Origin: Flavobacterium caseinilyticum
GTDB taxonomy: Bacteria; Bacteroidota; Bacteroidia; Flavobacteriales; Flavobacteriaceae
Assembly (NCBI RefSeq): GCF_004349085.1
Contig: NZ_SMFM01000002.1
Location: 558,001-622,000, forward strand
DNA length: 64,000 nt
Direction of reading: 5' to 3'
Shown: positions 1-64,000 of the stretch, one piece after another
Numbering within the stretch: the stretch's first letter is position 1
How the letters are laid out: the number at the start of each line of letters is the position of its first letter
Program-made: the position numbers and the translations under genes
Notes under the pieces: generated by a model
Database searches by the model: none
Told to the model about the DNA's origin: nothing
Seen by the model: only the letters and a program-made list of their open reading frames with translations

Positions 1-2093
1 TACAATCCTTGTGCTTGAATCGCCGTAATCACGACTGTATTTATAATATCATCTACCGTACAACCACGGCTTAAATCATTTACCGGTTTATTCAACCCTT
101 GTAACATTGGTCCAATTGCTAATGCGCCAGTTTCTCTTTGAACCGCTTTATAGGTATTATTTCCTGTATTTAAATCCGGGAAAATGAGAACGCTAGCTTG
201 TCCTGCCACTTCTGAATTTGGCATTTTACTTTTCCCCACTGCCATATCAACTGCTGCATCATATTGTATTGGTCCTTCAATTTTTAAATCTGGACGTTTT
301 TTTCTAACTATTTCAGTTGCTGTTCGCACTTTATCCACTTCATCTCCTTTTCCTGAAGAACCTGAAGAATAAGAAAGCATGGCGATTTTTGGTTCAATTC
401 CAAAAGCCAAACTGGAGTCCGCAGATGAAATTGCTATTTCTGCCAATTGTTCCGCAGTTGGATTTGGATTAATAGCACAATCCCCAAAAACAGAAACTCG
501 GTCCTCTAAACACATGAAAAATATTGAGGAAACCACCGATGAATTAGGCTTTGTTTTAATGAACTGTAACGCCGGTAAAATGGTATGCTGCGTTGTGTGT
601 GCCGCACCGGAAACCATTCCGTCTGCATGGTCTTTGTACACCATCATAGTTCCAAAATACGAAACATCTTCCATTAAATCTTTAGCCATGGCGATGGTTA
701 CATTTTTAGCTTTTCGCAGCTCATAGTATGTATTTACATAATCGTCATAATGCTCGGATTCGATTGGATTAATGATATGCACTTTGGAAAAATCAAAAAA
801 TAAACCCAATTCCGCAACCTTACTTTCTATTTGTTTCTTATTGCCAATAATGGAAATATCAACCACATCCATTTCTAATAAACGGGATGCGGCCATAATA
901 ATTCTGTCGTCATTTCCTTCCGGCAGCACGATGTGTTTGCGGTGCTGTCTGGCTCTTTTTACCAAATTGTACTGAAACATTTTTGGTGTCATTCCTTCCG
1001 CTTCAAAAGTAATCAGCTTTTCAGCCAAGTTGTCTAAGTCGACATATTTTTCGAAAGTGTTGATAGAAATCTCAATCTTCTGCTTGTTGTTAGCGTAAAT
1101 TTTGGATTTTATGGAACCAATTTTATTTGTAATATAGTAGGTTCCTTCCTCCACCGCAATAATGGGAACAATGGTAGAAAGTCCTTCTATCAATTTCAAA
1201 ATACTAAGTTCAGGCAAAATGTTACCTGTCAAAACAATTCCAGAAATGGAAGGATAATTTACGGATTCATTGGCTTGTAATGCGCCTAGAATAATATCTG
1301 CTCTATCTCCGGGAGTGATCACCAAACTATTTTCTTTCAAATGCAATAAATAATTACGCAATTGCATGGCTCCCACGCTAAAATTTCCGGTTTGATTGTT
1401 CAGGTGAGCAGATCCAAATAAAACTTTAGCATCTAATTCATTGACAATTTCCTGTACTGTTGGATTATTCAAGTTATGAATCAAAGGAATAGAATTAATC
1501 AGCACACTTTTCGGTAAACTTTTCTTTAAACCGTTAGTCACTAATTCAATATTTTCAGGCTGGACCTTATTGGCGATTACAGCCAAAACTTCGACATCTT
1601 TAACTTTGAATGAATCGTATGCTAAATACAAACTATCTATCAGTTCTTCCAATGTTTTACCTACGCCGGATCCTACAATTATGGTTGGAATCCCAAGGTT
1701 TTTGGCAATCAGAACATTCATATCTAATTCGATAACGGTTCCTTCTCCTGTAAAACTGGTTCCTTCCACCAGAACAAAATCGAAGCGCTCTTCTAATTTC
1801 TTGTATTTTTCAATAATTAAATCCAGAACCTCTCCTATTTTTCCTTTGTTCTTCTTTTTGATTAGTTTGCTTTTAGTAATGGCATAGGCATCTTCAAATT
1901 CTATATCCAGACCAAAATGTCCAATCACGGTTTCGATATGATTGTCGAATCCTCCTTCTTCTACATCTTCAACAATGGGTCTAAAATAACCTACTTTGGC
2001 AGTTTTGCCTATCAGCATGCTCATCAATCCTAAAGTGATTATCGATTTGCCGCTGTTGTGCTCGCTTGTCGCTATATAAATGGCCTTATTCAT
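1..2093 (-). CDS. pta: phosphate acetyltransferase
   Basis: Converts acetyl-CoA and phosphate to acetyl phosphate and CoA in the cytoplasm, normally paired with acetate kinase. Translating the minus strand from ATG at 2091-2093 gives 697 uninterrupted codons. The long form is recognisable: an N-terminal BioD-like P-loop domain (ATSEHNSGKS at about residues 8-17), a central DRTGG-type domain, and a C-terminal PTA_PTB catalytic domain ending in a run reading IQAQGL. The last two window bases give TA as the first two bases of the next codon, so the stop probably lies at the edge and only one base is missing. Acetate kinase would be expected just outside the window; that is inference. The plus-strand open frames over this gene are shadows. 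Confidence 0.93.
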   Translation of the reverse strand, partial: MNKAIYIATSEHNSGKSIITLGLMSMLIGKTAKVGYFRPIVEDVEEGGFDNHIETVIGHFGLDIEFEDAYAITKSKLIKKKNKGKIGEVLDLIIEKYKKLEERFDFVLVEGTSFTGEGTVIELDMNVLIAKNLGIPTIIVGSGVGKTLEELIDSLYLAYDSFKVKDVEVLAVIANKVQPENIELVTNGLKKSLPKSVLINSIPLIHNLNNPTVQEIVNELDAKVLFGSAHLNNQTGNFSVGAMQLRNYLLHLKENSLVITPGDRADIILGALQANESVNYPSISGIVLTGNILPELSILKLIEGLSTIVPIIAVEEGTYYITNKIGSIKSKIYANNKQKIEISINTFEKYVDLDNLAEKLITFEAEGMTPKMFQYNLVKRARQHRKHIVLPEGNDDRIIMAASRLLEMDVVDISIIGNKKQIESKVAELGLFFDFSKVHIINPIESEHYDDYVNTYYELRKAKNVTIAMAKDLMEDVSYFGTMMVYKDHADGMVSGAAHTTQHTILPALQFIKTKPNSSVVSSIFFMCLEDRVSVFGDCAINPNPTAEQLAEIAISSADSSLAFGIEPKIAMLSYSSGSSGKGDEVDKVRTATEIVRKKRPDLKIEGPIQYDAAVDMAVGKSKMPNSEVAGQASVLIFPDLNTGNNTYKAVQRETGALAIGPMLQGLNKPVNDLSRGCTVDDIINTVVITAIQAQGL

Positions 2094-2147
2094 TTTTTTA
2101 TTTTTTATTTAATTCCAAAAAAATTTGGAGGTATTGCTTTTTAAGTT

Positions 2148-3218
2148 TTAAAACCAACGGCGTTTTTTAAAATATATAATCATTCCCATCACAATTAAAA
2201 ACATAAAACCCATAACGGTTTGATATCCATATTGGTATTTCAGTTCCGGTAAATTTTCAAAATTCATTCCGTAAACTCCAACGATAAAAGTAAGCGGAAT
2301 AAATATCGCCGAGACGATTGTCAGGGTCTTCATGATCTCATTCATCTTATGGGTTTGCGCCGAAAAAAAGAAGTTAGAAGCACTTTCCAATGCGCTCATA
2401 TCAGAATCTATTTGTTCTAAGAGTTCTAAACTCTTTTGATGTAATCTCGAAAAAAAAGTAAAATTTTCAGTTTCGATTGCGTTAAAAACGTTGTCGTCTT
2501 TTATACTTTTAATATTGTATAAAGATTCCCGTAGCGGAATTATGGAACGTTTTAGAAAATGAAAATTATCTCTGTGCTTTTCAATTTTTTCCAAAATTAT
2601 TGGGTCGGTACTTTCTTTGGAAAGATTTATCAGCTCCTCTACTTTGTCTTCTTCATTTTCTAAGGTGATATAAAAATTTTCCATGATGGCATCGAGAAGA
2701 ATGTACAAAAGATAATCTGCTTTTTTTGATCGCACAATTCCGGAATGCACCCTAAGCCTTTCCCTTATGTGTGTAAAAAAGTCGCTTCGTTTTTCCTGAA
2801 AAGAAATAAGCACGCCATCTTTGATTAGAAAACTGATTTGTTCTACCTTTATATTATCTGAATCATCTATAGGTAACAGAGATTTTATATTAAAGAATAA
2901 AATTTCAGATAATTCTTCTACTTTAGTTCTCTTCGTAGTATTTAAGATATCGGCCAAAATAAAATTATCAATTTTGAAATAATCGCCAAGAGATTTTATT
3001 AATTCAATGTTATTTAAACCATGTAAATTTAACCAGTTATTTTGTTTAGGATTCATGTATTTATCAATATCCCAAACGTTTAAATCTTCGTATTCTTTTA
3101 CACTCAAATCGTCATAAACAAACAACTGCATTTCTGATTGATGCTCTTTATGAATTCCGGTATACTCCAGATTAAAGGGCTGGTTTTTTTTGCCTTTCTT
3201 AAATTTAATTTTTCTCAT
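2148..3218 (-). CDS. corA: CorA family magnesium/cobalt transporter
   Basis: Homopentameric inner-membrane channel for Mg2+ (and Co2+). The 356-residue protein has the usual layout: a soluble cytoplasmic domain with long helices, then two membrane segments at the C-terminus. The signature GMN at residues 317-319 (in VYGMNF) closes the first membrane helix, and the tail ends in basic residues (KKRRW). Length fits the family. It lies 54 bp upstream of pta on the same strand. A TATCTTTG box on the minus strand at 3334-3341 could be its -7 element, which would give a leader of about 110 bases, but no TTG sits at the right distance. Confidence 0.95.
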   Translation of the reverse strand: MRKIKFKKGKKNQPFNLEYTGIHKEHQSEMQLFVYDDLSVKEYEDLNVWDIDKYMNPKQNNWLNLHGLNNIELIKSLGDYFKIDNFILADILNTTKRTKVEELSEILFFNIKSLLPIDDSDNIKVEQISFLIKDGVLISFQEKRSDFFTHIRERLRVHSGIVRSKKADYLLYILLDAIMENFYITLENEEDKVEELINLSKESTDPIILEKIEKHRDNFHFLKRSIIPLRESLYNIKSIKDDNVFNAIETENFTFFSRLHQKSLELLEQIDSDMSALESASNFFFSAQTHKMNEIMKTLTIVSAIFIPLTFIVGVYGMNFENLPELKYQYGYQTVMGFMFLIVMGMIIYFKKRRWF

Positions 3219-3560
3219 GCGGAAATCATTTATGAAGTAATATTACGGAAAAAAAATCAGAAACATTACTCTGTTTTCCTTTTGACAATACTAAAAAAGA
3301 AATTTTACAATCTGATTTGATATACTAATTAAACAAAGATATGCTGAAGCATGAACTATTAAGCTGATAAAAATCATATTACGGTATAGAGAAAATCAAT
3401 TAGTGAACGTTTGTTTATTATTATCAATTATTTAAAATTGTATCCCTAAATGCTATGAGTAGAAAATATATCAACAGATTTAGATTTTAGTGGTAACAAA
3501 TTTGAAAAAAAACTACTTACTTAGCATAACCTATTATAAACGTAAAACACCTTAAATTAA
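3219..3560. other. intergenic region between divergent corA and metalloprotease
   Basis: A 342-bp AT-rich spacer between two divergently transcribed genes, so both promoters must lie here. The only good box is TATCTTTG on the minus strand at 3334-3341. On the plus strand I see no full TAnnTTTG element before 3561. A short open frame extending to 3320 has no support and is not called. No hairpin or repeat was seen. Confidence 0.5.
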
Positions 3561-6101
3561 ATGTTACAAAAACAATTAACCTTATTGATTAGCTGTTTGC
3601 TTATTTGTCTCAGCCAAGGGACATTTGCTCAAAGCAAAAAGAAGAAAAAATCTAGTAAAAATCCCGTTACAGCAGTTGAAGCCAAATCACCTGATTCTAA
3701 AAAAGAACCCAAACCTTACAAAAAGGTAATCGATTCTACCGCTGTTACACAAAGAGGTTTGATCGATGTTCACAAAATTGACAACAAGTACCTGTTTGAA
3801 ATTCCGGAAACACTTTTAGGAAGTGAAATGATGACAATAACCCGTTATTCTAAAACTCCAGCCGGAGGAGGAATTTTTGGTGGCGAGGAAATCAACAGAC
3901 AAGTTGTTCGTTGGGAAAAAGGACCAAATAAAAATATCCTATTGCGATCAATCACTTATGTAATCATGTCTCCAGACGAAGACAAACCGATGGCTCAAGC
4001 CGTAAAAAATTCAACTTCAGATCCAATCATCGGAAATTATGATATTTTGGCCTATAAAAAGGACGAAACAGGAAAAATTACCGGTTATGTACTTGATTTA
4101 TCATCAACCTTTGATGGTGATGTGCAAACTTTTTCATTAGATCCTATAAAGAAACAACTATTGAATATTCAAGCGTTTCAAAAAGACAGATCATTCATCT
4201 CCAAAGTAAGCAGTTACCCGATAAACACAGAAATCAGAAGTGTTAAAACCTTTGCGACTACACCTCCAAGAATTAACACTACGCCGACGCCAAAAATTGG
4301 AGTGGATTTACCTTCAGCTTTAGATGCAGGAGTGGTCACAGTTGAAATGAACACATCGATGATTTTATTGCCAAAAAAACCGATGCGTAAAAGAACATTT
4401 GATGCTCGTGTGGGTTATTTCGCCAATCAGTACGGTGTTTTTGAAGAAGATTCTCAAAAATCAGACAAAGAAATATTTGCAGTAAGATGGCGTTTAGAGC
4501 CAAAATCTGCTGAAGATGCTCAAAAACAAAAAAAGGGAGAACTGATTGAACCGCTGAAGCCGATTGTTTATTATATCGACCCTGCTACTCCAGAAAAGTG
4601 GAAAAAATTCATCAAACAAGGAATCGACGACTGGCAAATTGCTTTTGAACATGCAGGATGGAAAAATGCAATTCGTGGAGAGTATTGGCCAGAAAATGAT
4701 CCAACAATGAGTTTAGAAGACGCGCGTTTTTCAGTTTTACGATATTTCGCAGCTGAGATTCAAAATGCCTATGGTCCTAATGTTCATGACCCAAGAAGTG
4801 GAGAGATTTTGGAGAGCCACATTGGATGGTATCACAATATCATGAGTCTTTTAAGAAACTGGTATTTGATTCAAGCCTCTGCGGTTGACCCAGCGGCAAG
4901 ATCTAAAAAATATGATGACAATTTAATGGGTGAATTAATTCGTTTCGTTTCCTCACATGAAGTAGGTCACACCTTAGGATTACGTCATAACATGGGCGCC
5001 AGCTCTGCAACTCCAGTTGAGAAATTAAGAGATAAAGATTTCCAAGAGAAGAATGGTCATACATCATCTATTATGGATTATGCGCGTTTCAATTATGTTG
5101 CACAACCAGAAGACGGCGTGAAGAACTTATTTCCTAGAATTGGAGATTATGACAAATGGGCTATCAAATGGGGATATTCTTATTTTGAAGACACCAAAAA
5201 TGCAGCAGAAGAGAAAGCCTTCCTGAATGAAATGACCAAAGAAGCGTACAAAAACCGTCGTTTATGGTTTGGAACAGAAACCAGTCCTTATGATCCACGA
5301 TATCAGACAGAAGACATAGGTGACAACGCGATGAGAGCATCTGAATATGGTATCAAAAATCTGAAAAGAATTTTACCAAATTTATTAGAATGGTCTAAAG
5401 AAGATGGTGAAAGTTATGCCGAACTTGACAACCTTTACGGTGCTCTTACTGGCCAGTTCAGAAGATACATGGGACATGTTACTAAAAATGTTGGTGGAAT
5501 TTATGATAATCCAAAAACGTATGACATGACTGGAAATCAATATGAGGTAGTTCCTAAAAGTATACAAAAAGATGCCGTAACATTCCTGAACACTCAGTTG
5601 TTTACCACTCCAAAATGGTTATTAAACCAAGATGTTCTTTCGAAAATCAACCCGGAAAATGGTGTTGAATCTATCAAAGGAATGCAAGATGCAACGTTGA
5701 CAAGCCTTATGGCTGGCGACAGAATAGTGCGTCTTTTGGAAACTTCAGCAGCAAGTAAAAATAACTACTCCGTTGATGAATTAATGAGTGACTTGAATAA
5801 AGGAATTTTCTCAGAATTGAAAAGTAACAGCTCTATTGACATGTACCGAAGAAACATACAAAAATTATATGTAGATAAGATGATTGAGTTACTTAAACCT
5901 GGAACAACTACTGTCAGAAGTGCTTCTGCCTCGAGAAGAGTTAATTTAGCGCAAACTGATTTACCTTCAATTGCCAGAGGACAGTTATTAAATTTAAAAA
6001 ATGATTTAAAAATGTCTTCTACAAGAATGACAGATCGAATGAGTAAATATCATGTACTCGATTTGATTTCCAGAATTGGTGCAGCTTTAGATCCTAAATA
6101 A
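3561..6101 (+). CDS. secreted zinc-dependent metalloprotease (DUF5117/DUF4953 type)
   Basis: Probable exported zinc metallopeptidase of 846 residues. A signal peptide (about residues 1-24, ending near TFAQ) is followed by a lysine-rich stretch. The catalytic motif HEVGHTLGLRHN at residues 466-477 is an extended metzincin-like zinc site: two histidines and the glutamate in HExxH, and a third histidine in LRH. The flanking sequence matches the large DUF5118/DUF5117/DUF4953 proteases common in Bacteroidetes; substrate unknown. No type IX sorting domain is evident at the C-terminus, so a periplasmic or outer-membrane location is more likely than full secretion (inference). It stands alone and is followed by a strong terminator. 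Confidence 0.9.
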   Translation: MLQKQLTLLISCLLICLSQGTFAQSKKKKKSSKNPVTAVEAKSPDSKKEPKPYKKVIDSTAVTQRGLIDVHKIDNKYLFEIPETLLGSEMMTITRYSKTPAGGGIFGGEEINRQVVRWEKGPNKNILLRSITYVIMSPDEDKPMAQAVKNSTSDPIIGNYDILAYKKDETGKITGYVLDLSSTFDGDVQTFSLDPIKKQLLNIQAFQKDRSFISKVSSYPINTEIRSVKTFATTPPRINTTPTPKIGVDLPSALDAGVVTVEMNTSMILLPKKPMRKRTFDARVGYFANQYGVFEEDSQKSDKEIFAVRWRLEPKSAEDAQKQKKGELIEPLKPIVYYIDPATPEKWKKFIKQGIDDWQIAFEHAGWKNAIRGEYWPENDPTMSLEDARFSVLRYFAAEIQNAYGPNVHDPRSGEILESHIGWYHNIMSLLRNWYLIQASAVDPAARSKKYDDNLMGELIRFVSSHEVGHTLGLRHNMGASSATPVEKLRDKDFQEKNGHTSSIMDYARFNYVAQPEDGVKNLFPRIGDYDKWAIKWGYSYFEDTKNAAEEKAFLNEMTKEAYKNRRLWFGTETSPYDPRYQTEDIGDNAMRASEYGIKNLKRILPNLLEWSKEDGESYAELDNLYGALTGQFRRYMGHVTKNVGGIYDNPKTYDMTGNQYEVVPKSIQKDAVTFLNTQLFTTPKWLLNQDVLSKINPENGVESIKGMQDATLTSLMAGDRIVRLLETSAASKNNYSVDELMSDLNKGIFSELKSNSSIDMYRRNIQKLYVDKMIELLKPGTTTVRSASASRRVNLAQTDLPSIARGQLLNLKNDLKMSSTRMTDRMSKYHVLDLISRIGAALDPK

Positions 6102-6105
6102 TATT

Positions 6106-6145
6106 TTAAAAAGGGAAAATGTTCAACAACATTTTCCCTTTTTTT
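6106..6145 (+). terminator. rho-independent terminator after the metalloprotease
   Basis: Perfect hairpin with 16-bp arms (6108-6123 and 6128-6143), a CAAC loop and a run of T just after it. It starts a few bases after the protease stop. Confidence 0.9.
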
Positions 6146-6266
6146 TGTGGTGTAAGACATATTATTTCATCGTTCGATTGTGTGAAATGTGCAAATGTAT
6201 TTTGTGGTTATTAAGATCTTTTTAAACGCACATTGTACAAACCCAACGTTGCAGAAACCTACCTTA

Positions 6267-6416
6267 TTGTAGAGACGCACGTTGTAGAGACGCGCGTTGT
6301 AGAGACGCGCGTTGTAGAGACGCGCGTTGTAGAGACGCGCGTTGTAGAGACGCGCGTTGTAGAGACGCGCGTTGTAGAGACGCGCGTTGTAGAGACGCAC
6401 TGCAGTGCGTCTCTAC
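6267..6416. repeat. 15-bp tandem array ending in a 28-bp perfect palindrome
   Basis: Nine consecutive 15-bp units begin at 6267. Units 2-8 (6282-6386) are identical (TTGTAGAGACGCGCG); the first and last differ by a base or two. The array runs into a perfect 28-bp palindrome at 6389-6416 whose left arm is GTAGAGACGCACTG. Decayed units may extend upstream to about 6220. The unit is one arm of the palindrome, so the array looks like tandem expansion of half a REP-like element. Since 15 is a multiple of 3, several frames stay open on both strands; none looks like a protein. Variants occur at 8354 and 25735. Confidence 0.9.
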
Positions 6417-6446
6417 GTAAAAAATAATAACAATAATAACAAAATT

Positions 6447-6485
6447 AAAATACCCGATTTGTTTCAAAAACAGATCGGGTATTTT
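6447..6485. terminator. strong hairpin, terminator-like on both strands
   Basis: Arms of about 18 bp around an AAATACCCGAT core (6447-6464 and 6468-6485), flanked by A and T runs. It may back up the rhodopsin terminator on the minus strand. Confidence 0.7.
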
Positions 6486-6503
6486 TGTTTCCTGTAATTC
6501 CAT

Positions 6504-6534
6504 AAAAAAACCGAACTATCGCTAGCTCGGTTTC
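6504..6534 (-). terminator. rhodopsin terminator
   Basis: Arms AAACCGA (6508-6514) and TCGGTTT (6527-6533) followed on the minus strand by a T run. It lies 33 bp beyond the rhodopsin stop. Confidence 0.75.
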
Positions 6535-6566
6535 TACAAAATAAATTTTAAATGTAAAGAAAGTAA

Positions 6567-7292
6567 TTAATCCTTTGATGATTTTACAGCTAAACTGTAG
6601 ATTACTAATCCAAACCCGATTTTATTAATCGCATCTGCAATGTTGTAGGCCACATCAATATTACCTGCTGGTATAAATCCGTTGTACCATCCAGATGTAC
6701 CCATCATATATCCTAACGGATAAATGGACCATCCAACAAGTACGAACCAGCATAAAATTTTATGCGCTTTTTGTACTTCTCCTCCTGCTGATGCAGCCAA
6801 TTTCGCAGCTTCACCTAACCAAATTTCATATACAATTAAAAAGTAAGCTAATCCGGAAATGAATCCCCATAAAGCTGCATTTTCTGGTGATATTACTTCA
6901 CCAATGTAACCTGTTACTAACATGATTACTGAATAAATAATCATCTTCCATAGTAAAGATTGTTTTGCTCCTGCTACCTTTAGTATAAGATAAAATTCTA
7001 AACACATTAACGGAACAGTTAATACCCAGTCAACGTAACGAAAGAAAGTTGGCGACTCACCGAAAGTAGCCCAATAATCTCTCATGTAAAAATAATGTAC
7101 TGCAGCGATAAAAGTGATTAATCCTGATACCAATACCGAGGTACGCCACTTTTTATCAAACTGGCTTAAGGATAAAAAGAAAAAAGCTGATGCTGCCATC
7201 ATCGCCATACAGCCTACAAAGAAAGTAAATCCGACATAATCTGTTGGCAACATTTTCCCAACTAATCCTGAAATAAACATAAAGTTTGTCAT
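6567..7292 (-). CDS. proteorhodopsin, light-driven proton pump
   Basis: Seven-helix retinal protein of 241 residues in the inner membrane that exports protons in light. Helix C reads RYVDWVLTVPLMCLE: Asp88, Thr92 and Glu99 form the DTE triad of proton pumps (Asp97/Thr101/Glu108 in green proteorhodopsin), not the NDQ triad of sodium pumps. Met96 sits at tuning position 105, which predicts green absorption as in marine flavobacteria. His66 matches the His75 partner of the counter-ion. Lys224 in helix G (ADAINKIGFG) is the retinal Schiff-base lysine. The carotenoid-cleaving enzyme that makes retinal starts divergently 111 bp away. Function is well supported by residues; spectral colour is inference. 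Confidence 0.97.
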   Translation of the reverse strand: MTNFMFISGLVGKMLPTDYVGFTFFVGCMAMMAASAFFFLSLSQFDKKWRTSVLVSGLITFIAAVHYFYMRDYWATFGESPTFFRYVDWVLTVPLMCLEFYLILKVAGAKQSLLWKMIIYSVIMLVTGYIGEVISPENAALWGFISGLAYFLIVYEIWLGEAAKLAASAGGEVQKAHKILCWFVLVGWSIYPLGYMMGTSGWYNGFIPAGNIDVAYNIADAINKIGFGLVIYSLAVKSSKD

Positions 7293-7324
7293 AAATAAAT
7301 AATTTTAATGGTTTTTTGTTCAAT

Positions 7325-7332
7325 CAAATTTA
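7325..7332 (-). promoter_or_regulatory. -7 box for the rhodopsin gene
   Basis: TAAATTTG on the minus strand matches the bacteroidetal TAnnTTTG element and lies 33 bp before the start codon. The -33 region is A/T-rich without a clean TTG. Confidence 0.5.
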
Positions 7333-7403
7333 CAAATAGTTAAACGATTAAAAAAATTTTTTGTTTACTATTTTTTTGCTATTTTTAAACAATATTTAAA
7401 ATT

Positions 7404-8303
7404 ATGAGAAATTATTCAAAAATCGCAATCATCTCTAGCTTTTTCGGATTATGGATGGACTCATTTCTTACCGAAGAGCTTCAGATAATATTGGGTTTCC
7501 TCCTTATTTTTACGTTTGGGATTTTACATGGCGCAAATGATCTACTTTTGATTGAAAATATCAAGACCACACAACAATCCAATTCAGGACTAAAAGTACT
7601 TGGGTATTATGTCTTGGTGGTTTTAACAGGTATACTCTTGTTTTATACAATACCTCAAATAGCACTCCTCTTATTTATTATAGTGAGTGCGTATCATTTT
7701 GGAGAACAGCAATGGCAAAACATTCAGCATGATTTTCCAAAATGGCTCTTAGCATTGTTACAGTTTTTTTACGGATTGGTTATTCTATTATTACTGTTTA
7801 ATTTTCACTCCGATGAAGTACAAAATATCATTTTGAACATCGCAAATATCAGTATTCCTCTTGCTTATTTTAGTTTATTGCTACAAGCTTCAAGTGTTAC
7901 CTTTATTAGCTTAAGTGCCTATTTATTTTGGAAATCAGAAATAATCAGAAATAAATTGCTGTTGGAATTCTTTTATTTAGTCCTCTTTGCAATCCTTTTC
8001 AAATCCTCTAGTCTGATATGGGGATTCGCTATTTATTTTATCTTGTGGCACAGTATTCCTTCTATAATTGACCAAATTAAATTTTTGAATGGTTCTTTTT
8101 CGATGAAATATTTTATTGAATATTGTAGAGCGGCAGCAGTTTATTGGTTCATTTCAATAGTAGGAATTATATTTATCTATTATCTGTGTAGAGGAGAAAG
8201 GCTTTTTAATGCTTTGTTTTTCTCTTTTTTAGCCGCTATAACATTTCCTCATGCAGCAGTCATAACCGAAATGTTTCGTGGTAAAAAACAAACTAATAAA
8301 TAA
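7404..8303 (+). CDS. blh: Brp/Blh family beta-carotene 15,15'-dioxygenase
   Basis: Membrane enzyme that splits beta-carotene into two retinals, the chromophore for the neighbouring rhodopsin. The 299-residue protein is strongly hydrophobic with about eight membrane segments. Conserved histidines of the family are visible: His42 in LHGANDLL, His98 in SAYHFGEQ, His216 in LWHSIPS and His283 in FPHAAV, likely iron ligands. It is transcribed divergently from the rhodopsin, the usual flavobacterial pairing. Carotenoid synthesis genes (crt) are not in this window, so beta-carotene supply must come from elsewhere in the genome. Confidence 0.93.
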   Translation: MRNYSKIAIISSFFGLWMDSFLTEELQIILGFLLIFTFGILHGANDLLLIENIKTTQQSNSGLKVLGYYVLVVLTGILLFYTIPQIALLLFIIVSAYHFGEQQWQNIQHDFPKWLLALLQFFYGLVILLLLFNFHSDEVQNIILNIANISIPLAYFSLLLQASSVTFISLSAYLFWKSEIIRNKLLLEFFYLVLFAILFKSSSLIWGFAIYFILWHSIPSIIDQIKFLNGSFSMKYFIEYCRAAAVYWFISIVGIIFIYYLCRGERLFNALFFSFLAAITFPHAAVITEMFRGKKQTNK

Positions 8304-8310
8304 AATGCAT

Positions 8311-8343
8311 AAAAAAACCGTTCACCAAAGGCGAACGGTTTTC
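8311..8343. terminator. bidirectional terminator between blh and dnaK
   Basis: Arms AAAACCGTTC (8314-8323) and GAACGGTTTT (8333-8342) with A and T runs on both sides. It lies between convergent genes. Confidence 0.85.
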
Positions 8344-8353
8344 TAAATCAACA

Positions 8354-8381
8354 GTAAAGATGCACCGCAGTGCATCTCTAC
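8354..8381. repeat. diverged copy of the 28-bp palindromic element
   Basis: Matches the 6389-6416 palindrome at 24 of 28 positions by hand alignment. Positions 8 and 21, which pair, have changed together (C-G to T-A), keeping the stem. It lies just past the blh/dnaK terminator, a few bases before the dnaK stop. Confidence 0.8.
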
Positions 8382-8390
8382 GGGAAATTA

Positions 8391-10277
8391 TTATTTTACT
8401 TCTTCGAATTCAACGTCTTCAACATTGTCTCCTTGAGCAGCATCCCCTTGAGGTTGCGCTTCTCCTTGACCTTGTTCACCTTGAGCATACATCGCTTCAG
8501 TTGCTTTTTTCCAAGCAGCGTTGATGTTGTCAAGAGCCGTTTGAATTGCAGGAATGTCTTGAGATTGGTGTGCCATTCTCAATTCAGTTAATGCGTATTC
8601 TACAGCAACTTTATTTTCATCAGATAATTTAGAACCTAATTCTTTCAATTGAGTTTCAGTCTGGAAGATCATTCCATCAGCTTCATTCAATTTTTCAGCT
8701 CTTTCTCTTGCAATTTTGTCAGCATCAGCATTAGCTTCTGCATCTTTTTTCATTCTTTCGATTTCTTCAGCTGTTAATCCAGAAGAAGCTTCGATACGAA
8801 TATCGTGAGATTTACCAGTTCCTTTATCAGTTGCAGAAACTTTGATGATACCATTGGCATCAATATCAAAAGTTACCTCAATTTGCGGAACACCTCTTGG
8901 TGCTGGTGGAATACCATCTAAATGGAAACGACCGATCGTTTTGTTATCTGCAGCCATTGCTCTAGCTCCCTGCAGTACGTGAATTTCAACTGTTGGTTGA
9001 GAATCTGCCGCTGTAGAAAAAACTTGAGATTTTTTAGTTGGAATAGTTGTATTAGACTCAATAAGAGTTGTCATCACACCACCCATAGTTTCGATACCTA
9101 AAGATAAAGGTGTAACGTCTAACAACAATACATCTTTTACATCTCCAGAAAGAACTCCACCTTGAATAGCTGCACCAATAGCAACAACTTCATCAGGATT
9201 TACTCCTTTAGACGCTTTTTTACCAAAGAATTTTTCAACTTCTTCAGCAATTCTAGGCATACGAGTAGAACCTCCTACAAGAATAACTTCGTCAATATCA
9301 GAAACAGATAAACCTGCATCTTTCAACGCTTTAGCAACTGGTGCCATAGAACGTTTTACTAAAGAGTCAGTTAATTGTTCAAATTTAGCTCTAGTTAATT
9401 TTTTAACCAAGTGTTTTGGTCCTGAAGCTGTAGCAGTTACGTATGGCAAGTTTATTTCAGTTTCAGCAGAAGAAGACAATTCAATTTTTGCTTTCTCAGC
9501 AGCTTCTTTCAAACGTTGCAATGACATTGGATCAAGACGTAAATCAATACCTTCTTCAGTTTTGAATTCGTCAGCCAACCAGTCAATAATTTCGTGGTCA
9601 AAATCATCTCCACCTAAGTGAGTGTCACCGTTTGTAGACAATACTTCAAAAACTCCGTCTCCTAATTCAAGAACAGAAATATCAAATGTACCTCCACCTA
9701 AATCGTAAACAGCAATTTTTTGATCTTTACCTTTTTTATCCAAACCGTAAGCCAAAGCTGCAGCTGTTGGTTCGTTGATAATACGCATTACTTTAAGACC
9801 TGCAATTTCACCAGCTTCTTTTGTAGCCTGACGTTGTGCATCATTAAAGTAAGCAGGAACAGTGATAACTGCTTCAGTAACTGTTTGACCTAAATAGTCT
9901 TCAGCAGTTTTTTTCATTTTTTGAAGTGTCATAGCTGACAATTCTTGTGCTGAGTATAAACGTCCATCAATATCCACGCGTGGTGTATTGTTGTCCCCTT
10001 TTACGATTTTGTAAGAAACTCTTTTTGCTTCAGCCGAAACTTCAGAAAAAGAATGACCCATAAAACGTTTGATAGAAGCAATAGTCTTAGTTGGATTAGT
10101 TACCGCTTGTCTCTTAGCAGGATCTCCTACTTTAATTTCTCCACCTTCAACAAAAGCGATGATAGATGGTGTCGTTCTTTTTCCTTCTGCGTTAGGAATA
10201 ACAACTGCTTCATTACCTTCCATTACAGAAACACAAGAGTTGGTCGTACCTAAATCAATTCCGATTATTTTACCCAT
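8391..10277 (-). CDS. dnaK: molecular chaperone DnaK (Hsp70)
   Basis: ATP-dependent cytoplasmic chaperone that binds unfolded peptides with DnaJ and GrpE. The 628-residue protein begins [16 protein letters not shown], the phosphate-1 loop of the Hsp70 ATPase. Further signatures are [23 protein letters not shown] and [11 protein letters not shown], then the substrate-binding domain and an acidic tail ending [10 protein letters not shown]. Full length and intact. It is monocistronic here: dnaJ and grpE are not adjacent. Its upstream region has an unusual sigma-54-like element (see the regulatory entry). The antisense open frames over its 5' part are shadows. Confidence 0.99.
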
Positions 10278-10332
10278 TTTTAATATATTTAATTTTATTG
10301 TATACTTGTTTTAATGACTCGAAGTCGATAAG

Positions 10333-10432
10333 TCAATCTTTGTGCCAATGCAAAACCCTTCCTTAAATTGTCAGTTTACCTGAAAATTGGCGTGAAAAAA
10401 TCTGACAAGATGACATTTCAGAGGGTTTGTCA
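10333..10432 (-). promoter_or_regulatory. candidate -24/-12 (sigma-54-like) promoter with upstream TGACA sites for dnaK
   Basis: On the minus strand TTGGCAC, five bases, then TTGA occupies about 10333-10348. The sigma-54 consensus is TGGCAC-N5-TTGC, so only the final C is missing. Start of transcription would fall near 10322, about 45 bases before the dnaK ATG. Four half-sites TGACA/TGTCA lie upstream at 10369-10373, 10403-10407, 10411-10415 and 10428-10432, where an enhancer-binding activator would sit. No TAnnTTTG box is seen near the gene. The elements are visible; their use is inference. Confidence 0.45.
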
Positions 10433-10452
10433 TTCTGGCGGAATTGCAATCT

Positions 10453-10480
10453 GGAGCTTACTCCCGCTATCCGCTGGATG
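10453..10480 (-). repeat. partial copy of a dispersed intergenic element
   Basis: The minus strand reads AGCGGATAGCGGGA then AAGCTCC, resembling the 3' end of the elements at 28180-28325 and 42798-42885. A short open frame runs through it (to 10577) and is not taken as a gene. Confidence 0.55.
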
Positions 10481-10779
10481 TTTATATAAACTTATGCTGT
10501 TGGATTTCATTTATAAAAAAGGATACTCGTTACCAACGGACCTATCTGTAACGACCTTTTTCAGAATAAAATTTTGATAAAAAAAAGTTCTTAACCAATT
10601 AAAATATTTTTAACTATTTCCGAACAAAGAAATTGATTTAATAATTTGTATTATATTGATTATATCTTAGCAAAACTACTAAAAGTTACTTATTTGCAAA
10701 AATGAGTAATATTGTGGTATGTTTAAGCTATATTAATTCTATTATTAACGAGTGAGCGCGTTTGAATTGACAAAAGATT

Positions 10780-11543
10780 GTGAAGAAATTAGAATTCATC
10801 ATTAAATTATTACCTTTCAGAAGTATAATATTAATATTATTTAGTTCTATTAAATTGGTAATTTGCTATAAAATGTTCAATATTCAAATCGTTGACTTTA
10901 TACAGTTTTCAGAATTTCTTATATTATTTATCGACGATATGCTTTCTTATTAAATGTATTTTGGAATAGCAATAATTTTATATCTTGTTGATTCAAATTT
11001 TGAGAATGATCATAGAGTCGGAACACAAAAAATAGAGTAGCAGAACCTTAAAAAAATTATTACTATTATTTTAGCCATAATTGTTTTATTTGCCTAGTCT
11101 TTACCCTTGTGCATAGTAATTCAAATAGTGAAATTGAAACAATAACTTCATTCTGTATTAATTTTTTGCTGTGCTTGGCTTACGTTTTTTGTTCAACAAT
11201 TAAATTTAATTTTACTTATCCTTTCTTTTTAATGGTAGCAATACTAATTATGTAATTAAAGATGGTTTATTTGATGCTTATAATTTAATTGAAAGCAACG
11301 ACAAAATTAACTACGTAATTTTCTATGATGATAAAATAATTCAAACAACTGATAATATCAAATACATTGGGAAATCCGAAAAATACATTTTCATTTGTGA
11401 TATAGAAAAAAAAAGCATCAAGAATCTTACCTACTGAAAATTTAAAAGAAATCAACGTTATAAAAAATGAAAATCAAAAAAATATTCCACAATCTAGGGC
11501 GAGCATCCAGCTGATAAATACTAAAAAACAAAACAACAATTAA
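10780..11543 (+). pseudogene. degraded gene for a membrane protein, several frameshifts and stops
   Basis: Stretches of plausible protein lie in successive frames. From GTG at 10780 one frame begins VKKLEFIIKLLPFRS and runs to 11040 with a single internal stop near 10954. Hydrophobic pieces follow (around KKIITIILAIIVLFA, then FFLMVAILIM). Next comes a soluble part beginning NYVIKDGLFDAYNLIES. At a run of nine A (11405-11413) the frame must shift by one (eight A would restore it) to continue ILPTENLKEINVIKN and stop at 11541-11543. The parts would make a protein of roughly 250 residues: N-terminal membrane segments and a C-terminal soluble domain. Family not recognised. At least three frameshifts argue against a sequencing error. 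Confidence 0.6.
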
Positions 11544-11597
11544 TTTACAATATAATATTGTGACCCAAAGTTTGCACAAAAAGAGGGTAATTAAAAA

Positions 11598-11879
11598 CTA
11601 AAACAACTTATATATTCTGTGAATTGGAATCATCACACCTTGTTTTAACATCACATTTTTGTCTGTAACGCCCCAAACTGTCGTATCTACTACCATTTTG
11701 GATTCAATATCTTCAAAGAAAATTTTAATTTTAGAATGCTCTAAATTCCCCAGCGATAACGCTCTATTGATTTCACTTGTTCTGGTTTTTATTTCGTCAA
11801 CATCGTCAAGAACATCTGTCGTTGGAAATTTAAGAAGAGCGATGTCTTCTTTATCAATGCTTTTGAATTCGTCTGTCAT
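11598..11879 (-). CDS. conserved hypothetical protein, 93 aa
   Basis: Small acidic soluble protein of 93 residues without signal peptide or membrane segment. It opens MTDEFKSIDKEDIALLKFP, has a charged helical middle and a beta-rich second half with VWGVTDKNVML and IPIHRIYKL. I do not recognise a family and assign no function. The composition and clean ATG suggest a real gene, and it has near 300 bp of gene-free sequence upstream for its own promoter. The opposing frame over it has no support. Confidence 0.7.
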   Translation of the reverse strand: MTDEFKSIDKEDIALLKFPTTDVLDDVDEIKTRTSEINRALSLGNLEHSKIKIFFEDIESKMVVDTTVWGVTDKNVMLKQGVMIPIHRIYKLF

Positions 11880-12149
11880 AATTGTAAAAATTTAATTAAT
11901 TATAAAATATAGTAGTTTAGCAACGCAAAAGTTAAGCAATTTTATTAGCCATAATACTATATACAAAAATAAAACCTCCTTAGTTTGTAACTGCCAATTT
12001 TATATTAATTTTTTCACTGCTCTTGCTCTACCGCTTCTCCCAACTTTGGAGTCGTTATGAAAAAAAAAAATCCAATACAGTAAACCGACAGATAATTTTA
12101 TAATCTAAAAAACACAGTACCCCGATTTTCTACTCTTTATAAAATTCAC
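11880..12149. other. intergenic region between divergent genes
   Basis: About 270 bp of AT-rich sequence. It must hold the promoter of the 93-aa gene on minus; a near-match TAACTTTTG lies around 11923-11935 with one extra T. No hairpin, repeat or RNA gene recognised. Confidence 0.4.
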
Positions 12150-12157
12150 TATTTTTG
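12150..12157 (+). promoter_or_regulatory. -7 box of the agu operon
   Basis: TATTTTTG fits TAnnTTTG. A TTG inside it could be taken as a start codon seven codons before the real ATG at 12176; being promoter sequence, it is unlikely to be translated. Confidence 0.65.
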
Positions 12158-12175
12158 CATTCTAAAATTTTAGTA

Positions 12176-13063
12176 ATGCCAAAAAAAAAATATAAAATAG
12201 CGGTTATACAATTGAATCTTAATGATATTGCCGAAAACAACTTGAAAAAATGCATCAGTTGGGTTCGTGATGCCGCAAACCTTGGTGCCGAAGTGATTTC
12301 GTTACCGGAATTATACAGCAGTCACTATTTTTGTCAAAGTGAAGATGTAGATAATTTTGCTTTGGCAGAACCATTGTACAGTACTTCGTTTATTGCTTTT
12401 AGCGCTTTGGCAAAAGAGTTAGGCGTGGTGATTATTGTTCCTTTCTTCGAAAAAAGAATGGCTGGAATTTACCACAATAGCGCCTACATCATTGACACAG
12501 ATGGTTCAGAAGCAGGACTGTATCGTAAAATGCACATTCCAGACGACCCTCATTTTTATGAAAAATTCTATTTCACGCCAGGTGATTTGGGTTTCAAAAC
12601 TATTCCAACCAAAAAAGGAAAATTAGGAACTCTAATTTGTTGGGATCAGTGGTATCCCGAAGCGGCTCGTTTGACAGCTTTACAAGGTGCTGAAGTACTG
12701 TTTTACCCAACAGCAATTGGATGGCATCCACAAGAAAAAGAGCAATACGGCGAAAATCAACATGGCGCTTGGATGAGTGTTATGAAAGGTCACGCAGTTG
12801 CAAATGGCGTATATGTAGCAGCAGCAAACAGAATTGGTTTAGAGCAATACTTGCCTGATACGGCAGGAATTCAGTTTTGGGGATCTTCGTTTATTGCGGG
12901 ACCACAAGGCGAAATTTTGGCGCAAGCCTCACACGACAAAGAGGAAATCCTCATTGCCGAAGTAGATTTAGACCTACAAGAAAATGTGCGTCAGAACTGG
13001 CCATTTTTTAGAGACAGAAGAATTGATGCTTTTGGTGATATTACAAAAAGAGCAATCGACTAA
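12176..13063 (+). CDS. aguB: N-carbamoylputrescine amidase
   Basis: Hydrolyses N-carbamoylputrescine to putrescine, CO2 and ammonia, the last step of the plant-type agmatine route to polyamines. Carbon-nitrogen hydrolase (nitrilase) fold with the Glu-Lys-Cys triad visible: Glu45 in SLPELYSSH, Lys118 in YRKMHIPDD and Cys155 in LICWDQWYPE. About 295 residues from ATG 12176, the family length. I chose this start because the alternative TTG at 12155 lies inside the promoter box. The stop is 2 bp before aguA, so the two are co-transcribed and cover consecutive reactions. Confidence 0.95.
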   Translation: MPKKKYKIAVIQLNLNDIAENNLKKCISWVRDAANLGAEVISLPELYSSHYFCQSEDVDNFALAEPLYSTSFIAFSALAKELGVVIIVPFFEKRMAGIYHNSAYIIDTDGSEAGLYRKMHIPDDPHFYEKFYFTPGDLGFKTIPTKKGKLGTLICWDQWYPEAARLTALQGAEVLFYPTAIGWHPQEKEQYGENQHGAWMSVMKGHAVANGVYVAAANRIGLEQYLPDTAGIQFWGSSFIAGPQGEILAQASHDKEEILIAEVDLDLQENVRQNWPFFRDRRIDAFGDITKRAID

Positions 13064-13065
13064 TT

Positions 13066-14106
13066 ATGACTACAAATAATAGAAGATTTCCTGCCGAATG
13101 GGAAAAACAACAAGGGATTTTACTGTGCTTTCCGCACAATGGAAAAGACTGGCCAGGAAAATATGAAGCGGTTCAATGGGCTTTTGTAGAGTTCATTAAA
13201 AAAGTTGCCACTTTCGAAACTGTTTTTTTAGTGGTTGCCGATGAAAACCAAAAAGAAAAAGTCAATACAATGCTGGAAACAGCTCATGTTGAAATAACTA
13301 ACGTTTCCTATATCATTCATAAAACCAATAGAAGTTGGATGCGTGATTCGGGTCCGATAATCGTAAAAAACGGCACCGAAAGAGAAGCTCTGAACTTTAA
13401 TTTTAATGGTTGGGCAAAGTATAAAAACATTCAATTGGACAAATTCGTCCCTGCGAAAGTAGGTGAATTTTTAAATATTCCTGTGACTCAAGTCATATAC
13501 AAAGGAAAACCGGTAATTGTAGAAGGCGGTGCGATTGATACTAATGGAAGAGGAACTTTATTGACTTCGGAAGAATGTTTGATGCATCCGGATATTCAGG
13601 TTCGGAATCCAAATTTTACTAATGCTGATTATGAAGCAGTTTTCAAGGAATACCTTGGAATTACGAATGTGATTTGGTTAGGCAACGGAATTGAAGGTGA
13701 CGATACGCACGGTCATATCGATGATTTATGCCGATTTGTAAATGAAGATACGATTGTGACAATTGTAGAAACAGATCCGACGGATAATAACTACAAACCA
13801 TTGCAAGACAACTTAAAACGTTTGCAAAACGCCAAACTGGAAAACGGAAAATCACCTATAATTGTGGTTTTACCAATGCCAAAACGTTTGGAATTTGACG
13901 GCTTGCGATTGCCAGCGAGTTACGCTAATTTTTTGATTCTGAACAATTGTGTTTTAGTTCCAACTTTTAATGACAGTAATGACCGAAAAGCGTTGAACAT
14001 CCTGGCAGAATGTTTTCCTGATAGAGAAATCATCGGGATTAGCGCGACTGACTTTATTTGGGGTTTTGGAACGTTGCATTGCTTAAGTCAGCAAATTCCA
14101 GAGTAG
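13066..14106 (+). CDS. aguA: agmatine deiminase
   Basis: Converts agmatine to N-carbamoylputrescine and ammonia, supplying the enzyme encoded immediately upstream. The 346-residue protein belongs to the peptidyl-arginine deiminase-like (PAD_porph) family. Visible landmarks are WMRDSGPIIV, the glycine-rich GGAIDTNGRGTLLTS, the histidine motif DTHGHIDDLCRF, and the catalytic cysteine Cys339 in GTLHCLSQQIP near the C-terminus. The ATG follows the aguB stop after 2 bases. Together the pair makes putrescine from agmatine; an arginine decarboxylase must be elsewhere in the genome. Confidence 0.96.
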   Translation: MTTNNRRFPAEWEKQQGILLCFPHNGKDWPGKYEAVQWAFVEFIKKVATFETVFLVVADENQKEKVNTMLETAHVEITNVSYIIHKTNRSWMRDSGPIIVKNGTEREALNFNFNGWAKYKNIQLDKFVPAKVGEFLNIPVTQVIYKGKPVIVEGGAIDTNGRGTLLTSEECLMHPDIQVRNPNFTNADYEAVFKEYLGITNVIWLGNGIEGDDTHGHIDDLCRFVNEDTIVTIVETDPTDNNYKPLQDNLKRLQNAKLENGKSPIIVVLPMPKRLEFDGLRLPASYANFLILNNCVLVPTFNDSNDRKALNILAECFPDREIIGISATDFIWGFGTLHCLSQQIPE

Positions 14107-14133
14107 ATTTAGAATAGAATTATTAGAACATAA

Positions 14134-14170
14134 AAAAAGACTTGCAGATTTAAATCTACAAGTCTTTTTC
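14134..14170. terminator. bidirectional terminator between aguA and the M1 peptidase
   Basis: Arms of 18 bp with one mismatch (14134-14151 and 14152-14169), centred on GATTTAAATC and flanked by A and T runs. Confidence 0.85.
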
Positions 14171-14191
14171 TTTTTAATAGATGTCTAAATA

Positions 14192-16459
14192 CTATTTATC
14201 TCTCGTAAACGGTATCTTTTGTCCTTCGGGAACTGTCATGTCAAATCCGTCTAAATTGTCATTAAATTGGAATTTAAGTCCCGCTTGTTTCGACTCGAAA
14301 CTGTTTTTTCCTGTTGGTTCCACCGTAAAACTTGGATAATTGGTTATCAAAACATTTAGCGCACCATTTTTCTCTGAAAAAGTAATTTTTAGTGGCGCCA
14401 TTTTTGTGGAAAAAGTTCCTAAATAACCATCCAGAATTACATCTTTTTCAATCAAACCTTTATCTGCAGTCCAACTGTTATTTGCTGGATTACTGTCTGG
14501 TAAAACATAATCCGGGTCTAATGTAATACTTTCAATTTCTTCAGTCGTATTGTGTTTGAAAGACCAAGCTTTGTTTCTTTGCCAAACTTCAACCGGTAAT
14601 TTAACACGCGTTATTTTTCCGCTTTTCGTTTTTATGTCTAAACTTACTGGCATTGCCATTTTTTCGAAGTTTTCAATAGAAATTACAACTCCTTGTCTCG
14701 GGTCGTTTTTCACGTATTTTATCGAATTAATTCCTTGGTCTAAACGCCAATTGTATTGGAACCAACCTCTCCAAAACCAACTCAAATCTTCACCAGCAAC
14801 ATTTTCAATTGTTCTAAAGAAATCGTCCGGTTGTGGATGTTTGTATGCCCAACGCTCGATATAGGTTTTCAAAGCCAAATCAAAACGTTCCGGTCCGAGA
14901 ACTTGTTCACGTAAAATAATTAATCCAGAACTTGGTTTTGAATACGCCAAAAGACCAATATTAGCTTCTTTCATGTTATCCGGAGAACTCATGATTGTTT
15001 CAAGATTCGGACTTGTATACACTTCCGCTCTTTGATGCATATCAACTGGCTTTTCTTTGTATTCGCCATTATTAAATTCGACAGAACTCAATGAATTGAT
15101 AAAAGTATTAAAGCCTTCATCCATCCAAGCAAACAATCTTTCGTTTGACCCAACAATCATAGGAAACCAGATATGTCCAAATTCATGATCTGTAACGCCC
15201 CATAAATCCGCACCTTTTGACTCCCAGCTACAGAAAACAATTCCAGGATATTCCATTCCGCCTTCATTTCCTGCGACATTTGTAGCAGCTGGATACGGAT
15301 ATTCTAACCACTTTTTTGAATAATGCTCAATAGAAGCTTTTGTATATTCTGTTGAACGTCCCCAAGCTGCATCTCCCGCACTTTCCACCGGATAAACTGA
15401 AACAGCCAATGATTTCTTTCCGCTTGGCAAATTGATTTTTGCTGCGTCTAAAATAAATGCCGCTGATGATGACCAAGAAAAATCACGGGAATTTTTGATT
15501 TTATAATTCCATGTTTTAGTAGCTACTGAAACTATTTTAGATGAATTTTCAACTTCGGCAGCGGTACGGATAAAAACAGTTTTATCACTTTGTTTTGCTT
15601 GTGCCAATCTACTTTGTTCTAAAGTAGAATAAACCGCTGTAGGATTTAGTAATTCGCCTGAAGCAACCACAATATGATTGGATGGCGCTGTTATACTCAC
15701 ATCAAAATCACCATATTCTAAGTAAAATTCCGAAGCTCCTAGGTATGGATTTGTATTCCAACCACGTACATCATCATACACACACATGCGAGGATACCAC
15801 TGCGCAATAGTGAAAATCTTACCGTTTTTAGTTTCCAAAACTCCCATTCTGTCCGAACCTTCAAAAGGAGCTATAAAAGAAAAGTCAATTTTGATTTTAA
15901 CAGAACCGCCTTTAGCATTCAATCCTTGCGGAAGAAAAACCTGCATTCTCGTATCCGTAATCACATATTTTGCTGTTGCTTCCGTAGCGACTCCTTTTAC
16001 GGTAGTAATTACTTTAACGGATTTTATTTTATGACCGCCATCAAAAACTTGGCCTTGAGCCCCATTTCGGCTTCCTGTCAAGGGAACAATTGCATTTCCA
16101 CGAGAATCCGCTTTGAATAAATTCTGGTCTAAGTTCATCCAAACAAATGCCATTTTATCCGGACTGTTATTCGTATACGTGATGATTCCTGTACCGGAAA
16201 TTTCGTTATTTTTTTCATCCAGTTTTGCCGTTAATTTATAATCGGCACTGTTTTGCCAATATTCAGCACCCGGCTGACCACTCGCAGATCGCGTACTTGT
16301 TCCATTTTTTGAGTAAAAAAACGGAGCAAAAGCATCATGGTAATCGTACTTTGAAACTGTGTTACCAAAGGTGTTTGCTGGAGTTTGTTGCGCCATCATA
16401 GACGTAACTCCCAATAATAAAGTCAGATGTAATATGACTCCGAAACGAATATTTTTCAT
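14192..16459 (-). CDS. secreted M1 family metallopeptidase
   Basis: Zinc aminopeptidase-like protein of 755 residues with a signal peptide (residues 1-23, ending MMAQQ), so periplasmic or surface-located. The M1 zinc site is HEFGH at residues 425-429 followed by the third ligand in WMDEGFNTF. The exopeptidase-type GAMEN motif appears as GGMEYPG. The N-terminal beta-sandwich (about residues 70-290) and the C-terminal extension match the large bacteroidetal M1 proteins. Exact substrates are unknown. It is a single gene, facing the agu operon across a shared terminator. Confidence 0.92.
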
Positions 16460-16629
16460 TTTGTTATGATTTATATCACAAATTAATGAAAAAAAAGAGA
16501 ATTTTGAGCTATAGTAGTAGAATTGATTCCATTTTATATAAATAAAATCTAGCTTAAATTGAATTAGAATTCAAAATTATAAAATATATTTACCCTAGAA
16601 AAAAAAATTAAATTAAAAGACGAATCATT

Positions 16630-17481
16630 TTGACAACTGTAATAAAAAATTCAATTCTAACTGCTGAAATCAAACGTTTTGGTGCCGAATTAATTTCATT
16701 AAAATCGAATCAGCATAAAGAATACATTTGGGAGGGAAATCCAGAATTTTGGGGCAAGCACTCTCCTATTTTGTTTCCAATTGTTGGTACTTTAAAAAAT
16801 AACTCCTTTCATTATAACGGAATTGAATATCATTTGTCACGACATGGTTTTGCCAGAGACATGGAGTTTGAACTAATCGAAGCGACAGAAAGTAGAGCAG
16901 TTTTCTCCATACAATCTTCTGCAGAAACTTTAAAAGTGTATCCTTTTGAATTTGAATTGCAACTGATTTATACTTTGAATGAAAACAATTTATCGATTGA
17001 ATACAAGGTATTTAACAAAGGAAAATCAACGATGCCTTTTTCTATTGGTGCGCATCCTGCTTTTGCTTTACCAAATCAATTCGAAAATTACGCTCTTGCT
17101 TTCGATAAAGAAGAATCATTGGAATATTACCTTTTGGAGAATGATTTAATTTCGAATAAGACAAAGAAATTAGAAGTTACGGATAAACAGATTCCGCTGA
17201 CTTATGAATTGTTTAAAAACGACGCTTTGATTTTTAAAACATTACAATCTGATTCATTAACGATTTTAGAAAATGAAAAACCAATTTTAAGAGTACATTT
17301 TGAGGATTTTCCAAGTTTAGGTATTTGGACTAAAATGAATGCCCATTTTCTTTGCATCGAACCTTGGTTTGGTTATTCCGATACTAATGAAAGTTCTGGA
17401 AATCTATTCGAAAAAGAAGGGATTCAAATTTTAGAATCAGATGCGACTTTCCATTCAAAATTCAGTCTCGAAATCCTTTAA
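16630..17481 (+). CDS. aldose 1-epimerase family protein (LacX-like)
   Basis: Sugar mutarotase-like protein of 283 residues, cytoplasmic. The galactose-mutarotase fold shows in GAELISLKS near the start, the basic-histidine motif RHGFARDMEFEL, and the conserved SIGAHPAFALP. The closest subgroup is LacX/YeaD-like, whose natural substrate is poorly known. The start is TTG at 16630 (residues TTVIKNSIL follow); no ATG gives the conserved N-terminus. It precedes the acetyltransferase gene by about 15 bp on the same strand. Confidence 0.88.
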   Translation: MTTVIKNSILTAEIKRFGAELISLKSNQHKEYIWEGNPEFWGKHSPILFPIVGTLKNNSFHYNGIEYHLSRHGFARDMEFELIEATESRAVFSIQSSAETLKVYPFEFELQLIYTLNENNLSIEYKVFNKGKSTMPFSIGAHPAFALPNQFENYALAFDKEESLEYYLLENDLISNKTKKLEVTDKQIPLTYELFKNDALIFKTLQSDSLTILENEKPILRVHFEDFPSLGIWTKMNAHFLCIEPWFGYSDTNESSGNLFEKEGIQILESDATFHSKFSLEIL

Positions 17482-17496
17482 TCAAAAAATGTGAAT

Positions 17497-18054
17497 ATGT
17501 TAACTATAAATTTCAGTCCATTTCCGAATTTAGAAACTGATCGTTTGCTTTTAAGGAGAGTAGATTTTAATGATATTAAGGAGATTTTGGCTTTACGATC
17601 CAATCCGGAAACCATGAAATATATTCCAAGACCTTTGCTGAAAACGGATGAAGATGCATTGGAACACATAGCAATGATTGACTTTAAAATAGAAAATAAT
17701 GAAGGCATCAATTGGGCGATAACGTTGAAAAATAATCCAAAACTAATTGGAATAATTGGACATTATCGAATAAAACCAGAACATTATCGTGCCGAAATTG
17801 GATATATGTTATTACCTGAATACCAAGGAAAAGGAATTATTTCTGAAGCAATGAAAGAAGTCTTAAATTATGGATTTAATATCATGAAATTACATTCGTT
17901 AGAGGCAGTAATTGATCCTGAAAATCATGCTTCTGCAAAAGTTTTAGAAAAAAACGGGTTTGTAAAAGAAGCGCATTTTAAGGAATATGAATTTTTTGAA
18001 GGACGATTTTTGGATAGTGTAATCTATTCTTTATTGAATAAAGTTAGACTTTAA
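17497..18054 (+). CDS. GNAT family N-acetyltransferase (RimJ/RimL type)
   Basis: Acetyl-CoA-dependent acetyltransferase of about 185 residues. The RimJ/RimL-like subgroup is shown by NLETDRLLLRR near the start, EIGYMLLPEYQGKGI (the acetyl-CoA pyrophosphate-binding strand and loop) and VLEKNGFVKEA near the end. The acceptor could be a ribosomal protein N-terminus or a small molecule; sequence alone does not say. I prefer ATG at 17497 to GTG at 17491. It lies just downstream of the epimerase-like gene and may share its transcript. Confidence 0.88.
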   Translation: MLTINFSPFPNLETDRLLLRRVDFNDIKEILALRSNPETMKYIPRPLLKTDEDALEHIAMIDFKIENNEGINWAITLKNNPKLIGIIGHYRIKPEHYRAEIGYMLLPEYQGKGIISEAMKEVLNYGFNIMKLHSLEAVIDPENHASAKVLEKNGFVKEAHFKEYEFFEGRFLDSVIYSLLNKVRL

Positions 18055-18110
18055 ATAATTATCAACTGCTATTTTAACGTAAAACATCAATCACCTGACA
18101 CATTAATTTT

Positions 18111-18118
18111 TATATTTG
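18111..18118 (+). promoter_or_regulatory. -7 box for the secreted 184-aa protein
   Basis: TATATTTG matches TAnnTTTG. The possible TTG start at 18116 lies inside it and is rejected. Confidence 0.6.
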
Positions 18119-18163
18119 CAAGTGCTCCAGCTCCACCTCGACAAAGTAATGACATTACATTTT

Positions 18164-18715
18164 ATGAAAAAAATATTTCTTACCGCTTTTCTTTTATTCT
18201 CTTTTTTATCGCAAAGTCAAACTTATATAAAAGCAAATGCTTTAACCACTTTACTGACTATCCCGCATGTTGGAATCGAAACTAGTATTGGGAAAAAGTC
18301 AACTTTTCAATTTGATGTTACCGCCTCTTTTTGGAAATCAATAAATGGTCATCCTAGCCAATTCTATATTTTTACACCTGAATATCGCTACCATTTTAAA
18401 GAAAAATTCAACGGATTTTATGCAGGAGCCCACATTGGAGCAACTGTTTTTCGATTTCAAAAATGGAATTATTATAATGCGAACGCTTATCAAGAAGGTG
18501 TTGGCTACATGGGCGGGGTTACAGTTGGATATCAAAAAAAATTGAATAGACGTTTTCTTTTGGATTTTTTTATTGGCGGCGGAAGTCATCAAGGATTTTA
18601 CAAAGGCTATCTAATAGAAACTGGAGAACGATATGAACCTGCCAAAGACTATAATAAAAGTGGTGAATGGTTACCTTATCGCGGAGGAGTAATGATTTCC
18701 TACCGAATCGATTAA
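18164..18715 (+). CDS. secreted beta-barrel-like hypothetical protein
   Basis: About 183 residues from ATG 18164, which begins a clear signal peptide (MKKIFLTAFLLFSFLSQSQ). The mature part alternates aromatic and small residues (FYAGAHIGATVF, GGVTVGYQKK, FLLDFFIGGG) and ends ...GGVMISYRID, the look of a small outer-membrane beta barrel like the DUF3575 proteins of Bacteroidetes. Role unknown. The start further upstream (TTG 18116) would place the signal peptide internally and sits in a promoter box. Its end overlaps the convergent VF530 gene by 4 bp. Confidence 0.8.
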   Translation: MKKIFLTAFLLFSFLSQSQTYIKANALTTLLTIPHVGIETSIGKKSTFQFDVTASFWKSINGHPSQFYIFTPEYRYHFKEKFNGFYAGAHIGATVFRFQKWNYYNANAYQEGVGYMGGVTVGYQKKLNRRFLLDFFIGGGSHQGFYKGYLIETGERYEPAKDYNKSGEWLPYRGGVMISYRID

Positions 18716-18948
18716 AGTTGTTTTTTAAATTTAGTTACTGATTCTAGATACAAATCTTCCACTTGCTTTCTTGCCCAATCCGTTTTTCGCAAAAAAGTCA
18801 AGCTGGATTTTACACTAGGATTATCCGTAAAACATTTTACTTTAATCAGTTCTCCCAAAGTATCAAATCCATAATGAGCCACTAATTGTTCAACTATTTT
18901 TTGAAGTGTGATTCCATGAAGTGGATCTTTCGATTTTAAATTTTCCAT
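18712..18948 (-). CDS. VF530 family small DNA-binding-like protein (DUF2132)
   Basis: A 78-residue basic protein with DPLHGITLQKIVEQLV and FTDNPSVKSSLTFLRKTDWAR, the signature of the VF530 family (named from a Vibrio fischeri structure). Family members are compact helical proteins proposed to bind DNA; the role is not settled. Length is typical. It is convergent with, and overlaps by 4 bp, the preceding plus-strand gene. Confidence 0.87.
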   Translation of the reverse strand: MENLKSKDPLHGITLQKIVEQLVAHYGFDTLGELIKVKCFTDNPSVKSSLTFLRKTDWARKQVEDLYLESVTKFKKQL

Positions 18949-18997
18949 TTGGCAAATATATAAAATCGGGAAATACTAATTTTTTAAATTCATTCAA

Positions 18998-19483
18998 ATG
19001 AAAAAAATTGTACTAATAATTGCGCTACTATTTTTAAACATCAGTTTTGGACAACAAAATATAACTACGTATTATTTCATTCGCCATGCGGAGAAAGTTG
19101 ATAGTTCTCAAAATCCAAATTTATCCGAAAAAGGTTTGAAAAGAGCGGAACTTTGGAACAAAATATTTTCGGAGATTCGTTTTGATGAAATCTACTCAAC
19201 GGATTACAAAAGAACTTTGCAAACTGCAAGTCCAACCGCGACAGCAAGGAGGATTGAGATTAAACTGTATAATCCCAAAACGCTAAACATTGAATCTTTC
19301 AAAAAAGAAACATTAGGGAGAAAAGTTTTGATTGTGGGACATAGCAATACTACACCAAAATTTGTCAATGATATTATCAATCAAGACTCTTTTTCTGATA
19401 TGGAAGATGAAACTTTTGGGAATCTTTATATTGTTACAATAATTGACGGAATAATCAGTTTTCAACTACTGAAATTACCTTAA
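18998..19483 (+). CDS. secreted histidine phosphatase family protein
   Basis: Phosphoglycerate-mutase-like (SixA-type) protein of 161 residues. A signal peptide (about residues 1-18, ISFGQQ) is followed by YYFIRHAEK, the RHG-type catalytic motif with nucleophile His30; a second catalytic histidine lies in VGHSNTTP. The export signal makes a periplasmic phosphatase more likely than a glycolytic mutase. Substrate unknown. It ends about 40 bp before smpB, which has its own promoter. Confidence 0.86.
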   Translation: MKKIVLIIALLFLNISFGQQNITTYYFIRHAEKVDSSQNPNLSEKGLKRAELWNKIFSEIRFDEIYSTDYKRTLQTASPTATARRIEIKLYNPKTLNIESFKKETLGRKVLIVGHSNTTPKFVNDIINQDSFSDMEDETFGNLYIVTIIDGIISFQLLKLP

Positions 19484-19487
19484 AGCA

Positions 19488-19517
19488 TTGCTAAACCTTT
19501 AATTTTTGCTACCTTTG
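19488..19517 (+). promoter_or_regulatory. smpB promoter
   Basis: TTG (19488-19490), 19 bases, then TACCTTTG (19510-19517): an exact bacteroidetal promoter. The ATG starts only 5 bases after it, so the message is probably leaderless or nearly so. Confidence 0.8.
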
Positions 19518-19522
19518 CAAAC

Positions 19523-19975
19523 ATGCTAAAAACAGTAAACATATTCAACAAGAGAGCCAAATTTGATTACGAAATAATCGAAACATTCAATGCTGGAATT
19601 GTTTTGGCTGGTACCGAAATCAAATCTATTCGATTAGGAAAAGCAAATATCACCGAGAGCTTTTGTGAATTTAGCAATAATGAACTTTTTGCGATAAATA
19701 CATATATCGAAGAATACACTTTTGGCAATCAATTTAACCACAAAGCAAGAAGCGAACGCAAATTACTTTTGAAGAAAAAGGAATTAAAGGGCTTGTTAAA
19801 AAGTGTTCAAGCAAAAGGTCTTACAATAGTCCCTTTGAAGCTTTTTACTAATGAAAAAGGATTGGCGAAACTACAAATAGGCCTCTGTAAAGGAAAGAAA
19901 ACCTATGACAAAAGGGAATCTCTTAAAGAACAAGACACAAAACGTGACTTAGACAGAATCAAAAAAGCATTTTAA
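19523..19975 (+). CDS. smpB: SsrA-binding protein SmpB
   Basis: Partner of tmRNA in trans-translation: it brings tmRNA to stalled ribosomes. The 150-residue protein has the family signatures VLAGTEIKSIRLGKANI, the internal ARSERKLLL and the basic C-terminal tail KKTYDKRESLKEQD, with the conserved KRDLDRIKKAF end. Length is normal. It has a strong promoter of its own and the HTH-Fic gene follows after about 80 bp with a separate promoter. The tmRNA gene (ssrA) itself is not in the window. Confidence 0.97.
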   Translation: MLKTVNIFNKRAKFDYEIIETFNAGIVLAGTEIKSIRLGKANITESFCEFSNNELFAINTYIEEYTFGNQFNHKARSERKLLLKKKELKGLLKSVQAKGLTIVPLKLFTNEKGLAKLQIGLCKGKKTYDKRESLKEQDTKRDLDRIKKAF

Positions 19976-20020
19976 ATTAAAAGAAAATTAAAAAAAAATA
20001 TTTTTGATTTAAAAAATGAC

Positions 20021-20028
20021 TAAATTTG
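20021..20028 (+). promoter_or_regulatory. -7 box of the HTH-Fic gene
   Basis: TAAATTTG fits TAnnTTTG. A TTTG at 20003-20006 is nearer than the usual -33 distance. The box overlaps the palindrome described next. Confidence 0.6.
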
Positions 20029-20037
20029 TCAAGACAA
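20026..20037. promoter_or_regulatory. operator-like palindrome on the HTH-Fic promoter
   Basis: TTGTC-AA-GACAA is a perfect 12-bp inverted repeat overlapping the end of the -7 box and the expected transcription start. Its size fits a dimeric XRE-type regulator, and the gene downstream encodes one, so autorepression is plausible (inference). Confidence 0.45.
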
Positions 20038-20054
20038 TTTAAAACATTTTTAAA

Positions 20055-21104
20055 ATGAAAACACTACTCAAAAATGCAAGAGAACAAAAGGGACTCAAAA
20101 CTAGAGAAGTGGCTCAAATTTTAGGAATTGATCAAGCCTTAATAAGTAAATTTGAAAGTGGAACCAGAAAACCTACAAGAGATCAAGTTTTAAAATTAGC
20201 GTCTCTACTAGAAATAGATTTAGAAACAATCATGGTCGTGTGGCTTAAAGAAAAAATTCTTTATGAAATTGGTCATGACGAGTTTGCACTAAAAGCATTA
20301 TTAGTTGCTGAACAAGAGATTCGATATCAAGGTAATCCTTTCAAGAAAAAATTATCTACCACTCTACAGAAAGTTTTAGATGAAATAGATGCTTTAAAGT
20401 CAAAACTAGATAAGTGTCGTCAATTTGACAGCTATCGAGTTGCACAAGCTTTAGAGCTGGAATACACTTTTGAAAGTAATCGAATCGAGGGAAATACAAT
20501 GACCTTAAGAGAAACTGATTTAGTTATCAATGAAGGTTTAACTATTTCAGGAAAAAGCATGCGAGAACATCTTGAAGTGATTAACCATCAAGAAGCTATT
20601 GCTTACATTAAAGATTTAATGCAAAGAAACAGCTCCATAAATGAACGGGAAGTATTGTCTATTCATAATCTTATTTTGAGAGGAATTCAACCTGAAGATG
20701 CAGGTCGCTATAGAAAAGTGCAAGTGATGATCCAAGGAAGCAGTTATTTGCCTCCACAACCTTTTCTTGTTTCCAAGGAAATGGAAGATTATTTTATTTG
20801 GTATCAAACCAATAAATCAAGTCTTCATCCAATAGTTTTGGCAGCTGAGATGCACGAACGCTTGGTTACTATCCATCCATTTATTGATGGAAACGGCAGA
20901 ACTTCGCGCTTGGTTATGAACCTGATTTTATTACAACATGGCTACATTATTGCTAATATAAAAGGTGACTATGAAAGTCGAATGCAATATTATCAAACAC
21001 TTGAAACAGCACAAACTAAAAACAATAAAGAAGATTTTTTGTTGTTCATTGCACAGATAGAAAAAGAAAGTTTAGAACGATATCTAACTATTATCGGTCA
21101 ATAA
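20055..21104 (+). CDS. XRE helix-turn-helix/Fic domain fusion protein
   Basis: Fusion of a Cro/C1-type HTH (about residues 1-60, TREVAQILGIDQALISKFE) with a Fic domain, 349 residues. The Fic motif HPFIDGNGRTSR (274-285) is complete, so AMP transfer from ATP to a hydroxyl group is expected. The N-terminal inhibitory motif SxxxEG is present as Ser141-Glu145-Gly146, marking a self-inhibited class II Fic. The HTH suggests the protein also controls its own promoter, where a palindrome is found. No separate antitoxin gene is adjacent. Target protein unknown. Confidence 0.93.
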   Translation: MKTLLKNAREQKGLKTREVAQILGIDQALISKFESGTRKPTRDQVLKLASLLEIDLETIMVVWLKEKILYEIGHDEFALKALLVAEQEIRYQGNPFKKKLSTTLQKVLDEIDALKSKLDKCRQFDSYRVAQALELEYTFESNRIEGNTMTLRETDLVINEGLTISGKSMREHLEVINHQEAIAYIKDLMQRNSSINEREVLSIHNLILRGIQPEDAGRYRKVQVMIQGSSYLPPQPFLVSKEMEDYFIWYQTNKSSLHPIVLAAEMHERLVTIHPFIDGNGRTSRLVMNLILLQHGYIIANIKGDYESRMQYYQTLETAQTKNNKEDFLLFIAQIEKESLERYLTIIGQ

Positions 21105-21155
21105 AATTCATCTTCTGCTCCCTTCCCAAAGGGAAGGGAGCAGAAGATGAATTTT
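21103..21155. terminator. bidirectional terminator, perfect 25-bp stem
   Basis: Arms 21103-21127 and 21131-21155 are exact reverse complements with an AAA loop, ending in A and T runs. The structure fills the whole space between convergent fic and pcm and overlaps both stop codons by two bases. Confidence 0.9.
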
Positions 21156-21795
21156 AATTTTTATCTTCTAATAAAGGAACGAATCGAAACTCTCCGAACT
21201 CATGTTTTTCGAATTGTGTTTCATTTTTTCTAATCAATAAAGTCATAATCTGCACTTCTTCTCCTAGTGGAATTACCAACCTTCCTCCTATTTTTAGTTG
21301 CGCCATCAAAGGTTGAGGAATAAATGGTGCTCCCGCTGTAACAATAATGCCATCAAAAGGTGCATAATTAGGCAAACCTTTGTATCCATCTCCAAAAGAA
21401 ATATGTTTGGGACGAATTCCCAACTTTGGAAATAAACCCGATGTTTTTTTGAATAATTCATTTTGTCTTTCTACACTAAATACTTTGGCACCCATCGCAC
21501 ACAAAACAGCAGTTTGATATCCTGAACCTGTTCCTATTTCTAAGATTTTGTCCTCTTTTTTTACTTCTAATAATTGAGACTGAAAAGCCACAGTATATGG
21601 TTGAGAAATGGTTTGTCCTGCACCAATAGGAAATGCTTTATCTTGATAAGCATAATTTTCAAAGCTGGAATCCAAAAATAAGTGCCTTGGAATCTTTTTT
21701 ATCGCCTCCAAAACATTTTTATCAGTGATCCCTTTTTGCTCTAAAACGCTTACTAATTGATTCCGAAGTCCTTGATGTTTGGCTGTGTCTTTCAA
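21154..21795 (-). CDS. pcm: protein-L-isoaspartate O-methyltransferase
   Basis: Methylates isoaspartyl residues in damaged proteins with S-adenosylmethionine, starting their repair. The 213-residue protein has the SAM-binding motif ILEIGTGSGYQTAVL, the upstream GAGQTISQPYTVA, and the later GDGYKGLPNYAPFDGIIVTAG, all diagnostic of the family. Length is normal. Cytoplasmic, single gene, convergent with the HTH-Fic gene. Confidence 0.96.
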   Translation of the reverse strand: MKDTAKHQGLRNQLVSVLEQKGITDKNVLEAIKKIPRHLFLDSSFENYAYQDKAFPIGAGQTISQPYTVAFQSQLLEVKKEDKILEIGTGSGYQTAVLCAMGAKVFSVERQNELFKKTSGLFPKLGIRPKHISFGDGYKGLPNYAPFDGIIVTAGAPFIPQPLMAQLKIGGRLVIPLGEEVQIMTLLIRKNETQFEKHEFGEFRFVPLLEDKN

Positions 21796-21915
21796 AATTT
21801 ACTATTTTATTTTGGTAAAAATAACAAAGAATTTCTGAATTCAAATGTTGGATTTTAAATTTTAAATTAATGTAATAATTGTCCCATATCAATAATAGAT
21901 TAATCATTTTATTGC

Positions 21916-21923
21916 TATTTTTG
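21916..21923 (+). promoter_or_regulatory. -7 box for the Gfo/Idh/MocA gene
   Basis: TATTTTTG fits TAnnTTTG and lies 16 bases before the ATG. No clear TTG at the -33 distance. Confidence 0.5.
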
Positions 21924-21939
21924 TAAAAATTACATCGTT

Positions 21940-22905
21940 ATGCTGAAAATTGGAGTATTAGGTGCTGGTCATCTAGGAAAAATACATTTGCGTTTATTAC
22001 AACAATCTGATAAATATGAATTAGTCGGTTTTTATGATCCAAATCAAGAGAATGCCGAAAAAGTTTCTAAAGAATTTGGATACAAGCATTTTACTACAAT
22101 TGCCACTCTTATTCATGCAGTTGATGTAATTGACATTGTTACTCCAACGCTTTCTCATTATAAATGTGCCAAAGTAGCAATCAAATCCGGTAAACACGTT
22201 TTTATTGAAAAACCCATTTCAAATACGGTTGAAGAAGCCGAAGAAATTATCACATTGGCAAAAGAATTCAATGTTAAAGGGCAAGTTGGACATGTGGAGC
22301 GTTTCAATCCAGCTTTCATCGCTACCAAAAACATGATTGAAAATCCTATGTTTATTGAAGCACACCGTCTTGCTGAATTCAACCCTCGTGGAACTGATGT
22401 TCCTGTAGTTTTAGATTTGATGATTCACGATATTGACGCTATTTTAAGTGTGGTGAAATCCAAAGTAAAAAATATTAGCGCGAGTGGAGTTTCGGTTATT
22501 AGTGATACACCAGATATTGCTAACGCGAGAATCGAATTTGAAAATGGTTGCGTAGCTAATTTAACTGCAAGCCGAATTTCGATGAAAAATATGCGTAAAT
22601 CTCGTTTTTTCCAGAAAGACGCGTATATTTCCGTAGATTTTTTAGAAAAGAAATGTGAAGTAGTCAAAATGAAAGATGCTCCTGAAGTTCCCGGCGATTT
22701 TGATATGATTTTACAAAATGCGGAAGGCATAAAAAAACAAATCTATTTTTCTAATCCAGATGTAGAACCAAACAACGCAATTCTTGATGAACTTGAATCT
22801 TTTGCAGACGCTATTATTAATGAATCTGAACCTGTTGTAACATTAGAACAAGCAACTGAAGCGTTAAGAGTGGCGTACCAAATTATTGATTGTTTTAAAA
22901 AATAA
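21940..22905 (+). CDS. Gfo/Idh/MocA family oxidoreductase
   Basis: NAD(P)-dependent dehydrogenase of 321 residues. The N-terminal Rossmann motif is GVLGAGHLGKIHLRLL; the family motif EKPISNTVEEAEE follows at about residue 90, and the C-terminal domain carries the usual dimer sheet. The substrate is not evident: members act on sugars, inositols or biliverdin. In flavobacteria this gene often sits beside a 3-hydroxybutyryl-CoA dehydrogenase and a DUF1015 gene, as here, but no shared pathway is established. Confidence 0.9.
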   Translation: MLKIGVLGAGHLGKIHLRLLQQSDKYELVGFYDPNQENAEKVSKEFGYKHFTTIATLIHAVDVIDIVTPTLSHYKCAKVAIKSGKHVFIEKPISNTVEEAEEIITLAKEFNVKGQVGHVERFNPAFIATKNMIENPMFIEAHRLAEFNPRGTDVPVVLDLMIHDIDAILSVVKSKVKNISASGVSVISDTPDIANARIEFENGCVANLTASRISMKNMRKSRFFQKDAYISVDFLEKKCEVVKMKDAPEVPGDFDMILQNAEGIKKQIYFSNPDVEPNNAILDELESFADAIINESEPVVTLEQATEALRVAYQIIDCFKK

Positions 22906-22920
22906 ATGAAATTCCTTTGA

Positions 22921-22975
22921 AGTTTAAGGTCTAAAGTCGTTCAAGACGACTTTAAACTTTAAACTTTTAAACTTT
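22921..22975. terminator. hairpin-rich spacer, likely weak terminator
   Basis: AAAGTCGT (22933-22940) pairs with ACGACTTT (22946-22953), extended by imperfect TTTAAAC repeats to about 22975. It separates the oxidoreductase from hbd. Confidence 0.5.
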
Positions 22976-22986
22976 AAAATAAAAAT

Positions 22987-23874
22987 ATGAAAACAATAGC
23001 CGTAATCGGAGCAGGAACAATGGGGAATGGAATCGCCCATACTTTTGCACAAAGTGGTTTCACCGTAAAATTAATAGATGTTTCTGAGAAATCTTTGGAT
23101 AAAGGAATGGCAACAATTGCCGCAAATTTAGACCGAATGATTGCAAAAGGAAGTATTACCCAAGAAGATAAAGCCAAAACAATCACCAATATTATAACCT
23201 ATACGGATATTAAAGATGGTGTTGTAGGTGTTGATTTAGTGGTTGAAGCTGCCACGGAAAATGTAGAACTAAAACTGAATATTTTCAAGCAATTGAATGA
23301 AGCTTGTTCTCATAATACGATCTTAGCAACCAATACTTCTTCGATTTCTATTACTCAAATTGGAGCCGTTGTGGCGCATCCGGAACGCGTTATTGGGATG
23401 CACTTTATGAATCCGGTGCCAATAATGAAATTGGTGGAAATCATTCGCGGTTATAATACTTCTGACGAAGTGACTAAAACAATCATGACTCTTTCGGAGA
23501 AATTGGGAAAAACACCTGTTGAAGTAAATGATTATCCTGGTTTTGTTGCCAACAGAATTTTGATGCCAATGATCAACGAAGCTATCGAAACTTTATATAA
23601 CAAGGTGGCCGGTGTTTATGAAATTGACACGGTTATGAAACTTGGAATGGGACACCCAATGGGGCCTTTGCAATTAGCTGATTTTATCGGTCTAGATGTA
23701 TGTTTAGCTATTTTAAATGTAATGTACGACGGTTTCAAAAACCCAAAATATGCGCCTTGCCCGTTATTAGTCAATATGGTACGTGCAGGAAAAATGGGTG
23801 TGAAGTCTGGTGAAGGTTTCTACGACTATTCTGAAAGCAAAAAAGCAGAGAAAATTTCTAAACAATTTATATAA
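22987..23874 (+). CDS. hbd: 3-hydroxybutyryl-CoA dehydrogenase
   Basis: NAD(P)-linked oxidation of 3-hydroxyacyl-CoA to acetoacetyl-CoA (or the reverse) in fatty-acid or butyrate metabolism. The 295-residue protein has the N-terminal dinucleotide motif VIGAGTMGNGIAHTFA, the signature GMHFMNPVPIMKLVEI with the catalytic histidine in HFMNP, and DYPGFVANRILMP in the C-terminal helical domain. Family length, cytoplasmic. A small inverted repeat separates it from the DUF1015 gene downstream. Confidence 0.95.
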   Translation: MKTIAVIGAGTMGNGIAHTFAQSGFTVKLIDVSEKSLDKGMATIAANLDRMIAKGSITQEDKAKTITNIITYTDIKDGVVGVDLVVEAATENVELKLNIFKQLNEACSHNTILATNTSSISITQIGAVVAHPERVIGMHFMNPVPIMKLVEIIRGYNTSDEVTKTIMTLSEKLGKTPVEVNDYPGFVANRILMPMINEAIETLYNKVAGVYEIDTVMKLGMGHPMGPLQLADFIGLDVCLAILNVMYDGFKNPKYAPCPLLVNMVRAGKMGVKSGEGFYDYSESKKAEKISKQFI

Positions 23875-23886
23875 AGCTACCATTTA

Positions 23887-23925
23887 CAGTCACAGTTAAA
23901 AGATTTAAATCAAAAACTGTGACTG
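23887..23925. repeat. 11-bp inverted repeat between hbd and the DUF1015 gene
   Basis: CAGTCACAGTT (23887-23897) and AACTGTGACTG (23915-23925) are exact reverse complements around a 17-base A/T loop. There is no T run after it, so a terminator is uncertain. Confidence 0.6.
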
Positions 23926-23944
23926 TGACTGAAAACTACATCAG

Positions 23945-25165
23945 ATGGCTAAAATAGTTCCTTTCAAAGCAGTTCGTCCTACTCGTGATAAGGTTTGCCT
24001 TGTTACTTGCCGTTCGTATGAAGAATATGTAAATGCTGAATTGGCGGCACAACTGGATTTCAATCCGTTGTCTTTTTTGCACATTCTAAAACCTGCTTAC
24101 ACCAATCAGGAAACTGTTTCTTTCGAAAAAAGATACCGCCAGGTTCATCAAAAATATGAGGATTTCAAAAATGAAATCATTTTGGTTAAAGACAAAAAAC
24201 CCGCAATTTATATTCATAAAATTGTGACGAAAACACAGTCTTTTACCGGAATTATTGCCGGGACAAGTGTAGCTGATTATTGCAATAATATCATCAAAAA
24301 ACATGAAGATATTATCGCGTTCCGTGTTCGATTACTAAAAGACTACATGAAATATTCTGAGTTTAATACAGAACCGGTTCTGATGACATATCCTGATAAT
24401 AAAACAATTGAAAACTGGATTTTTAACTGTACTCAAAAATTAGCTGATTTTGAATTTTCAACCACCAAAAAAGAAATTCATTACTTGTGGAAAATTGAAG
24501 ATGCATTAGAAATCGATTGGTTGCAAAAAATATTTGAAAAGACAAATAATCTATATATTGCTGATGGTCATCACCGAACTGAAGCATTAAAATTGTTATC
24601 TGAGGAAAATGATGATTCAGAAAATATAGCTAAAAATCACATTTTGAGCTATTTGATTTCAGAGAACAATGTCAAAATATATGAATTTAATCGTTTAATT
24701 AAAGATTTAAACGGTTTTTCGAAAGAAGATTTTGTCAAAGAGTTAGAAAAGGATTTTATTATCGAAAATAAATTTCAACAACCATTTCAACCTGCTCAAA
24801 AGCATCAGTTCGGAATGTATCTTGACAATCAATTTTACAGCTTAATTTTACGAAAAGAAAATGAAGTTTTCAATACAGCTTTAGACAGTTTAGACACTCA
24901 GATTTTATACAAAAAAGTGTTATTACCAATCCTTGCTATTGAAGATTTACGAAATGATGAACGAATAGAATATCTATCAGGAAAACAATCCGTTTTAGAA
25001 GTAAAAAACAAAATTGATCAAGGAGAATTTGAAATCGGTTTTATACTATTCCCATCAAACATTCGAGAAATAAAAGCCTTAGCAGATGCCAATCAAATTA
25101 TGCCTCCAAAAAGCACGTATATTGAACCTAAATTCCGAAGCGGATTGGTAGTATATGAACTTTAG
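23945..25165 (+). CDS. DUF1015 family protein
   Basis: A 406-residue cytoplasmic protein of unknown function. DUF1015 landmarks are the opening ...PFKAVRPTRDKV, the central LYIADGHHRTEAL (two adjacent histidines typical of the family) and a C-terminal DLRNDERIEYLSG. Family members are widespread and often lie near serine or phosphoglycerate dehydrogenase genes; here the neighbour is hbd. Likely co-transcribed with the downstream PLP-binding protein gene, 35 bp away. Confidence 0.85.
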   Translation: MAKIVPFKAVRPTRDKVCLVTCRSYEEYVNAELAAQLDFNPLSFLHILKPAYTNQETVSFEKRYRQVHQKYEDFKNEIILVKDKKPAIYIHKIVTKTQSFTGIIAGTSVADYCNNIIKKHEDIIAFRVRLLKDYMKYSEFNTEPVLMTYPDNKTIENWIFNCTQKLADFEFSTTKKEIHYLWKIEDALEIDWLQKIFEKTNNLYIADGHHRTEALKLLSEENDDSENIAKNHILSYLISENNVKIYEFNRLIKDLNGFSKEDFVKELEKDFIIENKFQQPFQPAQKHQFGMYLDNQFYSLILRKENEVFNTALDSLDTQILYKKVLLPILAIEDLRNDERIEYLSGKQSVLEVKNKIDQGEFEIGFILFPSNIREIKALADANQIMPPKSTYIEPKFRSGLVVYEL

Positions 25166-25199
25166 ATTTCAATAACTTTTCAAAAATCAAAATATTATA

Positions 25200-25859
25200 A
25201 TGTCAATAGCAACAAATTTACTCCAAATAAAATCCACTTTACCGGAACATGTAACCTTGGTTGCGGTTTCAAAAACCAAACCAGTTTCGGATTTAATGGA
25301 AGCCTATGAAGCCGGTCAACGCATTTTTGGAGAGAACAAAATCCAGGAAATGGCCGAGAAATGGGAACAAATGCCCAAAGACATTCAATGGCACATGATT
25401 GGTCACGTTCAGACCAATAAAGTCAAATTTATGGCGCCGTTTGTAAGCTTAATTCACGGAGTAGACAGTTTGAAATTACTTCAGGAAATCAATAAACAAG
25501 CACTAAAAAACAATAGAATTATAGATTGCTTACTACAAATTCATATTGCCGAAGAGGAAACTAAATTTGGTCTTGACGAGGAAGAACTCGCTTTACTCCT
25601 ATCCTCAAACGAATTTCAGGAACTGAAAAATATTAGAATCGTTGGATTAATGGGAATGGCAACTTTCACAGATGACAAAGAACAAGTCAAAAAAGAATTC
25701 ACTCATTTGAAAACTATTTTTGATAACATTAGCAGCAAAGGCGCACTGCAGTACGTCTCTACACTATCTATGGGAATGTCCGGCGATTATCAACTCGCAA
25801 TTGAATGCGGAAGCACTATGGTTCGAATAGGAAGTAGTATCTTTGGGGGAAGAAATTGA
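25200..25859 (+). CDS. YggS/PLPBP family pyridoxal-phosphate homeostasis protein
   Basis: Cytoplasmic protein of 219 residues that binds pyridoxal 5'-phosphate and buffers vitamin B6 and amino-acid pools. The PLP lysine is Lys25 in LVAVSKTKP; further motifs are FGENKIQE, WHMIGHVQTNKV and LSMGMSGDYQLAIE with the phosphate-binding GSTMVRIGSSIFG. Length is normal. In the variable linker just before LSMGMS the DNA matches 24 of 28 bases of the palindromic element found at 6389-6416 and codes for GALQYVST, so a repeat appears to have been absorbed in frame. Confidence 0.93.
   Translation: MSIATNLLQIKSTLPEHVTLVAVSKTKPVSDLMEAYEAGQRIFGENKIQEMAEKWEQMPKDIQWHMIGHVQTNKVKFMAPFVSLIHGVDSLKLLQEINKQALKNNRIIDCLLQIHIAEEETKFGLDEEELALLLSSNEFQELKNIRIVGLMGMATFTDDKEQVKKEFTHLKTIFDNISSKGALQYVSTLSMGMSGDYQLAIECGSTMVRIGSSIFGGRN
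25735..25762. repeat. palindromic-element copy inside the PLPBP gene
   Basis: 24 of 28 bases agree with the 6389-6416 palindrome, including GCACTGCAGT and CGTCTCTAC. The left outer arm has decayed. It lies in a region of the protein that varies in length between relatives. Confidence 0.7.
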
Positions 25860-25918
25860 TTTTTGATTTGTGATCTGAGATTAACGATTTTTGATTCCAG
25901 AAGATAATATCTACTTAA

Positions 25919-25951
25919 AAACTGAATACTAAAAACTGAACACTGAATACT
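25919..25951. repeat. short direct repeats ACTGAAYACT
   Basis: Three near-identical copies of ACTGAATACT/ACTGAACACT in about 33 bp upstream of the exonuclease gene. Function unknown. Confidence 0.6.
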
Positions 25952-25955
25952 TATT

Positions 25956-27317
25956 TTGTACGCAATACTCGACATAGAAACCACTGGAGGACAATTTAAC
26001 GAGGAGGGAATCACTGAAATTGCCATCTATAAATTTGATGGACATGAAATCGTGGATCAGTTTATTAGTTTGGTCAATCCCGAAATTCCAATTCAGCCTT
26101 TTGTGGTCAAACTCACTGGTATTAATAACGCCATGTTACAATCGGCACCGAAGTTTTTCGAAGTAGCAAAACGCATCATCGAAATGACAAATGATTGTGT
26201 AATCGTAGCTCATAATGCCTCTTTTGACTACAGAATTCTTAGAACTGAATTCCGCCGATTAGGCTATGATTATGAAGCTAAAACAATTTGCACAGTCGAA
26301 CTATCAAAAAAATTATTACCCGAACAACCTTCTCATAGTTTAGGAAAATTAGTTCGTGCACTTGGAATCCCAATGGCAGACAGACATCGTGCAAGTGGAG
26401 ATGCATTAGCAACAGTCAAACTATTTAAAATCCTTTTAGAAAAAGATTTAGAAAAAGAAATTGTAAAAGATTTTATTAAGCTCGAAATCGAAAAAGGAAT
26501 TGCTCCCAAATTACTGGATATTGTTGCCGGATTACCCTCGAAAACTGGTGTTTATTACATTCACAACGAAAAAGGGAACCTGGTTTACATCGGCAAGAGC
26601 CGAAACATAAAAAAACGCATAAACCAGCATTTTACAGGAACTTCGCCGAAATGCAAAAAAATTCAGGCCGAAGTTTTTACCGTAACGTATGATGAAACTG
26701 GAAGTGAATTGATTGCTTTATTAAAAGAAAGTGAAGAAATAAAAATAAATAAACCCATCTTTAACAGAGCACAGCGAAAAAGTATTTTTCAACTGGCTCT
26801 ATATGCTGAGAAAGATGATCAAGGTTACATTAACTTGAAACTTCAAAAAGCAGACGGCCGAAAAAAAGAAATCACCTCCTTTACTTCTATTCAAGAAGGA
26901 AAAAATGCGTTGTTCAGAATCACAGCCCATTACAATTTATGCCAAAAATTAACCGGTTTGTATCATTCTAAAACTAATTGCTTTCAATACAGTATAAAAG
27001 AGTGTGACGGCGCTTGTATTGGAAAGGTTTCGCCCGAAGAATACAATGTCAGAGTACAAAATTTTATAGAGAAAAACACCTTCGAAAACCAAAATGTAGT
27101 TTTGATTGACAAAGGCAGAACCATAAGCGAACGTTCAGCAGTTTTGATAGAAAACGGGATTTATAAAGGCTATGCTTTTTATGATTTAAACTATCAAATC
27201 AATAATATCGAAATACTAAGAAATATTATTATTCCGATGCAAAATAACCGTGATACTAAAAATATTATTCAAGGACATATCCGAAAAAATAAAACGTTAA
27301 AAACTGTGAAATTCTAA
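25956..27317 (+). CDS. DnaQ-like exonuclease fused to a GIY-YIG nuclease
   Basis: Two nuclease domains in one 453-residue protein. The N-terminal DEDD 3'-5' exonuclease has Asp6 and Glu8 in LDIETTGG and the later HNASFDYRIL and HRASGDALAT motifs. A UvrC-type GIY-YIG domain starts at about residue 196 (GVYYIH at 198-203, VYIGKS at 210-215). The C-terminal third contains CDGACIGKVSPEEY, as in Cho/UvrC-like proteins. A role in DNA repair, cutting near a lesion and trimming, is inferred from relatives. The start is TTG at 25956; no ATG precedes the exonuclease motif. Confidence 0.9.
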   Translation: MYAILDIETTGGQFNEEGITEIAIYKFDGHEIVDQFISLVNPEIPIQPFVVKLTGINNAMLQSAPKFFEVAKRIIEMTNDCVIVAHNASFDYRILRTEFRRLGYDYEAKTICTVELSKKLLPEQPSHSLGKLVRALGIPMADRHRASGDALATVKLFKILLEKDLEKEIVKDFIKLEIEKGIAPKLLDIVAGLPSKTGVYYIHNEKGNLVYIGKSRNIKKRINQHFTGTSPKCKKIQAEVFTVTYDETGSELIALLKESEEIKINKPIFNRAQRKSIFQLALYAEKDDQGYINLKLQKADGRKKEITSFTSIQEGKNALFRITAHYNLCQKLTGLYHSKTNCFQYSIKECDGACIGKVSPEEYNVRVQNFIEKNTFENQNVVLIDKGRTISERSAVLIENGIYKGYAFYDLNYQINNIEILRNIIIPMQNNRDTKNIIQGHIRKNKTLKTVKF

Positions 27318-27341
27318 ACGCATGTCAATCAGTAAATAAAT

Positions 27342-28172
27342 ATGCAAAGAATGAAGTCAAAATTCGAAGCTTTCAGACAAAGAACAAATGTAGTAATTTA
27401 CGGAACCAACACGGCATCCGGACGATTATTTGATCTCGTACTTTTAGCAGTAATTCTGTTAAGTGTCGTAATTGTGATGCTCGAAACAGTTCAGGGATTC
27501 GATGTAAAATTCCACAAAGAACTAATTATATTGGAATGGATTATCACCATTTTCTTTACTTTAGAATATATTCTTAGGATTATATCGATCAAAAAGCCAC
27601 TCAAATATATATTTAGTTTCTATGGAATTATTGATTTGATTGCGACTTTACCCATGTATTTCTCCTTGTTTTTTGTTGGTACCAGTATTTTAACTGTCGT
27701 TAGAGCTCTCCGTTTACTGCGTTTATTCAAAATTTTGAAGCATCCTCAATTCTCCAGCCCATCAGCACACCTAAAAGAAGCTTTGATTGCCAGCAGAGGA
27801 AAAATCTTAATTTTCATCTATTTCATGCTAATTAGCAGTATCATAATAGGTTCCGTAATGTACGTTGTTGAAGGAAAGGAAGGCGGATTCACTAGTATTC
27901 CCATTAGTATTTATTGGACCATTGTAACGCTCACGACAGTAGGTTATGGAGATATTTCGCCAATAACACCATTGGGACAAGCCATCGCGTCAGTAGTAAT
28001 GATTATGGGTTATGGAATAATAGCCGTGCCCACAGGAATTGTTACGGCTGAATTTGCTAACAGCAACCGTACAAAACCTAGAGCCGAAAAAATCAATCCC
28101 TGTACGGATTGCGGAACCGAAGGTCATGAATTTAATGCCAAATACTGTTTCCATTGCGGATCAGAACTTTAA
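27342..28172 (+). CDS. voltage-gated potassium channel with zinc-ribbon tail
   Basis: Inner-membrane K+ channel subunit of 276 residues of the six-helix type. The voltage sensor S4 is VRALRLLRLFK (120-130) with regularly spaced arginines; the selectivity filter is TTVGYGD (198-204). The cytoplasmic tail has two CxxC pairs (Cys254/Cys257 and Cys269/Cys272), a likely zinc ribbon, which is uncommon in small bacterial Kv channels. It is in line with the exonuclease gene 25 bp upstream. Tetramer formation is assumed from the family. Confidence 0.93.
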   Translation: MQRMKSKFEAFRQRTNVVIYGTNTASGRLFDLVLLAVILLSVVIVMLETVQGFDVKFHKELIILEWIITIFFTLEYILRIISIKKPLKYIFSFYGIIDLIATLPMYFSLFFVGTSILTVVRALRLLRLFKILKHPQFSSPSAHLKEALIASRGKILIFIYFMLISSIIIGSVMYVVEGKEGGFTSIPISIYWTIVTLTTVGYGDISPITPLGQAIASVVMIMGYGIIAVPTGIVTAEFANSNRTKPRAEKINPCTDCGTEGHEFNAKYCFHCGSEL

Positions 28173-28179
28173 TTTAATA

Positions 28180-28325
28180 ATTAGAAGCAATTCCAGCTGT
28201 ACACTGCAACTCCTCGTTATTTCAATTGTTTTTCTAAGGCATAAAAGGAGCTTCTTTCAGTCGCTCTTTTATGCCAAGAAAAACTAACTTTCATAACTGC
28301 GGGATTTCCGTTTCCATCTGGGCTA
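28180..28325 (-). repeat. dispersed intergenic element (long copy)
   Basis: Read on the minus strand the stretch starts TAGCCCAGATGGAAAC...GAAATCC (28325 down), then has an internal hairpin (GGCATAAAAGGAGC against GCTCTTTTATGCC on plus, about 28238-28275), and ends TTGCAG...GGAATTGCTTC. The same order occurs on plus at 42798-42885. I recall similar intergenic units in other flavobacterial genomes. It lies between the channel gene and miaA. Confidence 0.6.
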
Positions 28326-28331
28326 AAAAAT

Positions 28332-29249
28332 ATGAAATACCTAATTACTATAATCGGACCTACAGCGATAGGAAAAACTTCCTTAAGCATTGTTTTAGCG
28401 AATTACTTCAAATGTGAAATCATCTCCTGCGACAGCAGACAATTTTTCAAGGAAATGACTATTGGAACCGCAGTTCCCAATGAATCAGAATTAGCTGCTG
28501 CAAAACACAATTTCATCCAAAACAAATCCATATTCGAAAATTATACCGTAGGAGATTTCGAAAAAGAAGCGATTGCAAAACTGGACGAATTATTTTTGAC
28601 TAATGATTATGCGATCCTAGTTGGCGGTTCCGGATTATATGTAGATGCAATTCTGAAAGGTTTTGATGAATTTCCAGAAATTGATACAAGAGTTCGTACA
28701 GAAATAAACATAAATTATGAAAAACTGGGAATTGGATATTTGCAACAAAAACTCGAAGTTTTAGATCCCGATTACTACAAAACTTTGACTATCGAGAATC
28801 CTCAAACCTTACAAAATCCACAACGAATGATGCGTTTTGTGGAGGTCTGTTTAGGTTCTGGAAAACCATATTCTTCGTTTTTAAATCAAAAACAAAACAG
28901 CCGAAACTTCGCTCCCATTTTAATTGGTCTGGAAGCGGACAGAAAAATCATTTACAACCGAATCAATCAACGCGTTGAAATCATGGTGAACGAAGGACTA
29001 TTGGCTGAAGCCAAAAATCTATTTCCGAACAAAGAACTCAATGCACTGCAAACCGTGGGTTACCGAGAGTTATTCAGTTATTTTGACAAAGAAATTTCAT
29101 TGGAATTTGCCATTGAAGAAATAAAGAAAAACACCCGAAGATTTTCCAAGCGCCAATTGACTTGGTTCAAAAGAAATGAAAATACCAAATGGTTTGATTT
29201 TGAAACTCCCTATGAAACTATTGTGGATTACATCAAATCAAAGAAGTAA
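28332..29249 (+). CDS. miaA: tRNA dimethylallyltransferase
   Basis: Transfers a dimethylallyl group to N6 of A37 in tRNAs reading codons that start with U. The 305-residue protein has the P-loop GPTAIGKTSL (9-18), the DSRQFFKEM motif, LVGGSGLYVDAIL and the later NALQTVGYRELF and FSKRQLTWFKRN, all standard for MiaA. Length is normal. It starts right after the dispersed intergenic element and is followed by the thioesterase gene. Confidence 0.97.
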   Translation: MKYLITIIGPTAIGKTSLSIVLANYFKCEIISCDSRQFFKEMTIGTAVPNESELAAAKHNFIQNKSIFENYTVGDFEKEAIAKLDELFLTNDYAILVGGSGLYVDAILKGFDEFPEIDTRVRTEININYEKLGIGYLQQKLEVLDPDYYKTLTIENPQTLQNPQRMMRFVEVCLGSGKPYSSFLNQKQNSRNFAPILIGLEADRKIIYNRINQRVEIMVNEGLLAEAKNLFPNKELNALQTVGYRELFSYFDKEISLEFAIEEIKKNTRRFSKRQLTWFKRNENTKWFDFETPYETIVDYIKSKK

Positions 29250-29307
29250 ACCAATAAATTATATGTCTAAATTACAAATTCATAATTCATAATTCATAAT
29301 TATATAC

Positions 29308-30048
29308 ATGCCTATCTCTTCTAACTTCACATCTATTTTAAGCAAAGACTGGGAAATCAATTTTACACAATGTGCGCCAAATGGATTTTTAAAATACACT
29401 GATCTGTGTAATATTTTGCAATTAACGGCTGCAGCACATTCCGAAGTTGGTGGAATTAGTTTTACGGACATGCAGGAATTTGACCAAGCCTGGGTATTGA
29501 GCCGCATGCGAGTTGAAATTACAAAATTACCAAAATGGGGCGATATTGTAACTGTGAAAACATGGATTAATTCTTTGGAAAATTCTCGTTCCGTACGTGC
29601 GCTGGAAATGCATGTAAATGGGGAGAAAATTGTAGGTTCTGAGACTTTCTGGGCAGTGTTTAATACTAAAAAGCGTCGGCCGGAAGGACTGGCATTGCCG
29701 TTCGAACATTTCGAATTATATCCTGAAAAAAGAGCAACTATTGATGGTTTCTCTAAAATAAATTTTAATAATGAGAAAGAAATAGTTTTCGAAAAAATTG
29801 TCTTTTTATCCGATTTAGACATTGTAAATCATGTCAATAATGTCAAATATCTGGAATGGTGTTTGGATTTAGTGGATGAGAAATTAATTCTAAATCAGAA
29901 AATTAAAAGTTTTGAAATGAATTTCTTAAAGGAATTATCTATTAAAGATAAAGTGCTGATTCACGAAAGCATTTCTGATAATGAAACTATTTTTAGCATT
30001 ACAAAAGAAGACAGAACGAGTTTTGCTTTACAATTGAATTGGAAATAA
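29308..30048 (+). CDS. acyl-ACP thioesterase
   Basis: Hydrolyses acyl-ACP to free fatty acid and ACP. The 246-residue double hot-dog protein matches the bacterial/plant FatA-FatB family: an N-terminal hot-dog with FLKYTDLCNILQLTAAAHSE and DQAWVLSRMRVEI, and a second hot-dog with the catalytic-region motif DIVNHVNNVKYLEW. Cytoplasmic. It follows miaA by about 60 bp, a spacer of short ATTCATAATT repeats. Confidence 0.9.
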   Translation: MPISSNFTSILSKDWEINFTQCAPNGFLKYTDLCNILQLTAAAHSEVGGISFTDMQEFDQAWVLSRMRVEITKLPKWGDIVTVKTWINSLENSRSVRALEMHVNGEKIVGSETFWAVFNTKKRRPEGLALPFEHFELYPEKRATIDGFSKINFNNEKEIVFEKIVFLSDLDIVNHVNNVKYLEWCLDLVDEKLILNQKIKSFEMNFLKELSIKDKVLIHESISDNETIFSITKEDRTSFALQLNWK

Positions 30049-30067
30049 AAAAGTCCTTTCAATCCAA

Positions 30068-30095
30068 AAAAAAGCCTCAATTTCTTGAGGCTTGT
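30068..30095 (-). terminator. terminator of the two-component operon
   Basis: AAGCCTCAA (30072-30080) pairs with TTGAGGCTT (30085-30093); on minus a T run of eight follows. Confidence 0.85.
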
Positions 30096-30101
30096 ATCTA
30101 T

Positions 30102-30818
30102 TTATTCTGCTACTTTATTCTTAACTACTAATCTGAATCCTTCTCCGTGAATATTCAAAATTTCAACATCTTCGTCCAGTTTCAAATACTTTCTCAACTT
30201 AGCTATGTACACGTCCATACTTCTAGAAGTGAAATAGTTATCATCTCTCCAGATTTTAGTCAAGGCTAATTCTCTTGGCATCAAGTCATTTTCGTGAAGA
30301 ATCAACATTTTCAATAATTCATTCTCTTTTGGAGAAAGTTTTATTGGTTCTTCATTGTTAAATGTTAAAAAACGAAGTTTTGAATTCAAATGAAATTTAC
30401 CAATATTAAATTCAAATTGTACTTGTTCTGCTTTAGTGTCAGAAGATTTTCTTTGAATTATAGCTTTGATTTTCATCAACAAAACTTCAGAATCAAAAGG
30501 TTTATTCAAGTAATCGTCAGCACCAGCTTTATATCCTTTCAACACATCTTCTTTCATCGATTTTGCTGTCAAGAAAATGATTGGCACTTCATTGTTTTTT
30601 TCTCTGATTTCTTTGGCTAATGTATATCCGTCTTTGTAAGGCATCATCACATCAAGAATGCATAAATCAAAAGTATCTTTTTTGAATTTTTCAAATCCTT
30701 CCATTCCATTTTTCGCCAAAGTGACATCAAAATCATTTAGCATTAAATAATCTTTTAAAACTGCACCAAAATTAAGATCATCTTCGACTAGAAGTATTTT
30801 TTTATTTACATTTTCCAT
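30102..30818 (-). CDS. OmpR-family response regulator
   Basis: Transcription factor of 238 residues, the output half of the pair with the upstream kinase. The receiver has acidic VEDD near residues 11-14, phospho-acceptor Asp56 in CILDVMMP and the conserved lysine in LNKPFD. The winged-helix DNA-binding half contains SPKENELLKMLILHEND and RSMDVYIAKLRKYL. It resembles the RprY group of Bacteroidetes. Its start is 4 bp from the kinase stop, so the two are co-transcribed, kinase first. Confidence 0.94.
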   Translation of the reverse strand: MENVNKKILLVEDDLNFGAVLKDYLMLNDFDVTLAKNGMEGFEKFKKDTFDLCILDVMMPYKDGYTLAKEIREKNNEVPIIFLTAKSMKEDVLKGYKAGADDYLNKPFDSEVLLMKIKAIIQRKSSDTKAEQVQFEFNIGKFHLNSKLRFLTFNNEEPIKLSPKENELLKMLILHENDLMPRELALTKIWRDDNYFTSRSMDVYIAKLRKYLKLDEDVEILNIHGEGFRLVVKNKVAE

Positions 30819-30821
30819 ATT

Positions 30822-32405
30822 CTAATTTATTAATGGTAATTTTATTATGAAGGTACTCCCTTTTCCCTTTTCACTTTCTACATATACTTGACCGTGATGG
30901 TCTTCAACAATTCTTTTTACATATGCTAAACCCAATCCGTGACCTTTCACATTATGAATATCTCCGGTGTGTTCTCTGTAAAACTTTTCAAAAATTCTTT
31001 TCTGCGCTATTTTGCTCATCCCAAGTCCACTATCTTTCACTTTAATTATCACCATATCCTTGATGTTTTCAGTAAAGATTTCAATTTCAGGAACATTTGG
31101 CGAGTATTTTACCGCATTTTCTAAAATATTCACAATCACATTGGTAAAATGAACATCATTTATTAAAACTGTTGTTCTAATGGCTTTAAAGTGGCAAGTA
31201 ATTGTTCCTTGCCTATCTTCTAAAATCAAATTAACATGATCAATTGCATCTTCTATAATCTCATGTATGTTATTCGATTCCTTAGTAATATCTAATTCTT
31301 TTTTTTCTAATTTAGAAATTCGAAGCACATTTTCAACTTGTGCATGCATGCGTTTATTTTCGTCCTTAATCATTTGCAGGTATCTTAAAACCTTTTCCTT
31401 ATCATCGATTATTTTTGGATTTTTAATCGCATCAAGCGCTAAATTTATAGTTGCAATTGGTGTTTTGAATTCGTGTGTCATATTATTAATGAAATCGTTT
31501 TTTATTTCAGAAATTTGACGTTGACGAATTAATTGATTTAATGCACTTGTATAAGCAATTAAAATAATCAGTGTAAAAACAATTGAAAGAACGGTTATAC
31601 TTACGAGCTCAGATAATAAAAATTTCTTTTTAAGAGGAAATGTAACTAACAATTGGTATTTACTGTTCCCCTCATTATCCGTAAAAATCGGAATAGAATA
31701 CGTGGATTCTTTATCGTATTTAAAATCGTTTGATTTAATTTTCGTAGCTAGATTATCACTATAGATACCAAATTCAAATCGTGTTTCAATTCCATATTCC
31801 TCTAATTCTTTTTTAATTAATTTCTGCAAAATATCATTGGAAACCCGTTCTTCAAGTGGCATTGCAGAAAGAACATCCTTTGCAGAAATTTCAAAAAGAG
31901 CATTATCCAAAATATCCAAATTTCCTGATTTTTCTATTCTAATATCGGGAATCAAACTTTTGCTAACACCGGAATTGTCAACAGAATTATTGTTGTAAAC
32001 TTCAGTCACACGTTTAGAGCTGAAGCTCTTAAATTTTTCACTATCAAATTTTTTATCAAAGAACGTTGGTGAAATATTATAATCTTCAGATATTATGCTG
32101 TTCGAATAAATAATGGTTTTATTCGTTTTCGGATTTTTCTGAACATAATAAAACTGTAATAAATCATCTTTTTCAGGAAGTTTACCAGTACTATCCTTAA
32201 TACGATTTATTTTATCATAAAAATTATAGGTTTCTTGCTTTTGGATCTTATCCGCCACGTTACCTATGACTTGTTTAACATGAAATTTAAACTGTTCATC
32301 ATTATTTTTGAATGATGTGTTGAACCAATATACTTGTACAAGAATTATCCCAATCAGAGACAAACTCATCAGTAAAACAAGTAACCTAAAAAAAAGTTTA
32401 TTCAT
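30822..32405 (-). CDS. sensor histidine kinase (RprX-like)
   Basis: Inner-membrane kinase of 527 residues. One membrane segment at the N-terminus (about 7-29) and one near 265-285 bracket a periplasmic sensor domain of more than 200 residues. The H-box HEFKTP has phospho-acceptor His311; the ATPase domain shows NILENAVKYS (N box), VKDSGLGMS (G1) and GHGLGLAYVK (G2). Stimulus unknown; RprX-type kinases have been linked to envelope and drug stress in Bacteroides. It feeds the response regulator immediately downstream. Confidence 0.94.
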   Translation of the reverse strand: MNKLFFRLLVLLMSLSLIGIILVQVYWFNTSFKNNDEQFKFHVKQVIGNVADKIQKQETYNFYDKINRIKDSTGKLPEKDDLLQFYYVQKNPKTNKTIIYSNSIISEDYNISPTFFDKKFDSEKFKSFSSKRVTEVYNNNSVDNSGVSKSLIPDIRIEKSGNLDILDNALFEISAKDVLSAMPLEERVSNDILQKLIKKELEEYGIETRFEFGIYSDNLATKIKSNDFKYDKESTYSIPIFTDNEGNSKYQLLVTFPLKKKFLLSELVSITVLSIVFTLIILIAYTSALNQLIRQRQISEIKNDFINNMTHEFKTPIATINLALDAIKNPKIIDDKEKVLRYLQMIKDENKRMHAQVENVLRISKLEKKELDITKESNNIHEIIEDAIDHVNLILEDRQGTITCHFKAIRTTVLINDVHFTNVIVNILENAVKYSPNVPEIEIFTENIKDMVIIKVKDSGLGMSKIAQKRIFEKFYREHTGDIHNVKGHGLGLAYVKRIVEDHHGQVYVESEKGKGSTFIIKLPLIN

Positions 32406-32464
32406 CGAAACAAATTTAGTATTTTAACAATATATTAAATAATAGATTAACCAAACATTAACAC

Positions 32465-33061
32465 CTATGTATCTTTTTGTTTAATCTTTAAAATTTTAAG
32501 AATTCGGTCAATTTCAAATTTTGTAGTTTCAATAGAAGTATTTTCGATAACGAAATCGCTTTTGGGGATGCGTTTTTCATCTGTCCACTGTGCATCCATT
32601 CGTTTTGAAATAAGTTCACGAGTAGTTTTATCCCTTTCAAGAACCCGCTGAATCCTTGTCTCTACAGGTGCTGTAACTGTTATTATCAAATCGCAATTTT
32701 TATAACTGCCACTTTCAAATAAAATTGCAGCTTCATAAATCACATAAGGAACATTTTTATGTTGTAAAAGCCAATGTTCAAAATGCTTTTTTACGGCAGG
32801 GTGAACAATATTGTTAAGTTTTTCTAATTTCAAAGAGTCACTAAAGACAATTTTAGCCAATTCTGCTCTATTTAACTTTTCGTTTTCAAAAACAGTATCG
32901 CCAAAAATATCTTTAACAGCAATTATAATTTCTGAAGATTGCATGATTTTTCTGGCTTCATCATCAGCAATATAAACTGGAATTCCAAAATCTTCAAAAT
33001 ATTTTGCAACGGTAGTTTTTCCGCTTCCAATGCCACCTGTTAAACCAATAATTTTAGTCAT
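32465..33061 (-). CDS. coaE: dephospho-CoA kinase
   Basis: Phosphorylates dephospho-CoA at the 3' hydroxyl, the last step of coenzyme A synthesis. The 198-residue protein begins MTKIIGLTGGIGSGKTTVAKYF with a P-loop at residues 8-15, followed by the CoA-domain residues in PVYIADDEARK. Length is normal. It follows the glycosyltransferase gene by 2 bp. Another CoA gene, coaBC, is 5 kb away. Confidence 0.96.
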   Translation of the reverse strand: MTKIIGLTGGIGSGKTTVAKYFEDFGIPVYIADDEARKIMQSSEIIIAVKDIFGDTVFENEKLNRAELAKIVFSDSLKLEKLNNIVHPAVKKHFEHWLLQHKNVPYVIYEAAILFESGSYKNCDLIITVTAPVETRIQRVLERDKTTRELISKRMDAQWTDEKRIPKSDFVIENTSIETTKFEIDRILKILKIKQKDT

Positions 33062-33063
33062 AT

Positions 33064-34065
33064 TTACACTTTAAAAAATAATTCGGGAAAAGCATCTTGC
33101 GGTTTTTGCTTTAAAATGATCACTTTGTAATAGGATTTTATAAAGCCTAAACCATAACCATAAAATTGTTTCCAGACCGCTACGAGCGATAAATAGCCAA
33201 TTTTTAAACTCTTATTTTGATAAGAAGACACCAAAAATAATACCAAAAAGTAAACAAAATATAGTTGGAGCAGGAAGTCAAAATTAAAAAGTAACATTGC
33301 AAAAAAGGAAGTAAAAAAACCAACAATAAATACTGATGGAAAGAAAAAAGTGAGTTTATTGTATTTTGGATACCAACTATTTAAAATAGGTCGTGCTTTT
33401 CCAAATTTATTAACCTGAATTGAAAATTTTTCCCAATCAATTCTTCTCTTATGGTACACATAAGCCTTAGAAAAAAGTTTGGTTTCAAAACCTAAATTCC
33501 ACAAACGAATCGATAAATCCGGATCTTCACCGGGATGAATATTTCCAAAACCTTTTGATGCTTCAAAAGCTTTACGAGACAATCCCATATTAAAACTCCG
33601 TGGCTGAAACTTACCAATTTTTTCAGAACCTCCGCGTATTCCGCCCGTTGTCAGAAACGATGTCATTGCAAAATTGATTGCTTTTTGTATATCTGAAAAG
33701 CTATCTAAAGCTTTATCCGGCCCTCCAAAGCAGTCTGTATAATTTTGGTTTAATGCCATGTCAACTTCTGATAGATACTCTTTTGGAATAATACAATCCG
33801 AATCGAAAATGACAAAATAATCTCCTTTCGCCATTTTCATTCCGAAATTTCTTGAATCACCAGGACCGGAATTCTTCTTGTAATAATATGAAATATCAAG
33901 CCTAGTACCATATTTTTCAACTACATTTTTGCAATCTACAGTGGATCCATCTTCTACCACCACAATCTCAAATTTTTCTTTGTACGTTGAGTGAATTAAA
34001 CTTGCTAAAAGTTCATCAACTTCCTCGGGGCGATTATAAACGGGTATGATTAGGGAAAATAACAT
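33064..34065 (-). CDS. family 2 glycosyltransferase
   Basis: Transfers a sugar from a nucleotide donor, probably to a cell-surface polysaccharide or lipid carrier. The 333-residue protein has the GT-A fold with SLIIPVYNRPEEVDELL at the start, VVVEDGST, and the metal-binding DXD-like FDSDC at about residues 91-95. The C-terminal 100 residues hold two hydrophobic segments, so it is membrane-bound. The acceptor is unknown. Likely in one transcript with coaE. Confidence 0.9.
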   Translation of the reverse strand: MLFSLIIPVYNRPEEVDELLASLIHSTYKEKFEIVVVEDGSTVDCKNVVEKYGTRLDISYYYKKNSGPGDSRNFGMKMAKGDYFVIFDSDCIIPKEYLSEVDMALNQNYTDCFGGPDKALDSFSDIQKAINFAMTSFLTTGGIRGGSEKIGKFQPRSFNMGLSRKAFEASKGFGNIHPGEDPDLSIRLWNLGFETKLFSKAYVYHKRRIDWEKFSIQVNKFGKARPILNSWYPKYNKLTFFFPSVFIVGFFTSFFAMLLFNFDFLLQLYFVYFLVLFLVSSYQNKSLKIGYLSLVAVWKQFYGYGLGFIKSYYKVIILKQKPQDAFPELFFKV

Positions 34066-34136
34066 AAATTACGAATGTGGTATTAATGTGTGTTTTTTGA
34101 TTAAAAAGTCTAAACAAATGTAGTCTTTATCAATAA

Positions 34137-34167
34137 AAAAACCATCAACTATTAATTGATGGTTTTG
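34137..34167 (-). terminator. fabV terminator
   Basis: AAACCATCAA (34139-34148) pairs with TTGATGGTTT (34156-34165); a T run follows on minus. Confidence 0.85.
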
Positions 34168-34193
34168 TAAATAATATATTTTGTACCACACTT

Positions 34194-35384
34194 TTACGCG
34201 ATACTTTCGATCTTTACTACTTCGTTTGTATCTGCTTTGTAATCAACTCCTTCTACATCAAAACCAAATAAATTGTAAAAATCTTTTCTGTATCCTTCTA
34301 AATCACCTATTTCAGATAGATTTTCAGTTACTGCTTCAATCCACAATTTAGCCACTTTTTCCTGAACATCAGGACGCATTTCTAAATCGTCAATACGGAT
34401 TCTTCCTTTTTCATCTACAGGAACTTCGTTACCTGTGTATAATCTTTCTTGATACAAACGCTGAATTTGTTCGATACATCCTTCATGAATTCCTTCTTCT
34501 TTCATTATTTTATACAATAAAGAAATATACAATGGAATAACTGGAATAGCAGAACTGGCCTGCGTCACCAATGCTTTATTTACAGAAACAAATGCTTTTC
34601 CATCGATCTCGGCTAAAGTGTCAGTGATAGCAAATGCAGTCGCTTCAAGATGATCTTTGGCACGACCAATTGTTCCTTTTCTATAAACTGCCTCAGTCAA
34701 GGCGGGCCCAATGTAAGAGTACGCTACAGTTATTGCTCCCGGAGCAAGCAGATTGTCAGCTTTTAAAGCATCAATCCACATGGCCCAATCTTCTCCACCC
34801 ATTACCGCAACGGTATTAGCAATTTCTTCTTCATTACACGGTTGAATAGAAATTTCAGAAACTTTGCCTGAATGAAAATCAACGGTTTTATTAGTAAAAG
34901 TACTTCCAATTGGTTTCAAAACTGAACGATGTAGTACCCCCGTGACAGGATGTAAACGAACTGGTGATGCTAAACTATAGATAATCAGATCCACTTGACC
35001 TAAATCTTCTTTTATCAGATCTAATGTTTGCTGCTTTATTTCATTCGAAAATGCATCACCATTGACACTTTTTGCATATAAACCTGCTTTATGCGCTTCC
35101 TTTTCAAAAGCTGCAGAATTATACCAACCTGGAGAAGCTGTTTTACCTTCGGAAGGTTCTTTTTCAAAAAATACACCAATAGTTGCTGCATCAGAACTGA
35201 AAGCACTTGTAATTCTGGATGCTAAACCAAATCCAGTTGAAGCTCCAATTACCAGAACTTTTTTAGCCCCGTTACTGTGCCCTTTAGATTTTATATATTC
35301 GATCTGATTTTTCACATTTTGTTCGCATCCCTTTGGGTGAGATGTTGTACAAATAAATCCTCTCATTCTAGGTTCTATAATCAT
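34194..35384 (-). CDS. fabV: trans-2-enoyl-CoA/ACP reductase FabV
   Basis: NADH-dependent enoyl reductase for the last step of each fatty-acid elongation cycle, or reduction of crotonyl-CoA. The 396-residue protein starts MIIEPRMRGFICTTSHP, has the Rossmann motif VLVIGASTGFGLA and the catalytic Tyr-x8-Lys pair Tyr234/Lys243 in AVYRKGTIGRAK, which defines FabV. FabV enzymes are naturally insensitive to triclosan in several bacteria. It has its own promoter inside the 3' end of recN. Confidence 0.97.
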   Translation of the reverse strand: MIIEPRMRGFICTTSHPKGCEQNVKNQIEYIKSKGHSNGAKKVLVIGASTGFGLASRITSAFSSDAATIGVFFEKEPSEGKTASPGWYNSAAFEKEAHKAGLYAKSVNGDAFSNEIKQQTLDLIKEDLGQVDLIIYSLASPVRLHPVTGVLHRSVLKPIGSTFTNKTVDFHSGKVSEISIQPCNEEEIANTVAVMGGEDWAMWIDALKADNLLAPGAITVAYSYIGPALTEAVYRKGTIGRAKDHLEATAFAITDTLAEIDGKAFVSVNKALVTQASSAIPVIPLYISLLYKIMKEEGIHEGCIEQIQRLYQERLYTGNEVPVDEKGRIRIDDLEMRPDVQEKVAKLWIEAVTENLSEIGDLEGYRKDFYNLFGFDVEGVDYKADTNEVVKIESIA

Positions 35385-35445
35385 ATTTGGTTTAATTTAA
35401 TTTTTTATCTAATTCTTTTTAGCTTTATTAAAAAGTAAAAAAGTA

Positions 35446-35475
35446 CAAAGATAGAGCAAAATATTAGTTCAGCAA
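35446..35475 (-). promoter_or_regulatory. fabV promoter
   Basis: On minus: TTG (plus 35473-35475), 19 bases, TATCTTTG (plus 35446-35453). The -33 part lies inside the last codons of recN. Confidence 0.75.
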
Positions 35476-37116
35476 GGCTTTAGCATGATTTAAGGCCGAT
35501 TCTGAAACTACCGTTCCAGATAACATTTGGGCAATTTCGGCTACTCTTTCTTGTCCATTTAATAACTTCAATTCGGATTGTGTGTTCTCACCATCAGTTG
35601 ATTTGAATACTTTGAAATGTGCATTTCCTTTTGCAGCGATTTGGGGCAAATGAGTAATGGCAAAAATTTGCATCTCGTGACTCATTTCCTTCATAATTTC
35701 ACCCATTCTAATAGCAATCTCTCCAGAAACACCAGTGTCAATTTCATCAAAAATCAATGTTGGTAATTTTGAATATTGTGCCAAAATTGCTTTAACAGCC
35801 AGCATAATTCTGGACATTTCCCCGCCAGAAGCAACTTTTTTCAACAAACCGAAATCTGTTCCTTTATTGGCAGAAAACAGAAACTGAAGTTCATCTTTAC
35901 CATTTTGAAAATAAGTTGAAGTCTCGTTAAGTTCAATTTTAAAGCGCACATTCGGCATTCCCAAGGTTTCTAATATCGCAATCAGTTTTTGAGATAGAAC
36001 AGGAATAGATTCTAAGCGATTACTATGAATTATAGCAGATATTGCGTCTAATGTAACTGTTTTTTGTTCGGTTGATTGAATCAATGCTTTAATTTCTTCT
36101 TCTATATTTCCTAATTCTAAAACTGAATTTTCTAAGTTAATTTGAATTTCCAGTAATTCATCCACCGTATTTACCTGATGTTTCTTTTGCAAATTAAAAA
36201 TAACCTGTAGCTTTTGGCTAATTAAATCCAATTGCTCCGGATCATTTATAAGTTTTTCTGAGCAGCGGTTCATTTCATCTGAAATATCATTAAACTCGAT
36301 TGTTAAACTTGTAATTCTTTCTAACAAAGAATGGTATTCTGTTGAAAAAGGAGCGATCTTTTGTAATGAAATTTTAATTTCTTTCAAATTATTCAAGACT
36401 CCAATTTGTTCATCATTAGCGATAGCTAAAGATTTATCAATCGATTCTTTTATAATCTCAACATTGTTCAATTGTTCAAAATTAGCCTCAAGAGTCTCTT
36501 GCTCGCCAGATTTTAATTGGGCTGTAACTAATTCATCCAACAAAAAAGTATTGTATTCTTGCTCTTGCCTCGCTTCACTTTGTCTCTTCAGCAGCGAATT
36601 CAATTTAGCTTTATCGGATTTATAGGTTTTTAAAAGAACTTGATAGTCCAAAATCGACTCTTTATTGCTTGCAATAGCATCGATAATGTCGAACTGCACA
36701 TTTTGATCGGAAAGTTCCTGAGTTTGCTGTTGCGAATGAATGTCAATTAAAAACAGACTCAGTTCCTGAAGTTCCTGAAGATTTACGGGACTGTCGTTTA
36801 TAAAAGCTCTTGATTTTCCCGACGGCAGAATTTCACGTCTAATAATTGTTTCCGGTTCATAATCCAAATCATTCGATTCAAAAAAAGAAAGCAGATTATA
36901 CTTAGAAATTTCAAAATGAGCTTCTATAATACATTTCTCTTCCTTGTTTTTTAAAGAAGTTAAGTCGGCTCTTTTTCCTAAAACCATACCCAATGCGCCC
37001 AAAATTATTGATTTTCCTGCACCGGTTTCTCCCGTAATCGTTGAAAACCCTTTTGAAAAATCGATAGTCAATTTTTCTATTAGAGCATAGTTTTTTATCG
37101 AAAGTGACGTTATCAT
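35464..37116 (-). CDS. recN: DNA repair protein RecN
   Basis: SMC-like ATPase acting in double-strand break repair. The 550-residue protein has the P-loop GETGAGKS (29-36) near the N-terminus, two long coiled-coil stretches (about 150-370), the signature VASGGEMSRIMLA and Walker B LIFDEIDTGVSGE near the C-terminus. Family length. It is the last gene of the bamD-rpoZ-coaBC-DUF4835-recN run. Confidence 0.97.
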   Translation of the reverse strand: MITSLSIKNYALIEKLTIDFSKGFSTITGETGAGKSIILGALGMVLGKRADLTSLKNKEEKCIIEAHFEISKYNLLSFFESNDLDYEPETIIRREILPSGKSRAFINDSPVNLQELQELSLFLIDIHSQQQTQELSDQNVQFDIIDAIASNKESILDYQVLLKTYKSDKAKLNSLLKRQSEARQEQEYNTFLLDELVTAQLKSGEQETLEANFEQLNNVEIIKESIDKSLAIANDEQIGVLNNLKEIKISLQKIAPFSTEYHSLLERITSLTIEFNDISDEMNRCSEKLINDPEQLDLISQKLQVIFNLQKKHQVNTVDELLEIQINLENSVLELGNIEEEIKALIQSTEQKTVTLDAISAIIHSNRLESIPVLSQKLIAILETLGMPNVRFKIELNETSTYFQNGKDELQFLFSANKGTDFGLLKKVASGGEMSRIMLAVKAILAQYSKLPTLIFDEIDTGVSGEIAIRMGEIMKEMSHEMQIFAITHLPQIAAKGNAHFKVFKSTDGENTQSELKLLNGQERVAEIAQMLSGTVVSESALNHAKALLN

Positions 37117-37172
37117 CTATATATTTTTTTGTGAGTGGAAGCTATCGATTAAACTAAAAAATTGAAGAACAA

Positions 37173-38060
37173 TTAATATTTTATTAGCACCCATTTACTT
37201 GAATTCAAAGGGGATATTTTATTCAGATTATCGACTAAATCTGATATCGTGATACTTGGACCACCAGAAAATACGGAAACGATCTCATCAGATTTAGCAT
37301 CAAAAAAGACACGGGTTAAAAACGCGTTGGGTCTGGATGCATTTAATTTTGATAAACTTATCAACGACGATTTTATTTTTTCTTTTGAAGATTTTGAATC
37401 CTGACTCATTAAGTCTAATCCGCTATGATATTCGAACATAGATTGTCGGATTTGTTTGAATGTTGGCGATAGCATATCGTTTATTAAAAAATAACGATTT
37501 TGATTTCCGTCTGCCTGACTCCATCCTTTTGATCCTCCTTGTTGCGCTACATTTGAAATGTTTTGAGCAATATCAAAATTTGGATTTCCAGATTCCAAAA
37601 CAAATGTATCAGCATCCATTCCCAAAATCATATAACTGTAAAAAGCAATTACAGAAACTAGATTCGAATCAAAACTAGCTGGATTAAAAATTAAATTTTC
37701 AAACTCCGTGTATCTAAAACTAAAGTCTTTGTCATTGTAGTTTAGTACAGGCGATGAGTAGGAGGAGTTAAAAATTGGCCTTGATGACTGCACTTGCAGA
37801 GTAGCGGTAAATTGATCGGCAGTGTTTGTAGAAACCGTAATATACATAGAACAATTAATCTTTTCATTTTGTTTAAAACTTTGGCCTGTCCAATCCGTTT
37901 TATTTACAAATTCACTAATTGATGTTTCTAGTGTTTTAAAAACCTGCAGATTTGCATTACTTAATTGTTGTGCATTTACTGTGACAGTACAATTCAACTG
38001 TTGCGCTTGTGTAAGCCCAAAAGTCATTAATACCAGAAAAGTAACTAATTTATACATCAA
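37173..38060 (-). CDS. DUF4835 family secreted protein (PorD-like)
   Basis: A 295-residue exported protein with signal peptide (about residues 1-19, GLTQAQQL). The mature part matches DUF4835, a Bacteroidetes family; some annotations call it the type IX secretion protein PorD, which I give only as a pointer. Conserved-looking stretches are FVNKTDWTGQSF and FYSYMILGMDADTF. Its first codons overlap the end of coaBC by 11 bp, so it is translated from the same message. Periplasmic or outer-membrane associated. Confidence 0.85.
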   Translation of the reverse strand: MMYKLVTFLVLMTFGLTQAQQLNCTVTVNAQQLSNANLQVFKTLETSISEFVNKTDWTGQSFKQNEKINCSMYITVSTNTADQFTATLQVQSSRPIFNSSYSSPVLNYNDKDFSFRYTEFENLIFNPASFDSNLVSVIAFYSYMILGMDADTFVLESGNPNFDIAQNISNVAQQGGSKGWSQADGNQNRYFLINDMLSPTFKQIRQSMFEYHSGLDLMSQDSKSSKEKIKSSLISLSKLNASRPNAFLTRVFFDAKSDEIVSVFSGGPSITISDLVDNLNKISPLNSSKWVLIKY

Positions 38061-39261
38061 AATGTGCTATTACTTTATTTAATATATCATCGGCAACTGC
38101 CTCTTTGGATTTCAATTCCATCGCTTCAACAGTAAAAAACTTATCTATAAAGGTAACCTTATTTGTATCTTTTCCAAAACCTGCTCCTTTATCTTGCAGA
38201 GAATTTAGAACTATCAAATCTAAGTTTTTTTTCTGAATTTTCAACTTTGCATTTTCAATTTCATTTTCTGTTTCCAATGCAAAACCGATTAAAAACTGAT
38301 TTTCTTTAATTTGTCCTAAAGAAGCCAAGATATCTTTTGTCTTCTCCATTTCAATGTTGAAATCGTCCGCACTCTTTTTTATCTTTTGCAGAGCCACCCT
38401 CTTAGGCTTATAATCTGCTACTGCAGCAGCAGCAATGACAACATCTGCGTTAGCATAATAGTGATGGCAGGCATCGTACATTTCCTGAGCAGAAACTACA
38501 GGAATCACTTGTATTAACGAATTCGTTGCTTTACAATGGGTAGGCCCAGAAACTAAAATCACCGAAGCACCAAGATTTGCAGCGCTTAAGGCAATGTCAA
38601 AACCCATTTTTCCCGAAGAATGATTTCCTATAAAACGCACAGGATCAATCGCTTCGTATGTGGGGCCGGCAGTAATTAATATTTTTTTTCCTTTTAATGG
38701 TAATCTGCTTTCTACATCAGCTTCGATAAACGCGACAATATGTTCTGGCTCAGCCATTCTTCCTTCACCCGCTAATCCGCTTGCCAATTCACCGGTCTCT
38801 GCAGGAATTATAGCATCACCAAATTCAGTTAGTGAGAAAAAATTAGCAATGGTGGATGGATGTTTGTACATGTCCAAATCCATTGCAGGCGCAAAATAAA
38901 CAGGACATTTTGCAGATAAATAGGCCGCAATCAATAAATTATCGCAAGTACCGTTTGCCATTTTAGACAATGTATTTGCAGTAGCCGGAGCAATAACCAT
39001 TAAATCAGCCCAAAGTGCTAATTCAACATGATTGTTCCATTTTTCATTTTCGTCATCTTGATTGTAAAAGCTGGAAAATACAGGATTTTTGGATAACGTG
39101 GATAATGTAAGAGGTGTTACAAAATCCTTAGAAGCAGGTGTCATTATCACTTGGACATGTGCACCTGCTTTTATGAAAAGTCGTACTAATGATGCTGTTT
39201 TATAGGCTGCTATTCCACCAGAAACTCCCAGTAGAATTTTCTTACCGCTTAAAACTGACAT
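38050..39261 (-). CDS. coaBC: bifunctional phosphopantothenoylcysteine decarboxylase/phosphopantothenate-cysteine ligase
   Basis: Catalyses two consecutive steps of coenzyme A synthesis. The 403-residue protein joins an FMN-dependent CoaC domain (LGVSGGIAAYKTASLVR at the start, PAMDLDMYKHPST) with a CoaB ligase domain starting at about residue 190 (ILITAGPTYEAIDPVRFIGN, SSGKMG). Length is typical of the fused enzyme. It follows rpoZ by 7 bp and overlaps the DUF4835 gene by 11 bp. Confidence 0.96.
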   Translation of the reverse strand: MSVLSGKKILLGVSGGIAAYKTASLVRLFIKAGAHVQVIMTPASKDFVTPLTLSTLSKNPVFSSFYNQDDENEKWNNHVELALWADLMVIAPATANTLSKMANGTCDNLLIAAYLSAKCPVYFAPAMDLDMYKHPSTIANFFSLTEFGDAIIPAETGELASGLAGEGRMAEPEHIVAFIEADVESRLPLKGKKILITAGPTYEAIDPVRFIGNHSSGKMGFDIALSAANLGASVILVSGPTHCKATNSLIQVIPVVSAQEMYDACHHYYANADVVIAAAAVADYKPKRVALQKIKKSADDFNIEMEKTKDILASLGQIKENQFLIGFALETENEIENAKLKIQKKNLDLIVLNSLQDKGAGFGKDTNKVTFIDKFFTVEAMELKSKEAVADDILNKVIAHFDV

Positions 39262-39268
39262 CGTACAA

Positions 39269-39586
39269 TTATTTATTTGAATCTCTGTGGTAGATTTTAC
39301 CGTCTAACCATTCTTGAACTGCTAAAGCGTGTGGCTTCGGTAATTTTTCGTAGAATTTTGAAACCTCAATTTGTTCCTTGTTCTCAAAAACTTCTTCAAG
39401 ACTGTCATTATATGTAGCAAATTCTTCCAGTTTTTCAGTCAATTCTTTTTTGATTTCAGAATTGATTTGGTTTGCTCTTTTAGCCATAATGGTTATCGCT
39501 TCATACACGTTTCCAGTAGGTTCTTCAATAACATTCTTGTTGTAGGTTATTGTATTTACCGGAGCATTCGTCTTTTTTAAATCCAT
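39269..39586 (-). CDS. rpoZ: DNA-directed RNA polymerase omega subunit
   Basis: Small subunit that aids assembly and stability of RNA polymerase. The 105-residue protein has VYEAITIMAKRANQINSEIK, the bacteroidetal version of the omega core helix region, and an acidic middle. It is longer and more diverged than the E. coli protein, as usual in this phylum. It lies between bamD and coaBC, the same neighbours as in other flavobacteria. Confidence 0.88.
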   Translation of the reverse strand: MDLKKTNAPVNTITYNKNVIEEPTGNVYEAITIMAKRANQINSEIKKELTEKLEEFATYNDSLEEVFENKEQIEVSKFYEKLPKPHALAVQEWLDGKIYHRDSNK

Positions 39587-39594
39587 GACTTTAT

Positions 39595-40389
39595 TTATTT
39601 AGTAAAATTTTGTAAATCTTTATCTATTCGAACTAACATTACGTCAGCTGTTTTTTTGTATTTGGTATTCGCATAAAACTTTATAAGATTTGAATGCGCC
39701 GCTTTTGCAACATTTAATCTTTCTTCCATTTTCGCAGGAATACTGTTAATGGCTAATTGGTAAGCAGAATCATATTTATAAAATAGGGCATCTTCTTTAA
39801 ATGGCGTTCCAGGATAGTCAGCAACAAAATTATCTAAAGCAACGATTGCCGATTTAAAATCTGAAATCGTATGATAGCCCTTCGCATTTTCAAATACTTT
39901 TTTCTCTATTTTTTCGCTCAGTACTTTTACAGACGCGTTAGCCTCTGACAAGTATTCAGAATTAGGATACGTATCAATAAATGTTTGTAATTTATCCAAT
40001 GCTTTTGTAGTATCCGTTTGGTCCAAACTATAGACTGGTGACAACATAGAGTAGCTTCTTGCTCCCAAATATGCCGCTTCCTGTAATTTTTCACTTTTTG
40101 GATATCCTGAAACAAAGCTTTCAAACTGAAAACCCGCTAAATAATATTGTTTTGTCTTATAATAGGATTGAGCAAACATGTAAAATAATTTTTCAGCTTG
40201 CGGTTTCCCTCGGTATGCTGGAGCTATTTGTTCAAAAATACGAATCGCCTTAGTATATTTTCCTGCATCGTACAATTTAGTTGCCATATCAAATTTTACA
40301 GCGACATCTTCGGTTTTTAATGCTTTTTGATATTCATTACAAGAGCTGAAAACAGCGACAAGAAGCAATAGATATATAATTTTTTTCAT
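39595..40389 (-). CDS. bamD: outer membrane assembly lipoprotein BamD
   Basis: Periplasmic lipoprotein of the BAM complex, which inserts beta-barrel proteins into the outer membrane. From ATG at 40387-40389 the protein has 264 residues and starts MKKIIYLLLLVAVFSSCNEY with lipidation Cys17. TPR-like repeats follow (AGKYTKAIRIFEQIAP, KSEKLQEAAYLGARS, YPNSEYLSEA, FKEDALFYKYD). A start 36 bp further upstream would add 12 residues before the signal peptide and is less likely. First gene of the operon leading to recN. Confidence 0.93.
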   Translation of the reverse strand: MKKIIYLLLLVAVFSSCNEYQKALKTEDVAVKFDMATKLYDAGKYTKAIRIFEQIAPAYRGKPQAEKLFYMFAQSYYKTKQYYLAGFQFESFVSGYPKSEKLQEAAYLGARSYSMLSPVYSLDQTDTTKALDKLQTFIDTYPNSEYLSEANASVKVLSEKIEKKVFENAKGYHTISDFKSAIVALDNFVADYPGTPFKEDALFYKYDSAYQLAINSIPAKMEERLNVAKAAHSNLIKFYANTKYKKTADVMLVRIDKDLQNFTK

Positions 40390-40454
40390 TTTTTTACTTT
40401 TATTATGCTTTCTTGGTTGAAACAACCTATAAAATCATACCGAAGTTGCGGTGG

Positions 40455-40484
40455 CAAATTTAGTTAATAATTTAGCGACTTCAA
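40455..40484 (-). promoter_or_regulatory. bamD operon promoter
   Basis: On minus: TTG (plus 40482-40484), 19 bases, TAAATTTG (plus 40455-40462). The leader would be about 60 bases. Confidence 0.8.
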
Positions 40485-40517
40485 AATATATTTTTTGTTT
40501 AAAAACAGCTACTTTTT

Positions 40518-41405
40518 TTACCCTTGCTTATTGATTTTTTCAACAAATTCATCAATTCTGCTTGCTAGTGAATTATCTACTTTTACTAATGGCAAACGCA
40601 CTGTGTTTTCAGAAATTCCTTGTGACAGAAACACTTGTTTGATTCCTGCTGGATTTCCTTGTTCAAAAATCATATCAATACAATCTGCCAAAAGGTATTG
40701 TGTTTTGAAAGCTTCGTCCACTTTACGATTCAATCCCAATCGAATCATTTCTGAAAATTCTTTAGGAAAGCCTTGTCCAATAACAGAGATTACACCTGAT
40801 CCTCCTGCCAAAACCATCGGCAAAGCAATCATATCATCACCAGAAATTACCAAAAAATCTTTTGGTTTATCTTTTAGTAATTGCATCGCCTGAACAAGAT
40901 CTCCAGCCGCTTCTTTAATAGCGATCACATTTCCAAAATCATTAGCCAAACGCAAAACAGTTGAAGGCAACATATTACTAGCGGTTCTTCCCGGAACATT
41001 GTATAAAATTACCGGGATTGGAGAAGCCTCAGCTACTGCTTTAAAATGCTGATAAATTCCTTCTTGTGTCGGTTTATTGTAATACGGCGAAACGGAAAGT
41101 ATTGCTGCAAATGCAGATAAATCTCTAGTCTTTAATTCTTCAACTACTTTTAAAGTATTATTTCCACCCACTCCCAAAACTAATGGCAAAGCGCCATTAT
41201 TGGCTTCTATTACGGTATTGATAACTATTTCTTTTTCGTCCTGAGACAAAGTTGCATTTTCTGCAGTAGTACCTAAAACGACAAGATATTCTATTCCTCC
41301 GTCAATTGAAAAATTTACAATTCTTTTTAATGCTTCGGTGTCAATTGAAAAATCTTGTTTAAATGGAGTTACCAGAGCAACACCAGTTCCTATTAATGAT
41401 TGCAT
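40518..41405 (-). CDS. dapA: 4-hydroxy-tetrahydrodipicolinate synthase
   Basis: Condenses pyruvate with aspartate semialdehyde, the committed step to lysine and diaminopimelate. The 295-residue TIM-barrel protein has the Schiff-base lysine Lys164 in IAIKEAAGD, the catalytic tyrosine in [11 protein letters not shown] (Tyr135) and the substrate loop [11 protein letters not shown]. Length is normal. It follows the DUF6913 gene by 6 bp, a neighbour pair common in flavobacteria. Confidence 0.97.
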
Positions 41406-41411
41406 ATTATT

Positions 41412-41930
41412 TTATATTTTTTTTAATAATTTTAAATATTTGAATAGCTCACCTACAAAAATGCGATAACTATTTACCTCTGTTTTAATCATGAAATGAT
41501 TTAATCGTTTGTCGATGGATGAAAAACCAACCTTAAATTCTGCTTCAGAATTATACGTAATTTGCAACAAAATGGGTATTTCTATGTCGTAATAACTGAT
41601 CAACAAATCAAACTTTTCATCGACAAAATTATTTAACTCAGTTGATGAAAATTTTCCGTTCCATGTGATGTGTCCTGAATTGAAGATGGGAAATGTATTC
41701 TCTGCTGTTTTCCTGACTGTATCTTTGTAAAGAATCGTTGTTATATCATTTGGCTTTATCCCGTTAGCTATCAACTCTTTGATTAGTAATTCCGTTTCAG
41801 TAAAACGAGTGGCATCAACCACTAAACCAATTGTTTTCACAACATTATTTGACAAATCATTTTTTAAATTTTGCAAGCTATTTTTTAATGTTTTTTTTAG
41901 TAAAAAATTCTTTATATAATTTAAAAACAT
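41412..41930 (-). CDS. DUF6913 family protein
   Basis: A 172-residue protein of unknown function, found beside dapA in flavobacteria. No signal peptide or membrane segment. Visible features are a lysine-rich N-terminal helix (FLLKKTLKNSLQNL), a beta strand GLVVDATRFTETELL and a C-terminal RIFVGELFKYLKLLKK. On the minus strand TAATTTTG at plus 41949-41956 may be its -7 box. Likely co-transcribed with dapA. Confidence 0.8.
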   Translation of the reverse strand: MFLNYIKNFLLKKTLKNSLQNLKNDLSNNVVKTIGLVVDATRFTETELLIKELIANGIKPNDITTILYKDTVRKTAENTFPIFNSGHITWNGKFSSTELNNFVDEKFDLLISYYDIEIPILLQITYNSEAEFKVGFSSIDKRLNHFMIKTEVNSYRIFVGELFKYLKLLKKI

Positions 41931-41977
41931 ATTACTTTTACTTGATTACAAAATTAATTAAATAAGTCGCATTTAAA

Positions 41978-42754
41978 ATGGTAAATCTAAAAAAGTATAA
42001 CGACGTTTCTAAACTTTTTGTTATATTCTTAACATTTTTATTTGTTGCCTCTTGCAGCAAACAAAATTACGTCACTAAAATAGAAGGAAAACGAATTCCT
42101 ATCACTGAAAAGGAAAATCAAGTTCCTGCAATTGAAAATTTTATAAAGCCATATCGGGAACATATCAACAAAGATTTAGATAGCGTTCTGGCTTATTGTC
42201 CGGAAACATTGGATAAAAGCACGGGTAAATGGCAAACTACAATTGGTAATTTGATGGCTGATGTTACTTTAATGAGAGGAAATATCGTATTTCAAGCCAG
42301 AGAACAAAAGAATATTGATATTTGTTTGCTCAATAGCGGAGGGATTCGTTCCATACTTCCAAAAGGAAATGTAACAGCCAGAACAGCTTTTGAAATTATG
42401 CCTTTTGAAAACAGTTTGGTTGTTATTGCATTAAAAGGAGAACAAATTCTTGAGATGGTCGACTTTTTTATTACTGAAAAGAAACCACATCCATTATCAG
42501 GTGTAACCTTTACTATTGATAAAAATAATGTTGCCAAAAATATTTTAGTTCAAGGGAAACCTGTTCAAAAAGAGACCATTTATTATGTAGGAACTAATGA
42601 TTATTTGTCTAATGGCGGAGACAATATGAATTTCTTTAAAAAAGGAGTTCAAAAATTTGATTTAGAGTACAAACTACGAAATATCCTGATTGATTATTTT
42701 AAAGAAGTGGATACCATTCCTGTAATAAAAGATGTTAGAATTACAGTTGAATAA
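41978..42754 (+). CDS. 5'-nucleotidase C-terminal domain lipoprotein
   Basis: A 258-residue protein equal to the C-terminal, substrate-binding half of UshA-type 5'-nucleotidases. The N-terminus carries a lipoprotein signal (LFVASCSK, lipidated Cys26). Domain motifs are IGNLMADVTLMR, CLLNSGGIRSILPKGNVT, FEIMPFENSLVVI and GTNDYLSNGGDNM. The metal-binding catalytic half is encoded by the next gene in the opposite order to the fused protein. The two probably act together in the periplasm to release phosphate from nucleotides. Confidence 0.9.
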   Translation: MVNLKKYNDVSKLFVIFLTFLFVASCSKQNYVTKIEGKRIPITEKENQVPAIENFIKPYREHINKDLDSVLAYCPETLDKSTGKWQTTIGNLMADVTLMRGNIVFQAREQKNIDICLLNSGGIRSILPKGNVTARTAFEIMPFENSLVVIALKGEQILEMVDFFITEKKPHPLSGVTFTIDKNNVAKNILVQGKPVQKETIYYVGTNDYLSNGGDNMNFFKKGVQKFDLEYKLRNILIDYFKEVDTIPVIKDVRITVE

Positions 42755-42797
42755 AAAACAAGCATAAAACAACCGAAAGTAATTTTGAAAACATAAA

Positions 42798-42885
42798 GCC
42801 CTAGCCCTGATTGAAGTGAAAATCCTTTTTTATCGTTTTTTAACGATAAAAAAGATTGTAACGAAAAGCGGGAAATAGCTCCAAA
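42798..42885 (+). repeat. dispersed intergenic element (short copy)
   Basis: Starts TAGCCCTGATTGAAGTG, then AAATCC, a hairpin TTTTTTATCGTT against AACGATAAAAAA, then GATTGTAACG...AGCGGGAAATAGCTCC. Same order of parts as the long copy at 28180-28325. It lies between the two nucleotidase halves. Confidence 0.7.
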
Positions 42886-42895
42886 AAAATATAAA

Positions 42896-43807
42896 ATGAA
42901 AAGAAGAGAATTTATAGAGAAAACAGCTGCTGGTTCAGCATTAATAGGTTTAGGTGTATCATTGAGCAGTTTTGAGTCGGCAAAAACCAGACAACTTACG
43001 GTTTTACACACGAATGATGTTCACAGTTATATTGATCCTTTCCCTGCGGATCATCCCCGCAATGCAAATATGGGTGGCGTGGCACGAAGAGCAGCCTTGA
43101 TTGAAACGATTCGGAAAGAAAATCCAAACGTGTTACTATTGGACGCTGGTGATATTTTTCAGGGAACGCCATATTTTAATTATTACGGAGGCGAATTAGA
43201 GTTTAAATTGATGAGTATGATGCAGTACGATGCGTCTACAATAGGAAATCATGATTTTGATAATGGTGTTGAAGGTTTGCATGCGCAAATGCCCCATGCT
43301 AAATTTGAATTCCTGTCCGCCAATTACGATTTTAAAAATACAGTAATGGATGGTTTTGTAAAACCGTATAAAATATTCAATAAAAACGGAATAAAAGTAG
43401 GTGTATTTGGACTTGGAATAGAGCTTGCAGGATTGGTTGACAAAGGAATGTACAAAGAAACCGTGTACAATAATCCTGTGGAAACGGCTCAGGATATGGT
43501 TCGGATTTTAAAGAAAGAAAAGCAATGTGATATCGTGATTTGTTTATCTCATTTAGGTTACAGATACAGAGATGAGCCTAATAAAATTTCTGATTTAAAA
43601 TTAGCTGAACTAACTCAGGATATTGACTTAATAATTGGCGGTCACACCCATACTTTTTTAGACAAACCTACAGTTGCGAAGAATCTTTTGGGCAAAGAAG
43701 TTTTAGTAAATCAGGTAGGATGCTATGGCATTAACTTAGGACGAATAGATTTTTATGTAGATAACAATAAAGCTAAAGCTTTTGAAGGAAAATCGATTAT
43801 AGTGTAA
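42896..43807 (+). CDS. 5'-nucleotidase metallophosphoesterase domain protein
   Basis: Catalytic half of a UshA-like nucleotidase, 303 residues. The N-terminus MKRREFIEKTAAG looks like a Tat signal (RRxF) followed by a hydrophobic stretch. Metal-binding motifs of calcineurin-like phosphoesterases are all present: VLHTNDVHSY, LLDAGDIFQGTP, IGNHDFDNG and IGGHTHTFLD. It lacks the C-terminal substrate-binding domain, which the preceding gene supplies. A dimetal centre and periplasmic location are expected. Its stop codon lies inside the terminator stem. Confidence 0.92.
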   Translation: MKRREFIEKTAAGSALIGLGVSLSSFESAKTRQLTVLHTNDVHSYIDPFPADHPRNANMGGVARRAALIETIRKENPNVLLLDAGDIFQGTPYFNYYGGELEFKLMSMMQYDASTIGNHDFDNGVEGLHAQMPHAKFEFLSANYDFKNTVMDGFVKPYKIFNKNGIKVGVFGLGIELAGLVDKGMYKETVYNNPVETAQDMVRILKKEKQCDIVICLSHLGYRYRDEPNKISDLKLAELTQDIDLIIGGHTHTFLDKPTVAKNLLGKEVLVNQVGCYGINLGRIDFYVDNNKAKAFEGKSIIV

Positions 43808-43826
43808 CTATAATCGATTTTTTTTA
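43790..43826 (+). terminator. terminator overlapping the nucleotidase stop
   Basis: Arms 43790-43803 and 43807-43820 pair perfectly over 14 bp with a GTA loop and a T run after. The stop codon (43805-43807) sits in the loop. Confidence 0.85.
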
Positions 43827-43847
43827 TTTGAAATAAACTTCAATAGT

Positions 43848-46623
<2,776 letters not shown>

Positions 46624-46641
46624 AAAGAAATAGCAATGCAA

Positions 46642-47115
46642 TTATGATGCTATAATTGTATTTATTTGCTGATATAAAAGTCCATCGCTTAAAAATGAAC
46701 CTTGTTGTATCAGTTCAAAAATCGAAGTATTACGCTCTTCGGTAAACTCTTTTTTTCCAACTTTCATTTCAATAGTATCCGTAAACATATTATCGCTAAG
46801 CCATTGCAATCCTTCTTTGGTCAAAAAATCAACTTCAGGAACCAATGATTTCAAAACAATCGATTGAACATGCGTATCAAAACAATGAAAAAGGAAAATA
46901 TGATTTTTAGAAAAATGCTCTAAATAAGTAGCTTTTGAAAGAACACCTTCCCAAATTAAATCAGAGAAAACGTCTAATTCTTGTTCAGCAACTTCTGGTT
47001 TTGAAGCTTTAATTGTATCCCATTCCGCTTTATCAATCGCTTGGGTTGCTAAAAAAGTACTGAATTCCTGATTCAATTCTTCAAATTGCTCTTTTGTTAA
47101 TCTTGAGTATTTCAT
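46642..47115 (-). CDS. DUF6495 family protein
   Basis: A 157-residue acidic soluble protein of unknown function restricted to Bacteroidetes. Recognisable parts are MKYSRLTKEQFEELNQEF, the mid-region FSDLIWEGVLSKATYLEH and FLFHCFDTHVQSIVLK. No signal peptide or membrane segment. It lies between rplI and ligA and has terminators on both sides, so it is probably monocistronic. Confidence 0.82.
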   Translation of the reverse strand: MKYSRLTKEQFEELNQEFSTFLATQAIDKAEWDTIKASKPEVAEQELDVFSDLIWEGVLSKATYLEHFSKNHIFLFHCFDTHVQSIVLKSLVPEVDFLTKEGLQWLSDNMFTDTIEMKVGKKEFTEERNTSIFELIQQGSFLSDGLLYQQINTIIAS

Positions 47116-47202
47116 TTATGCTGCATTTATTTCAGCATCTTAATTATTTAAGATGCTCTTTATTTATGAATTAAGGAATCTGAAACAGGTTCAGATTAAA
47201 CA

Positions 47203-47230
47203 AAAAAAATCCCGACTTCCATCGGGATTT
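47203..47230 (-). terminator. terminator of the rpsF-rpsR-rplI operon
   Basis: AAATCCCGA pairs with TCGGGATTT (about 47205-47228); a run of T follows on minus. Confidence 0.85.
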
Positions 47231-47251
47231 AATTATATAAATTTAAAAAAT

Positions 47252-47695
47252 TTATGCTTTTTCAGCAACAATTTCGTAATCTAATTCAACGACAACGTCT
47301 CTGTGTAAACGAACGTTGGCAGTATATTTACCAGTACGTTTAACGATTCCGCTTGTGATGAATTTTCTTTCGATTTGTTGTCCACCTTTAGCCAAAGCTT
47401 CAGCGATATCAATATTCGTGATTGAACCGAATAATTTTTCACCACCTGCTTTTGCAAAGATTTTTATTTCGATAGCTTTCAAAGCTTCCGCTACTGCTTT
47501 AGCATCTGCTACCACTTTAGCTTCTTTGTGCGCTCTTTGTTTAAGGTTTTCTGCTAATACTTTCTTTGCAGAAGAAGTAGCTAAATGTGCATGACCTTGT
47601 GGGATCAAAAAGTTACGACCGTAACCATTTTTTACCGTTACAATATCATCTTTAAATCCTAAATTTTGAACGTCTTGTCTTAATATAAGTTCCAT
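47252..47695 (-). CDS. rplI: 50S ribosomal protein L9
   Basis: Binds 23S rRNA and stabilises the ribosome during translocation. The 147-residue protein starts MELILRQDVQNLGFKDDIVTVKNGYGRNFLIPQ, the standard N-terminal rRNA-binding domain, joined by a long helix to the C-terminal domain. Last gene of the rpsF-rpsR-rplI operon. Confidence 0.98.
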   Translation of the reverse strand: MELILRQDVQNLGFKDDIVTVKNGYGRNFLIPQGHAHLATSSAKKVLAENLKQRAHKEAKVVADAKAVAEALKAIEIKIFAKAGGEKLFGSITNIDIAEALAKGGQQIERKFITSGIVKRTGKYTANVRLHRDVVVELDYEIVAEKA

Positions 47696-47760
47696 GTTGT
47701 TGTCCTTTGTTATAGAAGTTAGGTTTCATGTTTCAGAAAACCAACAACTGAGTTATTTTA

Positions 47761-48057
47761 TTATTTTAGTAAATCTGCTACGTATGGCATTAAAGCAATA
47801 TGACGCGCTCTTTTTACCGCAACTGATACTTTTCTTTGGTATTTCAAAGAAGTACCAGTTAAACGACGAGGAAGAATTTTTCCTTGCTCATTTACAAATT
47901 TCAATAAGAAATCAGCATCTTTATAATCAATATATTTGATACCTGATTTTTTGAAACGACAATACTTTTTAGTTTTGTTAGTTTCTATGTTCAAAGGCGT
48001 AAGATATCTGATATCTCCGTCTTTTTTTCCTGAAGCCGATTGTTGTAATGTTGCCAT
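47761..48057 (-). CDS. rpsR: 30S ribosomal protein S18
   Basis: Small-subunit protein that pairs with S6 on 16S rRNA. The 98-residue protein has [18 protein letters not shown] and the core [17 protein letters not shown] followed by [18 protein letters not shown]. It follows rpsF by 5 bp. Confidence 0.98.
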
Positions 48058-48062
48058 GATAA

Positions 48063-48404
48063 TTAAGCTTTTGTAGATTTTAATTTAGTTCTTCTTCTTT
48101 CAGCCCAAGAAATAGCATGTTTATCAAGACTTACAGTCAAGAAACGCATTACTCTTTCATCACGTCTAAATTCAGTTTCAAAAGCAATAAGGACTTCTCC
48201 AGCTACTTTGAATTCGAATAAATGGTAAAAACCACTTTTTTTGTTTTGAATTTCGTAAGCCATTTTTTTCAGACCCCAGTCTTCTTTCGACACCATTTCT
48301 GCTCCTCTACTAGTAAGAAAATCTTCAAATTTGCTTACTGTTTCCTTCACCTGAACTTCAGATAAAACGGGATTTAAAATGAAAACAGTTTCATAATGAT
48401 TCAT
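48063..48404 (-). CDS. rpsF: 30S ribosomal protein S6
   Basis: Central-domain small-subunit protein, partner of S18. From ATG at 48402-48404 it has 113 residues and starts [20 protein letters not shown], the family N-terminus; a start 42 bp upstream would add 14 residues with no family support. Later [20 protein letters not shown] and [10 protein letters not shown] are typical. First gene of the operon. Confidence 0.97.
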
Positions 48405-48433
48405 AAATATATATTTATTTGTTATTTTGGCTG

Positions 48434-48463
48434 CAAAAGTAATCAATTATTCTTATCAAACAA
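48434..48463 (-). promoter_or_regulatory. rpsF operon promoter
   Basis: On minus: TTG (plus 48461-48463), 19 bases, TACTTTTG (plus 48434-48441). The leader would be about 25-30 bases, too short for the S6:S18-binding leader structure known in other bacteria. Confidence 0.8.
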
Positions 48464-48569
48464 GCCTTATTTGATTTTATTCGATGTATGGTAAAAAAAC
48501 AACGCCTGAATTAGTTTTTCTAAATAAAAAAATAATATATTTACTAAGCCAAATCTAAATAAAAATATT

Positions 48570-49265
48570 ATGAAACTAAACTGTGTTGTAGTTGATGATA
48601 GTTCCATCCAAAGGATGATTATTGCAAAGTTAGTTAATAATCATCAAAACTTACATTTAATAGGTGATTTTTCTAACGCAATTGAAGCCAGAAGCTGCAT
48701 GTCCATACACAATGTAGATTTAATATTTCTGGATATTGAAATGCCCGTAATTAGTGGTTTTGATTTTTTGGATGGATTAAAAACAAAACCTCAAATAATT
48801 TTTATCACTTCAAAAGCGGAATATGCAATGAAAGCTTTTGACTACGATGCCACTGATTATCTTCAAAAACCAATTGCAATGGACAGGTTCAACGCTTCAG
48901 TTAAAAGAGCAATGGATCAACATCTACTCAAAAAAGAGAATAAAGAAGAAGAAGGAGAACATATTTTCATTAAAAGTAATTTGAAAAAATTAAAAGTTTT
49001 TACCTCTAAAATAAAATGGATTGAAGCTTTTGGCGATTATGTTAGAGTAGTCACCGAAGAAGACAGTAATCTGGTTCTTTCTACTATGAAATCTTTTGAA
49101 AATGATTTGTCCAAAGAAAAATTTGTCAGAGTTCACAAATCATACATTATAAATATTGATAAAGTAGAACGGTTTAATAGTAAATACGCTGAGATTGGTG
49201 TCACAAAAATTCCTTTAAGCCGACATAAAAAAGAAGATTTAGTGAAGGCGCTTTCATTTTCTTAA
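48570..49265 (+). CDS. LytTR-family response regulator
   Basis: Transcription regulator of 231 residues: receiver domain with Asp9/Asp10 and phospho-acceptor Asp55 in LIFLDIEMPV and the conserved lysine in LQKPIA, then a LytTR DNA-binding domain from about residue 135 (IKWIEAFGDYVRVV, KFVRVHKSYIINIDKVERF). No histidine kinase gene is adjacent, so its partner lies elsewhere. Single gene. Confidence 0.93.
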   Translation: MKLNCVVVDDSSIQRMIIAKLVNNHQNLHLIGDFSNAIEARSCMSIHNVDLIFLDIEMPVISGFDFLDGLKTKPQIIFITSKAEYAMKAFDYDATDYLQKPIAMDRFNASVKRAMDQHLLKKENKEEEGEHIFIKSNLKKLKVFTSKIKWIEAFGDYVRVVTEEDSNLVLSTMKSFENDLSKEKFVRVHKSYIINIDKVERFNSKYAEIGVTKIPLSRHKKEDLVKALSFS

Positions 49266-49275
49266 TACTTTGTCA

Positions 49276-51741
49276 CTAATAAAAATCTACATTCAGTGTA
49301 ACTCTTATCGATCTATATTGTGCAACAGCCTCAAAGCTATTCAACATTTTCTGAATCGTTTTTTTGGTGTTTCCAATTGACACATTTTGAGGGATTTTGA
49401 CAATAATTGTCCGAATATATTCGTTTCTAATTCTACTGATTGCTGGTTCTTCTGGACCTAGTACCGGCATATTTAAGTTCTGGCTCATAACTTGATACAA
49501 CCATATAGAACCTTCCTTCAACTTATCAAAATCACGCTGTTTCAGCGTCAGCTTTACGATTCTGAAATAGGGTGGATATTTGTAAATTTTACGGTCATAC
49601 AATTGCTCTTTATACATTCCCAAGTAATCATTATTAGTAACCTGTTGTATGGTATTGTGACCGGGATTATAGGTTTGTACGATTACTTTTCCTTGTTTTT
49701 CTGAACGCCCCGCTCTACCTGCAACTTGAGTCATCATTTGAAAACTTCTCTCGAATGCTCGAAAATCAGGGTGAAATAACATATTGTCAGCATTCATGAT
49801 ACCCACTAAACTTACGTTATCAAAATCCAACCCTTTAGCGAGCATTTGAGTTCCAACTAATATCTCTAATTCCCTATTTTTAAAGCTATCAATGATTTTT
49901 TCGAAACCAAATTTTCCTCGCGTAGTATCTTGATCCATCCTTCCAATTTTTGAATTTGGAAAAATAGAGATTAATTCTTGTTCGATTTGTTCGGTTCCAA
50001 ACCCTTTTGTAGTCAGATCAATACTGGAACACGCGTGACAATGCGTAGGCTTAGCCATGTTATACCCGCAATAATGGCAGCGCAACTGGTTTTTATTTTT
50101 ATGATACGTCAAACTCACATCGCATTGTTGACAGTGCGGCACGTGACCGCAAGTGATGCATTCAATAATAGGAGAATAACCTCTTCTATTTTGAAACAAA
50201 ATTACTTGTTCTCCTAAAGACAATGCGTTTGTGATTTCTTCAATCAAAACATCACTAAAATGTCCCGTCATTTTTTTACGGAAATATTTGTCTTTCAAAT
50301 CTACCAGCTCGATATTGGGCATCATCACGTTTCCAAAACGCTTGGAAATTTCGACTAAACCAAATTTATCTGATTTGGCATTAAAATACGTTTCTATACT
50401 TGGCGTAGCCGAACCCAAAAGTACTTTTGCTTTATGCGAATGCGCCAATACTATCGCCGCATCGCGCGCATGATATCTTGGAGCTGGATCTACTTGTTTG
50501 AAGGTTTGTTCATGTTCTTCGTCTACTATTATGAAACCCAAATCATGAAATGGCAAAAACAAAGCCGACCTCGCTCCTATCACTACTTGCGCTTTCTGTG
50601 ATTTTTGTAAGACTTGATTCCAAACTTCAATGCGCTCATTATTGTTGTATTTCGAATGAAAAACAGCTACTTTATTCCCGAAATACGCTCTTAAACGCCC
50701 CACCAATTGAGTCGTCAAAGCGATTTCCGGCAATAAATAAAGGATTTGTTTTCCCGTTGCCAAAAACTCTTCAATAAGTTTGATGTAAATTTCAGTTTTT
50801 CCGCTGGAAGTTACTCCGTGCAACAAGCACACCTCTTTATGAGTGAAACTTTCTTTGATTTCGGCAAAAGCTGTTTGCTGTGTTTCACTTAATCGTAATT
50901 CATCTTCTTTTATTTTCCCGTTGAAATTTACTCGGTCTTCCTGAAGAAAATAGTCCTCGAATATTTCTTTTTCGATTAATGCTTTTATAATTGCCGCAGT
51001 AGAATTAGCTTCCTCAATTAGTCTTTTTACGGTTATGCGTTTAGCTGCGCCTTGGGTCTTTTCAGATGCGCACAATTGGAAATAACGCATCACGATTTCC
51101 TTTTGTTTATTGGCATTTTTCAGTGTTTCCAATAACTCACTCAAACCTTGATTGGATTCATATTTTGGATGCAAACGTACGTATCGAACTAATTTTGGCT
51201 TATAGTTTTCTTGAATTTCCTCTTGAAGCACCAGAATATTCTTATCTACCAGTTTTTGAATAACGGGAAAAATATTTTTCTTGTTTAAAATAGCAATAAT
51301 ATCTTGAACTTTTAATGAATTTTGCTGTTGCAAAGCTTCATAAACCAGAAATTCATCATCCGAAAGAAGGCCTGTATCTACAAACGAATCGGTTTTTTGA
51401 GAAATCAGGGTTTCGCTTTCGAGCAAAAGTGCACTTGGCATGGCACCACGATACACATCCCCAATAGCACACATATAATAAGACGCGATCCATTGCCAAT
51501 GTGCGATTTGGATTTCTGTTACAATGGGTCTTTCATCGAGAATTTGATGAATCTCCTTGGCTTCGTATAACTCAGGTTTATTTTTATGTATTTCAATAAC
51601 TAAAGCCGTATAAATTTTACTTTTTCCAAAAGGAACCGCAACCCGCATTCCTTTTTTTATGTACTGAAACTCCGCTTCAGAAACTTTGTAGGTAAATGTT
51701 TTGGCTAGGGAAAGTGGTAAAATTACTTCTACGAAATACAT
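49276..51741 (-). CDS. priA: primosomal protein N' (replication restart helicase)
   Basis: 3'-5' helicase that restarts collapsed replication forks. The 821-residue protein has an N-terminal DNA-binding domain, Walker A in HGVTSSGKTEIYI, the DEEH box in IIVDEEHEQTFKQ, and eight zinc-binding cysteines in paired CxxC motifs (CITCGHVPHCQQC, CHYCG, CHACS). The helicase C-terminal half has VGTQMLAKGLDFDNVSLVG and QVAGRAGRSEKQG. Complete. Confidence 0.97.
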   Translation of the reverse strand: MYFVEVILPLSLAKTFTYKVSEAEFQYIKKGMRVAVPFGKSKIYTALVIEIHKNKPELYEAKEIHQILDERPIVTEIQIAHWQWIASYYMCAIGDVYRGAMPSALLLESETLISQKTDSFVDTGLLSDDEFLVYEALQQQNSLKVQDIIAILNKKNIFPVIQKLVDKNILVLQEEIQENYKPKLVRYVRLHPKYESNQGLSELLETLKNANKQKEIVMRYFQLCASEKTQGAAKRITVKRLIEEANSTAAIIKALIEKEIFEDYFLQEDRVNFNGKIKEDELRLSETQQTAFAEIKESFTHKEVCLLHGVTSSGKTEIYIKLIEEFLATGKQILYLLPEIALTTQLVGRLRAYFGNKVAVFHSKYNNNERIEVWNQVLQKSQKAQVVIGARSALFLPFHDLGFIIVDEEHEQTFKQVDPAPRYHARDAAIVLAHSHKAKVLLGSATPSIETYFNAKSDKFGLVEISKRFGNVMMPNIELVDLKDKYFRKKMTGHFSDVLIEEITNALSLGEQVILFQNRRGYSPIIECITCGHVPHCQQCDVSLTYHKNKNQLRCHYCGYNMAKPTHCHACSSIDLTTKGFGTEQIEQELISIFPNSKIGRMDQDTTRGKFGFEKIIDSFKNRELEILVGTQMLAKGLDFDNVSLVGIMNADNMLFHPDFRAFERSFQMMTQVAGRAGRSEKQGKVIVQTYNPGHNTIQQVTNNDYLGMYKEQLYDRKIYKYPPYFRIVKLTLKQRDFDKLKEGSIWLYQVMSQNLNMPVLGPEEPAISRIRNEYIRTIIVKIPQNVSIGNTKKTIQKMLNSFEAVAQYRSIRVTLNVDFY

Positions 51742-51799
51742 TTAATAGTAATTATAAGTTGGGAGTTACTCTTAGTTTGATATTTTTTGAACACATCAA

Positions 51800-52228
51800 T
51801 TATTTAACTCTGTTCCAAGTTTGTGTTCGTCCAAATAATGCTACACCAATATATCCTCGAACATTGAGTTTGTCATTCCCGTCTAAAGCCATAAAACATT
51901 TGTATAATTTCCCTGATGTTGGATCCAAAATCTTACCGGAATTGTATTCTTTACCATCTTTTTTAAGACCTTTAATAATCACAAGTCCCATCACTGGCTT
52001 ATTTTTTTCATCGCCAGAACAAGTGGTGCATAGACTTTTTTTCTTTTCAACATCTAATATGTCGATTATTTTTCCATATATTTTACCGGAGCGTTCGTAA
52101 ATTTCAACTATTGATTTAGCTTTTCCTGTTTCGTCGTCAATGGTTTTCCATTTTCCTATTACACTTTGGTTTTGACCGTAAAAACATACTGAAATAAATA
52201 ATGCCAGAATTGTAATCGTATTTTTCAT
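51800..52228 (-). CDS. DUF2147 family secreted protein
   Basis: A 142-residue exported protein with signal peptide (to about residue 19, CFYGQ). The mature part matches DUF2147: VIGKWKTIDDETGKAKSIVEI, then KLCTTCSGDEKNKP-like cysteines, MGLVIIKGLKKDG and the ending LNVRGYIGVALFGRTQTW. A small beta-barrel fold related to lipocalins is likely; ligand and function are unknown. Confidence 0.87.
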   Translation of the reverse strand: MKNTITILALFISVCFYGQNQSVIGKWKTIDDETGKAKSIVEIYERSGKIYGKIIDILDVEKKKSLCTTCSGDEKNKPVMGLVIIKGLKKDGKEYNSGKILDPTSGKLYKCFMALDGNDKLNVRGYIGVALFGRTQTWNRVK

Positions 52229-52287
52229 CTTTTTTCTTTTTTAAGCCCTTTATAGCTTTTGATAAAAAAACTATTTTGGATTAATAA

Positions 52288-53196
52288 TTACTCTTTTTTT
52301 GTTTTTAATTTGTTTACTGTGGCATTTAATTCAAAACCTAACAGCAAAATCATACAGTTGATCCAAATGTAAAACATCAGAATCAATAATGTTCCAATTG
52401 ACCCATATAATTCATTGTACTGTGAAAATTTTGTAACCCAAATTCCAAAAATATAAGAATCCAGAAGAACAAGAATAGTTGTAAATACGGAACCTATCGA
52501 GATAAAAGCCCTATTTTTGTCATGTTTCGTACCAAACTTGAAAAGTATAGAAGTTGTGACTAAAATCATTAAAATAATAAATGCATATCGTCCTAAAACA
52601 ATTAATTGAACTTGATCGCTGAAGACCGTTTTTTGTATTAATACCTCAAAAACGACTATAATCGCTACCGTTACTATTAATAATAATGACAGCAATAAAG
52701 ACATGCCAAACGCAACAAAATATTGGCGTATAAAACCTCTTTTGATCAAAACATGACGAGAAGTTTCAAAACCTCCCAAGATTCCATTCAATCCATTTGC
52801 CATCAAAAAAATTGACAATATGAATCCGGAAGATAATAATCCAGAATCACTATTAGTAAGAATGTCAGTGATGATTTTGTAAATTGCATCGTAGGTATTG
52901 GGCGGCACTCCGTCCTTGACAAACAACAGAAAATCTTCCTGAAAACCTTCAATAGGTATAAATGGAATTAAATTTAATATAAATAGTGCAAAAGGAAATA
53001 ATGCCATAAAAAAGCTAAATGCAATGGCACTGGCATGATAAGTCAGCGCACTTTCTACGATTCCTAAGCCATATAATTCGATCAAATCATACAAAGACAA
53101 ACCTTCTAACCAAGGTAGTTTTATCTTTTTTAAACCAAACATAAGATTCCGTACAATTGGAATTCTTCGAAGTTTCAATTCAATTTCTTTGCTCAT
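52288..53196 (-). CDS. YihY/BrkB family membrane protein
   Basis: Integral membrane protein of about 302 residues from ATG at 53194-53196 with six membrane segments. The family pattern shows as HASAIAFSFFMALFPFALFIL, SGFILSIFLMANGLNGI and LLILMFYIWINCMILLLGFELNA. Transport or envelope role unproven. A start 75 bp upstream is possible but would lie entirely within nadC. The ATG overlaps the nadC stop (ATGA), so the genes are translationally coupled. Confidence 0.88.
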   Translation of the reverse strand: MSKEIELKLRRIPIVRNLMFGLKKIKLPWLEGLSLYDLIELYGLGIVESALTYHASAIAFSFFMALFPFALFILNLIPFIPIEGFQEDFLLFVKDGVPPNTYDAIYKIITDILTNSDSGLLSSGFILSIFLMANGLNGILGGFETSRHVLIKRGFIRQYFVAFGMSLLLSLLLIVTVAIIVVFEVLIQKTVFSDQVQLIVLGRYAFIILMILVTTSILFKFGTKHDKNRAFISIGSVFTTILVLLDSYIFGIWVTKFSQYNELYGSIGTLLILMFYIWINCMILLLGFELNATVNKLKTKKE

Positions 53197-54050
53197 AATG
53201 CTTTCAAACTCAAATCCAAGTTGTATACGGAATGTGTCAGTGCGCCAGACGAAATATAATCTACGCCACATTCCGCATAATTCCGGATTGTGTTTTCGTT
53301 AATATTTCCAGAGGATTCTGTCAAGCATTTTCTACCTATTAAAGCGACTGCTTTTTTGGTATCCTCAAAATTAAAGTTGTCAATTAAAATTCTGTAAACG
53401 CCGTCGCTTTCAAGAATTTCTTTAATTTCATTTAGATTTCTGGCTTCAACAATGATTTTTAAATCCAGATTATTTTCTTTGAGATATGCTTTGGTTTTGG
53501 CTATGGCCAAAGTGATACCACCCGCAAAATCGTTGTGATTATCCTTGAGCATAATCATGTCATACAAAGCAAAACGATGGTTTTCGCCTCCGCCAATTTT
53601 GACTGCCCATTTCTCACAGGCTCTAAATCCAGGGGTTGTTTTTCGTGTGTCAAGGATTTTTGCATTTGTTCCCTCTAATAAAACAACAAAATTTTTAGTT
53701 TTAGTGGCGATAGCTGACATTCTTTGCATAGAATTTAAAACTACGCGTTCCGATTTTAAAATCGATTGTGAGCTTCCGGAAACATGGAAAACAATATCCC
53801 CTTTTTTCACTGGAGTTCCATCTTCGATAAAAGTTTCAATTTCCAAATTTGAATCAACATATTTAAAAACCATTTTAGCAAAAGCTACGCCGGCAATAAT
53901 ACCGTCTTCTTTGACCAATAATTTTGCTTTTCCATTTGCTGTCGCCGGAATACAGGCCAATGAACTGTAATCCCCTGGTCCAACATCTTCTCGTATGGCG
54001 TTCTCTATCAATATTTGCAACTCTGTTTGGAACTGTTTTTCATTAATCAT
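53193..54050 (-). CDS. nadC: nicotinate-nucleotide pyrophosphorylase (quinolinate phosphoribosyltransferase)
   Basis: Makes nicotinate mononucleotide from quinolinate and PRPP in de novo NAD synthesis. The 285-residue protein has the family landmarks REDVGPGDYSSL, ILDTRKTTPGFRACEKWAV (PRPP and quinolinate contacts), GGGENHRFALYDMIMLKDNH and the C-terminal ITESSGNI-like barrel motif (here CLTESSGNINEN). Length is normal. Upstream of, and overlapping by 4 bp, the BrkB-like gene. Confidence 0.97.
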   Translation of the reverse strand: MINEKQFQTELQILIENAIREDVGPGDYSSLACIPATANGKAKLLVKEDGIIAGVAFAKMVFKYVDSNLEIETFIEDGTPVKKGDIVFHVSGSSQSILKSERVVLNSMQRMSAIATKTKNFVVLLEGTNAKILDTRKTTPGFRACEKWAVKIGGGENHRFALYDMIMLKDNHNDFAGGITLAIAKTKAYLKENNLDLKIIVEARNLNEIKEILESDGVYRILIDNFNFEDTKKAVALIGRKCLTESSGNINENTIRNYAECGVDYISSGALTHSVYNLDLSLKAL

Positions 54051-54277
54051 TTTACAAGAAATTTATGAAACGCTAAAGTAAGATATATTTTGTGGATTTG
54101 AAAATTTGCGCAATGTGTTCTTTGAGAAAAATAGCCAAATAATTATTCTTTAGCTAATTAAGAGATTTTAATTAAAGCAAGATTAAAATAAAAGTGTGTT
54201 CATAGGAGACTATTATAAATGATGTATCAAATTTACAAGTTGTAGCATTTAATAGGTTTAAAATCATTTCTTTTATA

Positions 54278-54308
54278 TTGTCCTGTATTATTTAAAATCT
54301 TATATTTG
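54278..54308 (+). promoter_or_regulatory. promoter of the repeat lipoprotein
   Basis: TTG (54278-54280), 20 bases, TATATTTG (54301-54308): an exact match to the bacteroidetal promoter. Confidence 0.8.
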
Positions 54309-54331
54309 AGGTAGTAACTAAACAACTGATT

Positions 54332-54799
54332 ATGAAATCTCTTTTAAGCCTCCTATTAGTCTCCTCATTATTATTGACTTCTTGCAAAAAAGAAGTTGAA
54401 ACTAAAAATAGTGCCAGTCCAACTAACGTAGTTCCTTTTACCGAAGTTGGTAAGCAGCTGCAAACGCAAACGCCAGTCCAGCAAAATCCTATTGTTGGTA
54501 ATACAAATAGCAATGTTACAAATGCCGTTTCAACAGGAATGAATCCTGCGCATGGTCAGCCGGGACATCGCTGTGACATTGCTGTAGGTGAACCACTAAA
54601 TTCTCCTGCACCCACAAATATAAACAAAGTCGCTGCACCCCAAATGATTACACAACCAAGTCAGCCTATTTCTGCAAATACGGCGACTGCTACGCCTGCA
54701 GCAGTAGCCGTGACGCCAACAGCTGAAGGAATGAATCCTCCTCATGGACAGACGAACCATCGCTGCGATATTGCTGTGGGTGCACCATTGTCAAAATAG
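54332..54799 (+). CDS. lipoprotein with two GMNPxHG/HRCDIAVG repeats
   Basis: A 155-residue exported lipoprotein (lipobox LLTSC, Cys18). The mature chain is low-complexity, rich in Thr, Pro, Asn and Gln, apart from two near-identical 22-residue modules at 69-90 and 133-154. Each reads GMNPxHGQxxHRCDIAVG then (E/A)PL. Each holds two histidines and one cysteine (His74, His79, Cys81; His138, His143, Cys145) in a tight cluster, which suggests metal or haem binding (inference). I know the same short module from other Bacteroidetes proteins but know no function for it. Strong own promoter. Confidence 0.85.
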   Translation: MKSLLSLLLVSSLLLTSCKKEVETKNSASPTNVVPFTEVGKQLQTQTPVQQNPIVGNTNSNVTNAVSTGMNPAHGQPGHRCDIAVGEPLNSPAPTNINKVAAPQMITQPSQPISANTATATPAAVAVTPTAEGMNPPHGQTNHRCDIAVGAPLSK

Positions 54800-55154
54800 C
54801 AATTTTACTCATGCTTTCATATCAATTTTAAGAAATATGTCATGATTGCTGCAAATGTTAAATTTAAAAGTAAAAAAAGAAAATTGTCAACATCATCCTG
54901 ATTGTCAATTTGTTTACAAGATTAATTGGATCTTCTTAATAACACGCGGCATCATTATCAATTTCGAATCTTCAGACAGAATTCCTTAAACATTTAAATT
55001 ATATTGTGAATCAGTATTTTAAAACAGTCCATTTATAACTTAAATACATTTAAAAAACTGTTGCTATTTTGAAAATTTAAACAACTTTTTTTAACCGTTT
55101 TGACAACTTATAGATTAAATTTTTAACTTTACAACATCAACAAACCGTTATATT
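54800..55154. other. gene-free spacer with weak promoter for the SRPBCC gene
   Basis: 355 bp of AT-rich DNA. Near its end TTG at about 55100 and TAACTTTA at about 55123 resemble a promoter with one mismatch in the -7 box. No hairpin, repeat or RNA gene seen in the rest. Confidence 0.4.
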
Positions 55155-56276
55155 ATGAGGATTTTAAAATATTTGTTTCTTTTACTTTTACTTAGTTTTG
55201 TAGCATTCTCCATTTTTGTGGCTACTCAAAAAGGAGATTACACTGTAGAAAGAAGTCAAATTATAAATTCTCCCAAAGCAACTGTCTTTAATTTTGTCAA
55301 TGATTACAGAAATTGGGAAGACTTCGTATCTTGGGCCAAGGAAGATGCTGAGATGAAATTTATTTATCCAAAAAAAACCATTGGGTCAGGAGCTTCCTAT
55401 TCTTGGGAAGGTAAAGATGGCAGCGGTACAATGTCCACTATTTTTGTGAAAGAAAATGATAGTATTTCTCAAAAAATGGATTACAATGGAGACTCATCAG
55501 CTGTAATGTGGCATTTTAAAGATACAGTAGGAGGCACAAAAGTAACATGGAAAACTACTGGGAAAAAGAGTTTTACGATGAAAATTTTCACTGCCTTAAA
55601 TGGCGGTCTTGATAAAACTATCGGTAAAATGTATGAAAAAAGCCTAGCAAATTTGGACAAAACCTTGGATGACGAATTAAATACTTACACAGTAAAAGTG
55701 AATGGTTTAACAAAAAAAACCGGCACCTTTTATTTGAATCAAACTTTTACCAGCACAATTTTGAATGTCACTAAGAATTCACGAATAGTATTTCCAAAAA
55801 TAATCAATTTTTGTAAGGAAAATAATATCCCGTTAAATGGAAAGCCATTTGTAATTTATCACACGTATGATTTAGCAAAGGGTTTAACGAGGTTATCTTT
55901 TTGTATTCCAATAAAAAGTCAGATTTTAACGAGTTCCGGAAGTGACATCTTAAGCGGAAAACTGGAGCCATTCGATGCTGTTAAGACTACTTTAACGGGT
56001 GATTATTCACATATTAAAGAGGCATTGGATAAATCAATCAAATATCTTAATGCGAACGGAATTGCCGCTGATCCATCATTCTCACACCTTGAAAGTCAAA
56101 TAATCCGCAGATCAGATATCAAAAGCCCTTCAAAATGGGTAACCGAAATTTACTATCCGGTTAAACCAAAAGCAATTCCCGTAAAAGCTTACACACCAGC
56201 TGTCATCAAAAAAGTAGCACCTGTAAAAGCGCCTGATCCTTTAATAATTAAGGAAGAAGAAAAATCTGAATTTTAA
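55155..56276 (+). CDS. SRPBCC/polyketide-cyclase plus GyrI-like domain protein
   Basis: A 373-residue protein: an N-terminal membrane anchor (about 3-24), a SRPBCC ligand-binding domain (about 28-175; VERSQIINSPKATVFNFVNDYRNW) and a GyrI-like/AraC effector-binding domain (about 185-335; RIVFPKIINFCKENNIPLNG, YHTYD). A Pro/Lys/Val-rich tail follows. Both folds bind small hydrophobic molecules, so a membrane-tethered binding or sensing role is plausible; ligand unknown. Single gene, followed by the ECF sigma factor gene. Confidence 0.85.
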   Translation: MRILKYLFLLLLLSFVAFSIFVATQKGDYTVERSQIINSPKATVFNFVNDYRNWEDFVSWAKEDAEMKFIYPKKTIGSGASYSWEGKDGSGTMSTIFVKENDSISQKMDYNGDSSAVMWHFKDTVGGTKVTWKTTGKKSFTMKIFTALNGGLDKTIGKMYEKSLANLDKTLDDELNTYTVKVNGLTKKTGTFYLNQTFTSTILNVTKNSRIVFPKIINFCKENNIPLNGKPFVIYHTYDLAKGLTRLSFCIPIKSQILTSSGSDILSGKLEPFDAVKTTLTGDYSHIKEALDKSIKYLNANGIAADPSFSHLESQIIRRSDIKSPSKWVTEIYYPVKPKAIPVKAYTPAVIKKVAPVKAPDPLIIKEEEKSEF

Positions 56277-56339
56277 TTATTTTTCAAAGAGTATTAAACC
56301 TTTCTGATGGATTCCATTCTAAACAAATAAACAAAAGCT

Positions 56340-56882
56340 TTGCAAGAAGAACAGGAATTTATAACCCAATTGCTAAACCCTAAAACGCAAAATCAGGCTT
56401 TTCAGAGGTTATTGCAGGATTATCAGAGACCCCTTTATAATCACATCCGTAATATCGTTTTAAATCACGATGATACTGATGATATTCTGCAGAATACTTT
56501 CATTAAAATATTTCAAAACTTGAAAAATTTTAAAGGAGAAAGCAAACTCTTTTCGTGGATGTATCGAATAGCCACCAATGAAGCCTTGACTTTTTTAAAG
56601 CAAAAATCAAAAATAAGCGGGATTTCATCGGAAAGCTTGCAAAATAAAACACTCGAAAATCTGGAAGCGGATGTTTTTTTTGACGGCAATGACATTCAAA
56701 TAAAGTTGCAAAAAGCTATCGCATTATTACCTGAAAAACAGCAATTAATTTTTAAAATGAAATATTTTGAAGAACTTAAGTATGAAGCAATTTCGGAAAT
56801 TTTGGGAACTTCTGTTGGAGGATTAAAAGCATCCTATCATATTGCAGTAAAAAAAATTGAAGCTTTTGTATCTGCTAATTAA
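56340..56882 (+). CDS. ECF-type RNA polymerase sigma factor
   Basis: Sigma-70 family factor of 180 residues with regions 2 (LYNHIRNIVLNHDDTDDILQNTFIKIF) and 4 (ALLPEKQQLIFKMKYFEELKYEAISEILG). The start is TTG at 56340: an in-frame TAA lies 12 bases upstream and no ATG precedes region 2. It is followed by a one-span membrane protein and a Spy-like periplasmic protein, the arrangement of an envelope-stress sigma and its regulators. DNA targets unknown. Confidence 0.92.
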   Translation: MQEEQEFITQLLNPKTQNQAFQRLLQDYQRPLYNHIRNIVLNHDDTDDILQNTFIKIFQNLKNFKGESKLFSWMYRIATNEALTFLKQKSKISGISSESLQNKTLENLEADVFFDGNDIQIKLQKAIALLPEKQQLIFKMKYFEELKYEAISEILGTSVGGLKASYHIAVKKIEAFVSAN

Positions 56883-56914
56883 ACCTTTTTATCAGAATTA
56901 CATCTAAAGAAAAT

Positions 56915-57328
56915 ATGAAAACATTTAAATTAGAAAACGAGCCTAAAATTGCAACCGGATTTAAAACTCCAGATCATTATTTTGAGAACTTTTCACTCAA
57001 AATGATGCAGCAATTGCCTGAGAGTGAACCAAAAGTAATTTCTATTTTTCAAAAAAGGAAGAATTTAATTATGATGGTGGCGGCAGTTTTAGTAATTGCA
57101 CTGATGATTCCAATTTTAAATTACTCAACCACGAGCACTAGTGAATTAGATTCAACTGCTTTGGAAAATTATATAACTTATCAATCTAATGTCAATCAAT
57201 ATGACTTGATGAGTGGCTTGGAAAGTGAAGATATTAACAGCTTAAATACAAGTATTACCATAGCAGATGAAACCATAGAAGATGTTTTATCTGAGAATTC
57301 AAATTTAGAAAATCTTATTTTAGAATAA
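56915..57328 (+). CDS. membrane protein, putative anti-sigma factor
   Basis: A 137-residue protein with one membrane segment at about residues 50-67 (LIMMVAAVLVIALMIPIL). The cytoplasmic side is short and basic (FKTPDHYFENFSLKMMQQL), the outer side acidic with Ser/Thr/Glu. No anti-sigma signature such as ZAS is seen; the call rests on its position right after the ECF sigma gene and its topology. Confidence 0.7.
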   Translation: MKTFKLENEPKIATGFKTPDHYFENFSLKMMQQLPESEPKVISIFQKRKNLIMMVAAVLVIALMIPILNYSTTSTSELDSTALENYITYQSNVNQYDLMSGLESEDINSLNTSITIADETIEDVLSENSNLENLILE

Positions 57329-57368
57329 ATAGTTAACAGGCTCTTAGCTTTAAACAAAATAACAAAAA

Positions 57369-57827
57369 ATGAACATTAGAAAATTATTACCCCTATTATT
57401 CTTATTAGTTTCATTCAGCTTTTACGCTCAGAGCGAAAGCATGAAAGAAAAAAAAGAAAAAATTAAAGAGTTGAAAGTAGCTTTTTTCACAACAGAGTTG
57501 GACTTAACAATCAGTCAAGCAGAGAAATTCTGGCCACTATATAATACATTTGATGACAAACAATTTGAACTAAGGCATCAAAAAATGAGGGCGTTCATGA
57601 AAAGAATGAATGATGGCTCATTAGATAAAATTACTGAAAAAGAGGCAAATATTTTTTTAGTTCAAATGGAAGATACTGAAGAAGAATTATTTTTACTTCG
57701 AAAAAAATTCACACAAAATTTGAGACGAATATTACCTTCTGTAAAAATCATTAAACTTAGAAAAGCTGAGGAAGATTTTAACAGGAAGTTATTACAGCAA
57801 TATCGTAACAAAGGCATCAAGAAATAA
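57369..57827 (+). CDS. Spy-like periplasmic protein of the sigma cluster
   Basis: A 152-residue exported protein, signal peptide to about residue 21 (FSFYAQSES). The mature part is a long charged helix bundle (KEKKEKIKELKVAF, LSQAEKFWPLY, ELRHQKMRAFMKRMN), similar to the LTxxQ/Spy-CpxP group of periplasmic stress sensors and chaperones. Third gene in the sigma cluster; likely senses envelope stress or helps folding. Inference from context. Confidence 0.75.
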   Translation: MNIRKLLPLLFLLVSFSFYAQSESMKEKKEKIKELKVAFFTTELDLTISQAEKFWPLYNTFDDKQFELRHQKMRAFMKRMNDGSLDKITEKEANIFLVQMEDTEEELFLLRKKFTQNLRRILPSVKIIKLRKAEEDFNRKLLQQYRNKGIKK

Positions 57828-57851
57828 TTTTTTATTTTATCGATTAAAAAA

Positions 57852-57892
57852 AATACCCTGAGCAAAATTATAATAAAGCTTAGGGTTTTTTA
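57852..57892. terminator. bidirectional terminator
   Basis: ACCCTGAGC (57855-57863) pairs with GCTTAGGGT (57878-57886) with one mismatch; A and T runs flank it. It lies between convergent genes. Confidence 0.75.
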
Positions 57893-58954
57893 TTATTTAA
57901 AATTGATACGAATCATTTTATTTTGCCCTGCTGCAATAGCAGTATTTTCATCTATGAAACGTATTGTATTTAAAGTAGAATCTGTGGACAGTTGTTTCCA
58001 TGAAACGCCACTGTCAGATGAGTAATAAATGCCGGAAAAACCTACGGTAACAAGTTCTTTAGCATTGCTTTTAGGAACATATTGAACACAGGAGGCATAT
58101 CCGAAACCTTGATTTTCAGCTGTAAGTTTCCACGTTTTGCCACCATTGGTTGTTATAGCTTTATTGGAAAAGTTTTGATTTCTGATTTCATAATCACCAC
58201 CAGCTATAAATCCGTTATTTGCATCGTAAAAATCAGCAGTAAAAATTCCGGTCATTGATTTTCCTTGCACAATTGGCGTTTCATACACATTCCAACTATT
58301 TCCTCGATCTGACGAATAAAAAACTCTAGATTTTTTTCCGCCGGAAACAATCCATGTATTACTTCCTTTGATAACAATATTAGTATTGCTTGCCGCAAAA
58401 GCTGCTTCACCATACGCTACTTTTGGTAACTTAAGACACGGAATCTTTTTCCATGAATTCCCTCCGTCACGGGTCGTAATGATGTTAAGACAGTCCGTAA
58501 TCGGGTCTCCCATTGCGATACCTTCTTGATCATCCCAAAATTGCATACTGTCGTAAAAAACTTTTTCATGATTTTCTTGGTATACTACTTTTGTTTCCTT
58601 TCCGTCTTTTGAAATTCGGTGTAACATTGCAGGATTTGCGACATTCAGAATAAAAACATGTTTCGCTGTTTGAGCAATACTTCTAAATTCAAGTTTTGAA
58701 GAATCTTTAATAATTTGATTTTCATTTTTTTGCTTCGTTTTTAAGTTATAGAAACCGTATCTTCCATTATCAGCACCATACCATACTATATTTCCATCAA
58801 TTTGGATCGCTCTGATGCTTATTTTATCCTGGAATAAAGTATCAATTTGAATCGACTGAAATTCAGAGTCATTTACTTTTTTTTCAGTGTAAACATTTAT
58901 TTTACAGGATATACAAACATTCAACACTAGTAGGATTAAAAAAATATTTTTCAT
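57893..58954 (-). CDS. YCF48/BNR-repeat lipoprotein
   Basis: A 353-residue exported lipoprotein (LNVCISC, Cys17) with repeated beta-propeller blades of the sialidase/YCF48 kind: GGNSWKKI, RGNSWNVYE, GGKTWKLTA and SGVSWKQLS are the Asp-box-like turns. Often labelled oxidoreductase or photosystem-stability-like in databases, but no enzyme motif is visible. A scaffold or carbohydrate-binding role is possible. Single gene. Confidence 0.85.
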   Translation of the reverse strand: MKNIFLILLVLNVCISCKINVYTEKKVNDSEFQSIQIDTLFQDKISIRAIQIDGNIVWYGADNGRYGFYNLKTKQKNENQIIKDSSKLEFRSIAQTAKHVFILNVANPAMLHRISKDGKETKVVYQENHEKVFYDSMQFWDDQEGIAMGDPITDCLNIITTRDGGNSWKKIPCLKLPKVAYGEAAFAASNTNIVIKGSNTWIVSGGKKSRVFYSSDRGNSWNVYETPIVQGKSMTGIFTADFYDANNGFIAGGDYEIRNQNFSNKAITTNGGKTWKLTAENQGFGYASCVQYVPKSNAKELVTVGFSGIYYSSDSGVSWKQLSTDSTLNTIRFIDENTAIAAGQNKMIRINFK

Positions 58955-59066
58955 TTTCTGTACATTTTGGGCTAATTTACAATTAATAATGGTAATGCTA
59001 CTTGGTAACTAAATTTAATGGCATAGTAATTGGATTGAAAAATACTAAATTTAATCCACTATAATT

Positions 59067-60494
59067 ATGAAAACGAAATTGTTACTATTGAGTCTGTTGG
59101 CTTCTGTTTTCGCAACACATATACAAGCGCAAGACAGGACATCGGTACATGCGATGAATTCCGAAATCAGCGATAATCTTGACTTAAGAGCTGTTGCTTC
59201 GATTTTTGGTGATTCTAGAAACTTACAGGATTTCGAAAGACGCCTGAATGATCCGGAACTTCAAATATCTAATTTAGATTTGAATAACGATAATCAAGTT
59301 GATTATTTGCGGGTTATCGAAACGGTCGAAAATCGAACCCACGTAATCATAGTTCAATCTGTTCTTGATCGAGATGTTTATCAAGATGTTGCAACTATCG
59401 ACGTAGAGAAAGACAGTAACAACAGAATTCACGTACAGGTAGTAGGGGATGTTTTTATGTATGGTCGCAATTATATTTATGAGCCTGTTTATTACAGCAC
59501 TCCGCTAATTTATGCTTCCTTTTGGTCTGCTAATTACAGTCCTTATTACTCATCTTGGAATTGGAATTATTATCCTTCTTACTATTACGCATGGAATCCA
59601 TTCCCAGTTTTTCGATACAGGAATAACATTAACATCAACATCAATATTAACAATAATTACAATTATGTTAATTTTAGAAGAAGTAGTCGAGCTGTAGTTT
59701 TACATAATTCACGACGTTCAAACGGATATGAACGACAAAATCCAAACTATGCATTTTCGAGTAGAAATGCTAATGTTGCAAACAGATATGAATTAGATCA
59801 ACGAAGAGGTTTAAGAAATGATATGAGCTATTCCAATAAAAGAGCTAACACTTCAAGAGATTTTTCTCAAAACAGATTGAGTAATTCAAGAGAAGCTACA
59901 ACACAAAGAGCTAGTTCACCAAGAGATTATTCTCAAAACAGGACTAGTCCTTCAAACCAGGCAACTCCTCAACGGGGAAATTCTCAAAGAGATAATGCTC
60001 AAAACAGGACCAGTACATCAAGTCAGGCAACTCCGCAACGGGGAAATTCTCAAAGAGATTATGCTCAAAACAGGACCAGTACATCAAGTCAGGCAACTCC
60101 GCAACGAGGAAATTCTCAAAGAGATTATGCTCAAAACAGGACCAGTACATCAAGTCAGGCAACTCCGCAACGAGGAAATTCTCAAAGAGATTATGCTCAA
60201 AACAGTACTAGTCCATCAAGTCAGGCAACTCCGAAAAGAGACTATTCTCAAAACAAAACTAGTCCTTCCAGAGAATCGGCATCACAAAGAGCTGAATCTC
60301 AAAACAGAGGAAACTCTTCAAGAGAAGCTGCGCCACAAAGAACTGAATCTCAAAATAGAGTAAACGCCTCAAGAGAAGCTGCGCCACAAAGAGCTGCAAG
60401 TCAAAACAGAGGAAACTCTTCAAGAGAAGCTGCACCTCAGAGAATTGAATCTCAGAGAGGTAATTCATCCAGAAATGAAAGCAGAAGATCGTAA
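59067..60494 (+). CDS. secreted protein with low-complexity, tandem-repeat C-terminus
   Basis: A 475-residue exported protein: signal peptide to about residue 21 (THIQAQ), a conserved-looking N-terminal domain (about 30-135), then a Tyr/Trp/Asn-rich stretch (SYYYAWNPFPVF) and a long basic Ser/Gln/Arg/Asn tail. The tail includes four near-perfect 22-residue repeats reading NRTSTSSQATPQRGNSQRDY plus AQ (DNA 59937-60200), followed by shorter SREAAPQR units. Repeat number probably varies between strains. Function unknown; surface or matrix role is a guess. Confidence 0.82.
   Translation: MKTKLLLLSLLASVFATHIQAQDRTSVHAMNSEISDNLDLRAVASIFGDSRNLQDFERRLNDPELQISNLDLNNDNQVDYLRVIETVENRTHVIIVQSVLDRDVYQDVATIDVEKDSNNRIHVQVVGDVFMYGRNYIYEPVYYSTPLIYASFWSANYSPYYSSWNWNYYPSYYYAWNPFPVFRYRNNININININNNYNYVNFRRSSRAVVLHNSRRSNGYERQNPNYAFSSRNANVANRYELDQRRGLRNDMSYSNKRANTSRDFSQNRLSNSREATTQRASSPRDYSQNRTSPSNQATPQRGNSQRDNAQNRTSTSSQATPQRGNSQRDYAQNRTSTSSQATPQRGNSQRDYAQNRTSTSSQATPQRGNSQRDYAQNSTSPSSQATPKRDYSQNKTSPSRESASQRAESQNRGNSSREAAPQRTESQNRVNASREAAPQRAASQNRGNSSREAAPQRIESQRGNSSRNESRRS
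59937..60200. repeat. four 66-bp tandem repeats inside the secreted protein gene
   Basis: Units start at 59937, 60003, 60069 and 60135, in frame with the gene; the last three are almost identical, the first is slightly diverged. A fifth, partial unit begins at 60201. Confidence 0.92.
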
Positions 60495-60516
60495 CACAAA
60501 TTGATTAGAAACCTAT

Positions 60517-60549
60517 AAAAACACGGCTCAGAAGGCCGTGTTTTTTTTA
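60517..60549 (+). terminator. terminator after the repeat protein
   Basis: AAAACACGGC (60517-60526 region) pairs with GCCGTGTTTT (60535-60544), followed by a run of T. Confidence 0.88.
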
Positions 60550-60563
60550 TAAGATAAAAAGTG

Positions 60564-60590
60564 TTGCTTTATTTTAAAAGTGTAAATTTG
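60564..60590 (+). promoter_or_regulatory. promoter of the first kup gene
   Basis: TTG (60564-60566), 16 bases, TAAATTTG (60583-60590). The same block, with small changes, precedes the second kup gene. Confidence 0.7.
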
Positions 60591-60612
60591 ACCAGTTTTT
60601 TAAAAATTTTTC

Positions 60613-62574
60613 ATGAGCACTTCACACAAGGACCTCCATAGTAAATGGACATTAGGTGGATTATTAATTTCATTAGGAATAATTTATGGTGATATAGGAA
60701 CTTCACCATTATACGTAATGAAAGCCATACTTGGGGATCACATCATTGATGCTGATATTGTTTTAGGAGGTGTTTCAGCTGTATTTTGGACACTTACTTT
60801 ACAAACTACAATTAAGTATGTTATCATTACTTTAAGTGCTGACAATCATGGTGAGGGTGGAATTTTTGCTTTATATGCTTTAGTCAAAAAAACAAAAATT
60901 CAATGGCTGATTGTCCCCGCAATAATCGGTGGAAGTGCATTGCTCGCTGATGGAATAATTACCCCTCCAATTTCCGTATCCTCTGCAGTAGAAGGAATTA
61001 AAACATTTTATCCACAAATAAATACAATCCCAATTGTGATTGGTATTTTATTTGTATTATTTACTATTCAACAATTTGGAAGCAAATTAGTCGGTAAATT
61101 TTTTGCCCCGATGATGCTGATTTGGTTTGGCATGCTTGCTGTTCTGGGAATCACCCAGATTTCTCAACATACTGAAGTCTTTACAGCAATCAACCCCTAT
61201 TATGCGTATCATTTATTAACGATTCATCCGGAAGGCTTTTTTGTTTTAGGCTTTGTATTTCTTTGTACAACTGGAGCTGAAGCATTATATTCGGATATGG
61301 GACATTGTGGCCGGAAAAATATTAGAATCAGCTGGATTTTTGTGAAAACTGCTTTAGTACTTAACTATTTTGGTCAAGCCGCTTATTTAATTCAGCATCA
61401 AGGTGAAACATTGCAAAGTTTGGGTGGAGAAAACGGAAATCCTTTTTACCTAATAATGCCGGACTGGTTTCAGCCTTTCGGAATTGTAATCGCTACGCTT
61501 GCTGCTGTAATTGCTTCACAAGCATTAATTAGTGGCTCTTTTACTCTAATAAATGAGGCAATGCGATTGAATTTTTGGCCAAAAGTAAAAATCAAATATC
61601 CCACAGAATTGAAAGGTCAATTGTACATTCCATCTATAAATTGGTTATTATTTATAGGGTGTGTTGGAATCGTTTTGCACTTTGAAGAATCCAGCAATAT
61701 GGAACATGCTTACGGTCTGGCGATTATCTTATGCATGATTATGACCACTATTTTACTTACTTTTTATTTAATCATGAAAAGAGTAAAATTATATTTCATT
61801 ACTCCATTGATTACAATTTATTTAATAATCGAATTTAGTTTTCTGGCAGCCAATATTACGAAGTTCGCTGAAGGCGGTTATGTAACGCTTTTTATCGCTA
61901 TTGCATTGATATCGATAATGACAATTTGGTATTTAGCGAAGAAAATCAGCAAAAGTTACACTAAAATCGTTAAAATTGAAGACTACAAAAAAGTACTTAT
62001 TGAATTGAGTGCTGATTTATCAATTCCAAAATATGCCACACATTTAGTTTACATGACCAATGCGGGAAGAACGGATGAAATTGAAGAAAAGGTAATGTAT
62101 TCCATTTTACAAAAAAGACCTAAAAGAGCTGATATATACTGGTTTGTCCATGTGAATATATTGACTGAACCTTATAAAACTGAATATAAAGTAACTGAAA
62201 TTGTAAAAGATGATCTGTATCGTGTAGACTTCAATTTAGGATTTAGGGAACCTACAAAAATAAACCTGATGTTTAAGGAAGTAATTAAGGATATGGTACA
62301 AAAAGGCGAAATGGATATTACCAGCAGATATGAGTCTTTGAATAACAATAATATCATAGGCGATTTCAAATTCGTTTTATCTGAAAAATTTCTTTCTAAT
62401 GACAGTGATTTAAGGTGGCATGAAAAAATAATTATGAACTCTTATTTTTTAATTAAAAAATTGAGTTTATCCGAAGAAAGAGCTTTTGGTTTAGACAGCA
62501 GCTCCGTAAAAATAGAAAAATTTCCAATGGTACTTCATGCACCTGAAAACATAGGTTTAACAAGGATTAAATAA
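60613..62574 (+). CDS. kup: KUP family potassium uptake protein (copy 1)
   Basis: Inner-membrane K+/H+ symporter of 653 residues. The signature GIIYGDIGTSPLYV is near the N-terminus, followed by about 12 membrane segments (NHGEGGIFALYAL, LADGIITPPISVSSAVEG, TTGAEALYSDMGHCG) and a C-terminal cytoplasmic domain of about 190 residues. Complete. A second copy follows in tandem. Confidence 0.97.
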   Translation: MSTSHKDLHSKWTLGGLLISLGIIYGDIGTSPLYVMKAILGDHIIDADIVLGGVSAVFWTLTLQTTIKYVIITLSADNHGEGGIFALYALVKKTKIQWLIVPAIIGGSALLADGIITPPISVSSAVEGIKTFYPQINTIPIVIGILFVLFTIQQFGSKLVGKFFAPMMLIWFGMLAVLGITQISQHTEVFTAINPYYAYHLLTIHPEGFFVLGFVFLCTTGAEALYSDMGHCGRKNIRISWIFVKTALVLNYFGQAAYLIQHQGETLQSLGGENGNPFYLIMPDWFQPFGIVIATLAAVIASQALISGSFTLINEAMRLNFWPKVKIKYPTELKGQLYIPSINWLLFIGCVGIVLHFEESSNMEHAYGLAIILCMIMTTILLTFYLIMKRVKLYFITPLITIYLIIEFSFLAANITKFAEGGYVTLFIAIALISIMTIWYLAKKISKSYTKIVKIEDYKKVLIELSADLSIPKYATHLVYMTNAGRTDEIEEKVMYSILQKRPKRADIYWFVHVNILTEPYKTEYKVTEIVKDDLYRVDFNLGFREPTKINLMFKEVIKDMVQKGEMDITSRYESLNNNNIIGDFKFVLSEKFLSNDSDLRWHEKIIMNSYFLIKKLSLSEERAFGLDSSSVKIEKFPMVLHAPENIGLTRIK

Positions 62575-62658
62575 TTATATTTAAAAGCTAAAAACGGACA
62601 TACAACTTGAATAATTATCTTTTATTTTAACAATCAGTGTTACTTTATTCAAAAACAG

Positions 62659-62666
62659 TAACTTTG
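62659..62666 (+). promoter_or_regulatory. -7 box of the second kup gene
   Basis: TAACTTTG fits TAnnTTTG. The -33 region is TTA at the position of TTG in the first kup promoter, with the same 16-base spacing. Confidence 0.6.
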
Positions 62667-62687
62667 CCAAGTTTTTAAAAACATTAC

Positions 62688-64000
62688 ATGAGCACATCGC
62701 ATAAAAATATACATACTCAGCTTTCGGCTGCCGGTTTATTACTTACTCTAGGAATAATTTACGGTGATATTGGTACCTCACCATTATACGTAATGAAAGC
62801 CATCATAGGAGAACATACCATAAATAAACAATTAATATTAGGTGGTTTGTCTTGTATCCTGTGGACCTTGACTCTACAAACTACCCTAAAGTATGTCATT
62901 ATTACCCTTAATGCAGACAATCATGGTGAAGGTGGAATTTTCTCCTTATACTCTTTGGTCAAAAAAACTAAAATACAATGGCTGATTGTCCCTGCTATTA
63001 TTGGGGGAAGCTTATTATTGGCCGAAGGTATTATTACGCCGCCTATTTCAATATCTTCCGCAGTTGAAGGATTGCATATCTTTAAACCTGATATTCCAAC
63101 AATTCCGATAGTTATTGCGATAATATTCATATTGTTTAGCATTCAGCAATTTGGGGCAAAGCTGGTAAGTAAGTTTTTTTCACCTACAATGCTAGTATGG
63201 TTTTCGATGCTTGGAATTTTAGGATGCATACAGATTTTTAAAAATGTTGAAATCTTCAAAGCTATTAATCCTTATTATGGCTATAAATTATTAACCTCAG
63301 ATAACGCGGGAGAAGGATTTCTGATTTTGGGGGCTGTTTTCTTGTGTACAACCGGAGCAGAAGCATTGTACTCGGATATGGGACATTGCGGACGACGCAA
63401 TATCCGAGTGAGTTGGGTTTTTGTAAAAACTACTTTAATTCTTAATTATTTTGGACAAGGAGCATTTTTACTGCTCCACGAAGGAAAAACATTAGCACAA
63501 TTAGGTAGTTCAAATCACAATCCATTTTATTTAATAATGGCCGATTGGTTTCAGCCCATTGGAATAGTAATAGCTACATTCGCAGCTATTATTGCTTCAC
63601 AAGCATTAATCAGTGGCTCATTTACACTGATTAATGAAGCCATGCGATTGAACTTTTGGCCAAAAGTAAAAATCAATTATCCAACAGATGTTAAAGGACA
63701 ACTATACATTCCTTCGATAAACTGGCTACTCTTTGTAGGATGTGTTGGTATTGTTTTGTATTTCAAAGAATCTAAATATATGGAGCATGCCTATGGTCTA
63801 TCCATAATTTTAGGAATGATGATGACTACAACTCTATTAAATTTTTATTTGATAATGAAAAGAGTCAAATGGTATTTTTTAACGCCGTTAATTGCGTTAT
63901 ACGCTACCATTGAAATTGCATTTTTGTATGCGAATGTCTCTAAATTTATGGAAGGTGGTTATGTAACGTTGTTTGTGGCAATATTTATGATTTTTATAAT
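62688..64000 (+). CDS. kup: KUP family potassium uptake protein (copy 2, cut by window end)
   Basis: The ATG at 62688 opens 437 codons in frame to the window edge, beginning MSTSHKNIHTQLSAAG and carrying IIYGDIGTSPLYVM, NHGEGGIFSLYSL, LLLAEGIITPPISISS and TTGAEALYSDMGHCG. It is clearly paralogous to copy 1 over its whole visible length, including the first codons and the promoter. The C-terminal part lies outside the window. Different expression or affinity of the two copies is likely but unknown. Confidence 0.95.
   Translation, partial: MSTSHKNIHTQLSAAGLLLTLGIIYGDIGTSPLYVMKAIIGEHTINKQLILGGLSCILWTLTLQTTLKYVIITLNADNHGEGGIFSLYSLVKKTKIQWLIVPAIIGGSLLLAEGIITPPISISSAVEGLHIFKPDIPTIPIVIAIIFILFSIQQFGAKLVSKFFSPTMLVWFSMLGILGCIQIFKNVEIFKAINPYYGYKLLTSDNAGEGFLILGAVFLCTTGAEALYSDMGHCGRRNIRVSWVFVKTTLILNYFGQGAFLLLHEGKTLAQLGSSNHNPFYLIMADWFQPIGIVIATFAAIIASQALISGSFTLINEAMRLNFWPKVKINYPTDVKGQLYIPSINWLLFVGCVGIVLYFKESKYMEHAYGLSIILGMMMTTTLLNFYLIMKRVKWYFLTPLIALYATIEIAFLYANVSKFMEGGYVTLFVAIFMIFI

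Follow-up and report, generated by a model that had tools for sequence, protein, structure and literature searches.

The window, that is, the whole 64,000-nucleotide stretch of Flavobacterium caseinilyticum DNA analysed here, contains a gene for a lipoprotein that carries two copies of a short module with clustered histidines and cysteine on a chain otherwise predicted to be disordered (Table 1). Judging from its sequence and those of its relatives, it probably belongs to an undescribed type of metal-binding protein held on a tether. The explanation that we prefer, at a likelihood somewhat short of even, is that it serves as a membrane-tethered buffer or relay for a soft metal, probably Cu(I), with one H-x4-H-x-C site per module. 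The modules are under purifying selection, and in one bacterial family, f2, the gene stands close to a TonB receptor gene in most of the genomes that carry it.

The module lipoprotein and its promoter

The signal peptide of the protein ends in the lipobox LLTSC, by which it qualifies as a bacterial lipoprotein. The chain that follows Cys18 is rich in Pro, Thr, Gln, Ala, Ser and Asn, and is interrupted by two modules of 23 residues each, 74% identical to one another, which share a 19-residue core of the pattern NPxHGxPxHxCxxxVGxxL. In the AF2 model (36 sequences; pTM 0.27) a helix is found at residues 2–18, and the modules (pLDDT 80–88) stand out from the linkers (pLDDT 41–60). The reading of the open frame bears out the initial annotation, which had described two modules in the disordered chain of a lipoprotein. 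The protein occurs once in its own genome, where its two modules are the only good matches.

Table 1 Position and composition of the module lipoprotein gene and its upstream site in the window
Feature	Position	Strand	Remarks
Module lipoprotein gene, 155 aa	54332–54799	+	Read directly; homologues found in other genomes
Promoter-like site, Bacteroidota type	54278–54308	+	Read, and pattern match; 23 nt before the ATG
Parts of the promoter-like site: TTG, 20-nt spacer, TATATTTG	54278–54280 (TTG); 54301–54308 (TATATTTG)	+	
Signal peptide and lipobox (..LLTSC, Cys18), then KKEVE	54332–54385	+	
Linker 1, predicted disordered, without His/Cys	54386–54535	+	Block pLDDT 41–54, residues 21–60
Module 1, GMNPAHGQPGHRCDIAVGEPLNS	54536–54604	+	Block pLDDT 86–88
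Module 1 conserved core, N71–L89	54542–54598	+	His74, His79, Cys81
Linker 2, predicted disordered, without His/Cys	54605–54727	+	Block pLDDT 41–60
Module 2, GMNPPHGQTNHRCDIAVGAPLSK, at the C-terminus	54728–54796	+	Block pLDDT 80–85
Module 2 core, N135–L153	54734–54790	+	His138, His143, Cys145

The site upstream of the gene, with its TTG, 20-nt spacer and TATATTTG, agrees with the Bacteroidota promoter consensus. Of 100 module genes, 72 have a TAnnTTTG box in the 160 nt preceding them, compared with 10% of random 163-mers from the same loci; the full TTG plus TAnnTTTG form is present in 20 of the 100 upstream regions, compared with 1.2% of random segments. The sequence match and the enrichment of the box both favour the strong promoter that had been claimed for this gene, which stands as a predicted one. 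Given this site, the module gene is probably transcribed alone in Flavobacterium, as a unit of its own. In the related locus L064, the neighbouring gene at the place of the window ORF at 53193–54050 is nadC by NCBIfam. Further along the window, a 475-aa ORF at 59067–60494 (+ strand) has a C-terminal half composed of tandem repeats of about 22 residues of the SSQATPQRGNSQRDYAQNRTST type, recognised by eye; an open frame at 59995–60363 overlaps it.

Lipoproteins are also found among the relatives: of 120 module proteins, 112 have a lipobox by rule and four more by eye, and one (L078) has a mis-called start. Cys18 is invariant in one set of 14 proteins, and in a set of 36 that had been chosen beforehand by a lipobox rule. 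The remaining three proteins (L150, L151 and L166) have an N-terminal hydrophobic segment and no lipobox cysteine, and are apparently anchored by an N-terminal helix in place of the lipid. This suggests that the modules are able to function facing the periplasm. Regarding the alternative location at the cell surface, the export (LES) consensus is given in PMC5080379 as C-X-K-(D/E)2-X for C. canimorsus and SDDFE for F. johnsoniae. The window protein reads C-K-K-E-V-E, with a single acidic residue directly after the K, and export by the strict consensus was rejected; it may carry a degenerate surface-export signal.

Conservation and distribution of the module

Asn3, Pro4, His6, Gly7, His11, Cys13 and Gly18 are invariant in all 284 modules that an HMM detected in 120 loci; the 120 source proteins were first chosen by a regular expression for the core, so that the fit of one module or more in each is built into the selection, and recovery free of this expression applies only to their further modules. 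Leu21 (283/284) and Val17 (276/284) are nearly invariant. Position 2 is occupied by M in 150, L in 76, V in 16 and I in 14 of the 284 modules, a mixture indicating that methionine is merely a hydrophobic residue there. Arg12 and Asp14 are replaceable (HDCA, HTCA, HRCE and others), the histidines and the cysteine never; a lack of their conservation, by which the initial annotation would have been refuted, was not found. At the DNA level, 230 modules from 100 proteins (that of the window and those of 99 loci) have 230 different sequences, with a raw pS of 0.78 and a pN of 0.12; for pairs within a gene the values are 0.68 and 0.10. This number of distinct sequences and the difference between pS and pN place the motif beyond chance. 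The same values, those within genes included, indicate that the repeats are old and have been kept by selection on the peptide.

The copy number and the linkers were analysed in 119 proteins, L078 being excluded on account of its start. Two modules are present in 74 proteins, three in 40, four in three and one in two, so that 117 of the 119 have at least two. The core of the last module stops 0–3 residues from the end of the protein in 96 of them. The linkers vary between relatives. In 106 of the 119 proteins His and Cys are confined to the modules, and His makes up 0.08% of the 13,520 linker residues; seven cysteines scored as linker are actually within signal or lipobox stretches.

Regarding the distribution of the module, the profile used (A1) contains 27 of 39 modules selected by regular expression, the other 12 being C-terminal ones of fewer than 23 residues. 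With it, 39 of 395 genomes of the class match at E 0.01, three weakly (G260, G399 and G407; E 0.003–0.006), and further weak matches are second places in G357 and G454 (E 0.002–0.008 for the weak set). The module is carried by 64 of 148 genomes of f2, and a sample of the phylum yielded matches at E 1e-4 in 22 of 296 genomes, all from three families known from the other searches. The whole window protein is matched in 19 of 149 genomes of its own family, its own genome included; the match in G126 (E 3e-4) runs through stops, and no module was found there. The window is Flavobacterium-like, both in the closest relatives of the protein and in the gene next to it, which has its counterpart in L064. 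A pattern scan of named genomes gave at least 588 confirmed stretches, and 80 loci were kept. Among the matches listed are Flavobacterium, Pedobacter, Solitalea, Ferruginibacter, Cloacibacterium, Chryseobacterium, Chitinophagaceae, Sphingobacteriaceae, Flavobacteriaceae and one MAG labelled Zixibacteria (L134), a 3-kb contig that is perhaps misbinned. No match was found in the plasmids searched, and of the viral sequences 24 stretches fit the peptide pattern, none of which was confirmed. The motif is thus not confined to one gene, which would have refuted the initial annotation; the variety of fused domains expected from it was not found, since the profile detects one small protein per locus, with one to four copies of the module, and no domain fusion was seen for the 120 hits in 120 loci (ORFs of at least 70 aa).

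Neither the window protein nor its modules could be assigned to a family by searches of Pfam, NCBIfam and PDB, so that the description of a clustered His/His/Cys motif without described function holds. The module matches nothing in the Pfam and NCBIfam collections searched, though many families of the class have members that carry it. A PDB zinc finger match (E 3.7) and a match to Attacin_N by one of 27 modules (E 0.085) were taken as chance. NF052634 (Riean_0653) aligned with residues 1–42 (E 0.024; 15.5 bits against a cut-off of 57), leaving the modules unmatched. Searches of the open literature for the module motif strings found none. In the accessible parts of two papers on copper and TonB receptors (PMC11213822 and PMC12914433) the module protein was not encountered.

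Gene neighbourhoods within and outside family f2

A Chryseobacterium record, L137, falls within family f2; L137, L227 and G549 are one and the same contig, and so are not independent. The module gene and a gene for a TonB receptor, always of the same receptor family, are at most 5 kb apart on one strand in 55 of the 64 module-bearing genomes of f2; the receptor follows the module gene in 31 of them and precedes it in 24. The nine genomes without this linkage are from the genera g349 (5), g366 (3) and g357 (1). In 15 of 20 f2 loci examined the receptor is within two genes of the module gene, and the gap to the adjoining gene of the unit ranges from −19 to 33 nt in 13 of these and from 171 to 201 nt in the other two. 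The two receptors tested, from L164 and L137, pass the Pfam cut-offs for both HMA and the TonB barrel. Their HMA scores are 32.6 and 33.2 bits, respectively, against a cut-off of 24.8, and no single HMA stretch of L137 passes alone. The other f2 receptors have a CxxC-bearing start, recognised by reading only. In L164 (8805–11468) and L137 (8760–11459) the HMA domain is fused to the receptor N-terminus; in L236–L239, from other families, a separate small HMA-like protein adjoins the receptor.

A Cys-rich protein of about 120 residues is usually found between or beside the module and receptor genes of f2. In L164 (8334–8699) and L137 (8292–8660) a Cys-rich secreted protein with a WQPPKIG end occupies the place of HYC_CC_PP; neither protein matches a family, apart from one chance-level hit of that from L164 far below the cut-off, nor does either match NF047658. 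Three gene orders were observed: kinase, regulator, module, Cys-rich protein, receptor; Cys-rich protein, receptor, module; and Cys-rich protein, HMA-like protein, receptor, module. The two main orders occupy different neighbourhoods, either after the kinase/regulator pair or behind the receptor next to an MsrB-like gene, in a neighbourhood that also has a SufA-like gene. In genus g349 (L251 and L252) this second neighbourhood holds the Cys-rich protein and the receptor without the module gene, and the same pair is kept in five f2 genomes that are devoid of the module (L246–L250). The receptor is present in all 64 module-bearing f2 genomes and in 11 of 16 module-less ones searched, out of 84. 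The intact pair without the module, together with the different neighbourhoods, points to the module gene being an add-on to this locus, which it seems to have joined at least twice; alternatively, the orders may be due to local movement with loss.

Outside f2, the module and the receptor lie within 5 kb of each other in none of the 38 genomes that have both genes. At E values up to 1e-25 the receptor was detected in 38 of 46 non-f2 genomes with the module and in 21 of 34 without it (p 0.043), a weak association in which kinship is ignored, two weaker receptor hits among the 34 are scored as absent, and the controls were hand-picked from the genomes listed, some of them being negative only for the whole-protein search. 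HYC_CC_PP is not associated with the module (39 of 46 genomes with it, 30 of 34 without). Among the neighbours within about 8 kb, the most frequent cluster occurs in 23 of 120 loci, and in six of 39 in one subset of loci, a low recurrence indicating that neighbours are shared only among close relatives. No conserved partner was found outside f2 in a set of 101 neighbour proteins (one per immediate-neighbour cluster, 80–900 aa, from 65 loci, the f2-type L112 and L137 included), in which the commonest Pfam family, within the first 25 of 173 families, accounts for three. In several non-f2 lineages the receptor stands beside HYC_CC_PP and small HMA-like proteins.

Proposed metal buffering and alternative functions

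The lipid anchor would hold this envelope protein in the membrane, and its flexible Pro/Thr/Gln-rich chain would display one to four near-identical mini-modules, each presenting His-x4-His-x-Cys framed by invariant Asn-Pro and Gly residues. Each module would most likely take one soft metal ion. Cu(I) is the first candidate, since the best NCBIfam relatives of the HMA domains, below cut-off, are copper or mercury chaperones. The tethered protein would thereby buffer metal or relay it, whether in the periplasm or on the outer membrane; in f2, the metal would be the one handled by the adjoining HMA-bearing TonB receptor and the Cys-rich protein. From the invariant His and Cys, the linkers poor in both residues, the flexible tether and the heavy-metal type of the f2 locus we infer metal binding, the identity of the metal, the role as buffer or relay, and the extension of this role from f2 to Flavobacterium. 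A more elaborate version is possible, and more tentative. Each 19-residue unit would be an autonomous miniature metal site, its H-x4-H-x-C loop closed by its own Asn-Pro/Val-Gly frame and carried in one to four copies on the flexible tether in Bacteroidota. It would work in relay with the HMA-fused TonB receptor, as a partnership of Weeksellaceae-like bacteria, and the whole would represent an undescribed type of envelope metal-trafficking protein. A module that does bind metal would amount to a recurrent metal site of very small size, easily synthesised, and would add a tether or relay step to a little-known metal import route of Bacteroidota; the f2 linkage gives this motif without described function a direct and cheap test.

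Several observations count against metal binding. Outside f2, recurrent adjacency to a metal gene is absent (0/38), and co-occurrence of the module is weak with the receptor and lacking with HYC_CC_PP. The invariant Asn, Pro and Gly and the nearly invariant Val and Leu exceed the needs of bare metal ligation and would suit protein docking equally well. In addition, part of the linkage in f2 may reflect a gene order passed on by descent. As the conserved frame is larger than ligation needs, the main rival, doubtful in our judgement, is that the modules form a multivalent short linear docking motif for a conserved envelope protein, such as a TonB receptor plug or another periplasmic machine, in which His and Cys would serve recognition or a disulfide instead of metal. 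The conservation of the core beyond His and Cys (N, P and G in 284/284, L in 283/284, V in 276/284) is in line with it, as are the repeats on linkers predicted to be disordered, with the last one at the C-terminus (96/119), a disposition typical of multivalent ligands. However, no partner can be named, given that the commonest neighbour cluster reaches only 23/120 loci (6/39 in the subset), and the receptor is absent from eight of the 46 module-bearing non-f2 genomes. Docking alone also leaves the scarcity of His and Cys in the linkers unexplained.

An unlikely role is that of a thiol-redox protein or scaffold, in which the module cysteine would make a disulfide with another module or with a client, as an envelope thiol buffer. 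One invariant cysteine per module and at least two modules in 117 of 119 proteins would suit such a role, but the two invariant histidines have no place in it, two proteins have a single module, and no Dsb-like gene was recognised among the neighbours read or in the first 25 of 173 families. It is less likely still that the modules are core peptides of a modified precursor. Copper-binding bufferins and methanobactins carry cysteines modified by MNIO (DUF692) enzymes; the module protein resembles such peptides in its short, conserved, Cys-bearing cores repeated in a variable chain and in the link to copper, given the heavy-metal type of the genes next to it in f2. It differs from them in being an anchored lipoprotein and not a released peptide, and the enzyme is missing from 24 of 25 module-bearing genomes, the window's own included. 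PF05114 was found only in G169, on another contig, and no modifying enzyme was recognised beside the gene among the neighbours read or in the first 25 of 173 families, which makes this explanation improbable. Haem binding, which the initial annotation had placed beside metal binding, is the least credible: His and Cys are common haem ligands, and in one of the 46 loci read (L167) an ORF that resembles cytochrome c and has CAACH is found on the opposite strand, at a distance of two genes, but the module has no CxxCH, and Pfam, NCBIfam and PDB gave no related haem protein. The metal half of that proposal is the one favoured by the His/Cys-poor linkers and by the HMA/TonB linkage of f2.

Regarding known metal proteins that a tethered buffer or relay might resemble, PcoE is a periplasmic metal sponge, and the motif of SilE and PcoE has the form HX2M. 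SilE, from the sil operon, is described in PMC5008109 as a molecular sponge with His- and Met-containing metal motifs, which becomes folded when Ag+ is bound, and the module protein is like it in being a chain of the envelope, predicted to be disordered in its linkers, with short motifs of metal-ligating side chains. Unlike SilE, it has His-x4-His-x-Cys, a large invariant frame and a membrane anchor, and the sequences are unrelated. Membership of the SilE/PcoE group was rejected, the only invariant metal-type residues of the module being His and Cys, with no His/Met motif; at best, the module protein would work like SilE. A chaperone of the HMA/CopZ type was also rejected, as the window protein has no Pfam match and no CxxC. 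With the loci that combine HYC_CC_PP, a TonB receptor and HMA (NF047658, PF00593 and PF00403) the module gene shares the adjoining receptor in f2; unlike the genes of those loci, it encodes no HMA domain, is not HYC_CC_PP (no match of the window protein to NF047658, cut-off 28 bits) and is unlinked to the receptor outside f2. The open literature searched for HYC_CC_PP gave none.

In favour of the metal reading, the own genome of F. caseinilyticum also has such a locus, with HYC_CC_PP, TonB receptor and small HMA-like protein encoded one after another on contig C1, which is not the contig of the window (L232 6321–9187; G000:C1, about 815.3–818.2 kb). A third module match in this genome (E 0.375), which crosses a stop and involves a MerT/HMA-like ORF, so assigned by reading, with a VNPPH end, is probably due to chance. 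The positions concerned are L033 (G000:C27:71210–71251) and G000:C27:1134–1412, on a contig that also has a second HYC_CC_PP gene.
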